Below, piece by piece: positions 1-64,000 of a stretch of 64,000 nt of DNA. The DNA lies in contig JANWVT010000004.1 of the NCBI GenBank assembly GCA_025056255.1, forward strand, positions 124,001 to 188,000, read 5' to 3'. The translations under genes and the position numbers were made by a program. Position 1 is the stretch's first letter, and the number at the start of each line of letters is the position of its first letter. The notes beneath the pieces were generated by a model, which did no database searches, was not told the DNA's origin, and saw nothing but the letters and a program-made list of their open reading frames with translations. The stretch is from Bernardetiaceae bacterium. Lineage in GTDB: Bacteria; Bacteroidota; Bacteroidia; Cytophagales; Thermoflexibacteraceae.

Positions 1-1
1 A

Positions 2-736
2 GTAGTGGCACGTGCTGGTGCTGGTACCGACCAAATAGACATAGCAGCGCTGCAAGCGCGCAATATTGCCCTGATTAATGCCCCCGAAGGCAATCGGGAC
101 GCCGTAGGCGAGCATGCCGTAGGCATGCTGTTAGCATTGATGAACAAATTGCTCCAAGCCGACTGCCAAGTGCGTCAAAAAATTTGGGACAGAGAAGCAA
201 ATCGCGGTTATGAACTCATGAACAAAACCGTAGGCATCATTGGATACGGCAATACAGGACAGGCTTTTGCACAAAAACTTAGCGGCTTTGGTTGTCGCGT
301 GTTGGCATACGATAAGTACAAAAGTGGTTTTTCGGATACATACGCTGCCGAAGCTACCTTAGAACAATTGTGGGCAGAGGCAGAGATACTGAGTTTGCAC
401 ATACCGCTCACGGCTGAAACGCGTGGCTGGGTAAATGAATCTTTTTTTGACAAATTTATTCATCCGGTTTGGTTCATCAACACTGCTCGGGGCGAAATTG
501 CACCCTTAGCCGCCATTCGGGCAGCTCTGCAATCAGGCAAGCTGCGTGGGGCTTGTTTAGATGTATTGGAGCAAGAAAAATTAGACCAACTCACACCCGC
601 ACAAGCAGCCGATTTCGAGTGGCTAACCCAGCAAAACAACGTGTTGTTTTCGCCCCACGTAGCTGGATGGACCTATGAGTCTTATGAGCGCATCAATCGT
701 GTATTAGTAGAAAAACTCGTGCGCCTTACCGGATAA
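2..736 (+). CDS. D-2-hydroxyacid dehydrogenase, phosphoglycerate dehydrogenase-like (5' truncated)
   Basis: This is an NAD-dependent D-isomer 2-hydroxyacid dehydrogenase cut off by the left edge of the window. The frame is open from base 2, and the GTG at base 5 reads as an internal Val of the family motif VARAGAG, so the true start lies upstream. The nucleotide-binding loop is visible as GYGNTG in VGIIGYGNTG. The catalytic triad is present: Arg in NTARGE, Glu in CLDVLEQE and His in FSPHVAG. About 70 N-terminal residues of the substrate domain are missing. By family it oxidises a 2-hydroxyacid such as 3-phosphoglycerate in the cytoplasm, but the exact substrate cannot be read here. No ACT domain follows. 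The next gene starts 44 bp downstream behind its own -7 box. Confidence 0.85.
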   Translation, partial: VVARAGAGTDQIDIAALQARNIALINAPEGNRDAVGEHAVGMLLALMNKLLQADCQVRQKIWDREANRGYELMNKTVGIIGYGNTGQAFAQKLSGFGCRVLAYDKYKSGFSDTYAAEATLEQLWAEAEILSLHIPLTAETRGWVNESFFDKFIHPVWFINTARGEIAPLAAIRAALQSGKLRGACLDVLEQEKLDQLTPAQAADFEWLTQQNNVLFSPHVAGWTYESYERINRVLVEKLVRLTG

Positions 737-742
737 AATCTC

Positions 743-750
743 TATTTTTG
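743..750 (+). promoter_or_regulatory. -7 promoter box for the fused E1 gene
   Basis: TATTTTTG matches the Bacteroidota -7 consensus TAnnTTTG and lies 31 bp before the E1 start codon. No convincing TTTG -33 box sits at the normal distance. Confidence 0.35.
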
Positions 751-780
751 TGTAGTAATTAAACCGCATACCTAATCAGC

Positions 781-3198
781 ATGGCACAAACCCAAGTTTC
801 TACTGCTCACTTTTCCCTAACACGCGAAGAGGTGCTGAATGACTATCGCATTGCTTGTGAAAGCCGTCATGCGAGCTTGATGGGGCGCAAAGAAGTGTTC
901 ATGGGAAAAGCCAAGTTTGGCATTTTTGGCGACGGAAAAGAAGTTGCCCAAATTGCCATGGCTAAAGCCTTTCGCAAAGGCGATTTTCGTGCCGGTTACT
1001 ATCGCGACCAAACCTTCATGTTTGCCTTAGGCGCACTTACTTTGGAGCAATACTTTGCCCAGCTATATGCCCATGCCGATGTAGAGGCAGAACCAGCTAC
1101 TGGTGGGCGCTGCATGAACGCTCACTTTGCCACCCGCAGTTTAGACAACAATGGCAAATGGAAAAATCTTGTAGAACAGTACAACTCTTCTGCCGATATT
1201 TCCTGCACCGCTGGACAGATGCCCCGATTGGTTGGTTTAGCTTATGCCTCTAAGCTATATCGGCACAACCCACAGCTCTCCCACCTAACTAACTTTTCCA
1301 TACAAGGCAACGAAGTAGCCTTTGGAACCATTGGCAATGCCTCTACCTCCGAAGGCTTATTTTTTGAAGCCGTCAATGCAGCCGGAGTACTGCAGATACC
1401 TATGGTTATATCTGTATGGGACGATGGCTATGGTATTTCTGTGCCACAGGAGTACCACACTACCAAGGGCGATATTTACAAGGTGCTCATTGGCTTTCAG
1501 CGAACCGAGTCTGAGCCCGGCTTTGAACTATTTCAAGTAAAAGGCTGGCAATACGACGAATTATGCCAAGTATATCAGCAAGCAGCTGCCATTGCGCGAT
1601 ACGAACATGTTCCTTGCCTAATTCATGTTACAGAAATGACACAGCCACAAGGGCATTCTACTTCTGGCTCGCATGAACGCTATAAATCGAAAGAGCGCCT
1701 CGCTTGGGAAGCCGAGTATGACTGCATTAGGCAAATGGGTAAGTGGATGGTAGCTAATGGCTATGCAACCGTTGAAGAGTTGGAAGAAATAGACCGCCAA
1801 GCCAAACAGCGCGCTTTGGAAGCTAAAAATAGGGCATGGACCGCCTTTGTGAATTCCATGAAAGATGACCAGCAAGAAGTGCTGCGCTTGTTGGCAGAAG
1901 CAGCTGATACTTGTGCCGATGAAGCAGTGAAAGAAGAGTTGCTCATGGTGCGTTCTGAATATCAGCGCACTATTCATCCGCAGCACTTAGATGCGATGAA
2001 AGCTGCCAAGCACGGCTTGCGTGCGCTAAGAGGCAAAGATATACCGGCGCGTCAGGCACTTATTCGTTGGGTAGAAAAAGCAAACAAAGACAATGACCGC
2101 CGCTATCATTCGCATCTGTTAAGCGAATCAGATGAGTCAGCTTTATTAGTGCGCGAGGTAAAGCCTATTTACTCCGACAAGTCACCTTTGGTAGACGGAC
2201 GCGAAGTGTTACAAGCCTGTTTTGATGCGATGCTTGCTCGCGACCCGCGCGTATTTGCCATTGGAGAAGACGTAGGCAAAATTGGCGATGTTAATCAGGC
2301 ATTTGCGGGGCTACAAGCCAAGTATGGAGAATGGCGCGTGGGCGATACTGGCATTCGCGAAGCCACTATTATTGGGCAGGGCATCGGTGCGGCTATGCGT
2401 GGCTTGCGACCCATCACCGAAATTCAGTATTTAGACTACCTGCTCTATGCTTTGCAAACTCTTTCCGACGACTTAGCCTGCCTACACTACCGCACTGCTG
2501 GCGGGCAAAAAGCACCGCTGATTGTTCGAACGCGCGGACACCGCTTAGAAGGCATCTGGCATTCGGGTTCACCTATTGGCATGATTATCAATAGCCTACG
2601 CGGAATGCATGTGCTTGTGCCGCGCAACATGACACAGGCAGCAGGTATGTACAACACCTTGTTACTCTCCGACGACCCCGCACTGGTGATAGAATGCCTC
2701 AACGGCTACCGACTTAAAGAACGCTTGCCAGACAACATTGGCGAGTTTACTGTGCCATTGGGCATTCCCGAAGTGATTCGCCAAGGCACAGACGTAACCG
2801 TTGTAACCTATGGCTCTATGTGCCGCATTGTAATAGAAGCCGCTGAAGACCTTGCCAAAGTAGGCATCGAAATAGAAGTGGTGGATGTACAAACCTTATT
2901 GCCCTTTGACCGATTTGGCATTATTGGGCAGTCGGTACGCAAAACCAACCGCGTCATCTTTGCTGATGAGGACGTACCCGGTGGAGCCTCTGCCTATATG
3001 TTACAGCAAACTATGGACAACCAAGATATTTATCAATATTTGGATTCTAAACCAGTTTGCATTTCAGCAAAAGCACATCGCCCGCCTTATGGCTCCGACG
3101 GTGATTATTTTACTAAACCTAATCCCGAGGATATATTCGATGCTGTGTATGCCATGATGCACGAAGTCGATCCAAGAAAATATCCTGCTATCTACTAA
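781..3198 (+). CDS. Fused E1 alpha-beta of a branched-chain-type 2-oxo acid dehydrogenase complex
   Basis: An 805-residue protein joining E1alpha and E1beta, which are separate in most bacteria. It is expected to decarboxylate a 2-oxo acid (probably branched-chain, 2-oxoisovalerate type) with thiamine diphosphate and pass the acyl group to lipoyl-E2. Residues about 20-360 are the alpha half, with the ThDP region GNASTSEG (185-192) and WDDGYGIS (213-220), and a loop GHSTSGSHERY like the E1alpha regulatory loop. Residues about 470-800 are the beta half, with AIGEDVG holding the catalytic-type Glu and a transketolase C-terminal domain (VTVVTYGSM). Unusually, the usual acidic Mg2+ ligand of the GDG-type motif is Asn186, and the partner Asn position is Asp215. 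No E2 or E3 gene is nearby. murF follows 15 bp downstream. Confidence 0.9.
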   Translation: MAQTQVSTAHFSLTREEVLNDYRIACESRHASLMGRKEVFMGKAKFGIFGDGKEVAQIAMAKAFRKGDFRAGYYRDQTFMFALGALTLEQYFAQLYAHADVEAEPATGGRCMNAHFATRSLDNNGKWKNLVEQYNSSADISCTAGQMPRLVGLAYASKLYRHNPQLSHLTNFSIQGNEVAFGTIGNASTSEGLFFEAVNAAGVLQIPMVISVWDDGYGISVPQEYHTTKGDIYKVLIGFQRTESEPGFELFQVKGWQYDELCQVYQQAAAIARYEHVPCLIHVTEMTQPQGHSTSGSHERYKSKERLAWEAEYDCIRQMGKWMVANGYATVEELEEIDRQAKQRALEAKNRAWTAFVNSMKDDQQEVLRLLAEAADTCADEAVKEELLMVRSEYQRTIHPQHLDAMKAAKHGLRALRGKDIPARQALIRWVEKANKDNDRRYHSHLLSESDESALLVREVKPIYSDKSPLVDGREVLQACFDAMLARDPRVFAIGEDVGKIGDVNQAFAGLQAKYGEWRVGDTGIREATIIGQGIGAAMRGLRPITEIQYLDYLLYALQTLSDDLACLHYRTAGGQKAPLIVRTRGHRLEGIWHSGSPIGMIINSLRGMHVLVPRNMTQAAGMYNTLLLSDDPALVIECLNGYRLKERLPDNIGEFTVPLGIPEVIRQGTDVTVVTYGSMCRIVIEAAEDLAKVGIEIEVVDVQTLLPFDRFGIIGQSVRKTNRVIFADEDVPGGASAYMLQQTMDNQDIYQYLDSKPVCISAKAHRPPYGSDGDYFTKPNPEDIFDAVYAMMHEVDPRKYPAIY

Positions 3199-3213
3199 GC
3201 CTTTTTGCCATAG

Positions 3214-4512
3214 ATGCAAAAAACGATAGTTACCCTTGAACAGCTTTATGCTCGCTATCGTGAATACCCGATAGTAAGCACAGACAGCCGCCAATTGCCC
3301 AACGGCTGTATTTTTTTTGCTTTAAAAGGTGCTCATTTCAACGGCAATCATTTTGCTGCACAAGCCTTACAACAAGGTGCTGCCTATGCCGTAGTAGATG
3401 ACCCCTCAGTAGCAGTTTCTGAGCGGTTCCTACTGGTAGAAGACGCATTGCAAAGCTTGCAACAGTTGGCACAGCATCACCGCCGGCAGTTGCAAATACC
3501 TTTTATCGCTATCACAGGCACCAACGGCAAAACAACTACCAAAGAATTAGTAGCAGCTGTATTGCGCCAAAAGTATCGCACCCATGCTACGCAGGGCAAT
3601 CTAAACAATCACATTGGCGTACCCCTAACATTGCTACAGATACGTCCTGAAATAGAAATAGCCGTAATTGAAATGGGAGCCAACCGCATAGGCGACATTG
3701 CCGAGCTTTGCCGCATTGCCGAGCCTGACTTTGGGCTTATCACTAATATTGGGCAAGCACACTTAGAAGGTTTTGGCAGCTTTGAGGGGGTTATCCGTGC
3801 CAAAAGCGAATTGTTAGAACATTTAGAAAAAAATAAAGGGCAGGCATTTATTAACGCTCGCAATCCACTGTTAGCAGAACTGGGTAAAAAATTTCCTCGC
3901 CCAATTTATTACGGGCTGCCCGACACATGCGCGCACGCCGAGTTGGTAGCAAACAAACCATTTATCAGTTATCAAGATTCGGAAGGTAAGCTACACAACA
4001 CACAGCTGATTGGCGCCTACAATTTTGATAACATCCTCTCAGCCATAGCCATAGGTACTTATTTCCGCGTTCCGGCAGCAGCTATTCACCAAGCTATTGC
4101 TGCTTATGTACCTGCCAACAATCGCTCGCAGGTACATAAAACAGAGCACAATACGCTCATTATGGATGCTTACAATGCCAACCCTTCCAGTATGCAGGCA
4201 GCTTTGGATAGTTTTGCCCAAATACCTGCTCCTTGTAAAATTGCAATACTGGGCGATATGCTTGAGTTAGGCAGCTACAGTGCTGTTAAACATCGAGAAA
4301 TTGCTGAAAAAGCTATGCAAAGCGGTTTTGAAAAAGTTTTGCTTTGTGGAAAAGCTTTTTATAACAGCCAGCAGCCTGATGATACAGCCCTGTATTTCTC
4401 CAATAAAGAACAACTTGCTGAGTGGTTGCAGGCTCATCCACTCCGAAACTGTTTTATTTTGCTCAAAGGTTCGCGCGGAGTAGGCTTAGAAACAATAGCT
4501 ACCCTGCTCTGA
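3214..4512 (+). CDS. murF: UDP-N-acetylmuramoyl-tripeptide--D-Ala-D-Ala ligase
   Basis: A 432-residue Mur ligase of normal MurF length. It adds D-Ala-D-Ala to UDP-MurNAc-tripeptide, the last cytoplasmic step of peptidoglycan precursor synthesis. The ATP-binding loop GTNGKTTTKE (about residues 102-111), the central-domain stretch NLNNHIG and the C-terminal motif DAYNANPSS identify MurF rather than MurC, D or E. The N-terminal domain has STDSR and FFALKG, as in UDP-binding MurF domains. It begins 15 bp after the E1 gene and probably shares its transcript. A weak A/T hairpin follows the stop. Confidence 0.95.
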   Translation: MQKTIVTLEQLYARYREYPIVSTDSRQLPNGCIFFALKGAHFNGNHFAAQALQQGAAYAVVDDPSVAVSERFLLVEDALQSLQQLAQHHRRQLQIPFIAITGTNGKTTTKELVAAVLRQKYRTHATQGNLNNHIGVPLTLLQIRPEIEIAVIEMGANRIGDIAELCRIAEPDFGLITNIGQAHLEGFGSFEGVIRAKSELLEHLEKNKGQAFINARNPLLAELGKKFPRPIYYGLPDTCAHAELVANKPFISYQDSEGKLHNTQLIGAYNFDNILSAIAIGTYFRVPAAAIHQAIAAYVPANNRSQVHKTEHNTLIMDAYNANPSSMQAALDSFAQIPAPCKIAILGDMLELGSYSAVKHREIAEKAMQSGFEKVLLCGKAFYNSQQPDDTALYFSNKEQLAEWLQAHPLRNCFILLKGSRGVGLETIATLL

Positions 4513-4580
4513 TGCTGTTTTTCCATCGTAAAGGCAGTTAATTACACAATTGATGGGCTGCTGTTTAGTGTGAATAAATC

Positions 4581-4596
4581 AAAATCGCATGATTTT
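4581..4596 (+). terminator. Weak hairpin after murF
   Basis: AAAATC / GATTTT arms around a GCAT loop, with T-rich sequence on both sides, lie 68 bp after the murF stop and before the convergent MoeB gene. The six-pair A/T-rich stem is weak. Confidence 0.3.
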
Positions 4597-4653
4597 TCTT
4601 AGTTAAGCAACAGGTGGCTTGTTTATTTACTCGAGATTGCTTTTTGCTGTGGG

Positions 4654-5787
4654 TTAATAGGTTGGCATAGAGGGGTCTACTTCTCGCGCCCATGCATCCA
4701 ATCCCCCCTCTAAGTTGTACATGCGCGCGCGGTGTCCTACGGCTTCCAAATAATTAATAATGTGGGCGCTGCGTATGCCATGGTGGCAAATAACAACTAT
4801 GTCGGTATCTTGCGGTAGCTCGTGAACACGTGCAGGCACTTCGTGCATAGGTATTAGCACCGAGCCACCAATGTGGCAAATTTGAAACTCTTCCGGTTCG
4901 CGTACATCTAATAAAAAGTAATGGTGTCCTTTTTGCAACTGAGCATATAGCTCATGTGGAGAGATAGCAAGCATAGAAGAGCAGTTATTAGGTTGATAGT
5001 CAGTTGGGTACTGTTCTTGTATACGAATTTGGTTTTTGTTTGTTTGCCGTGGTAAGGAGAAAATATGCTGCCGGTTGGTCAATAAATCTACAATCAGCAG
5101 CTTGCCGTCTAAGATTTGCCCGGCTTGGGTAATAACTTTAATAGCTTCGTTTGCTTGATACAGACCAATCAGTCCGGCGGTTGTACCCATCACGCCTGCT
5201 TGCGCACAGTTTTGCACCGTTCCTGCAGCAGGCGGTTCAGGGAATAGGCAGCGGTAAGTAGGCGAATTTGCATGCAAATTGAATACGCTTACATGCCCCT
5301 CAAATCGGTGAATGGCACCATATATAAAAGGCTTTCCCATAACCGTACAAACGTCGTTGATAAGGTAGCGGGCATCAAATCGGTCGGTGCAATCTATCAC
5401 CAAGTCATAATCTGCTACTATTTGTTGCGCATTTTGCGGAGTGAGAAACTCGTTGAAAACTGCCACTTTTACAAAAGGATTGTGTTCTTTCAACAAAGCA
5501 GCAGCTACTACTGCTTTGGGCTGGCCTACATTGGCATAGCGATATAGCACCTGCCGATGCAAGTTGTGTAGAGCAACTGCATCACCATCGGCAATTCCTA
5601 TATGTCCTACGCCGGCGGTTGCCAAATATAGCAGCACTGGGCAGCCCAATCCACCAGCTCCTACTACCAACACCCGTGCCCGATGCAGCCGCATCTGCCC
5701 CTCTGTACCTATTTGTGGTAATAAACATTGCCGAGCATAATACAAGCGCTCAGTAGCGCTAACCATAGCATTACGGAATATTTCCAC
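4654..5787 (-). CDS. MoeB/ThiF-type adenylyltransferase fused to rhodanese domain
   Basis: A 377-residue E1-like enzyme with a C-terminal sulfurtransferase domain, the layout of MoeB-rhodanese/MOCS3-type proteins. It should adenylate the C-terminal Gly-Gly of a ubiquitin-like sulfur carrier (MoaD or ThiS type) and help load sulfur for molybdopterin or thiamine synthesis. ATP loop GAGGLG is at 43-48, DCTDRFDARY at about 132-141, the conserved Cys of this family at Cys194 (NCAQAGVMG), and the rhodanese loop CHHGIRS with Cys334. The zinc-binding CxxC pairs of E. coli MoeB are lost: the first has Thr177 in TYRC and the second pair is absent. No moaD, moaE or thiS is near. It is divergent from ebfC with only 42 bp between the starts. 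Confidence 0.88.
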   Translation of the reverse strand: MEIFRNAMVSATERLYYARQCLLPQIGTEGQMRLHRARVLVVGAGGLGCPVLLYLATAGVGHIGIADGDAVALHNLHRQVLYRYANVGQPKAVVAAALLKEHNPFVKVAVFNEFLTPQNAQQIVADYDLVIDCTDRFDARYLINDVCTVMGKPFIYGAIHRFEGHVSVFNLHANSPTYRCLFPEPPAAGTVQNCAQAGVMGTTAGLIGLYQANEAIKVITQAGQILDGKLLIVDLLTNRQHIFSLPRQTNKNQIRIQEQYPTDYQPNNCSSMLAISPHELYAQLQKGHHYFLLDVREPEEFQICHIGGSVLIPMHEVPARVHELPQDTDIVVICHHGIRSAHIINYLEAVGHRARMYNLEGGLDAWAREVDPSMPTY

Positions 5788-5797
5788 CTGATTGGTT

Positions 5798-5805
5798 TAA
5801 CTTTG
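5798..5805 (+). promoter_or_regulatory. -7 promoter box for ebfC
   Basis: TAACTTTG, a match to TAnnTTTG, lies in the 42-bp divergent gap and 25 bp before the ebfC start. No clear -33 TTTG is seen; the -33 region would fall inside the start of the MoeB gene. Confidence 0.45.
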
Positions 5806-5829
5806 CCTAAAATTAATGATAAATAGGCA

Positions 5830-6165
5830 ATGTTTGACATGATGAAGATGCTCGGCAAAGTAAAAGAAATGCAGAGCAAAATGGCAGAGCTGCAAGAGTC
5901 ACTGTCTACTATTTTTGCAGAAGGAGAGTCGGGTGGAGGCATGGTAGTTGCCAAAGCCAATGGCAAAAAGCAACTCATTTCCTTGCACATTGAAAAAGAC
6001 TTGCTCCAACCTGAGGAAGTTGATATGCTGCAAGATTTGGTTGTAGCAGCTGTTAACAAAGCACTCGAAAATGCAGAAGAGCAAGCCAAAGAATACCTGA
6101 AAAAGCAAACCGAAGGACTATTCCCTAACATTCCGGGTATAGACCTCAGCGGATTGATGCGATAG
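5830..6165 (+). CDS. ebfC: YbaB/EbfC family nucleoid-associated protein
   Basis: A 111-residue protein of standard YbaB/EbfC length: an N-terminal helix rich in Met and Lys (MKMLGKVKEMQSKM), a central beta portion with SGGGMVVAKANGKKQL and a C-terminal helix (AVNKALENAEEQAKEYLKK). The family forms tweezer-like dimers that bind DNA and is often next to dnaX/recR in other phyla. That context is absent here; it sits 15 bp before a glycosyltransferase, likely on one transcript. Confidence 0.9.
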   Translation: MFDMMKMLGKVKEMQSKMAELQESLSTIFAEGESGGGMVVAKANGKKQLISLHIEKDLLQPEEVDMLQDLVVAAVNKALENAEEQAKEYLKKQTEGLFPNIPGIDLSGLMR

Positions 6166-6179
6166 TTGCCACACTTAAC

Positions 6180-7208
6180 ATGAGCCAAACATCTTATCCC
6201 TCGTTAGCCATTGTGATTCTCAACTACAACGGTTCAAACCTTCTGACAGAATACTTACCCTTGGTATTGCAACATAGTCCCTCGTGGGCGCGAATTGTAG
6301 TAGCTGATAATGGCTCTACCGACTGCTCGTTGCAAATGCTGCAAGCAAGATTTCCCACAGTAGAACTAATCGACTTGCAAGCTAATCATGGCTTTGCAAA
6401 AGGCTATAACTTAGCCCTACAACAAGTCGCTGCCGACTATTACTTACTGCTCAACTCCGATGTGGAAGTAACACCACAGTGGGTAGAGCCACTAATGGCT
6501 CTCATTAGCACCAACCGTCAAATTTTTGCTTGCCAGCCCAAAATGCTCGCTAAGCGCCAACCGCAATACTTCGAGTATGCTGGTGCTGCCGGTGGCCTAG
6601 TAGACGCTCTGGGATATCCGTTTTGTAGAGGAAGGCTGTTTCACACTACCGAGCCAGACGAAGGACAATACAATCAGCCAGTCTCTGTTTTTTGGGCAAG
6701 CGGTGCCTGCATGTTAGTGCGTGCTGATTTATTTCATCAATTAGGCGGATTTGATGATGATTTTTTTGCCCATATGGAGGAAATAGACTTGTGTTGGCGG
6801 GCTAAGAATGCCGGCTACCGCATTATGTACTGCCCAGAAAGCACAGTGTATCACTTAGGTGGAGGCACATTAGCCTATCGCAACCCACAAAAAACTTACC
6901 TCAACTTCCGCAACAGCTTAATGGCACTCATTAAAAATGAAGCTCCGAAGAAATTGTGGTTTACCTTATTTGCACGCATGTGCTTAGACGGAGTCGCTGG
7001 TATCCGCTTTTTGTTGCAGGGCGAATGGAAACACTTGTGGGCAGTGCTACGTGCCCATTTTTACCTGTATGCCCACCTGAGGCAGCTCAAAGCCAAGCGA
7101 AAACAAGCACAGCGCCACGCCATTGGCTTTGTTCATCCAGAACGATGGCAAGGCAGCATTGTTTGGGCGTATTTTGTAAGAGGAATTAGGCAATATTCGC
7201 AACTGTAA
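6180..7208 (+). CDS. GT2 family glycosyltransferase (rhamnosyltransferase-like)
   Basis: A 342-residue inverting GT-A enzyme. The N-terminal fold shows VILNYNG, ADNGSTD (nucleotide-sugar binding) and LLNSDVEV, the NSD form of the DxD metal motif. The acceptor-side motif EEIDLCWRAKNAG and VYHLGGGT resemble WbbL-type rhamnosyltransferases. It probably adds a deoxysugar or hexose to a surface polysaccharide on the cytoplasmic face of the membrane. The donor cannot be told from sequence. The C-terminus has amphipathic or hydrophobic stretches that may anchor it. It follows ebfC by 14 bp and converges on the PspC gene with 6 bp between stops. Confidence 0.88.
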   Translation: MSQTSYPSLAIVILNYNGSNLLTEYLPLVLQHSPSWARIVVADNGSTDCSLQMLQARFPTVELIDLQANHGFAKGYNLALQQVAADYYLLLNSDVEVTPQWVEPLMALISTNRQIFACQPKMLAKRQPQYFEYAGAAGGLVDALGYPFCRGRLFHTTEPDEGQYNQPVSVFWASGACMLVRADLFHQLGGFDDDFFAHMEEIDLCWRAKNAGYRIMYCPESTVYHLGGGTLAYRNPQKTYLNFRNSLMALIKNEAPKKLWFTLFARMCLDGVAGIRFLLQGEWKHLWAVLRAHFYLYAHLRQLKAKRKQAQRHAIGFVHPERWQGSIVWAYFVRGIRQYSQL

Positions 7209-7214
7209 AGGTTG

Positions 7215-7433
7215 CTATATGCCTCTTAGAGGATTGACGTATTGGCGAATATACTGCCGAACATTTAACCAAAAGGCAATCACCAAATAAATGAAAACCG
7301 GTGAACCAAAAGTTAAAAACGACAGATAAATGAAATACAGGCGGATATGGCTAATAGAGATACCCAACCGGTCACCTAAGTAAGAGCACACACCGAATAG
7401 CTGTTGTTCCCAAAAAAACCTCAGGCTTTTCAT
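7215..7433 (-). CDS. PspC domain protein
   Basis: A 72-residue protein that is nearly all one PspC domain: the family block LFGVCSYLGDRLGIS followed by RLYFIYLSFLTFG and a hydrophobic stretch ending VIAFWL, about two membrane passes. PspC proteins sit in the inner membrane and take part in envelope-stress sensing in species with a Psp system. No pspA, pspB or pspF is nearby, so its role here is open. Single gene, ending 6 bp from the GT2 stop. Confidence 0.78.
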   Translation of the reverse strand: MKSLRFFWEQQLFGVCSYLGDRLGISISHIRLYFIYLSFLTFGSPVFIYLVIAFWLNVRQYIRQYVNPLRGI

Positions 7434-7599
7434 ATTTGCTCAATATTAGCGGAAAACGACCAAACATAAAACCAAAATAGCTGTTAAATTGCGGTTAAAA
7501 TGCTATTAGCAAGCAAATTATTAACTACAAAAGCATACTGCTTGTTTTTTAGTAGTGTGTGTAAGAACTTAGTTGGCTGAATACAAACGATAAACACGA

Positions 7600-8580
7600 A
7601 TGAGAATAATTCAGTTCAGAGAAGCGCTTCGGGAGGCGATGTCGGAAGAAATGCGTCGAGACCCCCGTGTATTTCTGATGGGAGAAGAAGTAGCTGAATA
7701 CAATGGCGCCTACAAAGTCAGTCAAGGGATGCTGGATGAGTTTGGTCCGGAACGCGTCATAGATACTCCCATAGCCGAGCTTGGCTTTGCAGGCATTGGC
7801 GTAGGGGCTGCCATGAATGGCTTACGCCCCATTATTGAATTTATGACTTTCAACTTCTCTTTGGTTGCCATTGACCAAGTGGTTAACTCTGCGGCTAAAA
7901 TCTTGCCCATGTCTGCTGGTCAATATGGGTGCCCAATCGTATTTAGAGGACCTACTGGCAACGCCGGACAGTTAGGCGCTCAGCACTCCCAAAATTTTGA
8001 GAATTGGTATGCCAATACGCCCGGGCTGAAAGTAGTAGTACCTTCCAATCCTTACGATGCTAAAGGATTGCTCAAATCTGCCATTCGCGACGACGACCCC
8101 GTTGTGTTCATGGAATCTGAACTGATGTACGGCGACAAAGGCGAAGTACCCGAAAGCGAGTATCTCATTCCGATTGGACAAGCAAAAACCGTCCGTGAGG
8201 GAACAGATGTTACGCTGGTATCATTTGGCAAAATGATGAAGGTAGCCCTCCAAGCTGCTGATGAAGCTGCCAAAGAAGGTATCAGCGCGGAGGTGATAGA
8301 CCTGCGCACCGTGCGCCCCATAGACTACGCAGCAGTAGTTAACTCTGTGAAAAAAACTAATCGCTTAGTCATTATTGAAGAAGCGTGGCCTTTGGCTTCC
8401 ATTTCTACTGATGTGGCTTTCCAAGTACAGCGCATGGCTTTTGATTATTTAGATGCACCTATCCTCCGCGTCAATTCTATGGATGTACCTTTAAGCTATG
8501 CTCCTACTCTGATAGAAGCCGTACTACCCAATGTGAAGCGAACCATGCAGGCTATCAAAGCAGTAACATATCGCTTGTAA
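7600..8580 (+). CDS. pdhB: Pyruvate dehydrogenase E1 component subunit beta
   Basis: A 326-residue E1beta of normal length. It pairs with E1alpha (PdhA) to decarboxylate pyruvate with thiamine diphosphate. Visible motifs are LMGEEVAEYNGAYKVSQG with the ThDP-activating Glu, GFAGIGVGAAMNGLRP, the pyrimidine-domain stretch GPTGNAGQLGAQHS, and a C-terminal domain with VTLVSFGKM and VIDLRTVRPID. It is a separate gene with no E1alpha, E2 or E3 beside it, unlike the fused E1 at 781. A 166-bp A/T-rich upstream gap suggests its own promoter, but no exact TAnnTTTG box was found. Confidence 0.93.
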   Translation: MRIIQFREALREAMSEEMRRDPRVFLMGEEVAEYNGAYKVSQGMLDEFGPERVIDTPIAELGFAGIGVGAAMNGLRPIIEFMTFNFSLVAIDQVVNSAAKILPMSAGQYGCPIVFRGPTGNAGQLGAQHSQNFENWYANTPGLKVVVPSNPYDAKGLLKSAIRDDDPVVFMESELMYGDKGEVPESEYLIPIGQAKTVREGTDVTLVSFGKMMKVALQAADEAAKEGISAEVIDLRTVRPIDYAAVVNSVKKTNRLVIIEEAWPLASISTDVAFQVQRMAFDYLDAPILRVNSMDVPLSYAPTLIEAVLPNVKRTMQAIKAVTYRL

Positions 8581-8623
8581 GCATAGCATTTACTAACGAT
8601 TCCGACAAGTTTTTCTTGCGGTT

Positions 8624-8695
8624 GTGCGTGTCTTCACCTGCCGTCGCTTGTGCCCTGCCAAACGACGGCTTGTTGTTACATGTGAAAACGTACAC
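8624..8695. repeat. Nested palindromic repeat, copy 1
   Basis: Outer arms at 8624-8637 and 8682-8695 (GTGTCTTCAC-type against GTGAAAACGTACAC) enclose inner arms GCCGTCG (8640-8646) and CGACGGC (8663-8669). The inner hairpin resembles palindromes near 43517 and 45234. It sits just after pdhB and could serve as a bidirectional transcript end, though no T tract follows. Confidence 0.55.
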
Positions 8696-8794
8696 AAGTA
8701 GGCTAAGGCATGAGCCAGTTGCTTACAATTGGATTGTTGACTTTGGACTTAGCCCTGTCAGTCCTGCCATCCTGTCCCCAAAAACAGCCTTTTT

Positions 8795-8836
8795 ACCGTT
8801 GCACGCTGCCGTTTCTTGTACCCTCACAAAACAACC
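8795..8836. repeat. 13-bp unit plus hairpin repeat, degenerate copy 2
   Basis: ACCGTTGCACGCT (8795-8807) is followed by GCCGTTTCTTGTA and CCCTCACAAAACAACC. This is the same order of parts as at 43504-43542 and 45182-45259: a GCCGTTGCACG unit, then a TTGT...CACAAACAA hairpin. Confidence 0.5.
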
Positions 8837-8903
8837 ATTTGCGATACAATCATAATTATTGAAAAGCAATTGTTTGAAAATTCACCGAGCTATCTTGTAA
8901 GCC

Positions 8904-10589
8904 CTACAAAGAAGGATGTTGTAAGTGAAAATTAGTAGCATCCTGATAGGCTTTGGCTACACGCAACAGCGTTCCTTCGTCGTACAGTTTGCCTGTAAAG
9001 GTGATGCTGACGGGCGTTCCGTTTCGGAAGCCATTCGGTACTACCACTGCCGGATGCCCCGTTAAGTTTGTGAGGGTCAGGTTGGTACCTGCCCACGAAG
9101 GAGCGATGTACACATCCACATTTTTCATGATTTCCTCCATTTGTTCCATGAGCAAAGTGCGGATTCGGTTAGCTTGGATATACTCCACTGCCGGAATAAA
9201 CCTGCCGGCGCGAAATACATTTGGCCAAGCATTTTTGATTTGTCGCACCATTTGGTCATCTAAGTTGTTGCGGGTAAGCTCGTCAAAAGCCGCTGCTCCT
9301 TCACACGTGATAATCATGGACAGTTCACGAGTGGGCAAGTTTGGCAATTCTATGGGGATAAGTTCCATTCCCATTTCGCGCATTTTGACCAAAGCCAGTG
9401 AGTCGTGTTGTTTGAAGGGATAGTTGCGTTCAAAGTCGGATTTTACATAGCCAATTCGCAGCCCTTTGATGCTTTGAGTGGCGTCGTATGTAAACGGATA
9501 GTTGCGAACGCTTGGGTCGGTACCATCGGGTCCGTAGATAGCTTGAAACACTACGGCACAATCTTCTACGGTGCGGGCAATAGGTCCAATTTTATCCATA
9601 GACCAAGCAAGCGCCATGCAACCTGTTCGGCTTACTCTGCCAAAGGTGGGGCGCAAGCCTGTGGTGCCGCAAACAGTAGAAGGCGAAACGATGGAACCTA
9701 ATGTTTCTGTGCCAATGGCAAAGGGCAGCAAGCCAGCTGCCACTGCCGAGGCGGAGCCAGCCGAAGAACCGCTTGAGCCTTGGTTCGGATTCCACGGATT
9801 GCGCGTTGTACCGCCAAACCACACATCACCCCAAGCAAACTCCCCAACAGAAAGTTTTGCTACCAGCACAGCCCCAGCCTGACGCAAGCGCTGTACAACG
9901 GCAGCGTCTTGGTCTATTACCTGATTTTTGTAGATGGGCGACCCCCAAGTAGTAGGATAGCCCTTAGCAGCCAACAAGTCCTTCGCTCCGTATGGAATGC
10001 CGTGCAGTAGCCCTTTGTAGCGTCCAGCTTTAATTTCGGCATCTGCTTGACGAGCTTCTGCCAATGCGCGTTCCTCAGTGAGGGTTACTACACACAAAAG
10101 TTTTTCATTGTATTTTTTTAATCGTTCTAAGAAAAACTTAGTTAGCTCTTCCGAACTGATTTGTCGCGTGCGAATCAGTTCAGCCAGTTGTGTTACTGAG
10201 TAAAAAGCTAATTCTTCCCGATTAGCAGGCAATACTACTTTTTGTTGCTGCGATATTTTGAAAGTCGATTGCCTACTGGCTGGGTTTAGCCTACTGGGTG
10301 AAGGATGGAAAACCAGTGCCGGCGCCACTTGATTGGGCAAAGGAACCGTTCTCATACGTGTATAGTTGTTTCTTGCCCGCACCAATTCGTCAATCATCGA
10401 ATCGCGTTCTGCCAAAGTAAAATCCAAGCCAATTATTTTGGAGGCTTCTGCTACCACAGACGCCGTAATAGGGGCATCTTCTGAGCGCCACTGCTTACCC
10501 ATAAAAGCCCCTAAACCAAAACAACCAATGGCAATAGCCAATACTGATAGGCTACTGATGGCATGCGGTTTCCATTTCATCTTCATCAT
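8904..10589 (-). CDS. Exported amidase (amidase signature family)
   Basis: A 561-residue amidase-signature hydrolase with the full Ser-cisSer-Lys triad: Lys203 in PYGAKDL, cis-Ser276 in GSSGSSAGS and the nucleophile Ser299 in GTETLGSI. Family members cleave C-N amide bonds; the substrate is not readable. Residues about 15-31 form a hydrophobic signal or anchor, and about 100 extra residues precede the catalytic domain, so it is likely exported or membrane-bound, unlike GatA. It is not GatA: no gatB or gatC is near and the N-terminal segment is wrong. Divergent from the small membrane protein gene at 10707. Confidence 0.87.
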   Translation of the reverse strand: MMKMKWKPHAISSLSVLAIAIGCFGLGAFMGKQWRSEDAPITASVVAEASKIIGLDFTLAERDSMIDELVRARNNYTRMRTVPLPNQVAPALVFHPSPSRLNPASRQSTFKISQQQKVVLPANREELAFYSVTQLAELIRTRQISSEELTKFFLERLKKYNEKLLCVVTLTEERALAEARQADAEIKAGRYKGLLHGIPYGAKDLLAAKGYPTTWGSPIYKNQVIDQDAAVVQRLRQAGAVLVAKLSVGEFAWGDVWFGGTTRNPWNPNQGSSGSSAGSASAVAAGLLPFAIGTETLGSIVSPSTVCGTTGLRPTFGRVSRTGCMALAWSMDKIGPIARTVEDCAVVFQAIYGPDGTDPSVRNYPFTYDATQSIKGLRIGYVKSDFERNYPFKQHDSLALVKMREMGMELIPIELPNLPTRELSMIITCEGAAAFDELTRNNLDDQMVRQIKNAWPNVFRAGRFIPAVEYIQANRIRTLLMEQMEEIMKNVDVYIAPSWAGTNLTLTNLTGHPAVVVPNGFRNGTPVSITFTGKLYDEGTLLRVAKAYQDATNFHLQHPSL

Positions 10590-10656
10590 ACGGTCAGAGA
10601 ATGTTAAAAACGAACAAAAACTTCTTGCGAATTAACTGATTCTACCAATGATTTAC

Positions 10657-10664
10657 TAACTTTG
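10657..10664 (+). promoter_or_regulatory. -7 promoter box for the small membrane protein gene
   Basis: TAACTTTG matches TAnnTTTG and lies 43 bp before the ATG at 10707. The -33 position is not a clear TTTG. Confidence 0.4.
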
Positions 10665-10706
10665 AATAACCTGCATTGATTGTTTTATAGCCTGAACTTT
10701 TGCGCC

Positions 10707-10964
10707 ATGATACTCGTCATCATTAAAATTTTGCTGTTTTTGAGCGCCTATGCTGTTTTGTTCCTAATGTTGCGCAAAGGTGCTCGCATAGCTGCTTATC
10801 CACCCGATTTGCGTAAAACCGACCGCAATTCTAACAACAGTAGTAACGATGACGGCGAAGGTTCTTGGCCTAAGGACTTTCCCAAGCTGGATTTGCCGCC
10901 CGGCGTGTATATTTTGCCGCCCGGCGCCCCTGACCCCTCACAAAGAAAAGAGCCCGTTCGCTAA
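10707..10964 (+). CDS. Small single-pass membrane protein, unknown function
   Basis: An 85-residue protein with one N-terminal membrane helix (ILVIIKILLFLSAYAVLFLML), a basic turn (RKGAR), then a hydrophilic tail rich in Asn, Asp and Pro that contains PPGVYILPPGAP. The ATG at 10707 is preferred over the upstream TTG at 10680 because the -7 box at 10657-10664 would place the transcript start at about 10668 and the helix begins right after this ATG. I do not recognise a family. It precedes the flippase-like gene by about 40 bp and may be co-transcribed. Confidence 0.55.
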   Translation: MILVIIKILLFLSAYAVLFLMLRKGARIAAYPPDLRKTDRNSNNSSNDDGEGSWPKDFPKLDLPPGVYILPPGAPDPSQRKEPVR

Positions 10965-11006
10965 TCTGCCTGTCTTGCTGTTTCTTTGCGAGGCAAAACT
11001 TGTTGG

Positions 11007-12374
11007 GTGAAACGTCTTTTATTGTTAGTTTGGAACTCGCCCACACTGACTACGTGGGGCAGCTTTGCCGCAAGGACACTCTCGTTGTTAGTATTGCCAT
11101 TGGCGCTGCGCAACCTGAGTGCAGCAGAAATTGCCTTGTGGAACGTATTGCTTGCTATTATTAGCCTTCAAAATGCAATAGACTTAGGTTTTACACCTAC
11201 CTTTTCACGCCTCATTGCTTTTGCAAAAGGAAGTGCAGAAGAGCAGCGCATCAGTCAGTTGTATAACACGATGCGCCGTATTTATACTTGGCTCAGTATT
11301 GTAGCTTTTTTGCTACTTGCTTCTGTGGGCAGCTATTACCTGCATCCTTTTATAGCAGCTTTATCTTGTCCGCAAGAAGGCTGGGCAGCTTGGGTAGTAG
11401 TAGCACTCATTGCCCCACTTTACTTACAAGCCAACCGCTACAAAGCTTTTTTGGAGGGATTGAACTTTGTACCAGCATTGCGCCGTTGGGAAATACTCAC
11501 TGGCGTAGGAACCGCCCTTACTAATCTGGCAGTATTGTTATGCAAAGGGGGGGTGTTGGGTTTGATTGTCGCCAACCAGTGTTGGCTACTGGTAAGTGTA
11601 TGGCGCAACCGACATTTAGCACATGTTTTAGGGAAAGGCTACGTTTATCATAAAATTCCTTTTGCAAAACCGTTGTTTTTTGAAATTTGGCAAGTAGCCT
11701 GGCGCTCGGGTTTGGGGGTACTGTTTGCTTTTGGAACAGCACAAATTTCTGTACTGATTTTTGCCCGCATGCTACCGGTGGCTGGCGGTGCCTCTTTCAC
11801 TACCGGTATGCGCCTACTGCAAATGATTACCGACTTTTCACAGGCGCCATTTTACAGCAAGCTGCCGCGCTTAGCCTCGTTGTATGCCGCTCGAAACATT
11901 GGCGTACTGATGGGGGTAGCCCGGCAAGGCATGCAACGTGCCTACTGGGCATATGTGTTGCCTTGGATAATAACCGGACTCATAGGTCAGCAAGTATTGT
12001 CATGCATTGGTAGCCAAGTATCATTTCCCGAGCCTTTGCTGTGGGCTTTACTGGGTATTGGTGGCTTATTGCAGCGGCATGGCGCTATGCACTTGCATTT
12101 GTTTACAATTAGCAATCGCGTTGTTTGGCACTTAGCAAATGGCATTACGGGGACTATCTTCATCGGTTCGGCATTTTTCTTGGCGCCTTATGCAGGCATT
12201 TTAGCGCAACCATTGGCAACCATTATCAGTTGCTTGCTGTTTTACAACGTTTACTGTGCTGGGTTAAGCTATCGTTTTTGGCAATTGAACTTTTGGACTT
12301 TTGAGCAAACAGTATTTTTGCCACCTTTGTTTATAGCATTGGCTTATGCAGGCTACGTAGCTTGGTTGAGCTGA
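11007..12374 (+). CDS. Polytopic membrane protein, polysaccharide flippase-like
   Basis: About 455 residues with 12 or more hydrophobic segments, in the arrangement of the MATE/Wzx/MviN-type flippase superfamily. The start resembles Wzx proteins: TLTTWGSFAARTLSLLVLPL, then a run of helices. Such proteins move lipid-linked oligosaccharides across the inner membrane. Similarity is by overall pattern only; there is no diagnostic catalytic motif. No ATG lies near the expected start. GTG at 11007 gives a basic MKRLLLL-type N-terminus, and TTG at 10986 is the alternative. No polysaccharide cluster surrounds it. Confidence 0.62.
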   Translation: MKRLLLLVWNSPTLTTWGSFAARTLSLLVLPLALRNLSAAEIALWNVLLAIISLQNAIDLGFTPTFSRLIAFAKGSAEEQRISQLYNTMRRIYTWLSIVAFLLLASVGSYYLHPFIAALSCPQEGWAAWVVVALIAPLYLQANRYKAFLEGLNFVPALRRWEILTGVGTALTNLAVLLCKGGVLGLIVANQCWLLVSVWRNRHLAHVLGKGYVYHKIPFAKPLFFEIWQVAWRSGLGVLFAFGTAQISVLIFARMLPVAGGASFTTGMRLLQMITDFSQAPFYSKLPRLASLYAARNIGVLMGVARQGMQRAYWAYVLPWIITGLIGQQVLSCIGSQVSFPEPLLWALLGIGGLLQRHGAMHLHLFTISNRVVWHLANGITGTIFIGSAFFLAPYAGILAQPLATIISCLLFYNVYCAGLSYRFWQLNFWTFEQTVFLPPLFIALAYAGYVAWLS

Positions 12375-12412
12375 TTTTATCGTGTTTTCTAACACCTTCA
12401 TCAGCAACTGAA

Positions 12413-12443
12413 TTGTTTTAAAAGGCTTTTGCCATTAGCTTTG
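12413..12443 (+). promoter_or_regulatory. Putative promoter of sdhCAB
   Basis: A TTGT -33-like box (12413-12416), a 19-bp spacer and TAGCTTTG (12436-12443, matching TAnnTTTG) precede sdhC. The leader would be about 50 nt. Confidence 0.5.
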
Positions 12444-12496
12444 AGGAAATTCCATCATATTCAAATCATCTGTCAAGCACAAACTCACTAATTCCT

Positions 12497-13174
12497 ATGA
12501 ATTGGTTTACCAAAGCAATTACTAGCACAATCGGTCGTAAAATTGTAGTAGCTTTTACGGGTCTGTTTCTTTGTTTGTTTTTGGTGGTTCATTTATTGGG
12601 CAATTTGCAATTGCTTGCCAACGATGGTGGCAAGTCGTTTAATTTATACGCCAAGTTCATGACCACCAGCCCTATTATTCAGACTATTTCTATTGGCAAC
12701 TTTGTTTTTATTCTGCTGCACATCATCCAATCAACTATTTTAACTATTAAGAACCGTCAGGCACGCCCTGTGGGGTATGCTATTGTGGAAAACCGCTCTA
12801 CTTGGGCTTCGCGCAACATGGGTTTTTTGGGTAGTTTTATACTGCTCTTTTTGGTGGGACATTTAGCCAATTTTTGGTGGAAAATGAAATTCGGCGAAAT
12901 GCCCATCATAGGAATAGACGGCATGCAAGTAAAAGACCTTTACTTTGTAGTAAGTGAAGCATTCAAAGACCCGCTTATTGTAGGATTGTATGTATTTAGC
13001 ATGGTCTTCATTGGCTTGCATCTTTCGCATGGCTTTCAAAGTGCTTTTCAAACCTTTGGCTTGCACCATGTTAAATACACTCCCCTGATTCAGTTTATTG
13101 GTTGGGTGTTTTGTATTGTAGTACCTTTGGGCTATGCCATTATTCCAGTAGTGATGTACTTGCGGGCACTGTAA
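12497..13174 (+). CDS. sdhC: Succinate dehydrogenase / fumarate reductase cytochrome b subunit
   Basis: A 225-residue membrane anchor with five predicted helices and His residues placed as haem b ligands in FLVVHLLGN, ILLHIIQ, VGHLANFWW and IGLHLSHGFQ. This is the single-subunit diheme type paired with a three-gene operon and menaquinone; no sdhD is expected or seen. It passes electrons between the SdhAB head and quinone at the inner membrane. sdhA begins 106 bp downstream, behind a strong terminator-like hairpin that starts at the sdhC stop codon. Confidence 0.95.
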   Translation: MNWFTKAITSTIGRKIVVAFTGLFLCLFLVVHLLGNLQLLANDGGKSFNLYAKFMTTSPIIQTISIGNFVFILLHIIQSTILTIKNRQARPVGYAIVENRSTWASRNMGFLGSFILLFLVGHLANFWWKMKFGEMPIIGIDGMQVKDLYFVVSEAFKDPLIVGLYVFSMVFIGLHLSHGFQSAFQTFGLHHVKYTPLIQFIGWVFCIVVPLGYAIIPVVMYLRAL

Positions 13175-13206
13175 TCCTGAAAGTTGTATTCTTTCAGGAT
13201 TTTTTT
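13173..13206 (+). terminator. Terminator-like hairpin between sdhC and sdhA (possible attenuator)
   Basis: A perfect 11-bp stem AATCCTGAAAG / CTTTCAGGATT (13173-13183 and 13191-13201) with a 7-nt loop is followed by a run of seven T at 13200-13206. The left arm begins inside the sdhC stop codon. It lies inside the sdhCAB operon, so it probably lowers sdhAB expression or stabilises an sdhC transcript end. Confidence 0.75.
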
Positions 13207-13280
13207 CATGTTGGTAAATTGATGCTAAAAGCAAACAAATTGGATTCACAAATTATTCATCAGATAAATCTACAACTCAT

Positions 13281-15197
13281 ATGAAGTTAGATTCCAAAAT
13301 ACCCGAAGGACCCTTAGCCGAGAAATGGAGCAGGCACAAATTCAATCTTAAACTGGTCAACCCTGCCAACAAGCGCAAGTATGAAGTAATTGTAGTAGGA
13401 ACGGGTTTGGCAGGTGCTTCTGCAGCTGCTTCTTTGGCAGAACTCGGCTACAATGTAAAGGCATTTTGTTTTCAAGACAGTCCACGTCGCGCTCATAGTA
13501 TTGCCGCTCAGGGTGGTATCAATGCAGCTAAGAACTATCAGAACGATGGCGACAGCATTTATCGCCTTTTCTATGATACCATTAAAGGAGGAGACTATCG
13601 CGCGCGCGAAGCTAATGTATATCGCTTAGCAGAGGTAAGTGTTAACATCATAGACCAATGCGTAGCTCAAGGAGTACCCTTTGCACGTGAGTATGGCGGC
13701 TTGTTAGCTAACCGTTCGTTTGGTGGCGCGCAAGTATCGCGCACGTTTTATGCACGTGGGCAAACTGGTCAACAGCTTTTGCTGGGAGCCTACAGCGCAA
13801 TGAGTCGCCAAATAGCAGCCGGCAGGGTGAAAATGTATCCCCGTACCGAAATGTTAGATTTGGTAGTGCACGATGGCAAGGCACGTGGCATTATTACGCG
13901 CAATCTGATTACAGGAAAGATAGAGCGTCACTCAGCACATGCCGTTCTGCTCTGCACTGGAGGCTATGGCAACGTATTCTATCTTTCTACCAACGCCATG
14001 GGCAGTAATGCTACTGCTATATGGCGAGCCTACAAAAAAGGAGCGTTCTTTGGTAATCCTTGCTTCACCCAAATTCACCCCACCTGTATTCCTGTTTCGG
14101 GAGACCATCAATCCAAACTAACGCTCATGTCAGAGTCGTTGCGCAACGATGGACGCGTGTGGGTACCCAAGCAAGCCGGTGATACTCGCCCGCCGTATGA
14201 AATTCCGGAAGAAGAACGCGACTATTTCCTCGAACGCAAGTATCCTTCTTTTGGAAACCTTGTGCCTCGCGATGTTGCCAGTAGAAATGCCAAATATGTT
14301 TGCGACGAAGGCAGAGGCGTAGGTGCTTCTAAACTTGCTGTGTACTTAGACTTTGCCGATGCTATTAAGCGCGATGGCGAAGCTGTCATTCGTGCTAAGT
14401 ATGGCAACCTGTTCGATATGTATGAAAAAATAACCGGCGAAAACCCTTACAAAACGCCTATGCGTATCTATCCTGCCGTACACTATACCATGGGCGGATT
14501 GTGGGTAGACTATAACCTCATGACTACTATCCCCGGATTGTATGCGCTGGGAGAAGCCAATTTCTCTGACCACGGCGCCAACCGCTTGGGTGCTTCTGCT
14601 CTGATGCAAGGGCTTGCCGACGGGTACTTTATCATCCCCTATACATTGGGCGATTACTTAGCAACTATTGGCTGGAACGACCGAATTAGCACCGACCACC
14701 CCGCTTTCAAAGAAGCTGAACAAGCCGTAAAAGACCAAATTGGCACGCTGCTGAGCATCAATGGCAAGAAAACCGTTGACCAATTCCACAAAGAGTTGGG
14801 CAAAATTATGTGGGATTATTGTGGCATGTCGCGCAATGCAGAAGGTCTGAAAGGTGCCAAGCAAAAAATTCGCGAACTCCGCGAAGAATATTGGCAAAAT
14901 GTACGCGTGGGCGGTAGCAACGAAGAGCTCAACATCACTTTGGAAAAAGCTACGCGCGTAGCAGACTTCTTAGAACTGGGTGAGCTGATGGTGGATGATG
15001 CACTCCATCGCGAAGAAAGCTGTGGCGGGCACTTCCGCGAGGAATACCAAACCCCCGACGGAGAAGCCCTGCGCAATGATGAAAAATTTGCTTATGTAGC
15101 CGCTTGGGAATACAAAGGTCCTAATCAGCCAGCTGCTTTGCACAAAGAAGACCTCATTTTTGAAAACGTAAAACTCACCCAGCGCAGCTACAAGTAG
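13281..15197 (+). CDS. sdhA: Succinate dehydrogenase / fumarate reductase flavoprotein subunit
   Basis: A 638-residue catalytic flavoprotein. FAD-binding [12 protein letters not shown] is near residue 38. The His that carries covalent FAD is in [11 protein letters not shown]. The substrate-site stretch HPTCIP and the C-terminal flavin motif [14 protein letters not shown] are present. It interconverts succinate and fumarate with SdhB and SdhC. Length and a trailing domain rich in Lys, Glu and Asp match the Bacteroidota form. No promoter box is obvious in the 106-bp gap after sdhC, so it probably depends on read-through of the hairpin at 13173. sdhB starts 38 bp downstream. Confidence 0.96.
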
Positions 15198-15235
15198 TCC
15201 CATCTTGTTTTGTAACGATTTAAGACATTTAAGAT

Positions 15236-15985
15236 ATGAACTTAACATTAAAAGTTTGGCGACAAAAAAATGCCAACAGCAAGGGCGAATTCAAAACATA
15301 CCATGTTAAAGACATATCTCCCGATATGTCTTTTCTGGAAATGTTCGACGTGCTCAACGAAGAATTGTTGCTCAAAGGAGAAGACCCTATAGCCTTCGAC
15401 CACGACTGCCGCGAAGGAATCTGTGGGATGTGCAGCATGTACATTAATGGGCATCCGCACGGTCCTGGGCAAACTACTACCTGCCAACTGCACATGCGCT
15501 CCTTTAAAGACGGCGACACCATTGTAGTAGAACCTTGGCGCGCCAAAGCTTTCCCAGTGGTGAAAGACTTGGTAGTGGACAGAAGCGCCTTCGACCGTAT
15601 CATTCAAGCAGGAGGCTACATTTCCGTTAATACTGGCAACGCCCCCGATGCGAATGAAATACCTATTCCTAAAGAGGTAGCCGATGCTGCTTTCAATGCT
15701 GCTACTTGTATTGGCTGTGGAGCCTGTGTGGCAGCTTGTAAAAATGCTTCTGCTATGCTATTTGTGGCTGCCAAAGTGGCGCAATTTGCTATGCTCCCCC
15801 AAGGACAAGTAGAGCGCAAAAAACGCGTAGAGCAGATGGTTGCACAAATGGATGCAGAAGGGTTTGGTGCTTGTACCAACACCGGAGCTTGTGCGGCAGA
15901 ATGCCCTAAGGAAATCTCATTGGCTAATATTGCTATTCTCAATCGTGAATACTTAGCCGCTAAAGCTACTTCTGAATACGTGTAG
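15236..15985 (+). CDS. sdhB: Succinate dehydrogenase / fumarate reductase iron-sulfur subunit
   Basis: A 249-residue electron-transfer subunit with three clusters. The 2Fe-2S site uses CREGICGMC and a later Cys in TTTCQLHM. The C-terminal ferredoxin domain has [11 protein letters not shown] and [12 protein letters not shown] for the 4Fe-4S and 3Fe-4S clusters. It links SdhA to SdhC. It is the last gene of sdhCAB and is followed by a strong terminator. Confidence 0.96.
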
Positions 15986-15986
15986 C

Positions 15987-16005
15987 AACCTAAACTTTTT
16001 AGGTT
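15987..16005 (+). terminator. Small hairpin after sdhB
   Basis: An 8-bp stem AACCTAAA / TTTAGGTT with a 3-nt loop, directly after the sdhB stop and 16 bp before the main terminator. Confidence 0.4.
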
Positions 16006-16020
16006 TTCTGCATGTTACAC

Positions 16021-16052
16021 AAGTGCAAGGGCATAATCCTTGCACTTTTTTT
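16021..16052 (+). terminator. Intrinsic terminator of sdhCAB
   Basis: A 10-bp stem AAGTGCAAGG / CCTTGCACTT (16021-16030 and 16038-16047) with a 7-nt loop, then seven T. The T tract runs into a TTTG that fits the -33 position for the downstream protease promoter. Confidence 0.85.
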
Positions 16053-16077
16053 GTTGATTGCATTAACTTTAACTTTG
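16050..16077 (+). promoter_or_regulatory. Promoter of the S41 protease gene, overlapping the sdhB terminator
   Basis: TTTG at 16050-16053, a 16-bp spacer and TAACTTTG at 16070-16077 (TAnnTTTG). The predicted transcript start near 16081 falls only a few bases before the ATG at 16088, which favours the later ATG codons. Confidence 0.55.
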
Positions 16078-16108
16078 GATAAGGGCTATGGGAAGAAAAG
16101 TGCCCACA

Positions 16109-18235
16109 ATGCGTATTATGAAAAACTCCTTGAAGATAGCTGTTCTGTGTGCAGGCTTACTGCTGTTGATGTCGTATAGCCCGACACGTGCCAATTTGGC
16201 AGAAGATTCGGAGCGAGAACAAGTTTTATTGCGCTTGGTGATGCAAAGCCTACAGGCGCGACATTATGCGGCTGTCAAAATTGACGACAGCTTCTCTAAA
16301 AAAATGTATAAAATTTTTATTGACCAACTCGATTTTAACAAGCGCTTTTTTACACAACAAGACCTACAGCTACTGGCAGCCTACGAGTTGCAGTTAGACG
16401 ATGAAATCAACAATAACCGCTATCACTTTTACAATCTCGCTCATCAATTGCTCAACAAGCGCATTGAACAGGCAGAACGGTTCTGTGACGAGATTTTAGC
16501 GCAACCTTTCGATTTCACTGTGCAGGAAACCTATCAAACCGACCCAGAGAAGACCAAACCTGCCAAAGACGAGGCTGAACTCAAACAACAATGGCGTAAG
16601 TATTTGAAATACTACACAATGGTACGTCTGAGCAATACGCTGGATGTTAAAGAACAAGCTCAAAAAAATCCAAACGATACCGCTGCTATTCGCAATAAAA
16701 CGTTGGCAGAGTTAGAACAAGAAGCGCGGGAGAATACTGCCAAAGACTTCAAAGAATACTTTAAACGTTTGAAAGAGACCGAAAAACCCGAACAAATTTC
16801 TACCTATATCAATGCCATTACTGCTACATTTGACCCTCATACTAACTATTATGCCCCACGCGCCAAAGAACGCTTCGACGAAGACTTCTCTGGTAGATTT
16901 GAGGGAATTGGCGCACAACTGCAACAGGAACGCGGCGGTCTGATTAAAGTAGTGGAAATTATTCCGGGTAGCGCCTCATGGCGACAAGGCGAGCTTCGTG
17001 CTGGCGACTACATCTTAGCTGTAGCGCAAGGCAATTCCGAGCCGGTGGATGTTACTACTATGCGCTTAGACAACGCCGTACGCCTCATCAAAGGCAAAAA
17101 AGGTACAGAGGTGCGTCTGACTGTTCGCAAACCTGATGGTACCATCAAAGTCATTCCTATCATTCGCGATGTAGTGATTCGCGAAGAAGCCTATATCAAA
17201 TCTGTTATTGTGCGCAACAAAAACAACAAAAAAATTGGCTATATCTACCTGCCCGGATTCTATGCCGATTTCAGCAACAGTGGCGGGCGCAACTGCGGCG
17301 AAGACATGCGCAAAGAATTACAAAAACTAAAAGCCGAAGGAGTAGAAGGTATTGTATTAGACCTGCGCAACAACGGCGGCGGCTCGCTACAAGACGTAGT
17401 GGAAATGACCGGTCTATTTATTGAAAAAGGACCTGTGGTACAGGTAAAAGCTAAATCTGGTGCTCCAATAGTGCTGGAAGATACCGACCCCTCCGTAGTT
17501 TACAGTGGTCCGCTGGTGGTAATGGTTAATTCGTTTAGCGCTTCTGCTTCCGAAATCCTTTCAGGTGCTATCCAAGACTACAAACGCGGCATCATTGTGG
17601 GTAGCAACTCTACCTTTGGCAAAGGTACCGTTCAAACCATTATGGACTTAGACCGCATGTTGCCCCCTACTTTCAACAACATTAAGCCTTTGGGTTCGCT
17701 GATGCTCACTATTCAAAAATTCTACCGCATCAATGGCACTACTAACCAACTGAAAGGCGTAGTGCCCGACATTGTGCTGCCCGACAACTACAGCTATCTG
17801 AAAGTGGGAGAAAAGCAAGAACTCTACCCGCTGCCTCCCGATGAAATAGCTCCTTTGAACTACAAAGTATATGCTGAAAATGAAGCGAGGTTTGCTAAGG
17901 CTAAACAAAACAGCCATGCGCGCGTAGCCCAAAACCCACAGTTTGCTTTAATTGAACAAACAGCCAGTAGGCTCAAGCGCATGCGCGAAGAAACAGAAGT
18001 GACGCTGCATTTGGAAAAATATCGCGCCCAACAAGCCAAAGACCGCGAAGAAGCCAAAAAGACAGATGCACGTTTACAGTTTACTTCCGAGTTGGAATTT
18101 TTCAATGCCAAGGCAGATTTGCCCGAGATTAACTTGGATTCTACACGCATCCGCAAAAACAAGGAGTGGATAAATAACCTCAAGAAAGACCTTTACTTGA
18201 ATGAAGCCCTGTTAGTGCTGCGCGATATTATGTGA
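16109..18235 (+). CDS. Carboxy-terminal processing protease, S41 (Prc/CtpA family)
   Basis: A periplasmic or outer-envelope serine protease of about 708 residues, the size of E. coli Prc. It has an N-terminal signal peptide (KIAVLCAGLLLLMSY), a Prc-type N-terminal helical domain, a PDZ domain at about 255-340 (IGAQLQQERGGLIK, IIPGSASWRQG), the S41 core, and a C-terminal Prc tail. The Ser-Lys dyad is Ser479 in FSASASE and Lys505 in FGKGTVQ. It degrades or trims proteins with exposed hydrophobic C-termini. The start is chosen at 16109 because the promoter at 16050-16077 leaves almost no leader for the ATG at 16088; 16118 is also possible. A good terminator follows. Confidence 0.92.
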   Translation: MRIMKNSLKIAVLCAGLLLLMSYSPTRANLAEDSEREQVLLRLVMQSLQARHYAAVKIDDSFSKKMYKIFIDQLDFNKRFFTQQDLQLLAAYELQLDDEINNNRYHFYNLAHQLLNKRIEQAERFCDEILAQPFDFTVQETYQTDPEKTKPAKDEAELKQQWRKYLKYYTMVRLSNTLDVKEQAQKNPNDTAAIRNKTLAELEQEARENTAKDFKEYFKRLKETEKPEQISTYINAITATFDPHTNYYAPRAKERFDEDFSGRFEGIGAQLQQERGGLIKVVEIIPGSASWRQGELRAGDYILAVAQGNSEPVDVTTMRLDNAVRLIKGKKGTEVRLTVRKPDGTIKVIPIIRDVVIREEAYIKSVIVRNKNNKKIGYIYLPGFYADFSNSGGRNCGEDMRKELQKLKAEGVEGIVLDLRNNGGGSLQDVVEMTGLFIEKGPVVQVKAKSGAPIVLEDTDPSVVYSGPLVVMVNSFSASASEILSGAIQDYKRGIIVGSNSTFGKGTVQTIMDLDRMLPPTFNNIKPLGSLMLTIQKFYRINGTTNQLKGVVPDIVLPDNYSYLKVGEKQELYPLPPDEIAPLNYKVYAENEARFAKAKQNSHARVAQNPQFALIEQTASRLKRMREETEVTLHLEKYRAQQAKDREEAKKTDARLQFTSELEFFNAKADLPEINLDSTRIRKNKEWINNLKKDLYLNEALLVLRDIM

Positions 18236-18264
18236 TTGAGGGCTGCTCATTGCAACCTTTCTTG

Positions 18265-18299
18265 CGAGAGCCATCATGATACGGTGGCTCTCGTTTTTT
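18265..18299 (+). terminator. Intrinsic terminator of the S41 protease gene
   Basis: Stem CGAGAGCCA / TGGCTCTCG (18265-18273 and 18285-18293), extendable with a wobble pair, then six T. Confidence 0.85.
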
Positions 18300-18435
18300 G
18301 TTGATATGAATCTGCTGCGTCTGTGTGCGTTACGCTATTGCTGCACGCTTACCTGTCTTTAGGGTAACTTTCTCAATTTATAATTGCAGAGGGAATCTGC
18401 TTTGTATGTACAAGTATGATTGAGCTTTGCTTTGG

Positions 18436-21009
18436 CTATTCTACTTTGAACCCCATCACCAAAATATCGTCTATTTGCCTTTCGTGTTGCATCCACTCCA
18501 TTAGCTCAAAGCGCAACTGGCGGCGTTGCTGCTCCATGGGCAGGTGATAGTTTTGGGCGAAGAATTTTTTCAATCTTCCGATAGAATACTTCAAGCCCTG
18601 CTCTCCGCCAAACTGGTCTTGTAAGCCATCGGAGAAAATATAGAAAGAAGTAGGCGCTTGAATAGGGATGATGTGTTTGGTAAAAACTCGGGAAGGTTCT
18701 TTTTGCATACCACCAATAGGGATTCGGTCGCCTTTGATGTGGTAAACGGTTTGTGGTTGGTCGTGTCGGATGTAAATTAGGGGGCTTTTAGCACCGGCAT
18801 ATTCTAAAACTCGTCGCTGCCGGTCAATCACACACAGGGCTACGTCCATTCCATCGCGGTTGTCGGTTTCCGACTGTTTCAATGCTTTGCGCACGTGCGC
18901 GTGCAATTCTTTGAGTATTAGCTCTGGCGACTCGATATGTAGCAATGAGACAATTTCGTTGAGAAAATCGTTGCCAATCATACTCATAAAAGCCCCCGGA
19001 ACGCCGTGCCCTGTACAATCTACCGCAGCGATGAAAATCTTGTTCTCTTTCTCTAAGAACCAGTAGAAGTCGCCGCTAACAATGTCGCGCGGACGGAAAA
19101 AGATAAAGGAATCGGGTAGTACAGTCTGAATAGCAGCTTTGTCGGGTAGCATAGCTTGTTGGATACGCCGAGCATAGTTGATACTTGCCGTCATCTTGTC
19201 GTTAGTGCGGCGAATGTCTTGGTTTTGGTCTTCTATTTTTCGGTAGGCTTCTGCATTTTCAATAGCATTGGCAATAAATACAGCAAGGCTTCGCAATATG
19301 TTCAAGGAGTACTCGTCGTAAGCATTTTTGCGAAAACTTTGCACGGTAATAACGCCAATCACTACGTCTTTGCTGATAAGCGGCAAGTAAATCATAGACT
19401 CTGGGTCTTCACCAGCTGCAGGAGGTTGTACCTCTTTTACGTATTTGTTGTATTCCTTAGAATAGTCGTTGATAAATACTTCGCGACGGTTTTTAATAGC
19501 CCATACTGAAAAACGCTTGTCGTCGTTCATGGAATGATAGAAAGTAGGCAATTTTTGCCCTCGCTCCATTGCCCCGCGAAATTCTATTTTGGCACGGGAC
19601 TCGCTCAGAATACCAATGCCAAATGCAGTGGCATCCATGAGCGCATTGACGTTTTCATAAACTTTCTCGATGATTTTGTCGGTGGAAAGCTCGGTAGTAA
19701 TCTGCAAGCCAATTTCTCCTAATAACTTTACGTTTTGGTAAGCTTTTTCTATTTGTGCATGGCTTTCCTCCAATTCCTCTTTTTGTTTGACTACTTCTAT
19801 GGTCCGCTCTTTTACTTTGTTTTCTACATCTCGGTAGAGGCTTGCATTTTCAATGGCTATGGCAATGTAAACTGCCAAAGAGCGCAGTAGATGCAAGTGG
19901 TTTTCGGTATAAGCGCTTTTTTGAAAACTTTGTACCGTTACAACTCCTATGCAGGTGTCTTTTGCCATGAGCGGCATGTAGATAATAGACAAGGGTATTT
20001 CGCCCATGATAGCACCAGCAAATTTCTTGGTGTACTTGTGGTATTCGTTGGGGTAATCGTTTAGCCATACTTCGGCTTTGTTGTTGAAGCAGTAGGCAGC
20101 CAGCCGATTCTCATCTGCCATGTCTAGTTCAAAGTAGGGCAGGGTTTTTCCACATTCTTTACCGCCTACAAATTCAAGGGCATTTTTTTCTCGGTTGTAA
20201 GTACCTATCCAGAACACAGAGGCATCCATTAAAGTATTAAGACTTTCATGAATGCGCTCGGTAACAGTTTCGATGTCTAAGCTGGAAGTGATTTGTTGCC
20301 CCAGTTGCCCTAAAAGTTGAATGTTTTGGTATGCTTGTTCAAGTGCTGTTTTTTGTTCATTGAGCACCCGATTTTGCATTTCTATCAGTTCTTTTTGCTT
20401 TTCTATCTCCTCGTAAGTAGAGGCGTTTTCCATGGCAATGGCAATGTAAACAGCCAAATTGCGGAGTAGTTCTACATGGTAGGGAGTATAGGCATTGTAC
20501 TGGAAGCTCTGTACAGTAATGGTGCCAATGGTTTGGTTTTTACACACTAAGGGCAGGTAGATAATGGAATTGGCATTTTTGCCTAAAATTGGAGTAGGAA
20601 CAGGTGCATTGGGAATATATTGATTGTATTCTTTGTAAAAATCGTTGATATAGATTTCTTGCTGGTTCAGGAAACAGTGTACTGCCAGTCGGTGCTTGTC
20701 GGTAATGGTGGAATAGGTATGAAAAGGTAGTTTCTCCCCTTCTTCTATGCCGCCGGGAAATTCAAGTTGCTGAGTAGCTTGATTGTAGATGCCTATGTCG
20801 AAAATAGCAACATCCATTAGCGAGGATAAGCTCTCAAAAATCACTTCGATAACCCGCTCTAAGTCGAGTTCTGCAATAATTTTTTTACCTATTTCGGCTA
20901 ATAAGCGGACATCGGTATGAGAATCCATTTGCGCTTCTCTATCCTTGTTTGTGTAAAGTTCGCTTCGTGTCATAGGCTTCGTGCGCTGCTCCAACAAGCA
21001 ATCGTTCAT
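18436..21009 (-). CDS. Triple-GAF SpoIIE/PP2C-type serine phosphatase
   Basis: About 857 residues: three tandem GAF domains (roughly 35-190, 235-395 and 437-600) joined by coiled-coil helices, then a PP2C-type SpoIIE domain. Each GAF carries a related block: INDFYKEYNQY, LNDYPNEYHKY and INDYSKEYNKY, so they arose by duplication. Phosphatase acidic motifs are GDFYWF, DCTGHGVPGAF, FSDGLQDQFGG and DDILVMG. Such enzymes sense small ligands and dephosphorylate anti-sigma-antagonist-like proteins; no partner is near. The open frame extends to an ATG at 21087, but TAAGTTTG (21075-21082 on this strand) overlaps codons 2-5 there, so the ATG at 21009 or later (20928) is more likely. A second SpoIIE protein is at 59806. 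Confidence 0.85.
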   Translation of the reverse strand: MNDCLLEQRTKPMTRSELYTNKDREAQMDSHTDVRLLAEIGKKIIAELDLERVIEVIFESLSSLMDVAIFDIGIYNQATQQLEFPGGIEEGEKLPFHTYSTITDKHRLAVHCFLNQQEIYINDFYKEYNQYIPNAPVPTPILGKNANSIIYLPLVCKNQTIGTITVQSFQYNAYTPYHVELLRNLAVYIAIAMENASTYEEIEKQKELIEMQNRVLNEQKTALEQAYQNIQLLGQLGQQITSSLDIETVTERIHESLNTLMDASVFWIGTYNREKNALEFVGGKECGKTLPYFELDMADENRLAAYCFNNKAEVWLNDYPNEYHKYTKKFAGAIMGEIPLSIIYMPLMAKDTCIGVVTVQSFQKSAYTENHLHLLRSLAVYIAIAIENASLYRDVENKVKERTIEVVKQKEELEESHAQIEKAYQNVKLLGEIGLQITTELSTDKIIEKVYENVNALMDATAFGIGILSESRAKIEFRGAMERGQKLPTFYHSMNDDKRFSVWAIKNRREVFINDYSKEYNKYVKEVQPPAAGEDPESMIYLPLISKDVVIGVITVQSFRKNAYDEYSLNILRSLAVFIANAIENAEAYRKIEDQNQDIRRTNDKMTASINYARRIQQAMLPDKAAIQTVLPDSFIFFRPRDIVSGDFYWFLEKENKIFIAAVDCTGHGVPGAFMSMIGNDFLNEIVSLLHIESPELILKELHAHVRKALKQSETDNRDGMDVALCVIDRQRRVLEYAGAKSPLIYIRHDQPQTVYHIKGDRIPIGGMQKEPSRVFTKHIIPIQAPTSFYIFSDGLQDQFGGEQGLKYSIGRLKKFFAQNYHLPMEQQRRQLRFELMEWMQHERQIDDILVMGFKVE

Positions 21010-21074
21010 AAATCGGCAAATTTGTAGCCAAATTCCAACAAAAAACGAGTGGAAATACAAATGAAGGGGTTTTG

Positions 21075-21082
21075 CAAACTTA
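21075..21082 (-). promoter_or_regulatory. -7 promoter box for the GAF-SpoIIE gene
   Basis: TAAGTTTG read on the minus strand (CAAACTTA on plus) matches TAnnTTTG and argues for a start codon downstream of 21068. Confidence 0.4.
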
Positions 21083-21214
21083 ATCATAAAGAAATGATTT
21101 TGTCATAATTCGGTTTTTTTTTAAACAAAAAATCACATTGAACAGGAAACATGTTGCTATGCTGTTGTATGTTGACAACTTTCGTTTAATTTGAGCCCAA
21201 TCAAATGCGCTGTT

Positions 21215-22216
21215 ATGTATCGGTTTGTACCCCATTGGCAAATCAATAAACGGGATTGGGATGAGTGCATTGCCGAGTCGCCACAACGAATATTGTATGC
21301 TTTTTCTTGGTATTTAGATATTGTTTCTCCGCGTTGGGATGCAGTAGTGCACGAACGCATGGGGCGCTATGAGGCTGTTATGCCTTTACCAACGCGTAAG
21401 CGGTTTACCTTTCGCTACTTGTGGCAGCCTCTGTTTGCTCAGCAGCTGGGCGTTTTTACTCGACAGGGACACATTACCCCCGATGTAATAGAATCTTTTT
21501 GCCGACTGGGTTTTGGCTGTTACTCCTATGCTTCGCACTATCCGTTTAATGTTTGTAACTCACAGGCACTAACCGACTGGCTATTAGATGAAGAGCGACA
21601 AGCAAGTCCTGATTTTGCAGATGTTGTTTTTCATCCGCAACAGACTCATCACTTGTCGCTTGCCTCTTCTTATGAGCACATTAGAGGACACTACACTGCC
21701 GACCGCGCCATGAATCTGAGAAGAGCCGAGCGTGCCGAACTGCAAATTATTGAAGGACAAAACATAGAGCCGCTGATTTTAATGTTTCGCCGCAGCGCCG
21801 AGCGAAAAATTATGGGCGGTGTGCATCCACGCACCTACCAATGGCTGCGTGCCATTTTCAATGCCCTGCGAACACGTGGTAAATGTAGGCTGTTGTACAC
21901 CAAAAATAGTAAAGGACATTTAGGCGCAGGAGCGCTTTTCGCCTTCGATGGTAACAAAATCATTTACTTGTTCAATGCTGCTTTTGATGCAGCTCGCAAG
22001 GAAAACGGCAGAACTATGCTGTTGGACTATATGTTTCGCGAGTATGCTGGGCAGCCGCTTATTTTCGATTTTGAAAGCCCGCAGGTAGCAAATATTAGTT
22101 CTTTTTACAGCAGTTTTGGCGCAGAGCCCGTCTCTTTTTATGCTGCTTATTTCAATAGGCTGCCTTGGCACATTAATGCTTTATGGAGCTTGAAGAAAAA
22201 GTTAATACCGGCATAG
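21215..22216 (+). CDS. FemAB/GNAT-like acyltransferase, unknown substrate
   Basis: A 333-residue protein of the GNAT/FemAB-like (BioF2-type) fold by overall pattern: an N-terminal half with W-x(n)-R aromatic blocks (FRYLWQPLFAQQLGVF), a middle MNLRRAERAEL like the KxRRNIRKA block of these enzymes, and a C-terminal beta-alpha unit (GALFAFDGNKIIYLFNAAFD, then FDFESPQVANISSFYSSFGAEP). FemAB-like enzymes transfer aminoacyl or acyl groups to cell-wall precursors or lipids. The substrate here is unknown. The ATG at 21215 is chosen over the TTG at 21191. Divergent from the GAF-phosphatase gene. Confidence 0.72.
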   Translation: MYRFVPHWQINKRDWDECIAESPQRILYAFSWYLDIVSPRWDAVVHERMGRYEAVMPLPTRKRFTFRYLWQPLFAQQLGVFTRQGHITPDVIESFCRLGFGCYSYASHYPFNVCNSQALTDWLLDEERQASPDFADVVFHPQQTHHLSLASSYEHIRGHYTADRAMNLRRAERAELQIIEGQNIEPLILMFRRSAERKIMGGVHPRTYQWLRAIFNALRTRGKCRLLYTKNSKGHLGAGALFAFDGNKIIYLFNAAFDAARKENGRTMLLDYMFREYAGQPLIFDFESPQVANISSFYSSFGAEPVSFYAAYFNRLPWHINALWSLKKKLIPA

Positions 22217-22241
22217 CGCTGGGTTACCCCTGTATAGGTAA

Positions 22242-22290
22242 AAAGCAGATACTGTAAAGCTTCATGACAGCACTCACAGGTATCTGCTTT
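22242..22290. terminator. Bidirectional terminator between acyltransferase and bTHX genes
   Basis: Arms AAAGCAGATACTGT (22242-22255) and ACAGGTATCTGCTTT (22276-22290) pair over 14 bp with one bulge. Read on the minus strand the stem is followed by TTTTT, so it ends the bTHX transcript best. Confidence 0.65.
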
Positions 22291-22305
22291 CGGAAAATGT
22301 AGTGG

Positions 22306-22333
22306 CAAACAGCACAAGGTTATTTGCTGTTTG
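22306..22333 (-). terminator. Hairpin at the bTHX stop codon
   Basis: A 9-bp stem CAAACAGCA / TGCTGTTTG (22306-22314 and 22325-22333). On the minus strand its first arm is the last codons of bTHX, and the stop codon lies in the loop. There is no T tract; the main terminator is at 22242-22290. Confidence 0.4.
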
Positions 22334-22439
22334 ACGGGGTAGGCGCAGGCAAGGGCTTGTTTGTTTTAGGACGCCGAGAGTTGCCATATGTTTTGCGCCA
22401 AATTTTTCCTCTGCGAGTTTTTCTATCTCCTTTTCCCAT
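22320..22439 (-). CDS. 30S ribosomal protein bTHX
   Basis: A 39-residue, strongly basic protein hidden in the gap between the acyltransferase and the FMN reductase. Its N-terminus MGKGDRKTRRGKIW is the hallmark of ribosomal protein bTHX (Thx), known from Thermus, chloroplasts and Bacteroidota, followed by RKTYGNSRRPK. The Pro/Ser tail (PLPAPTPSNSK) replaces the Lys-rich tail usual in the family. By homology it stabilises the head of the 30S subunit. It is encoded on the minus strand, starting with the ATG at 22439, with a TAATTTTG -7 box 43 bp upstream and hairpins after the stop. A longer frame over the same bases in another phase (22274-22474) is spurious. Confidence 0.9.
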   Translation of the reverse strand: MGKGDRKTRRGKIWRKTYGNSRRPKTNKPLPAPTPSNSK

Positions 22440-22481
22440 AGTAAAAAGGTGTTTACAAGTGCATCAATCAGCATTCAACCT

Positions 22482-22489
22482 CAAAATTA
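22482..22489 (-). promoter_or_regulatory. -7 promoter box for bTHX
   Basis: TAATTTTG on the minus strand, with a predicted leader of about 40 nt. A TTTG lies 12 bp upstream, shorter than the usual spacer. Confidence 0.5.
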
Positions 22490-22532
22490 GCAGACTTTCA
22501 ACAAACTTCCACTGTGCTTAGTGGTATTGGAT

Positions 22533-22540
22533 TAACTTTG
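22533..22540 (+). promoter_or_regulatory. -7 promoter box for the FMN reductase gene
   Basis: TAACTTTG lies 37 bp before the ATG at 22578. It is divergent from the bTHX box about 45 bp away. Confidence 0.5.
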
Positions 22541-22577
22541 TACAACCGTTGAACACACTATCTCAAACTAATTTTGT

Positions 22578-23162
22578 ATGACTTTTACTGTCGGTATTAT
22601 TTCTGCATCTCCACAAAAAGGAAGCAACACGCTTCGGTTTGCTAAGGCACTGCAGCAGCTGCTGGCAGAGCGCAGTTTTGACCGAGTTCCTCTGGTTAGT
22701 TTTGAAAATTACGATATTCCTTGGGTGGGCGAAGGCAGTATCCAACCCGAGCACCTCAGCCCGTTTCAGGCACATTTAATCTCGGTTTGGGAAAAAAGCA
22801 ATTTGCTATTTATTCTCTCTCCTGAGTACAATTGGAGCTTTAGCCCGCAAATTATCAATACATTAGACCAACTGGGCGGAAAAACCTTTGCACATTTGTT
22901 TGACAATAAAGTATTTGCACTGGCAGGCGTTTCTGCTGGGCGAGGAGGTAGGCAACCTGCACTTCAGCTCACTACTACATTGAACAAACTGATTAATTTT
23001 TTAGATGGTGATGCTGTTATTGCGCCGCGAATCTTTGAATCGCACGAAACAGATAAAATGCTAGATGCCGACGGTAATTTTATTGGCTCTGAGGCGTATA
23101 TAAAAGGAGCCACGGCTTTTGTTGAGTACGCGCTCCGCATTGCACAGCGTTGGTTCAGATAG
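22578..23162 (+). CDS. NADPH-dependent FMN reductase family protein
   Basis: A 194-residue flavodoxin-fold protein of the FMN_red family. The phosphate-binding N-terminal loop IISASPQKGSNTLRFAKAL and the flavin-contacting block SPEYNWSFSPQIINTLDQLGG (canonical PEYNGS-type, here PEYNWS) support it, as does AGVSAGRGGRQPALQLTTTL, the next conserved loop. Relatives reduce quinones, azo dyes, chromate or FMN with NADPH. The physiological substrate is not known. It converges on the Spy-like gene, with an inverted repeat between the stops. Confidence 0.88.
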   Translation: MTFTVGIISASPQKGSNTLRFAKALQQLLAERSFDRVPLVSFENYDIPWVGEGSIQPEHLSPFQAHLISVWEKSNLLFILSPEYNWSFSPQIINTLDQLGGKTFAHLFDNKVFALAGVSAGRGGRQPALQLTTTLNKLINFLDGDAVIAPRIFESHETDKMLDADGNFIGSEAYIKGATAFVEYALRIAQRWFR

Positions 23163-23214
23163 GGGCATAAGCAGAACAGTTTGTTTGCTCAGCTACACAA
23201 GTAGCAGCGTGTGC

Positions 23215-23268
23215 TTGCCTTTGCTGCAGCCTCCACAGTAACAAGCAGAGGCATGCAGCACAAGGCAA
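23215..23268. terminator. Inverted repeat between convergent FMN reductase and Spy-like genes
   Basis: TTGCCTTTGCTGCA (23215-23228) and TGCAGCACAAGGCAA (23254-23268) form a 14-bp stem with one bulge that fills the 106-bp convergent gap. No T tract is present. Confidence 0.45.
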
Positions 23269-23721
23269 CTAGTCTATTTCATCGGGCAGAGCTCGCGTTC
23301 TACCTATTCGCTCTACTAACAAACGCTTAAATTCCAATTCAGACTGATATAGCTCGGCAACTTGCCTCACATTAAGCACGGCAAGAAATTCTTTGTGATA
23401 TTTGCGGGCAAGAGCCAGCTCTTTTTCGCGCAAGTCGAACTCTTGTTCCATTGCTTTCCGCAGGTCTTCGTCGGTCATCACCAAGCTTTTGCGCCTCAAT
23501 TTCATGATTTGCTGCCGTAGTTCTAATTGTTCTTTTCGGTAGCGATTTAGTAACGGAATAAAAGCCTTCGCTTGTTCGGGTGTTAGCTGTAGGCGTTCTT
23601 GAATGATGGACATGCGGATTTTTTCTATTTCCGAACGGTCGAGTGGTCTTTGTGCAGTTGCAGCCCATGACAGTAGCAAGCAACAAACGGTAGTTATGCA
23701 ATAGTACAACACTCTTATCAT
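23269..23721 (-). CDS. Spy/CpxP-like periplasmic protein
   Basis: A 150-residue secreted protein with a signal peptide (VLYYCITTVCCLLLSWAATAQ) followed by long charged helices. The segment LTPEQAKAFIPLLNRYRKEQ is an LTxxQ-type helix seen in Spy/CpxP-like periplasmic proteins. It is the third gene of an ECF sigma operon, 3 bp after the membrane protein, so an envelope-stress role is a reasonable guess. Exact function unknown. Confidence 0.65.
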   Translation of the reverse strand: MIRVLYYCITTVCCLLLSWAATAQRPLDRSEIEKIRMSIIQERLQLTPEQAKAFIPLLNRYRKEQLELRQQIMKLRRKSLVMTDEDLRKAMEQEFDLREKELALARKYHKEFLAVLNVRQVAELYQSELEFKRLLVERIGRTRALPDEID

Positions 23722-23724
23722 AGC

Positions 23725-24102
23725 TTAGTAAATTATGTCTTCTTCCGACACATCAAGTAAGTATTCGTCTGCATGTATGAGAAGTTCGTCTTCTTGTAAG
23801 TTTGCCTGAGCGGGCTTGTAATCTATTAAGTCTGTTTCTGAAATGTCGTACTCTATGAGCATTTCTTCCACAGATAAAGTTTGTTGTGAATAATTCTCGG
23901 CAAGCTGCATTTTGTAAATGCCAATGCCAACAATTAAACAAATTGCAGCCAAGTAGTAGGCAAAACGCAACAAACGTGGGTGCCACTGAGGCACAGAGGT
24001 AGGGTTGTGTACCCGCCGAAGCACACGTTGTGGCAATGTGTCGAAATAATTTGTTGGCACGTGGAATATGGGCTCATTTTTAGGTATCTCATCCAGTTTC
24101 AT
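23725..24102 (-). CDS. Small single-pass membrane protein in an ECF sigma operon, possible anti-sigma factor
   Basis: A 125-residue protein with a soluble N-terminal part (MKLDEIPKNEPIFHVPTNYF, then LPQRVLRRV), one membrane helix (FAYYLAAICLIVGIGIY) and an acidic C-terminal tail (DEYLLDVSEEDIIY). It overlaps the sigma factor gene by 4 bp, so the two are translationally coupled. The topology and position fit an anti-sigma factor, but no zinc anti-sigma motif (HxxxCxxC) is present, so that role is inference. Confidence 0.6.
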   Translation of the reverse strand: MKLDEIPKNEPIFHVPTNYFDTLPQRVLRRVHNPTSVPQWHPRLLRFAYYLAAICLIVGIGIYKMQLAENYSQQTLSVEEMLIEYDISETDLIDYKPAQANLQEDELLIHADEYLLDVSEEDIIY

Positions 24103-24737
24103 ATGGCATTCTTTGCTAAATATTCTTCAATTTTTTTTACAGCATGGTGATAAGAAGCTTTTAAAGCACCTACAGAAGTGCCTGTAATGTTGGCAATATC
24201 TTCATAGGTTAGTTCATCGTAATAGCGCAGGTTAAAAACCAATCGTTGCTTGTCGGGCAAGCGAAGAAGCGCTTTTTGCAGTTTTAGCTGGATTTCCTCG
24301 CCGGTGCATCCGTGTTGGTGGTCTAACTTCGTAGCCAGTTCTTTGGCAACATCATACAGGGGAATAAAGTAGCGTCGGCGTTTTTTGTTCAAAAAATTCA
24401 AACATTCGTTAGAAGCAATGCGATAGAGCCAAGTGTATAGCTGAGCATCTTCTCGAAACGTATCTAAATGATGCCATACTTTTACAAAAACTTCCTGAGT
24501 AAGGTCATCAGCATCGTTGTGGTCTATCACCATTTTGCGGATATGCATATAAATCCGCTGTTGGTATTTGCGCATCAGTTGGTCGAATGCCCAGTTTTTA
24601 GACTCTTCTTGTTTAAACTTGCTCAGAATATCGGTATCTTCGGCTACCGCGCTCATATTTTTGGTAGGTTTTGCCTCCCATTCATGTTTGCTGTGGGCAT
24701 CAGCCTCACTTTTTTTACTGCCCATTATAGGCTTCAT
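24099..24737 (-). CDS. ECF-type RNA polymerase sigma factor
   Basis: A 212-residue sigma-70 family factor of the extracytoplasmic group: region 2 with DADDLTQEVFVKVWHHL and TWLYRIASNECLNFL, and region 4 with LPDKQRLVFNLRYYDELTYEDIA and a helix-turn-helix GTSVGALKASYHHAVKKI. The first 45 residues are charged and not part of the fold; the Met at codon 5 is an alternative start. It heads an operon with the membrane protein and the Spy-like protein, a common autoregulated layout for envelope responses in Bacteroidota. The downstream gene start overlaps its stop by 4 bp. Confidence 0.9.
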   Translation of the reverse strand: MKPIMGSKKSEADAHSKHEWEAKPTKNMSAVAEDTDILSKFKQEESKNWAFDQLMRKYQQRIYMHIRKMVIDHNDADDLTQEVFVKVWHHLDTFREDAQLYTWLYRIASNECLNFLNKKRRRYFIPLYDVAKELATKLDHQHGCTGEEIQLKLQKALLRLPDKQRLVFNLRYYDELTYEDIANITGTSVGALKASYHHAVKKIEEYLAKNAI

Positions 24738-24826
24738 ATCTGCATTGCTTTTTAGCTTAGATGCTACTGCAAGCAGAAAGTTTAACGCTTTATCAGATTT
24801 TTACGTTTTTTTTGCAAATTTGACAC

Positions 24827-25810
24827 ATGCCATCCTCTTATCTCAATTTCAGATTCCGCTTCTTGAATGAAAACGGCAAACGGGTATCTATCATTTTGCA
24901 AAACGGACGTGCCGATGGCGAAAATGGACTGAGGCTAACTGAATATGCTATTCCAATAGAGGACATTTTGCACGTACACAGGCACATGAACCAATTGGCT
25001 ATTATTTTAAAGCCCTACCTGGCTTTACCCAAAAGTTTGCTACAATACGTATTGCCTGAAACCAGTGCTTTGCTGATAGAAGTTGCCGATGATTTTGCTT
25101 TTAATGTCAAAAGTGCACTCGACCAGCACTTAAGTCGGCTGCATGTGGCAAATGCCAGAGCAAAATGGGAAGCCGAAGGAAAAGGTAAGTTGTTCCGAAC
25201 TATTTCATGTCCTACTTGCGAGGCGCTTATCGATACTACCGCTATTTTTTCAGACTACATTTATTGCCGCTATTGCACTACTATTTTTAACCAATACCAG
25301 CAAATATTGCCCAAATCGGAACAGTACAATATTTGTCCGCGCTGCAACTATTACGGGCGCTTGCAGCTGTATCCGGAAGTAAAGTTTTTCTGGTTGCCCA
25401 ACGAAAAGGCTTTTTCTTTTGCTGAAAATTACATCTGCGACACTTGTGCAGGCAGAACATACCAAGCAACCATTTGGAAAAATGCACTCTACTTAGTAGG
25501 GTTGCCGTTTAGCTGGTATCTGAAATACATGATAAGCAAAGAGCAAGACCCTGTATTAGCAGAAATGGCAACTGCCAACCGATTAGCTCAAGATGGCGAC
25601 ATGATAGAAGCCGACGTGCTATACTCTACTATGCTCCTTCGCAACGAGCGGCATCCGGGGTTGCTTTACAACTACGGGTTGGCATGGCTGCAAAACAATG
25701 AACCTAAAAAAGCTTTTACTTATCTTAGCCGCACCATAGAACTTTGCTACAACTACGAACCTGCCCGCGAAATTTTAGAGATGTATAAAGATATGCTGGT
25801 TGTTAAGTAG
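24827..25810 (+). CDS. Double zinc-ribbon protein with TPR-like tail, unknown function
   Basis: A 327-residue protein I cannot place in a named family. Residues about 1-115 resemble a PH-like or beta-rich module. Residues about 127-210 carry four CxxC pairs (CPTC, CRYC, CPRC and CDTC), arranged as two zinc ribbons. Residues about 235-325 look like tetratricopeptide helices (LLYNYGLAWLQNNEPKKAFTYLSRTIELC). No signal peptide is seen. It is divergent from the ECF sigma gene and is followed by the first copy of the dispersed 230-290 bp element, which begins right after its stop. Confidence 0.6.
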   Translation: MPSSYLNFRFRFLNENGKRVSIILQNGRADGENGLRLTEYAIPIEDILHVHRHMNQLAIILKPYLALPKSLLQYVLPETSALLIEVADDFAFNVKSALDQHLSRLHVANARAKWEAEGKGKLFRTISCPTCEALIDTTAIFSDYIYCRYCTTIFNQYQQILPKSEQYNICPRCNYYGRLQLYPEVKFFWLPNEKAFSFAENYICDTCAGRTYQATIWKNALYLVGLPFSWYLKYMISKEQDPVLAEMATANRLAQDGDMIEADVLYSTMLLRNERHPGLLYNYGLAWLQNNEPKKAFTYLSRTIELCYNYEPAREILEMYKDMLVVK

Positions 25811-26043
25811 AGTTTTTTCTAAGGCTCGTTTTGCCAAATTTATATTTATGCAGGCACGCTTGCCCTTGTTCCCGTTCTTGTGAACAATCCTCATCGCGCG
25901 TGGCAATACATGCAACAGCGAAAAGACTTTGGAGTGTAGAAGAGGAACATTCCGCAATCCAAACTCCAAAATCCTGTTTATCCTGCCATTCTGTCTAATT
26001 ATTTAGGTTTTAACGTTTGCCCCTGTAAAGCCTAAAACATGCT
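25811..26043 (+). repeat. Dispersed non-coding element R, copy 1
   Basis: About 233 bp between convergent genes. The shared blocks in order are GCCAAATTTATATT, ATGCAGGCA, CTTGTTC, ATGCAACAGCGAAAA, TTTGGAGTGTAGA, ATTCCGCAATCC, AATCCTG and CCTAAAACATG. They recur at 30413 and 54561 in the same orientation. The 3' end folds into a hairpin, TTTAGGTTTT (26002-26011) with AAAGCCTAAA (26027-26036). Many stops in all frames; no protein supported. Confidence 0.75.
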
Positions 26044-26088
26044 CTAAATTAGATGTAATGCTTCCGTTTCACAACAAAATTAAATCTA

Positions 26089-27318
26089 TCAATGCGTAGG
26101 TTTGTCAGAAGGTGGCAACGACATGAAAAAGTCTTGATAGAAACGTTGGGCATAATTTTCCAATAGTTCTATTACGCGTTCTAACCGTTCCGACTGTACA
26201 ATAAGCCCAGCATGCTGGGGCATGTTCATACGCCATACAATCTCAGGGTCGTTATAATGACTTGTATCGGGATGCTCTTGTCGGGCAAGTGACACAATGA
26301 TACCGGCATAGAGATGGTCTATTTTGGGGAGTTCGTATTTTTCCCCTTTACGGCGCGTTTCTATTTTTGCCCACTCTGTCCATAGGTTAATTCCTGCCGA
26401 AGCCTCTATCATTTCTACTAGATTGGCGCCCCCCACACGGGCAGAGGTTTCCAGAAAATAGAATTTACCGTCGGCAGCCGATTTAATAAACTCTGTGTGC
26501 GAGGCTCCCCGCTTCATTCCCATTGCTTTGAGCACTTTTTTGTTCTGTTTGAGCAATTCTTTTTCTTCTTTACTGCCAAAAGCAACAATGTGCGAACGAA
26601 AAACTCTACCTTCATGTGCTACTTCCATAGGTGGATTCATGTAGCGACTTACACGGGCAAATACAATTTCATCGCCATCTATCAGTGAATCTACATGATA
26701 CACATCGCCGGGTAGAAAGGTTTCCAGTAGGTAGTTGTATTGCATATCGCCAAGCGCTTCGAGGGCTAACCACAAGTCATTGATGGTATGAATTTTTTTG
26801 ATACCTGTTGCCGAAGCTGCAGCGCGTGGCTTGAGCACCCACGGACCGGGATGATTAACAACAAAATGTCGCAGTTCGTCATAGTTGAAAGTAGGGCAAA
26901 AAGCTGGCACATTAATGCCCTCTTCGGCAGCTTGCATGCGCATAGCAAGTTTGTCGCGAAAGTAGCGTGCCCGCGTTTGACCCATGCCCGGAATGCGGAA
27001 TTCCTCACGCAAGTAGGCTGCTTTTTCCACGTCGTAGTCGTCCAATGCCACAATGCGGTCTATTTTACGGCTGCGAAACAAGTAGGCAATACCACGTACT
27101 ACCTCGTCCATATTCCAGTTGTCCGAGTCCTGCGGGACATAGTAAATTTCATCAATACTTTCACGTGGCCATTCTTTGTGTTCTAATTTTTTGGCAGTTA
27201 TCAAAATAACATAACAGCCTAATGCTTTGGCAGCCCTCATAAACTGAGCGCCTTTAAAATAGCAAGTGATGCACAAAATAGTTAGAGGTTGCTGCTGCTC
27301 GTTCATTGCTTCTAACAT
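26089..27318 (-). CDS. ATP-grasp family ligase
   Basis: A 409-residue ATP-grasp enzyme. The N-terminal Rossmann-like part (LCITCYFKGAQFMRAAKALG) is followed by the ATP-grasp core with PWVLKPRAAASATGIKKI (the nucleotide-binding Lys loop), DVYHVDSLIDGDEI and the metal-binding end KFYFLETSARVGGANL (LET...N pattern). Family members join a carboxylate to an amine or thiol through an acyl-phosphate. The closest group by pattern is the carbamoyl-phosphate-synthase-like or L-amino acid ligase type; the substrates are unknown. The Met at codon 5 is an alternative start. No biosynthetic partner is adjacent. Confidence 0.83.
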   Translation of the reverse strand: MLEAMNEQQQPLTILCITCYFKGAQFMRAAKALGCYVILITAKKLEHKEWPRESIDEIYYVPQDSDNWNMDEVVRGIAYLFRSRKIDRIVALDDYDVEKAAYLREEFRIPGMGQTRARYFRDKLAMRMQAAEEGINVPAFCPTFNYDELRHFVVNHPGPWVLKPRAAASATGIKKIHTINDLWLALEALGDMQYNYLLETFLPGDVYHVDSLIDGDEIVFARVSRYMNPPMEVAHEGRVFRSHIVAFGSKEEKELLKQNKKVLKAMGMKRGASHTEFIKSAADGKFYFLETSARVGGANLVEMIEASAGINLWTEWAKIETRRKGEKYELPKIDHLYAGIIVSLARQEHPDTSHYNDPEIVWRMNMPQHAGLIVQSERLERVIELLENYAQRFYQDFFMSLPPSDKPTH

Positions 27319-27394
27319 TTAACACTGGGCAAATTAACAGTTTCGTAATTTAAGCACAGGATAGCAAAATGTGACAATTTGCAGCCTTGAATTC

Positions 27395-27402
27395 TAATTT
27401 TG
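27395..27402 (+). promoter_or_regulatory. -7 promoter box for the fatty acid hydroxylase gene
   Basis: TAATTTTG matches TAnnTTTG 72 bp before the ATG. A TTTG lies 13 bp upstream, shorter than usual. Confidence 0.4.
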
Positions 27403-27473
27403 CGTACTAATTTTTGGCAACCGATAGGGTTTGCTGCTCGTTACATCTGTGATATTAAACTTTAAACTCTATC

Positions 27474-28088
27474 ATGAACGCACCTACCTACATTAAACCG
27501 AAAAACAACGGGACTAAACAATTATTCCAAAACCCGATTTTAGAAAAACTGACCCGCACGCATATTGCAGTGCCCATTAGCTTATTTGTTGGTATTGCTG
27601 CCGGGCTGCTTTATTATGGTGCAGCAAAAACCGCCCTTTCTTCATGGCAACTTGTTGCTTTGTTCTTGGCTGGCATGTTTGTTTTTTCTTTTGTAGAATA
27701 CACTGTGCACCGGCGCGTCTTTCACATGGCAGCCGATACGCCCCGAAAAGCCAAGATACAATACACCATGCACGGAGTACATCATGAGTACCCCAAAGAC
27801 AAATCCCGACTGGCAATGCCTCCACTGCTGAGCCTGTCTATATCTGCTTTGCTGAGCGTATTGTTCTACTTTATCATGGGCAAGTACATGTTTGGCTTCT
27901 TGCCGGGCTTCTTGCTGGGCTATGCTGCTTATTTGTTCGTACACTATGCCGTGCATGCTTTTCCTCCACCTAAAAACTTCTTGAAAGTACTCTGGATTAA
28001 TCACGGCATTCACCACTACAAAGACCACGACAAAGCGTTTGGCGTTTCCTCTCCACTCTGGGACTGGGTTTTCCGTACTTTGCCCTGA
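27474..28088 (+). CDS. Fatty acid hydroxylase / sterol desaturase superfamily protein
   Basis: A 204-residue integral membrane di-iron enzyme with about four helices and the full set of histidine motifs: HRRVFH, HGVHHEYP, HYAVHAF and HGIHHYKD. The pattern and short length are those of the fatty acid 2-hydroxylase group (FA2H/Scs7-like, without the cytochrome b5 domain). It likely hydroxylates an acyl chain of a sphingolipid or other membrane lipid. Cytophagales often make sphingolipids, so that is plausible but not shown. Single gene with its own -7 box and a terminator about 110 bp downstream. Confidence 0.85.
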   Translation: MNAPTYIKPKNNGTKQLFQNPILEKLTRTHIAVPISLFVGIAAGLLYYGAAKTALSSWQLVALFLAGMFVFSFVEYTVHRRVFHMAADTPRKAKIQYTMHGVHHEYPKDKSRLAMPPLLSLSISALLSVLFYFIMGKYMFGFLPGFLLGYAAYLFVHYAVHAFPPPKNFLKVLWINHGIHHYKDHDKAFGVSSPLWDWVFRTLP

Positions 28089-28195
28089 AAGCAGCATATT
28101 CGTGCTGTTCAACAGCCCCCTCAATTGCCGTATTTGTGCATGATAAATTCTTGGCAATTTATTGGGTGAGAAAATGATGCTTATGCTGTTGCAAA

Positions 28196-28232
28196 AATCC
28201 CGACAAGTTGCAAGACCTGTCGGGATTATTTT
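28196..28232 (+). terminator. Intrinsic terminator after the fatty acid hydroxylase gene
   Basis: A 10-bp stem AATCCCGACA / TGTCGGGATT (28196-28205 and 28218-28227) followed by ATTTTT. It is 107 bp beyond the stop codon, a long 3' UTR. Confidence 0.7.
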
Positions 28233-28330
28233 TGGCGCTGTTGTTGTTTTTGGCTGCACCGCTATTCGTTTTTTTACAAATAACCACTTTTCGAACAAAT
28301 ACGGACTAGTTACCACTAAACGTAATTGCC

Positions 28331-28338
28331 TAATTTTG
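28331..28338 (+). promoter_or_regulatory. -7 promoter box for the VOC protein gene
   Basis: TAATTTTG (TAnnTTTG) lies about 150 bp before the ATG at 28488, so the leader would be long. Confidence 0.3.
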
Positions 28339-28487
28339 TAGTATTGCTTCTAGCCCAATTCAATTTGCGCAAGTACGCAAAAGTAAAACTGCTTTAATGG
28401 GTCTATTCCATGCCTGCTTTGCTTCATGGCTAATTTTTTGTTTGCCAAAGAGATTTGTTTATATTGGCTTTAAAAGCCTTCGATATA

Positions 28488-29450
28488 ATGTCTTTTCACT
28501 TGTTTTCTTACACCGAAGTGGTTTTCAGTGTCGGCGACATGGCAAAAGCTGCTTCTGTCTATCGCGACTATATGGGTTGGCAAGTGGTACATCAAGCTAC
28601 TGGCGACCGGTATCAGCCAGCCTTTTGGCAACTGCCAGAACAGTGTACGGCAGATGAAATGTTGTTACAATTACCCGGTACAGATACAGGACAAATTCGT
28701 TTAATAAAATTTAATGGTGTCCAGCAAGAGTACATTCGTCCCGGCGCAAATTCTTGGGACACAGGGGGGTATTTGGACATCGACTTGCGCGTCAATAACA
28801 TCCAACAAGTTTGTAACGACCTGCGCGAAATGGGTTGGCACAGCATCGGCAATCCAGTACAGATGCAAATGGGACCTTTCTTACTAGAAGAATTACTAAT
28901 GAAAGGGCATGACGAGATTACCATTGCGCTTGTACATCGGATAGACCCACCCCAGCCCATCATGGCAGGCGGACGCAATATTGTGAGCAATGTGTATTTG
29001 TCTGCCATGATAGTACAAGATTTGGAGCGCGCTAAGTTCTTCTTCGTCAATCAGTTAGGTTTTCAACTACTCAATCAAATAACAATTTGCCGCCATACAC
29101 CCGGACCTACTATCTTCGGTTTGCCTTACAACATAGCCCCCTCTGCTCCTGCACATTTGGCAATTGTTTCGCCTGATGGCTCGCGCAATCATATGTTGGA
29201 TATTATCAAAATAGACAATGTAGAAGGAGCAGATTTTTCTGCACGTGGCATACCGCCCAATCGTGGTGTTTTAATGTTTCGCTTCCCAGTGCAGGGATTG
29301 CGTTCGTATGCCAAGTTTGTACAAAAAAACGGCGTTGCTTTGCAAATACCTGTTACACATACCTGCATAGCTCCTTATGGCAATGTAGAAGCATTTGCCG
29401 TGCGTTCACCCGATGGTTGTTGGTTAGAATTTTACGAGCCTGCATTGTAG
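28488..29450 (+). CDS. Two-domain VOC (glyoxalase/bleomycin-resistance/dioxygenase) protein
   Basis: A 320-residue protein with two vicinal-oxygen-chelate modules: about 5-140 (VVFSVGDMAKAASVYRDYMGW) and about 165-318 (LSAMIVQDLERAKFFFVNQLGF, ending VRSPDGCWLEFYEPA). Each has the beta-alpha-beta-beta-beta layout, and the second ends with the usual Glu metal-ligand position (LEF). The superfamily includes glyoxalase I, extradiol dioxygenases and antibiotic-binding proteins, so the reaction cannot be assigned. The ATG at 28488 is preferred over the TTG at 28455, where the preceding residues are not VOC-like. Confidence 0.75.
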   Translation: MSFHLFSYTEVVFSVGDMAKAASVYRDYMGWQVVHQATGDRYQPAFWQLPEQCTADEMLLQLPGTDTGQIRLIKFNGVQQEYIRPGANSWDTGGYLDIDLRVNNIQQVCNDLREMGWHSIGNPVQMQMGPFLLEELLMKGHDEITIALVHRIDPPQPIMAGGRNIVSNVYLSAMIVQDLERAKFFFVNQLGFQLLNQITICRHTPGPTIFGLPYNIAPSAPAHLAIVSPDGSRNHMLDIIKIDNVEGADFSARGIPPNRGVLMFRFPVQGLRSYAKFVQKNGVALQIPVTHTCIAPYGNVEAFAVRSPDGCWLEFYEPAL

Positions 29451-29715
29451 GGGGCGTTCATCATTGATAAATCAAAAAAAGGAGGCAACCTGCTGAATAC
29501 TTGCCAAATAGAAGGATTCGTTGCTTGTTTCTTGCAGTACTGCAAACCTACACCACGCAAAACTTTTGGGGCTCAAAAAGGTTGATTAATGTGGATGGGA
29601 ATACTTAACACAAGGTGCCTTTAATAAAAACGCTTCAAAATTGCCGAACTACATAAGCAAAAAGCACCTGATTTGCATCGGCATGTTGGAGTTGATAACC
29701 GATGTTCGAAGTTTT

Positions 29716-30411
29716 ATGAAGATAGAAATTTGGTCAGATTTTGTATGTCCCTTTTGTTACATTGGCAAGCGCCGTTTGGAGCGTGCTTTATCGGAATTCC
29801 CACAAGCCACACAGGTGCATGTGGAATGGAAAAGTTTTCAGTTAGCTCCTGAAAGAGTTACCGACCTGAATAAAACGTATGCACAGATGCTGGCAGAGAA
29901 GAAAAATATGCCATTGCATCAAGTGCAAGAAAGGCTTGCCAGTGTAGCCGAAATGGGGATTTCTGAGGGCTTGCATCTTTGCTTCGACAAGGCAATTGTA
30001 GTCAACACGTTTTTGGCACATCGGTTTGCTTACTTTGCCAAAATGCATAGCAAGCAGCAAATTGCCCAAGAATTGCTTTTCGAGGCTTATTTTACCAAAG
30101 GCAAAAACATCGATTACATAGAAACACTGGCGCAAATAGGCGAACAAATAGGTATCCGTGCAGCCGAAGTGCGCACTTTACTGATGTCAGAAACTTTTAA
30201 AGAACAAGTACAACGCGAGCAACAACAGGCTCATAGCATAGGGGTGCGCAGTGTGCCATTCTTTTTATTTAATAACCGGTATGCAGTAGTAGGGGCTCAG
30301 GAAAGCCATGTGTTGCTTGCCATGTTGCAACAAACATTTAATGAGTGGGAGCAACGGCAGGCATCAGCAACAGCAACTTCGTGCTCAATTGAAAATGATA
30401 CCTGTAATTAA
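29716..30411 (+). CDS. DsbA-family oxidoreductase, FrnE-like
   Basis: A 231-residue thioredoxin-fold protein with a helical insertion, of the FrnE subgroup. The active site CPFC lies at residues 11-14 in WSDFVCPFCYIGKRRLE, and the cis-Pro loop is GVRSVPFFLFNNRYAVVGAQ. There is no signal peptide, so it is probably a cytoplasmic disulfide isomerase or oxidoreductase. The frame extends upstream to a TTG at 29641, but the ATG at 29716 begins with the family consensus MKIEIWSD and is preferred. It is followed at once by copy 2 of the dispersed element R. Confidence 0.88.
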   Translation: MKIEIWSDFVCPFCYIGKRRLERALSEFPQATQVHVEWKSFQLAPERVTDLNKTYAQMLAEKKNMPLHQVQERLASVAEMGISEGLHLCFDKAIVVNTFLAHRFAYFAKMHSKQQIAQELLFEAYFTKGKNIDYIETLAQIGEQIGIRAAEVRTLLMSETFKEQVQREQQQAHSIGVRSVPFFLFNNRYAVVGAQESHVLLAMLQQTFNEWEQRQASATATSCSIENDTCN

Positions 30412-30412
30412 C

Positions 30413-30702
30413 ATTGTTTAGGTTTTGGTAAGTTGCATTTTGCCGAATTTGTATTCATGCGGGCAAACTCGCCCTTGTTCCCGTCCTTGTGAAAAATCCT
30501 TACTGCGCGTGGAAATACATGCAACAGCGAAAAGATATTGGCGTGTAGAGGAAGAACATTCCGAAATCCGAAATCCAAACTCCCCAATCCCGTAGCAGGG
30601 TTGTTTTGCAGTTTCTCATCACTGCAATCCTGCTCATCTTGTCTAAGTAGGGATTTAGATTTTTATCCATCCTGCTTTCCCCTGTAAAAAACTAAACATG
30701 CT
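30413..30702 (+). repeat. Dispersed non-coding element R, copy 2
   Basis: About 290 bp between convergent genes. It shares the ordered blocks of copy 1 and carries extra sequence with repeated ATCCGAAATCC-like words. The ends look like imperfect terminal inverted repeats: TTGTTTAGGTTTT at the left, and at the right a sequence whose complement is GCATGTTTAGTTTTT. A 3' hairpin (TTTAGATTTTT with AAAAAACTAAA) is kept although its bases differ from copy 1. Confidence 0.75.
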
Positions 30703-30895
30703 TAACGCACGTGGTGTAGTTAAGTATTGAGAAAGTGCTATTTTCTCGGCTGTTGTTTGCGTTATTCTAACAACCTACTTCTGCCATGGCTGCAGCTGGT
30801 AAAGCCTTTCAGCCCTAACAGGTTTTCACATTCTTACTTAAATAGGCTCTGTGTAACATTTTCTGAGCAATAAGCAAACAAGTGTATCAGACTGT
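30703..30895. other. Rest of the FrnE-ggt gap, nothing recognised
   Basis: With element R copy 2 this completes the 484-bp convergent gap. I see no gene or clear terminator here. Confidence 0.4.
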
Positions 30896-32626
30896 TCAGT
30901 AACCTGCCGCCTTGCCGTCGGAGCGAGTATAATCGGCTGCTCCTTCATATTTGCCATCGGGACGCACTCGGATGGCATCTACTTTGCAAAGGGCTCCTAC
31001 TTCTACTAATACATGCCCTTTGGCTTCCAGCTGTTTTTTAGTGTCATCGGAAAAAGCCCCTTTTTCAAATAAGATATGGTCGGGCAGCCATTGGTGGTGG
31101 AACCGCTTGGCATTAACAGCTTCTTGCATAGTCATGCCGTGTTCAATTACGTTGAGAATAACCTGATACACACCTGTGATGATAGTTGAGCCCCCGGGCG
31201 TACCTACTACTAAGTATAGTTTTCCGTCTTTTTCAACAATAGTAGGAGTCATAGAACTGAGCATGCGTTTGTGAGGGGCAATGGCATTGGCTTCGCCTCC
31301 GATGAGCCCGAATTGATTAGGCACGCCGGGCTTGATGCTGAAATCGTCCATTTCGTTGTTGAGAAAAAAGCCTGCTCCTTGCACCATTACCTTGCATCCA
31401 TAGTAGCCATTTACAGTAGTAGTGAGGGCAATGGCGTTGCCTTCTTTGTCGGCTACTGAAAAGTGGGTAGTCTCTAAGCTTTCTATTCTGTCTACACTGC
31501 CTTCTTTTATTTCAGTCGAAGGCGTTTTTTTATCCATGCGGATATTGGCATTGCGCGAGCGGTTGTATTGTGGATTGAGCAACATTTTCACAGGTACTTG
31601 GTAAAAGTCGGGGTCGCCTAAGTGTGTAGCGCGGTCGGCATATACACGGCGTTCCAACTCAGTCATAACATGCACGGTTTTGGCAGTATTATGCCCCCAT
31701 TTAGCAAGTGGGTAGTTTTCGCTGCCTTGCATTAGTTGCAGTAGGGCTACTCCTCCGCTTGAAGGTGGCGGCATAGAAATAATACGGTATTTACCTTTGT
31801 ATGAGCTTATGACAGGCTGGCGCCAAACAGCGCGGTAGTTGGCTAAGTCTTCGTGCGTAATCAGTCCTTTGCCGGCTTGCATTTCGGCTACTATGAGGTC
31901 GGCAGTTTTTCCTTTGTAGAATCCGTCGTTGCCGTAGTCGCGAATGCGTTCTAACGACTGGGCAAGTTCGGGATGATAAATGGTGTCGCCCGCTTGCCAA
32001 GGGCGGTCGTTGCGAACCAAGTGGATTGGATAGCGATTAGCAGCTTGAAACTCTGCTTTCATGCGGTTTAAGTTGGCAGCTGCTATGGCAGTAAGCACAT
32101 GCCCATTGCGGGCTACGTCAATAGCCGGCTGAACGAGCTCTTTCCATGGCAAAGAGCCCAGCTTTTGGTGAAGGGCTACCATGCCGGCAACAGCACCGGG
32201 CACGCCTGCGGCTAAGTGCCCACGAGTGCTGAGGTGCTGGATAGGCTCCCCGTTTGCGTCTAAGTACATGTCGCGATGAGCGGCTGCCGGTGCTTTTTCT
32301 CGGAAGTCTAATGCGCCTATTTCTCCGTTTTTGGTGCGATAGACCGCAAATCCACCTCCCCCAATGTTGCCTGCCTCAGGAAAAACAACAGCTAAGGCAA
32401 AAAAAGTAGCCACTGCTGCATCTGCCGCATTGCCTCCTTTTTTCAAGATAGACAGGCCAATATCGGAAGCAATCGGATGAGTAGAAACTACCATGCCATT
32501 GCTGCCTATTGTTCCTTCTAAGCGTTTAGGCGTTGGTTGTTTCTGGCAAGCCAGTATCAGCCCTAATACCAGCCAAAGCGCTGCCAATTGGATACGAAAA
32601 AGGTTCATTGCCGAGAATGGGTTCAT
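30896..32626 (-). CDS. ggt: Gamma-glutamyltransferase, predicted lipoprotein
   Basis: A 576-residue Ntn-hydrolase that hydrolyses or transfers the gamma-glutamyl group of glutathione-like peptides. The N-terminal signal ends in a lipobox LILAC (Cys27), so it is probably anchored as a lipoprotein in the periplasm or outer membrane. Autocleavage should fall between Glu385 and the nucleophile Thr386 in ETTHFS. Other motifs are GGNAADAAVA, GNIGGGGF, PPPSSGG and VGTPGGSTI. The start overlaps the stop of the CheB-CheR gene by 4 bp, so it is the second gene of that transcript, an unusual pairing. Confidence 0.93.
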   Translation of the reverse strand: MNPFSAMNLFRIQLAALWLVLGLILACQKQPTPKRLEGTIGSNGMVVSTHPIASDIGLSILKKGGNAADAAVATFFALAVVFPEAGNIGGGGFAVYRTKNGEIGALDFREKAPAAAHRDMYLDANGEPIQHLSTRGHLAAGVPGAVAGMVALHQKLGSLPWKELVQPAIDVARNGHVLTAIAAANLNRMKAEFQAANRYPIHLVRNDRPWQAGDTIYHPELAQSLERIRDYGNDGFYKGKTADLIVAEMQAGKGLITHEDLANYRAVWRQPVISSYKGKYRIISMPPPSSGGVALLQLMQGSENYPLAKWGHNTAKTVHVMTELERRVYADRATHLGDPDFYQVPVKMLLNPQYNRSRNANIRMDKKTPSTEIKEGSVDRIESLETTHFSVADKEGNAIALTTTVNGYYGCKVMVQGAGFFLNNEMDDFSIKPGVPNQFGLIGGEANAIAPHKRMLSSMTPTIVEKDGKLYLVVGTPGGSTIITGVYQVILNVIEHGMTMQEAVNAKRFHHQWLPDHILFEKGAFSDDTKKQLEAKGHVLVEVGALCKVDAIRVRPDGKYEGAADYTRSDGKAAGY

Positions 32627-35600
32627 AGAGGTTCTGTTAAAACAAAGATAGTGTTGGTATCGGGTGCAGGCAAATTAGTGAAACTGAGGCGCACCTTAGT
32701 ACCGTTGTGTTGTAACTGATTTTCAACAGTGAGTTTAGCTTCGGGCTGCAGCAGGCTTGCTTTGTCTGCTTCGGTGAGGTCTTGCACGAAAATAGCAGCA
32801 AAAGCACATTTTTTTTCTGGTTCAACACCTAAGAAGCGAGCTGTTTGAGAAGAGCAACTAAGCAAGTGCCAGCTGTGTTTGTCGAATATAGCAAAAAACT
32901 TGTTTGATTGGGCAAGTATATTTTGCAGGTATTCCATTTGTAGGTGAACGCACTCTTCTTTGTGTCTGCGCTCAGTTACGTCGTGTTGAATGGCAATGAA
33001 GTTAGTGATTTCCCCTTTTTTATTGCGAACAGGGGTAATGTCTAAACTGAGCCAATATTCTCTTTTGCCTTTGCTGTAGTTGAGAATCTCCTCGTAAAAA
33101 GGTTCTCCTTTTTGCAAGGCTTCCCTGATACGTGCAATAGTAGCTGGGTTGGTTTTCGGACCTTGGAGTAAGTGCCCGGGCTTTTTGCCTATGGCTTCTT
33201 CCAGTGTGTAGCCAGTAATGCGTGTAAAACTCTCATTTACCCATTCGGTGTAACCCTCGGCATCGGTAATGACCACGGCGGCGCCTACTCTGCTTGCTAC
33301 CAGCGAGAGCATCTTAATTTGCTGCTCCATTTGTTTGTCGTGGGTAATGTCTTGCACCGTTCCAAACAGCCGGATGGTTTTTTGGTAAAGCCGAATAGGT
33401 TTGCAGGTAAAGCGTACCCATTTACGCGCTCCCTGAATAGGAATAGTTTGCAGTTCAAGGTCAAAGGCTTCGCCTTTCTCAACTGCCTTGTCCATTACTT
33501 GTGCCAAGAAGGTTCTGGCTTCACTTTCAAAATAGTTGAACCATGCTTCGCGTGTAGGTACGAAAGAAGGCGCTGCCCCGAAAATGTGGTAGGTTTCCTC
33601 TGTCCAAATGTAGTGTTGCGTGAGCAGGTCGTACTCCCAGCCTCCAACGCCTGTATTTTCCTGTGTTTGTTCAAGTAAGTTCCGATACTTTTTGCTTTCG
33701 GTGATGTCGCGCACCAAAGTCATTACAAAGCGCTTGTCGTCGGCATCGGTAATACACGACTTGTTTTTGAATACATCTATGAGTGTACCGTTCCGATGAA
33801 GGTACTTGTATTCACCACTTATTTTATTGCCCTCTAAACAAAACCGGTGTCTTTCATTGGCTTCTTTGCGGTATTCAGGGGGGATTATAATAGTGAAATG
33901 CTGCCCAATGAGTTCATACGTTTCGTAACCAAGCATTTGGCACAAGCCCGGATTGACCGTCACAAATCTGCCCTGCGCGTCGGCAATGCTAATGCCGATG
34001 TCGGTAGTAGCAAACACGGCTGTAATCATGTTTTCATTGTGGAGTTGTTTTTTTTGCGCGTGGCGCTCCAAGCTGATATCTAACATAGAAAGCGACACTA
34101 CTGAGGTAACGCCATCATCCGACTCTACGGGGCTGTACTGATAGCGATACCACAATTCGCGCTGTTGCAGAGGCGAAAACAGATGTCGTTCGCCAGTAAC
34201 GGTTTCTCCTTTTAGTGCCTTGGTAAAATTGCGCTGAAACTCTTCCAATTCTGCCGGCGGGAAGTAGTCCATCACAATAGCATCTGTTCTCAGCTCTTTA
34301 CCCACTGTGTTTTTGGTCATCTCGGCGGCAAGTTTATTAAATGCTATCACGCGATAGTTTTTGTCAATCAACAAAGAGATTTGCAAGCTGTTGTTGAGCA
34401 GAGCACGCATGTTTTTCTCCGATTCGCGCAGTTGGCGCTCTTGCGATTCAAGTGCTTCGTGGGCGCTGCGCAATTCGGCATAGGCTATTTGCATCTCTTC
34501 GTTGGTAGACTGCAACTCTTCATTTGTAGTTTCCAATTCTTCATTTCCCGATTGCAACTCCTCGTTTGCCGATTGCAACTCTTCATTGAGCGATTGCAAC
34601 TCCTCATTACTGGTTTCTAATTCCTCAATGAAAGATTGTAGCTGCTCTTTGGTGGCAGTCAGCTCTTGCTCCAACTCTATAATCCGCTGATTTTCATCAT
34701 AATTAACCAGTTTTTCAGGTACTACACTGGCAATTTTTTCGGGGTCTTGCTGCTCGAAGATGACCATGAAAAGCTCTTCCTGATGTCGAGAATGTACCAA
34801 CGGCTTAACAATGGTGCGCACTAAAAAGTCTTTATTGAAAAAACTAATTTTTCGAATAGGAGCAGAAGCGGGAATGCGCTCTTTAATAGCGCGTGTAATG
34901 TGCGTGCGCAAGTCTAATTGCAGTTCTGGTTGTGCCATTTTTACGATGTTGGCTGCCATAGTGCCTTGTTGAAGGCTTAAAAAGGGTCTCACCTCGCCGT
35001 GTATTTCCAAAATATCCATGTTGCTGTTAATCACCACATACGGATAGTCAAAGGTGTTATAGATGGTTTCTTTGACCATTTCCTTGATAGAAAGAGCCGG
35101 AAAGTCTTGCACTTCCGCAAGAGCAACCGGCTTGAGCCGCGTAGTAAAAGGTGAGAAGCGCAAACTGTGGATGCTGGTAATGTTTTTTCGTTGAAAAATC
35201 TTGTTGCGACTGTCGATAGTGGCAAACAAATCAGAAAACTGCCCAATATTTTCTGACTTGCCTAAAAACAAATAGCCATTGGGGTTAAGTGCATAGTGGA
35301 ACAGTGGCAACACGTGTTTTTGCAGTGCTGTGCTGAAATAAATGAGCAGATTGCGGCAGCTGATAAGGTCGAGTTTTACAAAAGGCGGATTGTTAGTTAC
35401 GTCGTGCTTTGAAAAAAGCACCATCGAGCGGATGCGCTTAGAGAGCTTGTATTCGTTGCCTTCCCGAACGAAAAAAGCGTCAATAATAGTTTTTTCTACA
35501 TGAATCATTGCCTGTTCGGTGTAGATGCCGCGGCGAGCATAGGCAATGGCGCGGTCGTCTATGTCGGTGGCAAAAATTTGGATATTGTAAGTGCCCAGCC

Positions 35601-36657
35601 TACTGCCCAGTATCTTAGCCAGCAAAATGGCAATCGAATAGGGTTCTTCGCCACTGGCACAACCCGGCACCCAAATGCGGATGCTTTCCCCTGAACTTTT
35701 GGAAGAGATAATTTTGGCTAAATATTTTTCCAGTTCAGCAAATGCTTCCGTATCGCGGAAAAAACTGGTTACGCCTATTAAAATCATTTTAAAAAGCGTT
35801 TCCACTTCTTCCGGATGCAATTCGATATAGCGCAAGTAGTCGTCTATGTGCGACAGCTTGAGCATATCTAAGCGCTTTTCTAAGCGGCGCAAGATAGTTG
35901 TAGGTTTGTATTGAGAAAAGTCGGTACCTGTTTTCTTGGAAAGGAGTTTAAAGATTTGTTGGAGACTATCGGTTTTAATCTCGGGCAGTCGTACGGTTAC
36001 TGCAGTAGAGCGATGTAAATTTTCGGGGTCTTGCACAAAACTGAGCAATTCTTCGCCTATTCTGTCGGGAGGCAACACCACATCTACCTGTCCAGTTTCT
36101 ATGGAAGCTACAGGCATACCATCGTATTTAGCAGTTTGTGGGTCTTGCACAATAGTATATCCGCCAAGCGCTTTGATTTTTTTGATACCCTTGGCGCCGT
36201 CTGAGCCTGTTCCAGAGAGAATAATGCCAATGGCAAACTGATGGCAGTCTTCCGCTAAGGAAATAAAAAAGCTGTCTATGGAAGGTTTCGGACCTACCGA
36301 AACAATTGGCTTGCTCAAATACAAAATCTGATGTTCGATGCTAATTTCGCTATCTGGTGGAGTAATGTACACCGTACCTGCTTTTACAGGTATGCCGTTT
36401 TTAATTTCCACTACCTCCCAGTTGGTATGTTTGCTGAGCAACTGCACTAACATGCTCTTATAGGTAGGGCTCAGGTGTTGCACTACAATAATAGCCAGAT
36501 TGGCAGGTTTTGAGGGAAGGTGAGAAAGCAACTCAGATATGGCTTCCAAACCGCCAGCAGAAGCCCCTACACCAGCAATAAACAGAGGCTCATTGCCCGG
36601 TAAATCCTCGTGCGTATGCTCCTCGGTAACAACAGAGGGCGTGCGTTTTTTAGACAT
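32623..36657 (-). CDS. CheB-CheR-multi-PAS fusion protein without kinase domain
   Basis: A 1344-residue fusion. CheB methylesterase domain at about 25-210, with the triad Ser33 (GASAGG), His61 (QHLSP) and Asp153 (GSDGA). CheR methyltransferase at about 235-500, with SAM loop PGCASGEEPYS, FATDID and SCRNLLIYF. A coiled coil of seven near-perfect heptads (EELQSxN type) follows at about 672-721, then four PAS domains and a degenerate fifth to the C-terminus. Related proteins end in a histidine kinase; this one stops after PAS with no HisKA/HATPase, and has no N-terminal receiver. GTG at 36663 is an alternative start. It overlaps ggt by 4 bp and is divergent from the subtilase. Confidence 0.88.
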   Translation of the reverse strand: MSKKRTPSVVTEEHTHEDLPGNEPLFIAGVGASAGGLEAISELLSHLPSKPANLAIIVVQHLSPTYKSMLVQLLSKHTNWEVVEIKNGIPVKAGTVYITPPDSEISIEHQILYLSKPIVSVGPKPSIDSFFISLAEDCHQFAIGIILSGTGSDGAKGIKKIKALGGYTIVQDPQTAKYDGMPVASIETGQVDVVLPPDRIGEELLSFVQDPENLHRSTAVTVRLPEIKTDSLQQIFKLLSKKTGTDFSQYKPTTILRRLEKRLDMLKLSHIDDYLRYIELHPEEVETLFKMILIGVTSFFRDTEAFAELEKYLAKIISSKSSGESIRIWVPGCASGEEPYSIAILLAKILGSRLGTYNIQIFATDIDDRAIAYARRGIYTEQAMIHVEKTIIDAFFVREGNEYKLSKRIRSMVLFSKHDVTNNPPFVKLDLISCRNLLIYFSTALQKHVLPLFHYALNPNGYLFLGKSENIGQFSDLFATIDSRNKIFQRKNITSIHSLRFSPFTTRLKPVALAEVQDFPALSIKEMVKETIYNTFDYPYVVINSNMDILEIHGEVRPFLSLQQGTMAANIVKMAQPELQLDLRTHITRAIKERIPASAPIRKISFFNKDFLVRTIVKPLVHSRHQEELFMVIFEQQDPEKIASVVPEKLVNYDENQRIIELEQELTATKEQLQSFIEELETSNEELQSLNEELQSANEELQSGNEELETTNEELQSTNEEMQIAYAELRSAHEALESQERQLRESEKNMRALLNNSLQISLLIDKNYRVIAFNKLAAEMTKNTVGKELRTDAIVMDYFPPAELEEFQRNFTKALKGETVTGERHLFSPLQQRELWYRYQYSPVESDDGVTSVVSLSMLDISLERHAQKKQLHNENMITAVFATTDIGISIADAQGRFVTVNPGLCQMLGYETYELIGQHFTIIIPPEYRKEANERHRFCLEGNKISGEYKYLHRNGTLIDVFKNKSCITDADDKRFVMTLVRDITESKKYRNLLEQTQENTGVGGWEYDLLTQHYIWTEETYHIFGAAPSFVPTREAWFNYFESEARTFLAQVMDKAVEKGEAFDLELQTIPIQGARKWVRFTCKPIRLYQKTIRLFGTVQDITHDKQMEQQIKMLSLVASRVGAAVVITDAEGYTEWVNESFTRITGYTLEEAIGKKPGHLLQGPKTNPATIARIREALQKGEPFYEEILNYSKGKREYWLSLDITPVRNKKGEITNFIAIQHDVTERRHKEECVHLQMEYLQNILAQSNKFFAIFDKHSWHLLSCSSQTARFLGVEPEKKCAFAAIFVQDLTEADKASLLQPEAKLTVENQLQHNGTKVRLSFTNLPAPDTNTIFVLTEPL
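34495..34640 (-). repeat. 21-bp in-frame tandem repeat encoding coiled-coil heptads
   Basis: Seven successive 21-bp units inside the CheB-CheR gene encode heptads such as EELETSN, EELQSLN, EELQSAN and EELQSGN. The register is that of a signalling-helix coiled coil. Units differ mostly at third bases and at heptad positions 4 and 6. Confidence 0.75.
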
Positions 36658-36687
36658 GTCCACAAAATTGAAATCTAAACAGCTCTA

Positions 36688-36712
36688 CAAACGTATAATT
36701 ATGATACATTTG
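36688..36712. promoter_or_regulatory. Back-to-back -7 boxes of the CheB-CheR and subtilase genes
   Basis: Minus-strand TACGTTTG (36688-36695) and plus-strand TACATTTG (36705-36712) lie 9 bp apart in an 82-bp divergent gap, so the two promoters would overlap and may compete. No -33 boxes are clear. Confidence 0.45.
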
Positions 36713-36739
36713 TAAAATAGAAAATTTTGTAGAAAGATT

Positions 36740-38371
36740 ATGCAATTTACTTTCAAGTCGTTTGCTTGCGCAAACATGCTCTTCATTGTGTTGCACCTTG
36801 CTGGGCGGGCAGAGCAATTACTGCAACCATTCAAAGATTCTTTGCAAAAAGCACCCAAAAATTGGTTCCATTTAGACAAAACGCGCGACGGCTTCATGGG
36901 GGTGAGCACCGAAAAAACCTATACCGAATTGCTCAAAGGAAAACCTACTAAAACGGTAGTAGTAGCTATTATAGACTCAGGAGTAGACATAGACCATGAA
37001 GACCTAAAAGCTAATATTTGGACAAACCCCAAAGAAATACCTAACAACGGCATAGACGACGACAACAACGGCTATATAGACGACATACACGGTTGGAACT
37101 TCATAGGAGGAAAAGACGGCAAAAGTGTCCACTACGATACCTACGAACTCACGCGTATCTACAAGAAACTCAAACAACGCTTCGAAGGCAAATCTGCCAG
37201 CAACATAAGCCCAACAGAAAAAGCTGATTACGAATATTTTTTAGACATACAAGCCAAGTTCAACGAAAAACAAACCGAGATGCGCTCGGGCATGGAGCAG
37301 TTCGGTATTTTCAACGAAATATACACCAAAAGCGTGCGTTTGCTCAAAGCCTACTTAGATACCGAAGAACTGACCAACGAAATGGTGCAAGGGATTGAAA
37401 GCCAAGACGAACGCATCATGGCAGCTAAAAGCGTCTACTTACAGGCAGCTGTCTTCGGATTAGATGAAGCCTCTTTGGCAGAAGCCGAAGCCTATTATCG
37501 CAATGGTCTGCAATATGGCTATAACCCCGACTTCGACCCACGCCACATTGTAGGAGACAACTATGAAGACTCCTCAGAGCGGTACTATGGAAACAACGAT
37601 GTGAAAGGTCCTGATGCTGAACACGGTACACACGTAGCAGGCATTGTAGCAGCTGTACGCAACAACGGTATCGGAATAGACGGTATTGCCAGCGATGTGC
37701 GCATTATGGCTATTCGGGCAGTACCCGAAGGCGACGAGCGCGATAAAGACGTAGCTAATGCTATTCGCTATGCCGTAGATAACGGTGCACAAATTATCAA
37801 CATGAGCTTTGGCAAACAGTACACAACCGATAAAGCAGCAGTAGATGCCGCCATACAATATGCCGAATCGCGGGGCGTGTTGCTTATCCACGCAGCTGGC
37901 AATGAGGCAATGGATACCGATAAAGTCAACTTTTATCCACAGCGCCAATACAACAACGGTAAAAAAGCTAATAACTGGCTCGATGTAGGCGCACTTTCTT
38001 GGAAAAATGGGGAAGAAGCAGTAGCCAACTTCTCCAATTATGGCAAAAATACGGTTGATTTCTTTGCCCCGGGCGTAGATATCTTCTCTACCGTACCTAA
38101 CCAAAAATACAAAGAACAGAGCGGAACAAGCATGGCAGCACCGGTGGCTACTGGTGTAGCAGCGCTGGTGCTTTCCTACTTTCCTCACCTGACCGCCGTT
38201 CAACTGCGCGACATTCTGCTCAAGAGCGTTATCAAAACTGACCAGTCAGTAAAAGTACCCGGCAGCGAAAATACCGCCAAGTTTAGCACCCTTTGCATTA
38301 CTGGCGGCATTGTGAACGCTTACCGAGCAGTGCAAGAGGCAATGAAGGTAAAAGTGCCAACTAAAAAATAG
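36740..38371 (+). CDS. Secreted subtilisin-like serine protease (S8 family)
   Basis: A 543-residue S8 protease with a hydrophobic N-terminal signal (SFACANMLFIVLHLAG). Catalytic triad: Asp in AIIDSGVDIDHED (about residue 80), His in HGTHVAG (about 296) and Ser in SGTSMAAPVA (about 465). Between Asp and His lies a helical insertion of about 170 residues rich in Lys, Glu and Tyr, plus a Ca-binding-like stretch GIDDDNNGYIDD. There is no C-terminal secretion domain. Such insert-bearing S8 proteases are typical of Bacteroidota. It is divergent from the CheB-CheR gene and followed by the rimP leader. Confidence 0.9.
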   Translation: MQFTFKSFACANMLFIVLHLAGRAEQLLQPFKDSLQKAPKNWFHLDKTRDGFMGVSTEKTYTELLKGKPTKTVVVAIIDSGVDIDHEDLKANIWTNPKEIPNNGIDDDNNGYIDDIHGWNFIGGKDGKSVHYDTYELTRIYKKLKQRFEGKSASNISPTEKADYEYFLDIQAKFNEKQTEMRSGMEQFGIFNEIYTKSVRLLKAYLDTEELTNEMVQGIESQDERIMAAKSVYLQAAVFGLDEASLAEAEAYYRNGLQYGYNPDFDPRHIVGDNYEDSSERYYGNNDVKGPDAEHGTHVAGIVAAVRNNGIGIDGIASDVRIMAIRAVPEGDERDKDVANAIRYAVDNGAQIINMSFGKQYTTDKAAVDAAIQYAESRGVLLIHAAGNEAMDTDKVNFYPQRQYNNGKKANNWLDVGALSWKNGEEAVANFSNYGKNTVDFFAPGVDIFSTVPNQKYKEQSGTSMAAPVATGVAALVLSYFPHLTAVQLRDILLKSVIKTDQSVKVPGSENTAKFSTLCITGGIVNAYRAVQEAMKVKVPTKK

Positions 38372-38426
38372 TACCTTTGCACCACAGATGCTTACTTGCA
38401 AATCAGCATTTTGACCATTAATTTTG
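38372..38426 (+). promoter_or_regulatory. -7 boxes upstream of rimP
   Basis: TACCTTTG (38372-38379) and TAATTTTG (38419-38426) both match TAnnTTTG. The second would start a transcript near 38430, upstream of the terminator-like hairpin at 38456-38487. Confidence 0.45.
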
Positions 38427-38455
38427 CACTACTAGTGCAGGAATTTGTTTAACGC

Positions 38456-38487
38456 AATAGGGGGGAGTTTCCCCCTTATTCTTTTTT
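38456..38487 (+). terminator. Terminator-like hairpin in the rimP-nusA-infB leader (putative attenuator)
   Basis: A 10-bp stem, five G-C pairs (38461-38465 with 38471-38475) extended by a wobble and four A-T pairs, with a 5-nt loop AGTTT and the tail CTTTTTT. The T tract ends 5 bp before the rimP ATG, leaving no room for a promoter after it. It could also serve to end the subtilase transcript. Confidence 0.7.
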
Positions 38488-38492
38488 AAAGT

Positions 38493-38975
38493 ATGGAGTT
38501 GGAAGAAAAAGTAGCCGCATACGTACAATCACTGTTGGAAGAAAGTTTCTTCTTAGTAGATGTTCAATTTCATGACAAATCTGGGCGCGCTCGTTTAGTA
38601 GTATCATTAGACGGCGACAGAGGGGTTAGTGTAGACTACTGTGCTAGCATCAGCCGCCAACTGTCTGAGTGGTTAGAAGAACAAAACCTCATTCAAAATG
38701 CCTACGTTTTAGAAGTATCCTCCCCCGGTGTGGGGCAACCGCTTAAAATGCTCCGGCAATACTATGCCAATATTGGGCGAACGCTCAGGGTAGATACCAC
38801 AACCGGAGTTACTCATAAAGGCAAACTCGTGCAAGTAAGCCCAGAATCCATTTTGCTCGAGCCCTTGCCTGTAAAAAAAACTAAAAAAGCCCAACAAAAA
38901 ATATCTCAGCAGCAAGCTATGCTGATTCCTTTTGCCGAAATTGCTAAAGCAGTAGTTGAAATTTCATTTGACTAA
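38493..38975 (+). CDS. rimP: Ribosome maturation factor RimP
   Basis: A 160-residue protein of normal RimP length, needed for late 30S assembly. The N-terminal domain has the family block FFLVDVQFHDKSGRARLVVSLDGDRGVSVDYCASISRQLS in order (hallmarks VDYC and SRQLS), then VLEVSSPGVGQPLK, the RimP signature. The C-terminal SH3-like domain is Lys-rich. It is the first gene of the conserved rimP-nusA-infB operon; nusA starts 16 bp after its stop. Confidence 0.93.
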   Translation: MELEEKVAAYVQSLLEESFFLVDVQFHDKSGRARLVVSLDGDRGVSVDYCASISRQLSEWLEEQNLIQNAYVLEVSSPGVGQPLKMLRQYYANIGRTLRVDTTTGVTHKGKLVQVSPESILLEPLPVKKTKKAQQKISQQQAMLIPFAEIAKAVVEISFD

Positions 38976-38991
38976 ACAAAACAAAAATAAA

Positions 38992-40239
38992 ATGGAGACC
39001 GGATTACTGATAGAGTCATTTAAAGAATTTGCCAGTCAAAAGTCTATTGACCGTCCAACTATGGTGCGCATATTAGAAGATGTTTTTCGCACCATGATTA
39101 GGAAAAAATTCCTTTCCGACGAAAACTTTGACGTAATTGTGAATATAGACAAAGGCGACCTTGAAATTTTGCACTACCGAGAAGTAGTAGAAGATGATGC
39201 GCCTAATTACGATGAAAACAAACACATTCGCCTAAGCGACGCCCGCAAAATAGATGAAGATTTTTCCGTAGGTGAAGAAGTTGCCGAAAATGTTAAAATT
39301 GAAGACTTTGGACGTCGTATCGTGCAAACCGCCCGACAAACACTGATTCAAAAAATCAAAGATTTGGAAAAAGACAATCTTTTCAATAAATACAAAGTAC
39401 TCGTAGGGCAAATTGTAACATGTGAGGTTTACCAAGTACTGAGCAAAGAAGCCATCCTGCGCGATGCACAAGGTAACGAACTTGTACTTCCTCGCTCTGA
39501 GCAAATACCCAAAGATCGCTTCCGCAAAGGAGATTCCGTTCGTGCCATTGTTCATCGTGTAGAAATGGTCAATGGCAATCCGCGCATTATTTTGTCGCGC
39601 ACCTCCCCTATCTTTTTAGAGCGCCTTTTCGAACAAGAAGTTCCCGAAGTGTACGACGGCATTATTACCATTCGCAAAATTGTACGCGAACCCGGTGAGC
39701 GTGCCAAAGTAGCCGTAGAGTCATACGACGACCGCATCGACCCCGTAGGCGCATGCGTAGGCATGAAAGGCTCGCGCATTCACAGCATCGTCCGCGAACT
39801 GTGCAATGAAAACATAGACGTCATCAATTACACCGACAATATTGAACTGTTTATTCAGCGAGCCCTTAGCCCAGCCAAAATATCAAGCATTAAAATTGAT
39901 GAACAACATGCTCGTGCAGCCGTTTTTCTCAAACGAGACCAAGTGTCGCTGGCAATTGGAAAAGGAGGACAAAACATTAAACTGGCTAGCAAACTGGTAG
40001 AAATGGAAATAGATGTATTCCGCGAACTTTCCGATGCTGACGAGGAAGAAGAAGATGTAGAACTGAAAGAGTTTTCCGATGTTTTAGATGACTGGGTAAT
40101 CGAGGAGTTCACCAAAATTGGCTTAGATACAGCACGCAGTGTACTCAGCATGAGCCGCGACTATCTGATTAAAAAAACAGAACTGGAAGAAGAGACCATC
40201 GACTTTGTACTCGACATTCTCCGGAAAGAATTTGAATAA
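38992..40239 (+). CDS. nusA: Transcription termination/antitermination protein NusA
   Basis: A 415-residue NusA of the Bacteroidota type. The N-terminal RNA polymerase-binding domain runs to about 130, an S1 domain lies at about 135-200, then KH1 (GACVGMKGSRIHSI) and KH2 (AIGKGGQNIKLASKL). It ends in a short acidic linker (DEEEEDVELKEF) and a helical tail. It controls pausing and termination. The start at 38992 (METGLLIES) matches the family; the ATG at 38956 would overlap rimP and adds a non-conserved Lys/Asn-rich stretch. The leader hairpin ahead of rimP offers a possible route for autoregulation. Confidence 0.94.
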   Translation: METGLLIESFKEFASQKSIDRPTMVRILEDVFRTMIRKKFLSDENFDVIVNIDKGDLEILHYREVVEDDAPNYDENKHIRLSDARKIDEDFSVGEEVAENVKIEDFGRRIVQTARQTLIQKIKDLEKDNLFNKYKVLVGQIVTCEVYQVLSKEAILRDAQGNELVLPRSEQIPKDRFRKGDSVRAIVHRVEMVNGNPRIILSRTSPIFLERLFEQEVPEVYDGIITIRKIVREPGERAKVAVESYDDRIDPVGACVGMKGSRIHSIVRELCNENIDVINYTDNIELFIQRALSPAKISSIKIDEQHARAAVFLKRDQVSLAIGKGGQNIKLASKLVEMEIDVFRELSDADEEEEDVELKEFSDVLDDWVIEEFTKIGLDTARSVLSMSRDYLIKKTELEEETIDFVLDILRKEFE

Positions 40240-40312
40240 TTTTCTGACAAATATTTTATCGCATTGTATTGAATCTTTTACTTGTTAAATCTGTTTGAGT
40301 AATAAGAACTTT

Positions 40313-40342
40313 TTTGAGTACTGTTAAAAAAGGCTAATTTTG
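40313..40342 (+). promoter_or_regulatory. Promoter of infB inside the rimP-nusA-infB cluster
   Basis: TTTG at 40313-40316, an 18-bp spacer and TAATTTTG at 40335-40342 give the best full match to the Bacteroidota consensus in the window. The leader would be about 36 nt. It lies in the 145-bp nusA-infB gap. Confidence 0.68.
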
Positions 40343-40384
40343 CAGAAGTTTTAATTAAACCGCCGCAAGGGTGAGCGATTGCTT

Positions 40385-43300
40385 ATGACAGAAAATAAAA
40401 CCTATAGGCTTGGGATAGTTGCCCGCGACTTTGGTGTCACTACTGCTATGCTTGTCGACTTTTTGGCAAGCAAAGGAGTAAAGGTGGACAATAACCCCAA
40501 CACCAAAATCACGGCAGACCAATATGCAATGGCAGAAAAAGAATTTGCCGCCTCTGCTGCTGTAAAAAAGGAGGCTTCTAACTTGCATATTGGCAAGTCT
40601 TATGGTGAAAATATTGTTATCAGCTCAGAACAGCAAAGCGAGCGCCGCAAAGAGGAAGAAGACGAGGAAGACAACATCATCAGCGTCAAAACCTCTACCC
40701 TATCACCTTTTGGCAAAAAAGAAAGTGCAGACAAGCCAATTGAAAAAAAAGAGCCAGAGAAAATAAGCTCTAAACTCAGTGGCTTAAAAATAGTGGGCAA
40801 GATAGACTTGGATGCTAACAAAAGCGCTCCCAAGCCAGAAACAAAAAGAGCAACCGCTCCCTCAAAGCAAACACCCGTTGCAGAAAAAACAACTCCCAAA
40901 GTTGAACCACAACCAGAGCTACCCCCCGTTGTTCCAAGTGCACCACAAAACGAACCAATTACTGTTGCTGAGCAACCACAACCTCTGATTGTGCCAACAA
41001 GTCAGGAAAAAACAACTGTTGAGCCATCTTCTACCATAAATAATCCACCTATGGCTCAACCCGTTCAGCAAGAACAGCCAGAAAAAACACTTGCCAGTGT
41101 GCAATCATCTACCACCTCCCCAGCTCCTGAAAGTAGCTCAGACGAGGTAGTGATTAGGGCAGAAGCTGAACGGCTGCAGGGCTTGAAAGTAATTGGTAAA
41201 ATTGAGCTGCCAGTAGAAAAAGATAAGAAAAAACCCAAGCCCATTGCCTCTTCCGATGAGAAAGACAAGAACAAGCGCAAGCGCAAACGCATTAAAAGCA
41301 GCCCGGGAACCCCTGTTAAGCAAGAAGCTCCTACTGCCCAAACACAACAAAAATCGGGCGGACAGCAGCAACATCCTAATCGCAACAACCAACAGCAACG
41401 CCAACAACCCGCTGCTAAAAAGGCGAACAACGCTCAAGAAAAAACCTTGTTAAAAGAAGAAATATCGGAAAAAGAAGTACAGGAAAACATCAAAAATACG
41501 CTTGCCCGCCTCACAGGTGCCAACAACCGCCAGCAGATTATCAAAAAACAAATCAAACGCGACAAACGGCAGGCGCAAGCGCGCAGACAGGAAGAACAAG
41601 CAGGACAGGAAAAAGCCAACGTACTACAGGTAACCGAGTTTATTTCAGCCCACGATTTGGCAAACCTAATGGGCGTATCGGTTAATGAAATTATTTCCAA
41701 ATGCCTTTCCTTCGGCATGTTTGTCGGCATCAACCAGCGTTTAGATGCCGAGGCTATCACCATTATTGCCGATGAGTTTGGCTATGATGTAGAATTCATT
41801 TCCGCCGAAGAAGAAATAGCTGTTACTAGCGAACAAGAAGACCGCGAAGAAGATTTGCAGCCACGTGCTCCTATTGTTACCATCATGGGACACGTAGACC
41901 ATGGCAAAACCTCTCTGTTAGACTACATCCGTAAGTCAAAAGTAGCAGAAGCAGAAGCCGGTGGCATTACGCAGCACATTGGTGCCTACGACGTAATTAC
42001 CAACAGCGGTAAGCGAATCGTGTTTTTGGATACACCCGGGCACGAAGCATTTACCGCTATGCGGGCAAGAGGAGCCGAACTGACCGACGTAGCCATTATT
42101 GTGATTGCCGCCGACGACGATGTAATGCCCCAAACCAAAGAGGCAATCAACCATGCTCAAGCAGCAGGAGTGCCCATAGTTTTTGCTATCAACAAAATAG
42201 ATAAGCCCGAAGCAAAACCAGAGAAAATCAAGGAGTCGCTTGCTAAAATGAACTTCCTTGTAGAAGACTGGGGCGGCAAATACCAAAGCCAAGAAATATC
42301 GGCTAAACAAGGTATTGGTGTAGATGAGTTGCTGGAGAAAGTACTGCTTGAAGCCGAAATGTTAGACCTCAAAGCGAACCCTAACAAGCGCGCAGTTGGA
42401 ACAGTGATAGAGGCTTCCTTAGACAAAGGAAAAGGCTATGTGGCTACTGTAATGGTACAAGCGGGTACTTTGCGCAAAGGCGATGTTATCTTGGCAGGCG
42501 CACACTACGGACGCGTAAAAGCCTTAATGGACCATCGAGGCAAAATTATCAAAGAAGCCGGTCCCTCTACGCCTGTGCAGGTATTGGGCTTAAACGGGGC
42601 TCCACAAGCTGGCGACAAGTTCAATGTGATGGAGTCGGAGCGCGAGGCAAAAGAAATTGCTACCCGACGCGAACAAATTTTGCGCGAACAAAGCATCCGT
42701 GCTACTAGAAGAACCACTCTTTCCGATATTGGCAGACGCATTGCCTTAGGTAACTTTAAGCAACTCAACATTATTGTAAAAGGTGATGTAGACGGCTCAG
42801 TAGAAGCCCTCGCCGACTCGCTGCTTAAGCTTTCCACCGAAGAAATTGAGGTCAATATTATCAGCAAAGCCGTTGGACAAATTTCAGAGTCAGACGTATT
42901 GTTAGCAGCTGCTTCCGATGCCATCATTATTGGTTTTCAGGTACGCCCCTCTCCTAATGCTCGCAAAATGGCAGAGAAAGAACAGGTAGAAATCCGCCTG
43001 TACTCTATTATCTTCAATGCTATCAACGATGTAAAGGACGCCATAGAGGGCATGCTTGCTCCTACTATAGAAGAGGTAATTTTGGGTAATGCCGAAGTAT
43101 TGCAAGTGTTTAAAATTCCTAAGGTGGGCAATGTGGCAGGTTGCCGAGTTACCGACGGTCATATTAAGCGTAACGCACGCATTCGCGTTATTCGCGACGG
43201 TATTGTGGTCTATGGAGGTGAAAAAGGCGTAGGCGAGTTAGCTTCTTTGCGTCGAGGAAAAGATGATGTGCCCGAGGTAAAAGCTGGCTACGAGTGTGGC

Positions 43301-43387
43301 ATCGGCATCAAAAACTTCAACGACATTAAAGTGGGCGATATTATAGAAGCCTACGAAGAACGCGAGGTTAAGCGCAAACTCTATTAG
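40385..43387 (+). CDS. infB: Translation initiation factor IF-2
   Basis: A 1000-residue IF-2. A long, low-complexity, charged N-terminal region (about 60-400, rich in Lys, Glu, Pro and Gln) precedes the conserved core. GTPase motifs are GHVDHGKTS (502-510), DTPGHEAFT and [10 protein letters not shown], followed by domain II and the C-terminal fMet-tRNA-binding part ([14 protein letters not shown], and the end [15 protein letters not shown]). It brings initiator tRNA to the 30S. The ATG at 40385 is chosen over the TTG two codons earlier. Its own promoter lies in the gap after nusA and a terminator follows. Confidence 0.96.
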
Positions 43388-43412
43388 CGTGTTTGCTGAT
43401 TATATTTGCAAA

Positions 43413-43448
43413 AAGTCTCCGAAAATATGATTTTTCGGAGGCTTTTTT
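43413..43448 (+). terminator. Intrinsic terminator of infB
   Basis: A 13-bp stem AAGTCTCCGAAAA / TTTTCGGAGGCTT (one wobble) at 43413-43425 and 43432-43444, then six T. Confidence 0.85.
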
Positions 43449-43862
43449 GTTGCCATAACACCAATAATGCGACTAAGCCTTTGAAAAATTTAGCTTCCAC
43501 TGCGCCGTTGCACGCGCCGTTGGTCGTGTCTGCACGAACAACTATTTGCCATAGGTAAAGCCTGCTATGGACACAGCAGCATAGCAAAAACTGCTTGCTC
43601 TGAAAAGAGACAAACAAAGCAGACTATTAAGTCGATTTTCTCACAATTTCCACGAACTGTTAAATAACTTGACAATGCCTAAAAGTGGTTGGAATGGCAT
43701 GATTGAGCAAACCTCTTACAAACATGTAAATAAGGGGCAACGTCTGGCTAACTCAGAGTGCTAAATGCATACAAGAAAAAAAGCACCAGCAAAACAACCG
43801 GAAGAGCAATTTTCTTTGCCCAAACTTTTACATTCGCGCTACTGAGCCTAAGCCGCAGAACA
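43449..43862. other. Rest of the infB-rarA gap with one palindromic repeat, no gene seen
   Basis: The infB stop to rarA start gap is 475 bp. Beyond the terminator it holds the repeat at 43504-43542. The open frame from 43758 is an artefactual N-terminal extension of rarA. Confidence 0.5.
43504..43542. repeat. 13-bp unit plus palindromic hairpin repeat, copy 3
   Basis: CCGTTGCACGCG is followed by a hairpin TTGGTCGTG / CACGAACAA around TCTG (43520-43541). It shares layout with the copies at 8795 and 45182. Confidence 0.55.
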
Positions 43863-45116
43863 ATGGAACGAACCATACCACTGGCAGAAAGGATGCGCCC
43901 CAAAAGTTTGGAAGAATACCTCGGACAAACCCATTTAGCAGGCAAAGATGGCATTTTCAGCAAGATGATTCGCAATAGAAACATTCCTTCATGTATTTTA
44001 TGGGGACCGCCCGGGTCAGGTAAAACAACATTGGCGCTGCTGTTAGCCAAAACCTTGCGTTTTCCCTTTTTTACCCTTAGTGCTATTAACTCTGGTGTTA
44101 AAGAAATTAGAGACATTATTGACAGAGCAAAATTTCAGCCAAATGCAATTTTATTTATAGACGAAATACACCGATTCAACAAAGCACAGCAAGACGCTCT
44201 ACTCAGTGCAGTGGAAAATGGCACACTTACCCTGATAGGGGCTACTACCGAAAATCCCTCGTTTGAAATAAATGCTGCCTTGCTGTCGCGCTGCCAAGTT
44301 TTTGTATTGCAACCACTTAGCGAGCAAGATTTGCTCACATTGTTACACAGAGCAGTAGCGCGCGAAAGTGCCGATAAAAACATACGTGTTGAGCTAGTAG
44401 AAACAGATGCCCTGATTTCCCTTAGCGGCGGCGATGCTCGTAAAATGTTAAACCTGTTAGAAATGACTATTGCTACTGCCACTTCTGCTCCGGTTGTTAT
44501 CACTAACCGTGTGGTTATAGAAGTTGCTAGGCAACGCACCTCTCGCTATGATAAACATGGTGAACAACACTACGATATTATTTCGGCATTCATCAAGTCT
44601 GTTCGGGGCAGCGACCCCGATGCAGCGCTCTATTGGCTTGCCCGTATGATGGCTGGCGGTGAAGACCCGCAGTTTATTGCTCGCCGGCTACTGATTTTGG
44701 CTTCAGAAGACATCGGCAACGCTAACCCCAATGCCTTATTGCTTGCCAATACCTGCTTTCAGGCGGTAGCTGCTGTGGGGATGCCTGAGGCAGACCTGAT
44801 TCTCTCGCAAACAACTATCTACCTAGCTTGTTCGCCAAAAAGCAACAGTGCCTACACTGCCATCCGAAAAGCACAGGCAGCAGTGCAGGAATTTGGTGAT
44901 TTGCCCGTACCCTTACACCTGCGAAATGCACCTACTACATGGATGAAAAAGTTAGGCTACGGCGCTGATTATCTCTACCCACACGATTATCCCGAAAGTT
45001 TTGTAGAACAACAATATTTGCCAGACGCCTTAGAAGGAGCTGTATTTTATCAGCCTGCCAACAATGAACGAGAGCAGGAAATGGCAAAACGCCAACAAAA
45101 ACGTTGGAAGAAATAA
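43863..45116 (+). CDS. rarA: Replication-associated recombination protein A (AAA+ ATPase)
   Basis: A 417-residue AAA+ clamp-loader-like ATPase of the RarA/MgsA/WRNIP1 family that acts at stalled replication forks. Walker A is GPPGSGKTT, Walker B is LFIDEIHRF, sensor 1 is GATTENPSF and the Arg finger region is LLSRCQVF. The C-terminal tetramer domain ([30 protein letters not shown]) is complete. The ATG at 43863 gives the family N-terminus [17 protein letters not shown]; the 35-codon extension to 43758 is not conserved in character. No -7 box is obvious. Confidence 0.94.
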
Positions 45117-45181
45117 AAGTTTGCTGCAAAGCTTGGAGTTAACTCTAACATGAACTTACAACTGGCAGTAGTGCTAACATT

Positions 45182-45259
45182 GCCGTTGCACGCCGCCGTT
45201 GCACGTCGCCGTTGCACGTCGCCGTTGCACGTCGCCGTTGTTCATGTTTTCACAAACAA
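45182..45259. repeat. 13-bp tandem repeat array with palindromic end, copy 4
   Basis: Four units of GCCGTTGCACGTC/GCCGTTGCACGCC (45182-45233) and a fifth diverging unit GCCGTTGTTCATG run into a hairpin TTGTTCATG / CACAAACAA. The 13-bp period is not a multiple of three and lies in the convergent rarA-secA gap, so it is non-coding. Confidence 0.75.
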
Positions 45260-45407
45260 GTTATCGGTATGGCAGCCACTAATTTTCTTTGGAAAATTAG
45301 AAGCATACTTTTTGTAGCCAATACTTGCTTTTTGCGCTTTTGCCTGCAAGTTGCAGCTTGTCAAGCTGATTGCCAATCATTTGCGTTATTATCGCCAAAA
45401 AGGAAGA

Positions 45408-45435
45408 TTCTTTGCCCGCAATTGCAGACAAAGAA
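45408..45435 (-). terminator. Palindrome after secA, probable terminator
   Basis: A 28-bp near-perfect palindrome (TTCTTTGCCCGCAA / TTGCAGACAAAGAA, 12 of 14 pairs) lies 34 bp beyond the secA stop. On the minus strand it is followed by TCTTCCTTTTT. Confidence 0.55.
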
Positions 45436-45468
45436 CCAGACCTGCTACCTGTATGGCAAGAATTTGTT

Positions 45469-48400
45469 TTATATCAAAATGCACTTGTTGTCTTTCAAGT
45501 CTTGTTCTACGTTTTTGAATTTGGTTTCCACTATCCTTCCGTCCATGTATCGTACGGTTACCCTTTCATTTCTGCCGGGCATTTTTTGGGATACAATAGG
45601 TTTGGTAACTTCTACGTTTCGCCGATTGGTATTATAAGCTACTTTGTTGTCGCTACGGGTGCTAATAGTTTCCGCTTGGGACTTGTTGGTAGCAAGCTTT
45701 TGTTGTTGTTTGCCTGCTGCTGCTACTGCTTGCGCATCGCGCACGGCATTTTGTCCTTCGTTATAGGGCATAGCGCGGAAGAGGAAAGCGGTAATCTGCG
45801 TGTTGAGTTCGCCTATCAAATTTTTGAATAATTCAAAGGCTTCAAACTTGTAGATGAGCAAGGGGTCTTTTTGCTCTAAGGTAGCAAATTGTACAGATTG
45901 GCGTAAGTCGTCCATTTCGCGCAAGTGCTCTTTCCAGTACTGGTCTATTAGCGCCAGTGTGATGGCTTGCTCCATACTTTGAATGAGTGACATGCCGCCA
46001 GTGGCTACCGCTTGTTGCAGGTTGGTAATGATGTTAATCATTTTTCTGCCATCGGTAAACGTAATTGCTACATCGCGGTAGATCGCTCCTTGTGTTTGGA
46101 AGGTATGGTTTAATACAGGGAAGGTCATTTCTGCCAACTGCTTGTTTTTAGCTACATAGCGCCCGTATACCTCCTCATAGAGCGATTGGGTAATATGAGT
46201 AGTACTATTTTTGGCAAAATATTCAGCGCTAATGGCAGAGTTAGTGCCAAACTGAGACAATACGGCTAATTTAAAGTTTTCATAGTCGCCTTTGTGGTTT
46301 TCGGCTATTTCTTGGCAGGTATCGTAGAACATAGTCATGATGTCTAACGATAACCTTTCGCCAAAAAGCGCATTGCGCCGGCGACGGTAAATCACTTCGC
46401 GCTGTGCGTTCATTACGTCGTCGTATTCAAGCAATCGCTTGCGGATGCCGAAGTTGTTTTCTTCTACTTTTTTTTGCGCGCGCTCGATGGATTTGGTAAT
46501 CATAGGGTGTTGAATAACTTCACCCTCTTCCAATCCCAGCCTATCCATGATGCTGGCGATGCGCTCTGAGCCAAAAAGACGCATCAGTTCGTCTTCAAGG
46601 CTAACAAAGAACTGAGACGAGCCGGGGTCTCCTTGTCGTCCAGAACGTCCGCGCAACTGGCGATCTACGCGGCGGCTTTCGTGGCGTTCGGTACCAATAA
46701 TGGCAAGTCCGCCGGCTTGTCTGGCTTCTGGGGTTAGTTTGATATCTGTACCGCGCCCTGCCATGTTGGTAGCAATGGTTACCGTTCCGGGAATACCGGC
46801 GTTGGCAACAATTTCTGCTTCGCGAGCATGTTGCTTAGCGTTAAGCACTTGGTGAGGTATTTTGCGCAGCTGCAACATGCGGCTAATGATTTCGGAGTTT
46901 TCTACCGAGGTAGTGCCCACTAACACGGGTCTTCCGGCAGCTACAAGCTCTTGAATTTCTGTTACTACGGCATTATATTTTTCACGTACGGTTTTATATA
47001 CTTTATCTTCATGGTCTATTCGAATTACGGGCTTGTTGGTAGGTATTTCTACTACATCTAACTTATAAATTTCCCAGAACTCGCCTGCTTCGGTGCTTGC
47101 TGTACCAGTCATGCCTGCCAGCTTGTGGTACATGCGGAAGTAATTTTGCAGCGTAATGGTGGCGTAAGTTTGAGTAGACTCTTCCACCTTCACGTTTTCT
47201 TTTGCCTCCAATGCCTGATGCAGCCCGTCGGAATAGCGGCGTCCTTCCATGATGCGCCCAGTTTGCTCGTCTACAATTTTTACTTTGCCATCTACTAAGA
47301 TGTAGTCCACATCGCGTTCAAACAGGGTATAAGCCTTTAAAAGCTGGTTGACGCTGTGAATGCGTTGGTTTTTGATGGTGTAGTCTGCTAATACTTGGTC
47401 TTTGGCGCGCAATTTTTCTTCTTCGCTTAGTTGGTCATTGGCATCTATGTTGGCAATTTCTACGCCGATGTCGGGCAATACAAAGAAGTTGGGGTCTTCG
47501 CCTGCTTCTGTGATGAAATTAATGCCGTTTTGGGTAAGCTCTACGGAGTTGTGTTTTTCGTCAATTACAAAGTAGAGGGGCTTGTCGGCTTCGGGCATCA
47601 TTTTAGCATTGTCTTGCAAGTAGAAGTTTTCTACTTTCTGCATTTTGGCTTTAATGCCCGGCTCGCTTAGAAACTTAATAAGGGGTTTGTTTTTGGGCAG
47701 TCCTCGGTAGGCGCGAAATAGTGCTAATCCTCCTTCTTCGTCTTTGCCTTCGGCTAGGAGTTTTTTGGCTTCGTTGAGCAGTTTAATGACCAGTTGCTTT
47801 TGGGCTTCCACTAATCGGCTAATGCGAGGCTTTAGCTCGTAGTAGAGTTGCTCGTCTTCGTTGCTTGCGCCTACCGGTCCGGATATAATCAGCGGGGTAC
47901 GGGCATCGTCTATGAGCACGGAGTCTACTTCGTCCACCATAGCATAGTGATGCTTGCGCTGTACCAGCTCCGATACTTCGCGCGCCATGTTGTCGCGCAA
48001 GTAATCAAACCCGAACTCATTATTGGTGCCATAGGTGATGTCTGCTAAGTAGGCACGGCGGCGCATGGGGGTGTTGGGTTGGTGCTTGTCGATACAATCT
48101 ACGCGCAAGCCATGAAATTCATACAAAGGACCCATCCATTCGCAGTCGCGGCGAGCTAAGTAATCGTTTACGGTTACAATATGCACGCCCTTGCCTCCTA
48201 AGGCGTTGAGATAAGCCGGTAGGGTAGCTACCAATGTTTTGCCTTCACCGGTTGCCATTTCGGCAATTTTGCCTTGGTGAAGCACAATACCTCCAATCAG
48301 TTGGACATCGTAGTGGACCATTTCCCAAGTAATCATATTGCCGGCTGCCATCCATTGGTTGTGCCAAATGGCTTTGTCGCCCTCAATAGTAACTCCTTGC

Positions 48401-48840
48401 CGAGTAGCCGCAATTTCATGGTCAAAGGGAGTTGCTGTTACTACCAGTTGTTTGTTGTGTGTAAAGCGATAAGCTGTTTCGCGTACTACGGCGAAGGCTT
48501 CTGGCAATAGCCGGAGCAATACTTCTTCCAACTTTTTGTCATGCTCTTTTTCAAGGCGGTCTATTTGTTGGAAAATCTGTTCTTTCTCTTCAATATCCAT
48601 TTCCGGGTGCTCGGCTATGCGCCGGTGCAACTCGGCAAGTTGACGGTCTAATTCAGCAAGTTCAGCCGCAATGATGGCTTTAAAAGCAGCTGTTTTACCT
48701 CTCAACTCATCGTCGCTTAGCGTTTTGAGCTTAGCATATTCCTGATTAATAGCAGCTACCATGGGCGCGATAGCTTTTAGGTCGCGCTCAGACTTGGTGC
48801 CAAACAGTTTGGCAAAACCTTTGGTGAGAAAATCTAACAT
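45469..48840 (-). CDS. secA: Preprotein translocase ATPase SecA
   Basis: A 1123-residue SecA, the long form usual in Bacteroidota. It drives protein export through SecYEG. Nucleotide-binding motifs are MATGEGKTLVA (Walker A), MVDEVDSVLIDDARTPL (Walker B) and the second fold with MAGRGTDIKL and QLRGRSGRQGDPG. Extra sequence sits in the N-terminal region and in the preprotein cross-linking part. The C-terminus ends GRIVETKFKNVEQD...CILI and lacks the CxCx8CH zinc motif seen in E. coli SecA. TAACTTTG on the minus strand (48911-48918) suggests a promoter about 70 bp upstream. It is divergent from the symporter. Confidence 0.96.
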   Translation of the reverse strand: MLDFLTKGFAKLFGTKSERDLKAIAPMVAAINQEYAKLKTLSDDELRGKTAAFKAIIAAELAELDRQLAELHRRIAEHPEMDIEEKEQIFQQIDRLEKEHDKKLEEVLLRLLPEAFAVVRETAYRFTHNKQLVVTATPFDHEIAATRQGVTIEGDKAIWHNQWMAAGNMITWEMVHYDVQLIGGIVLHQGKIAEMATGEGKTLVATLPAYLNALGGKGVHIVTVNDYLARRDCEWMGPLYEFHGLRVDCIDKHQPNTPMRRRAYLADITYGTNNEFGFDYLRDNMAREVSELVQRKHHYAMVDEVDSVLIDDARTPLIISGPVGASNEDEQLYYELKPRISRLVEAQKQLVIKLLNEAKKLLAEGKDEEGGLALFRAYRGLPKNKPLIKFLSEPGIKAKMQKVENFYLQDNAKMMPEADKPLYFVIDEKHNSVELTQNGINFITEAGEDPNFFVLPDIGVEIANIDANDQLSEEEKLRAKDQVLADYTIKNQRIHSVNQLLKAYTLFERDVDYILVDGKVKIVDEQTGRIMEGRRYSDGLHQALEAKENVKVEESTQTYATITLQNYFRMYHKLAGMTGTASTEAGEFWEIYKLDVVEIPTNKPVIRIDHEDKVYKTVREKYNAVVTEIQELVAAGRPVLVGTTSVENSEIISRMLQLRKIPHQVLNAKQHAREAEIVANAGIPGTVTIATNMAGRGTDIKLTPEARQAGGLAIIGTERHESRRVDRQLRGRSGRQGDPGSSQFFVSLEDELMRLFGSERIASIMDRLGLEEGEVIQHPMITKSIERAQKKVEENNFGIRKRLLEYDDVMNAQREVIYRRRRNALFGERLSLDIMTMFYDTCQEIAENHKGDYENFKLAVLSQFGTNSAISAEYFAKNSTTHITQSLYEEVYGRYVAKNKQLAEMTFPVLNHTFQTQGAIYRDVAITFTDGRKMINIITNLQQAVATGGMSLIQSMEQAITLALIDQYWKEHLREMDDLRQSVQFATLEQKDPLLIYKFEAFELFKNLIGELNTQITAFLFRAMPYNEGQNAVRDAQAVAAAGKQQQKLATNKSQAETISTRSDNKVAYNTNRRNVEVTKPIVSQKMPGRNERVTVRYMDGRIVETKFKNVEQDLKDNKCILI

Positions 48841-48910
48841 AACAGTTTTTTACAGGTGGTTCAAAAACGTGCCAAACAGCCACCCGACTGACATTTTGGC
48901 TGTGAATTCA

Positions 48911-48918
48911 CAAAGTTA
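48911..48918 (-). promoter_or_regulatory. -7 promoter box for secA
   Basis: TAACTTTG on the minus strand matches TAnnTTTG. The predicted leader is about 65 nt. Confidence 0.4.
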
Positions 48919-48998
48919 CGAATCCAATTTGGGATTTCCTGCCTATTTAACGTATTTGCAAATAGGAAATCAAACCATTGTAAAGTATAACTTCATTT

Positions 48999-50741
48999 AT
49001 GGAACTGAACTGGATAGACTGGGCAGTGATTATTGCTTTCCTGCTTGTTTCTTTGGGTATTGGCATGGGTTATGCCAAACAAGCTGAGAAAGGAGTAGAA
49101 CATTTTTTTCTGGGTGGGCGCAACTTACCTTGGTGGATAGCCGGCACCTCTATGGTAGCTACTACTTTTGCTGCCGACACGCCGCTATTGGTAACAGAAC
49201 TGGTAGCCAAAAATGGCATTAGTGGCAATTGGCTCTGGTGGAATTTTCTCATTGGTGGCATGCTGTCTACTTTTTTCTTTGCCGACTTGTGGCGGCGTGC
49301 AAACATCATCACCGATGTGGAGTTGGTTGAAAAGCGCTACAGCGGCAAGCCAGCAGCTTTTTTACGCGGCTTTAAAGCGGTTTATTTGGGTATTTTTATG
49401 AATGCGGTCATTATTGCTTGGGTCAATCTGGCACTTGGCGCACTACTTAAAATATTTTTCAATGTTCCCGATGAACAGTTACTTGGATGGGTAGGAGCAG
49501 CTATGCTAATGGTAGTAATCTATTCAAGTCTTTCGGGGCTGATGGGCGTAGTAGTTACCGATTTCATACAGTTTATTATTGCCATGTCGGGTTGCATTAT
49601 ATTAGCTGTCATAGTAGTTCAGTCGGAAAAGATTGGTGGTATTTCGGGCTTGAAGTGGCAACTACCTGAATGGACGTTGCACTTTTTTCCTACTCTTGAC
49701 CTGAGTAATGCTGATACTGCTAACACTACTGCACAAGCATTCAGTCTGGGGTTGGGTAGTTTTTTAGCCTATGTAGGCATGCAATGGTGGGCAAGCTGGT
49801 ATCCGGGTGCCGAGCCGGGTGGAGGTGGCTACATTGCCCAACGCATGATGAGTGCTAAAAATGAACAACATGCCATTAAAGCCATGTTGCTGTTTCAAAT
49901 TGCTCACTATGCATTGCGTCCTTGGCCTTGGATTGTAGTAGGGCTGTGTGCTTTGGTGTTATATCCAGATTTGCCGCAAGCCGACAAAAAGTTAGGCTAC
50001 GTATTGGCAATGAAAGAGTTTCTTCCTGCCGGATTGCGTGGCTTGCTGCTGGTAGCCTTTTTAGCAGCTTATATGAGCACGGTTTCCACGCAACTGAACT
50101 GGGGAGCAAGCTATATCATCAATGATTTGTACAAACGCTTTATACGCCCTCAGGCAAGCCAACGCCAGTTTGTAGCAGCTTCGCGCCTAACCACTTTTCT
50201 GCTGATGGTGGTTTCTTTGTTCATTACCGCACAAATGGAAACTCTTTCAGGAGCATTTAATTTCATGATTGAGTGCGGTGCTGGCTTGGGACTGGTGCTT
50301 ATTTTACGATGGTATTGGTGGCGTGTAAATGCGTGGAGTGAAATAACTGCTACTATTGCGCCTTTTGTCGGCTATTCGCTTTCGCATTTTGCATGGCATA
50401 TGGAGTTTCCGGCAAGTTTTTTTCTAACAGTAAGTTTCACTACTGCTGCATGGCTGGCGGTTACTTTTCTTACCCCTCCAACCGAATGGCAACACTTGCA
50501 ACAATTCTATCGCGAGGTGCGCCCGCAGGGAGCTTGGAAACCCATCGCTAATTCCTTGCAAATGCCTGTTGAAAATAAATTGCCTGCATTACTTGCCAAA
50601 TGGGCAACTGGTTTGTTGCTGTGCTACTCAGCTCTATTTGGAATTGGCAAGATTGTTTTGCAAGAATGGAGCAGCGCACTGGTTTATACTTGCTTGTTTG
50701 TGGCAGCTGCTTGGTTGCTCAACTGGCTATTGAAAAACTAA
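48999..50741 (+). CDS. Sodium:solute symporter family transporter
   Basis: A 580-residue SSS-family permease with about 13-15 membrane helices. The N-terminal helix and FFLGGRNLPWWIAGTSMVATTFAADTPL match the family, with the Na2/TM1 unwound segment, and MSTVSTQLNWGASYIINDLYK is the TM8 Na+-site block. The gapped YPGAEPGGGGYIAQRMMSAK is also typical. It should import a solute with Na+ across the inner membrane; the substrate is unknown. Single gene, divergent from secA. Confidence 0.88.
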   Translation: MELNWIDWAVIIAFLLVSLGIGMGYAKQAEKGVEHFFLGGRNLPWWIAGTSMVATTFAADTPLLVTELVAKNGISGNWLWWNFLIGGMLSTFFFADLWRRANIITDVELVEKRYSGKPAAFLRGFKAVYLGIFMNAVIIAWVNLALGALLKIFFNVPDEQLLGWVGAAMLMVVIYSSLSGLMGVVVTDFIQFIIAMSGCIILAVIVVQSEKIGGISGLKWQLPEWTLHFFPTLDLSNADTANTTAQAFSLGLGSFLAYVGMQWWASWYPGAEPGGGGYIAQRMMSAKNEQHAIKAMLLFQIAHYALRPWPWIVVGLCALVLYPDLPQADKKLGYVLAMKEFLPAGLRGLLLVAFLAAYMSTVSTQLNWGASYIINDLYKRFIRPQASQRQFVAASRLTTFLLMVVSLFITAQMETLSGAFNFMIECGAGLGLVLILRWYWWRVNAWSEITATIAPFVGYSLSHFAWHMEFPASFFLTVSFTTAAWLAVTFLTPPTEWQHLQQFYREVRPQGAWKPIANSLQMPVENKLPALLAKWATGLLLCYSALFGIGKIVLQEWSSALVYTCLFVAAAWLLNWLLKN

Positions 50742-51311
50742 GTTGTTCGATGCTGTGAGTAAAAACGGTGTAAAAGTAACCCAATAGTCGAGTAGTTTCA
50801 ACTAAAAGCACATTGAAGTTGAGCATAAGCAAGGCTGTATTTTTCTGAATTAGTTGCTGTTTGCCATATCGCAGGGGCAATGTGGCAAACAGTGCTGCCA
50901 AAACCCGGCAAGTTTGTCGACCCCCCATGGGGTTGTATTGGTGAATCCTTTACGATACACAAACAACGGACACACCTCCTACCATTCCCCTGCTACTGAT
51001 TATGAGTCTCTTCCTTCATGCGCATTATCGTTTCTAAACTCGCTTCCATATTTCCTCGATAGAAGGGTATTTTCTTCCAAAATGTTAATCACTTGCTTGT
51101 GTAAAGTGTAGTTGTTTTTCTTTTGATTTCCTTCTTAACCACTCGCTTTACACACTTTTTGAGAAAGTATCCATAAGCAACTGATTATCAGGTTTTTGTA
51201 CAATTTGCATCATATCAAAAATTGGCACGAATAGGCAACAAATAAACAAACCCAATAAGCTTGTGGAACCTATTGGGCTGCTGTGGGGCATAAAATAGAA
51301 AGCAGAATTTT
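50742..51311. other. 570-bp gap between the convergent symporter and rseP genes
   Basis: Contains a 10-bp stem CTGTTTGCCA / TGGCAAACAG (50857-50866 and 50883-50892) and distant inverted arms GTGTAAAG / CTTTACAC (about 51102-51155), plus the rseP terminator. The frame at 50854-51111 has no coding character. Nothing else recognised. Confidence 0.5.
51251..51277 (-). terminator. Terminator of rseP
   Basis: Stem CCCAATA / TATTGGG. Read on the minus strand it is followed by TTTGTTTATTT. It lies 35 bp beyond the rseP stop. Confidence 0.6.
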
Positions 51312-52628
51312 CTAATTGAAAATCAGTTTGTAGATGTCGTTTCCAAAGGCAAATACCATTAAACCGAGCAACAGGAGCATGCCTACTTTTTGTGCACCTT
51401 CTAAGAAAGCCTGTGAAGGAGCGCGTCCTGAAATGATTTCATAGGTTAAGAATACAGCATGACCGCCGTCTAAGGCTGGAATGGGTAGCAGGTTCATAAA
51501 AGCCAATACCATAGACAGCAACCCTACTAATGACCAAAAGCGTATCCAGTCCCATGTGCCGCCAAACACTTTGGCAATACCAATTGGTCCGCTCAGGGAT
51601 TTGGTAACCGACATTTCGCCGCGAAACATTTTGCCAAATGCTTTTAGCTGTACAAAAACTACGTCGAACGCGTTGAACGTACCACGCACTACTGCCTCTG
51701 CCAAGCTGTATTTGCGCACAGCTGTTTGCAGCAAAAACTCTGGACGGAAACCAATGGTACCTTCTGGGGTAATCTGGATATATTTGATGACTTGTTCACC
51801 CTTGCGGTCTATCACAAATTTTACCTCTTCGCCTTTGTGTTTTTCAAGAAAGCTTTTCAAGTGTTGGAAATAAAGAATAGGGGTATCGTTGGCTGCAATA
51901 ATTTTGTCCCCTGGCTGCAATCCAGCTTTTCCAGCGGGCATATCGGGTTGTACCTCGCCTACGGCAAACGGATAAAGGGGGTCAATAAAAGAAGCATTTT
52001 GTTTATCGCCAAGTTTATCCATCAGGTCGGTAGGGAGGGGAATCATCATTTCTTTGCCGTTGCGCAAAACTGTGTAGTAGCTACCTGTTTCCAAAAAGAA
52101 ACTTGGATTGCGCGCATCTTCATAGCGCTCTAATTTTTTGCCGTTGATAGCAATTAACTTATCACCTTCTTGAAGACCTATTTCCGCTGCCAGTTTACTT
52201 ACATGAATACCGTGTTTGTTTACTTCGCTAATAGGTAGGTAGGTTTCGCCAAGAAAATATGCTAACCCAATGAATACCACAATGCCTGTAAGTACATTCA
52301 CAGTAATGCCGCCGAGCATCACAATAAGTCGTTGGTAAGCAGGTTTGGAACGGTATTCCCAAGGTTGTGGTTTAGAGCTAAGTTGGGCGGTATCGAGCGA
52401 TTCATCTACCATTCCGGCAATTTTCACAAAGCCGCCTAACGGTAGTGCTCCTACCATGTATTCGGTTTCACCTTTTTTAAAACTGAAAAGTTTAGGGGGA
52501 AATCCGATAGAAAATTTTTCTACGCGCATACCAAACCACTTGGCTGGTAGCATATGCCCTAACTCGTGCAACCCCACCATAATGGTGATTGCCAGAATTA
52601 GTTGGGCAGTCATAATTAATCCTTCCAT
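51312..52628 (-). CDS. rseP: Site-2 membrane protease RseP
   Basis: A 438-residue zinc metalloprotease that cuts transmembrane substrates such as anti-sigma factors. HELGH in TM1 (zinc and catalytic Glu), a PDZ region (LQEGDKLIAINGKK and a second, LQPGDKIIAANDTP), and LDGGH in the last part, with NLLPIPALDGGH supplying the third zinc ligand. The ATG at 52628 is preferred to 52658 because MEGLIM leads directly into TM1. It is in line with a transketolase N-half gene upstream on the same strand. Confidence 0.93.
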   Translation of the reverse strand: MEGLIMTAQLILAITIMVGLHELGHMLPAKWFGMRVEKFSIGFPPKLFSFKKGETEYMVGALPLGGFVKIAGMVDESLDTAQLSSKPQPWEYRSKPAYQRLIVMLGGITVNVLTGIVVFIGLAYFLGETYLPISEVNKHGIHVSKLAAEIGLQEGDKLIAINGKKLERYEDARNPSFFLETGSYYTVLRNGKEMMIPLPTDLMDKLGDKQNASFIDPLYPFAVGEVQPDMPAGKAGLQPGDKIIAANDTPILYFQHLKSFLEKHKGEEVKFVIDRKGEQVIKYIQITPEGTIGFRPEFLLQTAVRKYSLAEAVVRGTFNAFDVVFVQLKAFGKMFRGEMSVTKSLSGPIGIAKVFGGTWDWIRFWSLVGLLSMVLAFMNLLPIPALDGGHAVFLTYEIISGRAPSQAFLEGAQKVGMLLLLGLMVFAFGNDIYKLIFN

Positions 52629-52719
52629 TCTATTCGATGCAGATAGGTACGGCAGCACTATTTGCTGCTTTAACGATTGATTATTTGCTTACTAAACGTT
52701 GTGTGTAGCAATAAAGTTC

Positions 52720-53568
52720 TCAATAGTCTTTCCATTCGGTTTCTGGCAGTTGTGCCAGTGCTTTTGCCAGTTGCTCGTCGTTAGGGGCTACGCCGTGCCA
52801 TTTGTGAGAGTGCATCATGAAATCTACCCCGTAGCCCATTTCGGTGTGCATGAGTATAATCACGGGTTTTCCTTTTCCAGTTAGGTTTTTTGCGTGTTGC
52901 AAGGCAGCTATCACCTGTTCTAAATTATTGCCTTCGGTACACTCGGTTACCTCCCAGCCAAAAGCGCGGTATTTAGCACCCAAGTCCATTAGGTTCATCA
53001 CCTTGCTAACCGGACCGTCAATTTGTTGTCCGTTTAAATCAACGGTAGCAATCAGATTATCTACTTTGTGATGAGCAGCATACATGGCTGCTTCCCAAAT
53101 TTGTCCTTCTTGTTGTTCACCGTCGCCCATGAGTACGTAAACCAAGTGGGGGTCTTGGTTGAGTTTTTTGGCTTGTGCGGCTCCTATAGCTACTGAAAGC
53201 CCTTGCCCCAATGAGCCGGAGGCTACGCGAATGCCCGGCAAGCCTTCTTCTGTAGCGGGATGTCCTTGCAGGCGAGAGTTAATTTTGCGAAAAGTAGCGA
53301 GTTCCTGCACGCTGAAATAGCCAAAGCGTGCCAAAGTACTGTACCAAACTGGTGAAATGTGTCCATTAGAGAGGAAAAACAGGTCTTCACCAATCCCATC
53401 GGGTTGGAAGTTTGGGTTGTGTTTCATTATCACGCCATACAGTGCTACGAAGTATTCGGTGCACCCTAATGAACCGCCCGGATGACCAGACTGCGCAGCA
53501 TGTACCATGCGTAAAATATCGCGCCTGATTTGAGTAGCAAGCGTTTTGAGTTTTTGTATATCGCTCAT
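52720..53568 (-). CDS. Transketolase, N-terminal (ThDP-binding) subunit
   Basis: A 282-residue half-transketolase. Motifs are AAQSGHPGGSLG (substrate/ThDP channel), FLSNGHISPVWY, GSLGQGLSVAIGAA and the ThDP motif GDGEQQEG with the partner Asn in VDLNGQQ. It works with a separate C-terminal subunit, as in other bacteria with split transketolases; no such gene is adjacent. It acts in the pentose phosphate pathway. Start at 53568 (MSDIQKLKTLA). Its neighbours on the strand are rseP downstream and the DUF3667-like gene upstream. Confidence 0.93.
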   Translation of the reverse strand: MSDIQKLKTLATQIRRDILRMVHAAQSGHPGGSLGCTEYFVALYGVIMKHNPNFQPDGIGEDLFFLSNGHISPVWYSTLARFGYFSVQELATFRKINSRLQGHPATEEGLPGIRVASGSLGQGLSVAIGAAQAKKLNQDPHLVYVLMGDGEQQEGQIWEAAMYAAHHKVDNLIATVDLNGQQIDGPVSKVMNLMDLGAKYRAFGWEVTECTEGNNLEQVIAALQHAKNLTGKGKPVIILMHTEMGYGVDFMMHSHKWHGVAPNDEQLAKALAQLPETEWKDY

Positions 53569-53649
53569 TGTGAGAACGCAATAATTGTGCTTTGTATCAA
53601 CATCAGTTTACAATGAGCCGCAAGTTAGTAAAACTCTACTGAATGGTAA

Positions 53650-54432
53650 TTATGTTGTTGGAGCTTGCAACAGTTTCCAAAAAGTACCAACAGCCAAAAA
53701 GATAGAGTATAATGCCACCGAGATAAACATGCCAATGCTAACCACTCCCAGCGTGTACACACAAGACCACTGCCAGCTCTTTTGGCTCAGATGCTTGTAA
53801 ATAATCATAAGGCTGAAAAAATAACCCAGTAAATAAACTACAAAAATAGGTTGCAGCAATTCTGGCAGCACAAACAGCAGCGGATATGCCAACACCAATA
53901 TAAAATTCCACAAGGCTGAAACATAGGTGTGGATGATGATATGTTCTCCTAAAAATAGTTGCTTGCGCGGGTAAGGCAGCCAAGAAAGAAGCCCCATTAG
54001 CGGAATAAACAGAAAATAAGCAAAGCTGAAAGTATCGTTGAGCAATTGAAACATCACCTCAGCCTGTTTTTCGGCAGGAGGTAAATTAGGTGCATTTGCT
54101 TGGTTAGACGGGGGGGAGCTTGTTTGCTCTACTACTGATTTTGCTGAGGCTTGTTGAAGTTCTTGTGTCATGGATTTTTGCAGTATATCAGTTTTGAGCA
54201 ATACTAAGGCAGAAAGGGTGATGCTAACTGCTAAAAACTTAAACGGATTGGTCAATTTTGTTCTATCTGCAAACAAATAGGTGTGCACTACCCAATGAGG
54301 ACGTATCAGCAAATAGTAAAAGGTGTATATAAAACCCTTTTCAACATCAAAAATTCCCAGTACGTCTTCCCAGAGTTTATTCATGCTTAGGCGTGGAAGA
54401 GGCGCCGGTTGATTGGCACGTACAGACTCCAT
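53650..54432 (-). CDS. DUF3667-like integral membrane protein
   Basis: A 260-residue membrane protein of the DUF3667 type by pattern: an N-terminal amphipathic portion (LWEDVLGIFDVEKGFIYTFYYLLIRP), a helix near residue 70-85, a Gln/Ser/Pro-rich soluble loop, and four C-terminal helices (FSFAYFLFIPLMGLLSWLPY onward). The zinc-finger-like CxxC start seen in many relatives is missing. Function unknown. A possible 26-codon gene lies 31 bp upstream. Confidence 0.6.
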   Translation of the reverse strand: MESVRANQPAPLPRLSMNKLWEDVLGIFDVEKGFIYTFYYLLIRPHWVVHTYLFADRTKLTNPFKFLAVSITLSALVLLKTDILQKSMTQELQQASAKSVVEQTSSPPSNQANAPNLPPAEKQAEVMFQLLNDTFSFAYFLFIPLMGLLSWLPYPRKQLFLGEHIIIHTYVSALWNFILVLAYPLLFVLPELLQPIFVVYLLGYFFSLMIIYKHLSQKSWQWSCVYTLGVVSIGMFISVALYSIFLAVGTFWKLLQAPTT

Positions 54433-54463
54433 AAATCCATTGCTTATAGTTGCTTAATGCAAT

Positions 54464-54544
54464 TTACTCATCTTTTTTGTCATGCTTGCTCAGTGGCTTT
54501 TGAACATTTTCGATGCTTTTGAGCTCGATATTGTTTTGTGCCAT
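54464..54544 (-). CDS. Possible 26-residue small protein
   Basis: ATG at 54544 to TAA at 54464 on the minus strand encodes MAQNNIELKSIENVQKPLSK then HDKKDE. It is charged, has no membrane helix and ends 31 bp before the DUF3667-like start, so it could be a leader peptide or first gene. No family is recognised; chance is possible. Confidence 0.3.
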   Translation of the reverse strand: MAQNNIELKSIENVQKPLSKHDKKDE

Positions 54545-54560
54545 AAATAGTATGTAATAG

Positions 54561-54842
54561 TTGTTCAGGTTTTTGCAAGATTTATGTTGCCAAATTTATA
54601 TTCATGCAGGCAAACTCAACCTTGTTCGTATAACCCCGCACGTGGAGATGCGTGCAACAGCGAAAACGTTTTGGAGTGTAGAGGGTGAAAAATTCCGCAA
54701 TTCGAAATTTTCAATCCAAACTTCTATACGATGTAGTAAGGTTGTTTTTCCAGCTACTAATACTGAAATCCTGTTCATAATGCCATTCTGCAGTAGTGAT
54801 TCAGGTTTTTACATGTTTACCCTTATGAAACCTACACATGTT
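54561..54842 (+). repeat. Dispersed non-coding element R, copy 3
   Basis: About 282 bp with the same ordered blocks as the copies at 25811 and 30413 (GCCAAATTTATATTCATGCAGGCAAACTC, split here as separate short words; CAACAGCGAAAA; TTTGGAGTGTAGAGG; CCATTCTG). The 3' hairpin is CAGGTTT with AAACCTAC-type arms. It lies between two minus-strand genes rather than between convergent genes. Confidence 0.72.
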
Positions 54843-55075
54843 CTTAAACTGCTTGCAGCAATTGTTGCAAAACTTGGAAAGTTTTGAAAATTTCTTAGAT
54901 TAATTTATCAGTAGTGTTTTTACTCGCCTTGGGTCGGAATTTCACGTACCCACAAGGTGCCACCCTACTAAGTAAGATTAAACCCGACAGCTTTGAGAAG
55001 ACTGTCGAGTTTGGTAATGTGGCTTCAAACCAATGTAGTTGAGATGAGCTCAATTGCTTAACGCATTTGCAAAGG
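54843..55075. other. Rest of the gap upstream of the metallophosphatase stop
   Basis: Holds the terminator at 54980-55012. With element R copy 3 it makes up most of the 643-bp gap. No further gene is supported. Confidence 0.4.
54980..55012 (-). terminator. Terminator of the SoxB-like gene
   Basis: An 11-bp stem AAACCCGACAG / CTGTCGAGTTT with one wobble-type mismatch; the minus-strand tail is T-rich (TTTAATCTTACTT). Confidence 0.6.
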
Positions 55076-56779
55076 CTATTGAAATTGATAGTCCACACCG
55101 CGTACCTGAGTAAGCAGTTCTTGTGGCACGTCTAATGCTTTGGCTGAAAGAGCAGGGCGGGGCGTTACAGGGCTGTTGACTTTCAAATACTCTTTCATAA
55201 CCATATGCAGGGTAAAAGGCGTATTTTTCATATTGGTTACTCCCTTCATCCGGCAGAGCACGTCTTCGGGGTCGCCGTCGCGTTCGCACGCACACAAGGT
55301 ATAAGTTTTATTAGGGTCAAGCGGCTGGTCGTTAATCAGTATGCTTTGCACGCGTTGCCCTTTCTCGCCGTATGCATAAAAAGTAATTTTCATGCCTTTA
55401 AACTTCACTACCCATCCACCAAATCGTTCGGCTGCATTTTTGGCGAATACGTTGTTTAGTTCTTTTTCCAGCCATTCGCGAATTTGCTTACCTGTAGCCT
55501 GTGCCACTCGTACAATGCTGTCAACGGGCAACATTTCATATAAAAAAGCGCTGTTGATGGGAATATTGCCGGTTTTGTCGGGAGTAGCACGTGGCGAGCA
55601 AAACCGAAAACCGTTGGAAAGGACAACATCTACTTTGTACTCGTCTTTGAGCTTCCAATACAGGGCGTCTAAAATGAGCGTGTCAATGGTATTTTCAATC
55701 ACGAAATAGCGGTATAGCGGTAGTGTGCTGTAACCGATGACAGTGTTAAGGTCTTCTAGGAAAGGATGCTCGCTTTCTGCTATCAGTGCTTCCATTGATT
55801 TGTCGGGCTTGTAGCGGGTAGTACTGATTTCTACCAGTTCATACTCGTCTTTTATGACTTTGCCATTTTGCACGGTAAGTGCTAACTTGCCAACAAATGA
55901 ACCAAAAGCACCCGGTTCTACTACCTTGGCGTATTTGCATACAATTGGGGTGCGAACGCGCTCGTGGGTATCTCCACCAAAGATGTAGTCCACTCCTTCA
56001 CATACAGGTGAGTTAGCTAAATGAATTTGTTGAGATAAGCCCAGATGAGACAGTAAAACAACAAAAGCACACTGTTCCTGATTGCGCAAAACATCTACGT
56101 AGTGGGCAATATTTTCCTCGGGCTGCGTGTAAATAATACCTTTGCTGTAGTTGGGCGACTGCCTAAGGGGCACTAAGGGGTCTGTATAACCTATAAAGCC
56201 AATTTTGACGCCATTTACGTGCCAGATGTGATACGGCTGGAAAATGAGCTCTCCTTTTTTACCGTCTCCTAAGTCGTGATACATATTAGTACACACCTTA
56301 GGCGCATGAAGTGCGCCAAGTAGTTGCTGCATTGTTTTTTTGTAGTAAACAACTTCCCAATTGCCGGGTAAGAAAAGGTCGTAGCGCAACTGATTCAAGA
56401 TAGGCACCAGAGCTTTCCCTTTGGTTTTCACCGAAAGTTCACTTCCTTGAAACATATCGCCCGTATCTACCAAGAACGTATGCGGATGTGCTTTCCTGAA
56501 CTCGTTTAAATAGCTTGCTAAGTAGGCATATCCGCCTGTTTTTCTAAATACTATTTTGCCATTTTCCCAAAACAACTCGTCATGTGCATGTAGCTGACAA
56601 TGCACATCGGTAGTTTGTAGCAAGTAAATGGTAAAACTCTCGGCGTTCGACTTTTGGCTGCTCGTTCGTTCAGCAGTTTGAGCAGCAAAAGGAAAACTCG
56701 AAAAGGTGGTTGTCCCAATGCCAACAGCACCTAGTTGTTTGAGAAATTCTCTACGCTCGCGTTGTTTTTTCATTGTCAT
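55076..56779 (-). CDS. Tat-exported SoxB-like metallophosphoesterase / 5'-nucleotidase family protein
   Basis: A 567-residue protein of the 5'-nucleotidase/SoxB superfamily. The N-terminus holds a twin-arginine signal (ERREFLKQLGAVGIG), so it is exported folded. The metallophosphoesterase domain has TTDVHCQL, VDTGDMFQGSE, LSHLGLS and GGDTHERV. The usual GNHE is GNWE, with Trp where 5'-nucleotidases have the catalytic His, like the HWE form I recall for the thiosulfohydrolase SoxB. The C-terminal 5'-nucleotidase domain runs from about 330 (LSNGFRFCSPRA, FLYEMLPVDSIV). The substrate may be a sulfur ester or a nucleotide. No sox genes flank it. It follows the DUF2490 gene by 17 bp. Confidence 0.83.
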   Translation of the reverse strand: MTMKKQRERREFLKQLGAVGIGTTTFSSFPFAAQTAERTSSQKSNAESFTIYLLQTTDVHCQLHAHDELFWENGKIVFRKTGGYAYLASYLNEFRKAHPHTFLVDTGDMFQGSELSVKTKGKALVPILNQLRYDLFLPGNWEVVYYKKTMQQLLGALHAPKVCTNMYHDLGDGKKGELIFQPYHIWHVNGVKIGFIGYTDPLVPLRQSPNYSKGIIYTQPEENIAHYVDVLRNQEQCAFVVLLSHLGLSQQIHLANSPVCEGVDYIFGGDTHERVRTPIVCKYAKVVEPGAFGSFVGKLALTVQNGKVIKDEYELVEISTTRYKPDKSMEALIAESEHPFLEDLNTVIGYSTLPLYRYFVIENTIDTLILDALYWKLKDEYKVDVVLSNGFRFCSPRATPDKTGNIPINSAFLYEMLPVDSIVRVAQATGKQIREWLEKELNNVFAKNAAERFGGWVVKFKGMKITFYAYGEKGQRVQSILINDQPLDPNKTYTLCACERDGDPEDVLCRMKGVTNMKNTPFTLHMVMKEYLKVNSPVTPRPALSAKALDVPQELLTQVRGVDYQFQ

Positions 56780-56796
56780 ATTCGTAAAAAAGGTGG

Positions 56797-57525
56797 TTAC
56801 TTCTTTGGCGGCAACGTGTAGTAAAAATGAGTAACAAGGTTATTCTCGTCTATTAGCTCCATTCTGTTGCGCAGCAAACGGTTGATGTAGATATATCCTA
56901 ATTCTACTCGCCAACGAGCATTAGGTTTGTAATGCACATTAAAAATTAACCGATTGTGGTCATAGTGCTGCTTTTCTGCCATGCCAAACACATGTAGTAA
57001 GAGCTCATTAGCGGCAAAAGCTATCCACTTATCATTAAAGCGATAGCGCACCCCTAAGCGTTGCCTCAGCCGTACTGCATCGTCAACAGACTCGTTTTGA
57101 AAATGGCGGTATTCTGCCCATGCGCGCAAAGTAGCCGTCCATTTTTTACTTAGTTCGGGTTGCCACTCCGTTAGTGCTGCATAGCGAAACTCGTGCTGCA
57201 ATGGAGCATCTGCATCGGAGGGACTAACAATAATAGGGCTGGCAGCAAACCAAGTGAAGGGTGAGATGCTGGCGGCAAACTTAGGCGACGGCTTGTAGTG
57301 AACAAATACGCGTATGCTATGCGTTAAGTGTTCGTAGGCAGGATTCCACGCTGCCTGATTGAACAAGTTATTCTGCCGACGCATCTGCCCCTCTAATTCT
57401 ACATAAACAGCTGGCGAAATAGGCTCTGTAACAGACAAGCGCGTCCACCAGTTAATATGACTCTGGCAGCAAGCTGATACATGTAACAACATGGCTATGC
57501 AGCATGTCTCAAAACGGCAAAACAT
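56797..57525 (-). CDS. DUF2490 outer-membrane protein
   Basis: A 242-residue protein with a signal peptide (MFCRFETCCIAMLLHVSACCQ) and a barrel-like body of alternating aromatic strands starting HINWWTRLSVTEPISP and ending YIYINRLL...VTHFYYTLPPKK, as in the DUF2490 family. It probably sits in the outer membrane; function unknown. The ATG at 57525 starts the signal peptide; the frame continues to 57600 without coding character. It is upstream of the SoxB-like gene on one transcript. Confidence 0.72.
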   Translation of the reverse strand: MFCRFETCCIAMLLHVSACCQSHINWWTRLSVTEPISPAVYVELEGQMRRQNNLFNQAAWNPAYEHLTHSIRVFVHYKPSPKFAASISPFTWFAASPIIVSPSDADAPLQHEFRYAALTEWQPELSKKWTATLRAWAEYRHFQNESVDDAVRLRQRLGVRYRFNDKWIAFAANELLLHVFGMAEKQHYDHNRLIFNVHYKPNARWRVELGYIYINRLLRNRMELIDENNLVTHFYYTLPPKK

Positions 57526-57603
57526 ATATTCATATAAACATGTATTTATTCGTAATTTTAGCAACTTTATCGCACATATGCAAGATTTACATTTTTGCAT
57601 GTT

Positions 57604-57611
57604 TAAATTTG
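57604..57611 (+). promoter_or_regulatory. -7 promoter box for the carotenoid oxygenase-family gene
   Basis: TAAATTTG matches TAnnTTTG and lies 20 bp before the ATG at 57632, which supports that start. In such A/T-rich DNA a chance match is possible. Confidence 0.35.
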
Positions 57612-57631
57612 AAAAAACATATTACTTGGGT

Positions 57632-59800
57632 ATGTCGCTCCGACCTTTGCTTGCTGCCAGTCGCAAAGAACTCAACCAAATATTACTCAACGTGGAAGCC
57701 GGACAATTGCCAACTGACTTGTACGGCTTTGTGTTCATCAACTCTGCTGTAGGAACGGTCAACACAAACGGACTTCCGTATCCTGAAAAATACGCCGACG
57801 GCACGCCAGCACAAGAATATGGCACTCCTATTATTAATGGAGATGGACTCATACTCAAATTTGACTTCACCAAGAAAGGACAAGTATTGCTTAGCACGGG
57901 CTTGCTACGAACCCCTTGCTACTATGCCGACGAGGCAACCATGCGCGGAACAGTATGGCATAAAAAATATGGCTTTCGAAATTTCGGACTGGCACGCATT
58001 TCTGTTAAAATGGGAACGCGCAACCAAATCAATACTGCTATTCAACCTGTAAAATTTGGCAATGATACCAACACCCGCCTACTGGCTACTTTCGATGCTG
58101 GTAGACCTTTCGAGTTTGACCCCCACAATTTGAATCTCATTACCCCAATTGGCAAAAACAAAGAGTGGCGTGCTGGCACCCCGCCGTTCATGAATCCGCC
58201 TTTTGCCATGGTGCTTACCACAGCGCACCCAGTTTTTGACCCACGCACACGCGAGCTATTTACGGTAAATTTTACCAAAACAACCGAAGCGCTCTTGGCT
58301 GCTACCACTCTTTTTAGTGGGTTAGAGACCGACCCAGAAGGATTGGAAGCCCGCATTCGCAACTTTATGCAACTGGTAGAAAAAGAAAATCTTTCTCAAA
58401 AAGATTTGCTCAGCCGCGCAAGTAAGTTTTTCAAAACACTAGAAAACCAATATGTGCCCCAAAGAACTGTTTGGGAAAAACTATGGCACCTACTCAAAAA
58501 CGTTTTCTTAGGAAAAATAGATAGCCTGATTAGCAACAAAAATGCGGTTTACTTGATGAAATGGAACGGTCAAGGGGCGCTGCAACAATGGGAAGTTACC
58601 GACCAGCAAGGCAAAGGGCTGTTAATTGACCAAAACATGCATCAAATCGGGTTCAGCCAAGACTACATCATCCTTATTGATGCTGCATTTAAATTCAGTT
58701 TAGATGTAATGTTGTACAACATTTTTCCTGATAAGCCCGAGCTTGATGCTTTTATCCGAAAACTTACAAGCGGTGTGCAGCAAGATGCTACTGATATTTA
58801 TCTGATTCGTCGTGCCGACTTACAGCCCAATGTTAAGCGAGTACAGGCTAAAAAAATCGTCATTCCAATGGAAATGGTACATTTCTCGGTCAACTATCAA
58901 AACCCAGACGATATTATTACGCTGTTTTCGGCACATAACTGCTCTGCCTGCCCCGCTGAGTGGCTGCGTCCTTATGACCGCGAGGCGCTTTATCCTGAAC
59001 GGCAAGTGAGCGCCGACAAAGTAGGTTTGCTGGCAGTGGGAGCAATGGATGTGGGGCAAGTGGGAAAAATTGTTATAGATGCTCGCAATGGCGTGTATCT
59101 GGCTGAACGCAGTAAATATTACTTTCATACCGACAAACAAGGCGCACATACGTGGGGAGTTGGTCTGTACACTCACCGCAACCTGTGCTCTGCCGACCAT
59201 ACTACCGACAACATCACCCACATATACTGGCAAAGCTATGGTCTGCGCTCCGATATGCTCACTGTGTTTATTCGCCAACTATACGATAGCGCCAACCGCC
59301 GCCGCACAGTACCAGTATCGGAAGTGCTTGCAGCTACGCAAGAAGGAGCCCCTTATGTGCTGTTTTGTTTAGAAACAGAAAGCATGACAGTAAAAGATTT
59401 TTACGCTTTTGATAAAGAAACCTACTTTTGGTCGTTGCAATTTGTTCCACGCAGCCAGTCCAGAGCTGATGTGCCGCCCTATCAGGACGGATACATTTTC
59501 ACTACTGTAACAGTAGGCTATCCACAAGCCAATGGCACTTATGATTACCAACCGGAAGTTTGGCTGTTTGACGCCACCGACTTAGCAGGAGGACCTATTT
59601 GCAAACTTCATCATCCAGACATGTCATTTGGGTTTACTATACACAGCGCTTGGACTCCCGATGCACATCCTAATACTAACCCTGACTACAAAATCAATAT
59701 TAAAGAAGACTACGATTACATGCTTAACAAAATTCGGAATCGAGAATTCCGACAAGAAATTGGTCAAATTTTTCAGCATTATGTCTATCCCAATTTTTAA
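57632..59800 (+). CDS. Large carotenoid cleavage oxygenase-family protein
   Basis: A 722-residue protein of the RPE65/carotenoid-oxygenase superfamily, non-haem iron enzymes that split a carotenoid, apocarotenoid or stilbene double bond. The N-terminus shows GQLPTDLYGFVFINSA and NGDGLILKFDFTKKG. The four iron-ligand His positions are recognisable: His199 (TTAHPVFDP), His337 (NMHQIGFSQDY), His417 (MVHFSVNYQNPDD) and His671 (FTIHSAW). It is much longer than the usual 450-530 residues: insertions lie between the first and second His (about 250-330, charged helices) and between the third and fourth. No signal peptide. The SpoIIE phosphatase gene follows after 5 bp, so the two are probably co-expressed. 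Confidence 0.8.
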   Translation: MSLRPLLAASRKELNQILLNVEAGQLPTDLYGFVFINSAVGTVNTNGLPYPEKYADGTPAQEYGTPIINGDGLILKFDFTKKGQVLLSTGLLRTPCYYADEATMRGTVWHKKYGFRNFGLARISVKMGTRNQINTAIQPVKFGNDTNTRLLATFDAGRPFEFDPHNLNLITPIGKNKEWRAGTPPFMNPPFAMVLTTAHPVFDPRTRELFTVNFTKTTEALLAATTLFSGLETDPEGLEARIRNFMQLVEKENLSQKDLLSRASKFFKTLENQYVPQRTVWEKLWHLLKNVFLGKIDSLISNKNAVYLMKWNGQGALQQWEVTDQQGKGLLIDQNMHQIGFSQDYIILIDAAFKFSLDVMLYNIFPDKPELDAFIRKLTSGVQQDATDIYLIRRADLQPNVKRVQAKKIVIPMEMVHFSVNYQNPDDIITLFSAHNCSACPAEWLRPYDREALYPERQVSADKVGLLAVGAMDVGQVGKIVIDARNGVYLAERSKYYFHTDKQGAHTWGVGLYTHRNLCSADHTTDNITHIYWQSYGLRSDMLTVFIRQLYDSANRRRTVPVSEVLAATQEGAPYVLFCLETESMTVKDFYAFDKETYFWSLQFVPRSQSRADVPPYQDGYIFTTVTVGYPQANGTYDYQPEVWLFDATDLAGGPICKLHHPDMSFGFTIHSAWTPDAHPNTNPDYKINIKEDYDYMLNKIRNREFRQEIGQIFQHYVYPNF

Positions 59801-59805
59801 TTGTC

Positions 59806-61290
59806 ATGAATTTCTTGTTCTCTCAGCATCTGAACGTGTCAGAGCTCGAACCTGAATGGCAAAATGAATACCGCCGGATAGGAAAACTCTATGCCACTTG
59901 GGGAGGTTGGTTGGCTGCCCTGTTCTATCCTCTGGGCATTCTTTCTCAATGGCACGTTCCCAAGGAAAATGAGCTACTTTGGTGGTTCATGATGCTGTTT
60001 CCTACGCCGGTCATTTTGCTCACACTTGCCTTGCAGCGCATTTTGAAATTTCGGCATGAAATTGTTTTTGAAGTGGTCGCTGTGGCACTGTTTACCTCAG
60101 CTGCCTATCGTCCTAACTGCATAGATTGGGTTCCCTACTTAGTGTCGAATATTATTTGCTTTATTGCAGCAGCAGTTATGACTATCCTCTATCCAGTCAT
60201 TTTTGTCATTAACTTCACCTACATTATTGGCATCAACATTCTGTTTTTCGCGCTTTTTTGCAAACAACCTATCATAAACTTTTTCGTTTCTAACGAGTTT
60301 CCCGGATTTTTTGTAGTTGGCATACTGTCTTTTTCCATTTCCATTTTTCGCTATTACATCCTGAAAAGTAATTTCATGAACAGCTTGATGCTGAAAATAA
60401 CTCTTCGACAATTAGATGAAAAAAACAAGAGTTTGGAAATAGCACAAGCCGAGCTGCTATCTCAACAAGAAGAAATATTGGCTCAGCGCGACTTTATTGC
60501 TACCCAAAACAGCGAGTTAGAACAAAAAAACCGCATGATTACCGATTCCATTCGCTATGCACAGCGCATTCAGCAAGCTATGCTACCTTTGAGCGAAGCT
60601 ATGCGAGCGGTATTTCCTGAGCACTTCGTTGTCTATCAGCCCCGAGATATTGTGAGCGGCGACTTCTATTGGCTGCAGGAAAAAGACCACTACATTTTCT
60701 TAGCAGCTGCCGATTGTACCGGACACGGCGTGCCCGGTGCACTAATGAGTACAATTGGCAACAGCCTTTTAGAGCAAACCGTTGTGGAGCACGGCATTAC
60801 TACGCCCAATGCTATTTTAAGTGAAATGCGTATGCTGGTACAAAAAGCACTCAAACAACGCGAAACAGCCAACAAAGACGGAATGGATATTGCCCTTGTG
60901 CGCATTGATAAAGCAAAAAAAGAACTTGTATTTGCTGGCGCCAGAGCACCCATTCTAATTGTACAGCATAATACCTTGCTGTACACAAGAGGCGACCTAA
61001 CCGACATAGGCGGAGATGACTACGCCAATAAACACTTTACTAACCATTATTTTTCTTTTGAACAACCACTGGTTTTTTACTTATTCTCCGACGGCTATCA
61101 AGACCAGTTCGGCGGACCAAACAACAAACGATTTGGCATTAAAAGATTGAAAGAACTGGCTTTGCAGGTGCATGCCCTTCCAATGGAACAACAAAAGCAA
61201 ATTTTTATTGAAACACTTAACCACTGGCAAGCGCAAAGTATGCAACCTCAATTAGACGATATTATGTTGATAGGCGTACGACTGATGTAA
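59806..61290 (+). CDS. Membrane-anchored SpoIIE/PP2C-type serine phosphatase
   Basis: A 494-residue protein with five to six N-terminal membrane helices (about 30-190), a coiled coil (about 200-245, LDEKNKSLEIAQAELLSQQEE) and a SpoIIE-type PP2C domain (about 255-494). Acidic metal motifs are GDFYWL, DCTGHGVPGAL, GMDIALV, FSDGYQDQFGG and LDDIMLIG. It shares the linker IRYAQRIQQAMLP with the triple-GAF phosphatase at 18436. It probably dephosphorylates a Ser/Thr on an anti-anti-sigma or STAS-type partner. Starts 5 bp after the oxygenase stop. Confidence 0.88.
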   Translation: MNFLFSQHLNVSELEPEWQNEYRRIGKLYATWGGWLAALFYPLGILSQWHVPKENELLWWFMMLFPTPVILLTLALQRILKFRHEIVFEVVAVALFTSAAYRPNCIDWVPYLVSNIICFIAAAVMTILYPVIFVINFTYIIGINILFFALFCKQPIINFFVSNEFPGFFVVGILSFSISIFRYYILKSNFMNSLMLKITLRQLDEKNKSLEIAQAELLSQQEEILAQRDFIATQNSELEQKNRMITDSIRYAQRIQQAMLPLSEAMRAVFPEHFVVYQPRDIVSGDFYWLQEKDHYIFLAAADCTGHGVPGALMSTIGNSLLEQTVVEHGITTPNAILSEMRMLVQKALKQRETANKDGMDIALVRIDKAKKELVFAGARAPILIVQHNTLLYTRGDLTDIGGDDYANKHFTNHYFSFEQPLVFYLFSDGYQDQFGGPNNKRFGIKRLKELALQVHALPMEQQKQIFIETLNHWQAQSMQPQLDDIMLIGVRLM

Positions 61291-61547
61291 TTGGGGCGCA
61301 TTTTTTGGTTTTGTAGTCGATACAGACTGCTGAACACTCGCAAATGGTTATCCACTCTCGCCTAAGAGGCTTATCCAATATTATTCACTAACAATTTTAC
61401 AGGTAAAAAACAGCTGTTTTTTTGCCAGCTATTTGGCAACGCACCGCATGGCTGCCATCGATTGCTAAACTTTTGGTATCAAAAAAACAGCTGGTAGCAC
61501 TCCAACACAGCTGTTTTTCTTATCTTAGATTGCTTCAATGTGATAAT
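61291..61547. other. 257-bp gap with repeated CAGCTG palindromes upstream of the DUF58 gene
   Basis: CAGCTG cores flanked by A and T runs occur at 61411, 61488 and 61508; the first is an 18-bp perfect palindrome (61405-61422). No TAnnTTTG box is clear. The frame open from 61422 crosses this region without coding character. Confidence 0.5.
61405..61422. promoter_or_regulatory. Perfect A6-CAGCTG-T6 palindrome
   Basis: An 18-bp perfect palindrome with two related sites at 61481-61493 and 61508-61518 that together form an inverted pair. It could bind a dimeric regulator or act as a terminator of the phosphatase transcript; the T run after the first copy fits either. Confidence 0.4.
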
Positions 61548-62882
61548 ATGCCAATTTTATCTGCTCTTTATTTGCAAAACCGCTTGCTAATAGCATGTAT
61601 GGTGCTGATAGCGTTATTAGCACTATCATTCGGTTTAGAATGGCTTTTTCTTCCGGCTAAAATATTAAATGGTTTGCTCGTATTGGTGTTGCTAATCGAT
61701 ATAGGCTTGCTGTTTTCTTTGGAGCAAGGTGTTACAGCCGACCGCCATATGGAAAGCAAACTTTCTAATGGAGAGGCTAACCTGATTCGTATAACGGCGC
61801 GCAATTGCTATCGCTTTAAAGTAGGCATAGAAGTATTAGACGAGGCACCAGAGCAGTTTCAAGCCAGAAATCTGCATCTGCGGCAGCATAATGTACCCCC
61901 TAAAAGCACTGTGGAGTTTCGCTACTACCTGCGCCCTACTAAACGAGGCGAGTACCAATTTGGTGCAATCAACGTTTACGTTACCTCTCCTATTGGGTTA
62001 GTAGCACGCCGCTATAAGTTTGCACAAGGAACTACTGTTTCGGTATATCCTTCGTTGATACAAATGCGCAAATATGAAATGATGCTGTTTGCTAACCGAT
62101 TAACAGAAGCCGGTCTGAAACGCATTAGGCGCATAGGGCAAAATATGGAGTTTGAACAAATCCGCGAATATGTAAGTGGCGATGATTACCGCTCGCTCAA
62201 TTGGAAAGCCACTGCAAGGCGTAACCAGCTCATGGTCAACCAATTTCAAGAAGAGCGCTCGCAACACATGTACAACGTGATAGACAAAGGACGCGCCATG
62301 AAAATGCCTTTTGCAGGGCTTACACTGCTCGACTATGCCATTAACACATCATTAGTAATGGCAAATATTGCGCTACTAAAAGGCGATAAAGCCGGTCTGG
62401 TAACCTTTAACCAGCGGATTGGCACCATTCTACCTGCCGAACGCAAACAAACACAAATGAAAAAAATACTGGAAGCGTTGTATAACCAAAAAACCTCTTA
62501 TAAGGAACCCGACTACGACCTGTTATTTACAACGCTATTAAAAAAAATAAAACAACGCAGCTTGCTAATTCTTTACACCAACTTTGAAACACAACTGTCG
62601 CTCGAGCGGCAACTTCCCGGACTGCAAAAATTAGCTAAACAACACCTACTAATAGTCGTTATTTTTAAAAACACAGAACTAAACCAACTGCTGCAAAGCC
62701 GCCCGCGCAATTTGGAAGAGGTATACATAAAAACTATTGCCGAGAAATTTATGCTTGAAAAAGAGCTCATTGCTAAAAGATTGATGCAAAATGGAATTTA
62801 CGCCATCCTTACTGAACCCACTCAATTGACCATTGATACAATTAACAAGTACTTAGAACTAAAAGCACGGCACCTGATATAA
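61548..62882 (+). CDS. DUF58 domain protein
   Basis: A 444-residue DUF58 protein. Two N-terminal membrane helices (IACMVLIALLALSFGLEWLF and LLVLVLLIDIGLLF) are followed by a beta-rich domain and the family hallmark GDDYRSLNWKATAR with a vWA-like C-terminal half. DUF58 genes usually sit with a MoxR AAA+ ATPase and vWA/BatA proteins; none is visible before the convergent hydrolase gene. The ATG at 61548 begins the first helix and is preferred over the frame start at 61422. Function unknown; a role in envelope assembly or stress is often suggested. Confidence 0.85.
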   Translation: MPILSALYLQNRLLIACMVLIALLALSFGLEWLFLPAKILNGLLVLVLLIDIGLLFSLEQGVTADRHMESKLSNGEANLIRITARNCYRFKVGIEVLDEAPEQFQARNLHLRQHNVPPKSTVEFRYYLRPTKRGEYQFGAINVYVTSPIGLVARRYKFAQGTTVSVYPSLIQMRKYEMMLFANRLTEAGLKRIRRIGQNMEFEQIREYVSGDDYRSLNWKATARRNQLMVNQFQEERSQHMYNVIDKGRAMKMPFAGLTLLDYAINTSLVMANIALLKGDKAGLVTFNQRIGTILPAERKQTQMKKILEALYNQKTSYKEPDYDLLFTTLLKKIKQRSLLILYTNFETQLSLERQLPGLQKLAKQHLLIVVIFKNTELNQLLQSRPRNLEEVYIKTIAEKFMLEKELIAKRLMQNGIYAILTEPTQLTIDTINKYLELKARHLI

Positions 62883-62883
62883 A

Positions 62884-62933
62884 GCACAAGCTTGTTGGGG
62901 AGTATATTCTCTATTGACTGCAACAAATTGTGC
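62884..62933. terminator. Inverted repeat between convergent DUF58 and hydrolase genes
   Basis: GCACAAGCTTGTTG (62884-62897) and CAACAAATTGTGC (62921-62933) pair with one or two irregular positions over a 23-nt loop. No long T tract follows. Confidence 0.4.
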
Positions 62934-62958
62934 GGTTGGAGTGGCTTCACTTGTCGGT

Positions 62959-63732
62959 TCACCCTGCCTGTACCTTCAATCCGTCGTAAGCCAGTTGTAC
63001 ATTGGCTGGAAGCTCTTGGCTTACTTCGGCATGTAACCCAAGATGATGGCTAATATGCGTTAGGTATGCCATGCGCGGTCTGATGCGTTCTACTATTGCC
63101 AGCGCCTCTTCCAAATTGAAGTGAGAAATGTGCTTCTCTTTTCTTAAGGCGTTGATAACCAATATTTCTGAGCCTTCTATTTTTGCCATTTCTTCGGGAG
63201 CAATGTAGTTGGCATCTGTAATATAAGTCAGGTTGCCAAAGCGAAAACCCATTACAGGCAATCTGTAGTGCATCACTTCAATAGGGATAATGGTAGTTTG
63301 TCCGTCGTCCATTACAAACGGATGCTTATTAATCTCTCGCAAATCAATACTGGGGGTACCGGGATATTTGACAGGAGAGAAAGCATAAGCAAACTCTTGT
63401 TTTAACTGTTCTATCACTTGTGCAGTAGCATACACGGGCATGTCGCGTTGGTCTTTAAAATTAAACGAGCGGATATCGTCCATGCCGGCTGTATGGTCTT
63501 TATGTGCATGCGTAAATAGCACAGCATCCACGTGTGTGATATTTTCGCGCAACATTTGTTGGCGAAAGTCAGGACCGGTGTCTATAACAATGCTGTATCC
63601 ATTAAACTTCACATAAGCTGAGGTGCGCAAACGCTTGTCGCGAAAATCTATGGAGCCACAAACCCGGCAATTACAGGCAATTACTGGTACCCCTTGCGAG
63701 GTACCTGTTCCTAAAAACGTCAACTCTGTCAT
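62959..63732 (-). CDS. PhnP-like metallo-beta-lactamase-fold hydrolase
   Basis: A 257-residue MBL-fold protein close to PhnP/phosphoribosyl cyclic phosphodiesterases. The N-terminal FLGTGTSQGVP, two Cys of CNCRVC (often zinc-binding in PhnP), the metal motif THAHKDHTAG and the C-terminal THISHHLGLHAEV support it. The actual substrate may be a cyclic phosphate or a lipoate/octanoate-type ester. The start overlaps the stop of the gene upstream by 4 bp, so the two are coupled. Confidence 0.85.
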   Translation of the reverse strand: MTELTFLGTGTSQGVPVIACNCRVCGSIDFRDKRLRTSAYVKFNGYSIVIDTGPDFRQQMLRENITHVDAVLFTHAHKDHTAGMDDIRSFNFKDQRDMPVYATAQVIEQLKQEFAYAFSPVKYPGTPSIDLREINKHPFVMDDGQTTIIPIEVMHYRLPVMGFRFGNLTYITDANYIAPEEMAKIEGSEILVINALRKEKHISHFNLEEALAIVERIRPRMAYLTHISHHLGLHAEVSQELPANVQLAYDGLKVQAG

Positions 63733-64000
63733 TGTACCTTCACAGCACTGATACCAAAATATTTGGCAAATCCTTGATTAGAAACAGCATGAGCAGGATT
63801 AGTAGTCAGTTCTTCAAACATAAGCAATTCCATGTGAGTATCAATTGGCGGAAGCAACAAAGTATCGGTTGGGTGCATTTTCTTATGTTGCAACACTTGT
63901 TTGTAGCGCGCTTGATGGTCTTTTTCGTATTGCACCGCATCGCCGTTGAGCAAAGTTATCCATGCCACCCCCACCTTGGTATTAGGAGAATACAATTTGA
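63729..64000 (-). CDS. C-terminal end of a larger protein (5' truncated)
   Basis: An open frame of about 90 codons runs off the right edge; the TTG at 63995 is not a real start. It carries NGDAVQYEKDHQARY and a Pro-rich end (LLLPPIDTH...NQGFAKYFGISAVKV), like the soluble C-terminal part of polytopic membrane proteins of the DUF6056 or glycosyltransferase kind. Confidence in that family is low. It overlaps the hydrolase gene by 4 bp. Confidence 0.45.
   Translation of the reverse strand, partial: KLYSPNTKVGVAWITLLNGDAVQYEKDHQARYKQVLQHKKMHPTDTLLLPPIDTHMELLMFEELTTNPAHAVSNQGFAKYFGISAVKVQ

Follow-up and report, generated by a model that had tools for sequence, protein, structure and literature searches.

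The gene for an oversized protein of the carotenoid-oxygenase superfamily and the signalling gene which usually follows it form a real, conserved unit. Our computations show that the oxygenase stays constant while the output of its partner differs between lineages. The unit is described here from a window of 64,000 nucleotides (the whole stretch of DNA we have analyzed), in which the partner is a membrane phosphatase.

The oxygenase gene (57632..59800, forward strand) codes for 722 amino acids. It is assigned to the RPE65/carotenoid-oxygenase superfamily by Pfam (PF03055, 88.1 bits, cut-off 27), by an AlphaFold2 model and by a structural match to NOV1. The start at 57632 is backed by relatives with the same beginning; the reading frame is open further upstream, to 57491. 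The model is confident (pLDDT 91.1, pTM 0.92). Among the matches listed, the closest solved structure is NOV1 (Z 28.2, rmsd 3.3, 438 residues aligned), and RPE65 (3kvc) gives Z 24.8, rmsd 3.6 and 435 aligned residues. This comparison with ACO and RPE65, proposed in the initial annotation, confidently predicts a carotenoid-oxygenase (beta-propeller) fold. Sequence searches of the PDB with the single protein were weak (best E 0.049); a profile search reached known oxygenases at E 1e-8. The NCBIfam equivalog for the lignostilbene dioxygenase NOV2 (NF053780) scores only 34.2 bits and its cut-off of 650 is not reached. No relative turned up when genome contigs were scanned with the window protein alone. 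An alignment query of the contigs gave 79 loci, picked by the pattern around His199. The long protein marks out a subfamily, mostly of 700–800 amino acids, with members in Bacteroidota, Cyanobacteria and some further phyla. In the order to which the window belongs, relatives of ordinary length have 473–511 amino acids (n = 20; the 21st, of 369, is broken into two frames), so the description of the window protein as about 200 residues longer than usual is correct.

The four His ligands expected from the first reading of the sequence are present: His199 (codon 58226..58228, TTAHPVFDP motif), His337 (58640..58642, MHQIGFSQDYIIL motif), His417 (58880..58882, EMVHFSVNY motif) and His671 (59642..59644, FTIHSAW motif), all on the forward strand and assigned from alignments as metal ligands 1 to 4. 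Each is conserved in 45 of 46 aligned sequences, the window included, and a profile-profile alignment (hhalign) with ordinary-length relatives places all four on the canonical ligands (E 7.5e-27). The complete set is found in 100 of 105 distinct long homologues, and four of the other five are cut-off frames. Conservation of His199 is partly a matter of selection in the 79 loci, since they were picked by the pattern around it; this does not apply to the other three. Judged by its sequence, the protein carries a complete four-His iron-ligand set, and cleavage of a polyene or stilbene is its putative activity. In one congener (G002) the oxygenase is without any of the four His and also lacks two Glu that are otherwise conserved; this genome has no 6TM match either, which fits a parallel decay of the two genes.

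The phosphatase gene (59806..61290, forward strand, 494 amino acids) starts 5 bp after the oxygenase stop, which ends at 59800, just as first reported. It is a SpoIIE/PP2C phosphatase by Pfam (PF07228, 60.4 bits, cut-off 25), with the match C-terminal to about six predicted TM helices. Three parts follow each other on the same strand: A six-TM N-terminal domain (about residues 15–192, 59848..60381), a long helix, presumed to be a coiled-coil linker (about residues 193–259, 60382..60582), and the PP2C domain (60607..61287), with conserved SGDF, DCTGHG, SDGYQDQ and C-terminal DD motifs. The residues D286, D303, D429 and D484/D485, which we take to be the acidic residues of the metal site, fall in columns of alignment A3 that are invariant or at least 90% conserved. 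The closest solved domain is SiaA-PP2C (6k4e_B: Z 28.7, rmsd 2.5, 242 residues aligned, 32% identity). Only PP2C structures are found among the matches of this fold search, whose rows lie outside the 6TM part and barely probe it; the 6TM domain has no Pfam match. No Rfam family matches at gathering score in 52000–64000, and no tRNA was found in the window.

The pair is kept in relatives, which the initial annotation had regarded as decisive for its proposal. Among the 98 distinct loci with a downstream gene, the next codirectional gene codes for a 6TM or kinase-AAA_16 signalling protein in 66, and for a SpoIIAA-like protein in five more. By comparison, none of 542 genes four or more positions away from the oxygenase is of the 6TM or kinase type. 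The figure becomes 68 of 98 when L144 and L148 are mended: They were miscounted as unpaired, as a spurious reverse frame hid a second oxygenase copy directly before the kinase. Two loci with the kinase upstream of the oxygenase (L061, L164) are outside the 66. Median gaps between oxygenase and partner are 52 bp for 6TM (n = 11), 21.5 bp for kinase (n = 54) and 38 bp for SpoIIAA-like partners (n = 5). These counts take the longest open frames as genes and label domains with profiles seeded in these same loci. Only sequences identical over their C-terminal 250 amino acids were removed as redundant, so close relatives, above all Algoriphagus, are over-represented. An unrelated or opposite-strand gene lies downstream in 26 of the 98 loci (counted before the mending), including those of Bernardetia, Thermoflexibacter and Nostoc. 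The oxygenase tree shows at least 16 switches between paired and unpaired rows.

Given the wealth of signalling genes, particularly in cyanobacteria (as many as 17 kinase-AAA matches in a single genome), two common gene types might lie side by side by chance. We consider this hardly credible and have rejected it on the pairing counts. Besides the contrast between 66 of 98 and 0 of 542, a kinase-AAA search of 20 genomes found seven with a single match at E 1e-20 or better, which is the neighbour of the oxygenase every time. Moreover, none of the 21 ordinary-length relatives adjoins such a signalling gene (flanks of up to 1500 bp). In one of these 21 loci (L181), a histidine kinase lies two genes upstream. 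Five of 291 genomes have a strong 6TM match (E < 1e-80), always beside the oxygenase. Weaker 6TM relatives are found in 15 other genomes of the 291; six of these have a long oxygenase on a different contig and the other nine have no match to it, so the 6TM domain is not exclusive to the unit. In another congener (G003) oxygenase and partner are both gone, apparently by one deletion, and their joint loss counts as one event.

The initial annotation saw a pairing with a SpoIIE-type regulator. It is real in the window, and SpoIIE is just one of several outputs in the wider pattern: Partners also carry Guanylate_cyc (nucleotide cyclase), HisKA-HATPase (histidine kinase), GGDEF or AAA_35 domains. 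For example, in L049 a 6TM domain of the window type stands in front of a class III nucleotide cyclase. The oxygenase tree requires at least 15 changes of partner and at least 12 changes of output, counting only rows with a known partner. A raw count of 34 changes included the labels "none", "contig end" and "cut kinase", which the recount omits; ten loci were relabelled by hand, including L136 by analogy with L134. No domain common to the 6TM and kinase-AAA-GAF inputs was found in our scans. The assignment of the small SpoIIAA-like neighbours rests on a weak match to PF11964, found in five of ten proteins when hits up to E 5 were admitted (best E 1.9e-4); at E 0.01 the two members scanned (L069, L055) had no match, and a PDB profile search gave E 0.74 at best.

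We propose that the oxygenase and its neighbour make up one two-gene signalling module. The oxygenase would be the input side, cleaving a non-polar polyene oxidatively, and the substrate would most likely be a carotenoid or apocarotenoid; crtI-type genes are near-universal in the order (356 of 390 genomes score over the family cut-off, and 371 have a match at E 0.001). Cleavage would make or remove a lipophilic small molecule. The neighbour would sense this molecule, in the window by its six-TM domain and in further lineages by its kinase-AAA-GAF part; a SpoIIAA-like carrier fold may be the sensor in Bernardetia relatives and in one further genome (G405). For the window pair, a ligand bound to the six-TM domain would act through the long helix on the PP2C domain, which resembles that of SiaA and would then dephosphorylate a partner-switch protein of the SiaC or STAS type. 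For a module of this kind, with a non-polar ligand that the oxygenase makes or removes and the neighbour reads, we judge the case to be evenly balanced. The wider reading is somewhat more tentative: In several phyla, a lipophilic messenger of the apocarotenoid type may be made or destroyed by the long oxygenase and received by the neighbour, with a phosphatase, cyclic-nucleotide, c-di-GMP or histidine-kinase output.

The extra length of the oxygenase bears on a different reading. The initial annotation placed it in a charged helical insertion between the first two ligands. The model does have a helical insert there (about residues 218–302, 58283..58537, forward strand), and its charge is only mild: D, E, K and R make up 22 of its 85 residues and 151 of the 722 residues of the protein overall. 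It accounts for some 90 of the extra residues, while about 70 are found in the stretch from H417 to H671 and the others nearer the two ends. The ligand spacings are 138/80/254 in the window oxygenase, against 48/65/183 in the first ordinary relative. The insert is the part of the model with the lowest confidence (pLDDT 44–91 by block of 10, below 50 at 292–301), and its consensus is mostly unconserved among relatives. Such a region might follow the partner, and a variable helical insert in an oxygenase longer than its ordinary relatives is a possible partner contact. The oxygenase itself would then do the sensing: Its shape would change with iron, O2 or a bound lipid, and it would touch the neighbour directly, with no released product. 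One conserved input protein with partners as unlike as 6TM, kinase and SpoIIAA-like proteins also fits a portable sensor. Nevertheless, low conservation of the insert is by itself no proof of contact, and the nearly constant four-His set is what catalysis would lead us to expect, though a metal sensor would as well. We regard this reading as unlikely, if worth keeping in mind.

The direction of control might also be reversed, with the signalling protein acting on the oxygenase or its pathway and the adjacency reflecting feedback regulation of a metabolic enzyme. Enzymes often adjoin their regulators. On the other hand, it is difficult to see how outputs as diverse as PP2C, nucleotide cyclase, histidine kinase and GGDEF would all control a single enzyme in the same way, and none of the other gene clusters is found in more than six of the 48 loci surveyed; feedback of this kind seems rather improbable.

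A retinoid- or light-linked signal was also suggested at first, and it has not stood as far as a rhodopsin is concerned. The long oxygenase might make retinal for a microbial rhodopsin, with the partner reporting light. In favour of this, a rhodopsin (E 8.2e-36) is present in the window's genome, no BCD (Blh-type) gene was found there, and the long protein is the genome's sole RPE65-family match. However, rhodopsin was not found in four of the 14 searched genomes with an intact long oxygenase, nor in G461, whose oxygenase lies in two frames. Conversely, the congeners with a ligand-less (G002) or deleted (G003) oxygenase keep their rhodopsin without a BCD match, and BCD is also present in six of the 14 genomes with an intact long oxygenase. 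From this distribution of rhodopsin and BCD, we have rejected retinal supply as the main reading and consider it very improbable. We also dropped the idea that the long oxygenase goes together with carotenoid synthesis: The crtI-type genes are too widespread to be informative, and all 14 control genomes match at E 0.001.

Carotenoid cleavage products serve as hormones and chromophores in plants, fungi and animals. Apart from rhodopsins, we know of no bacterial signalling route that is dedicated to them. A messenger system of the wider kind proposed above would, if real, be the prokaryotic equivalent of apocarotenoid hormone signalling. With a constant oxygenase and a varying output the question is directly testable, as enzyme, candidate receptor and readout are all named, and the cyclase and phosphatase outputs occur in cultured Algoriphagus and Marivirga species. 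No description of the pair was found among the open-licence papers listed by full-text searches, judged by titles and the starts of abstracts, and nothing like it appears in the matching passages of two family surveys (PMC3299332, PMC5133782).

Several known systems may be compared with the unit. The window oxygenase has the predicted fold of NOV1, LsdA, LSD4, ACO and RPE65 (PF03055; Z 24.5–28.2 among the 50 matches listed), and shares their four-His ligand set. It differs from the solved carotenoid and stilbene oxygenases in being more than 200 residues longer, with 13–19% identity over the structural alignments, and from its ordinary relatives in the order in adjoining a signalling gene. The best solved match of the phosphatase, SiaA, belongs to the SiaABCD partner-switch pathway of Pseudomonas aeruginosa. 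The likeness is partial: The SiaA model NF038263 gives 191.8 bits, misses its cut-off of 700 and covers only profile positions 397–657 of 658, and the window phosphatase has a six-TM domain in front. The SiaC family is present in all 11 genomes searched, with four matches in the window's genome, all on other contigs. It is also present in G002 and G003, so SiaC genes do not track the module.

The layout of the window phosphatase, six TM helices followed by a helix and a catalytic domain, is that of class III adenylyl cyclases (Rv1625c, mammalian mACs). The 6TM domains of cyclases are described as lipid receptors in two papers (PMC11606603, PMC12505454). A resemblance of SpoIIAA-like proteins to CRAL-TRIO carriers is likewise described in a third (PMC2954212). 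We count both as precedents for a lipophilic ligand in the proposed module. Proteins of this type (PF11964, STAS/CRAL-TRIO-like) are the oxygenase's neighbours in the five loci counted above and are absent from the window's locus. Finally, enzyme-plus-receptor gene pairs are known in bacteria: Heme oxygenase is found beside bacteriophytochrome, and LuxI beside LuxR. In both cases the supplier of a small molecule lies next to its reader, as in the module we propose. The window pair uses a different enzyme family, and its small molecule and sensing step are putative.

The window contains two genes arranged head to tail on the forward strand and separated by 5 bp: an oxygenase gene at 57632-59800, coding for 722 amino acids (Pfam RPE65, 88.1 bits), and a phosphatase gene at 59806-61290, coding for 494 amino acids (Pfam SpoIIE, 60.4 bits). 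On the opposite strand, 31 bp away, lies the start of a DUF2490 gene, and a DUF58 reading frame opens after 131 bp on the downstream side. Three copies of ACAGCTG beside runs of A or T are found at 61409-61520, in the interval that separates the phosphatase from the DUF58 start; they are perhaps part of a terminator. The oxygenase is the only RPE65-family match in the 3.39-Mb draft genome of this bacterium.

Judged by its sequence and predicted fold, this long protein is a genuine member of the oxygenase family. An AlphaFold2 model from a 63-sequence alignment shows the oxygenase fold (mean pLDDT 91.1, pTM 0.92). Among solved structures, the best match is the stilbene dioxygenase NOV1 (438 residues aligned, Z 28.2, rmsd 3.3); LsdA, LSD4, VP14, CAO1, ACO and RPE65 (Z 24.8) come next, so that ACO and RPE65, the comparison proposed in the initial annotation, are among the matches. 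The four histidines expected there as metal ligands are present: in an alignment with relatives of ordinary length (E 7.5e-27) they fall on the four ligand positions, and the complete set is kept in 100 of the 105 distinct long homologues (sequences of at least 550 amino acids). Four of the other five end before the last histidine. The only true loss is L014, a relative with 30-34% identity in another genome of the genus, G002 (L014:9019-10965), where all four histidines and two otherwise conserved glutamates are gone. Its frame is still open, and by its sequence the protein would be a natural pseudoenzyme; it has no signalling gene beside it.

With the window's own genome included in each count, long proteins of this type are found in every one of the four genomes of the genus (one being a remnant and one the ligand-less L014). 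At family level they occur in 9 of 13 genomes and at order level in 46 of 390; a sample of 395 genomes from the phylum has 5. An alignment query of named genomes gave 79 loci among the best 80 of 90 matches; they correspond to Bacteroidota and Cyanobacteria, with single genomes labelled Spirochaetales, Kapaibacterium and Ignavibacteria. Relatives are also found on four plasmid records.

Genes were called at 127 oxygenase loci, of which 102 were left once identical copies were removed, 98 of them with a downstream gene. The neighbour was defined as the first gene downstream on the same strand, disregarding tandem oxygenase copies and very small frames. In 66 of these 98 loci it codes for a six-TM or kinase-AAA_16 signalling protein, while 542 genes located four or more positions away include neither type (16 are histidine kinases, 5 SpoIIE, 1 cyclase and 3 SpoIIAA-like): the pairing of oxygenase and signalling protein is conserved. 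The SpoIIE partner suggested initially is indeed present in the window and in relatives, but it is only one of several outputs. Ten of the 11 six-TM neighbours have a SpoIIE output and one a cyclase. The 55 kinase-AAA_16 neighbours, about 1640-2100 amino acids long when complete, end in a cyclase (23), SpoIIE (11) or a histidine kinase (7); in the remaining 14 the end is truncated, separated from the rest of the gene or of a different type. A Pfam search of ten partners outside the window detected Pkinase, AAA_16 and GAF in all nine large ones, and confirmed Guanylate_cyc, SpoIIE, HisKA/HATPase, GGDEF and AAA_35 as outputs. Other loci have a small SpoIIAA-like gene (5) or a histidine-kinase-type gene (1). 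The neighbour is unrelated or on the opposite strand in 26, two of which (L144 and L148) prove to be paired when re-inspected.

Some loci have unusual arrangements. Tandem oxygenase pairs are found in eight cyanobacterial loci (L134, L136, L144, L145, L146, L148, L153 and L166), preceding the kinase in five; in L153 the copies are fused in a single 1463-aa frame. The aligned tandem copies keep all four histidines, and positions E414 and E443 are variable. In Thermonema rossianum (L080 / L133) the oxygenase is split in two frames (277 + 438 aa), with three six-TM SpoIIE genes around it, two of them diverged. Locus L066 (genome G407) has four SpoIIAA-like genes in a row downstream; on its upstream side are a SpoIIE gene and an incomplete oxygenase copy. 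In L061, which has two oxygenase copies, and L164, a kinase-AAA-GAF-SpoIIE gene is found upstream of the oxygenase, not downstream.

Three controls indicate that the pairing is specific. None of 21 ordinary-length family members of the same order (369-511 aa) has such a partner in flanks of up to 1500 bp, although a histidine kinase does occur two genes upstream of one of them. The kinase-AAA part, searched in 20 genomes, has a single match in seven (G114, G671, G698, G754, G659, G153 and G776), next to the oxygenase in all seven. In the remaining 13 the number of matches ranges from two to 17; it is highest in cyanobacteria, where a kinase neighbour is therefore less telling. Strong six-TM matches (E <1e-80) are found in 5 of 291 genomes of the order, always beside the oxygenase. 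Weaker ones (E 3e-48 to 2e-8) are found in 15 further genomes, of which six have a long oxygenase, located on a different contig, and nine lack one. No six-TM match is found in G002 or in G003, a congener with an oxygenase remnant. In the longest blocks on either side, G003 is about 93% identical to the congener G001, and its gap begins inside the phosphatase gene and extends into that of the oxygenase. Since this gap reaches into both genes, they were probably lost at once, in a single event.

In an oxygenase tree of 95 rows, obtained by a quick method, the partner changes at least 15 times (65 rows with a known partner) and the output at least 12 times (60 rows with a known output). A supported group of 12 rows includes the window, its congener, L014, Marivirga and the loci L093, L050 and L049; all except L014 and L093 have a six-TM partner. 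A single input with two outputs is best illustrated by L049, whose partner carries a cyclase in place of the SpoIIE of the others. As the enzyme-like member of the pair stays the same and the output varies, the simplest reading puts the oxygenase on the input side of the module.

A retinoid- or light-linked signal had been suggested. Each of the four genomes of the genus has a rhodopsin (PF01036), that of the window's own genome (L216:7263-7874, contig G000:C96) having a lysine in its last helix, and none of the four has a BCD (Blh-type) match. A link through rhodopsin is not supported, since no rhodopsin match is found in 4 of the 14 genomes that have the long oxygenase intact, nor in G461, where the oxygenase is broken into two frames, while G002 and G003 retain theirs. 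These two also lack a working RPE65-family gene, and the rhodopsins of the genus have no evident source of retinal. The module may still have an apocarotenoid link.

What passes between the oxygenase and its neighbour may be a non-polar molecule; the main rival is direct contact between the two proteins. Three indirect hints favour the non-polar molecule. The substrates of the oxygenase family are polyenes. Six-TM domains of cyclases respond to lipids, according to passages of PMC11606603 and PMC12505454, and a passage of PMC2954212 describes SpoIIAA-like proteins as similar to CRAL-TRIO carriers of non-polar molecules. The weakest of these points is the one on cyclases, which bears on the window only if the six-TM domain of its phosphatase is homologous to theirs.

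Both protein families are already known and enzyme-plus-receptor gene pairs exist; we have not found this coupled module described in the open-licence literature, an incomplete body. The window phosphatase has about six TM helices, followed by a long helix and a PP2C domain. SiaC-family genes are found in all 11 genomes tested, with four in the window's genome, all on other contigs; they do not track the module, since G002 and G003 have them too. SiaC is the target of SiaA in a partner switch, according to part of PMC7647112, and SiaA is the protein closest to the PP2C domain of the phosphatase (Z 28.7, 32% identity).
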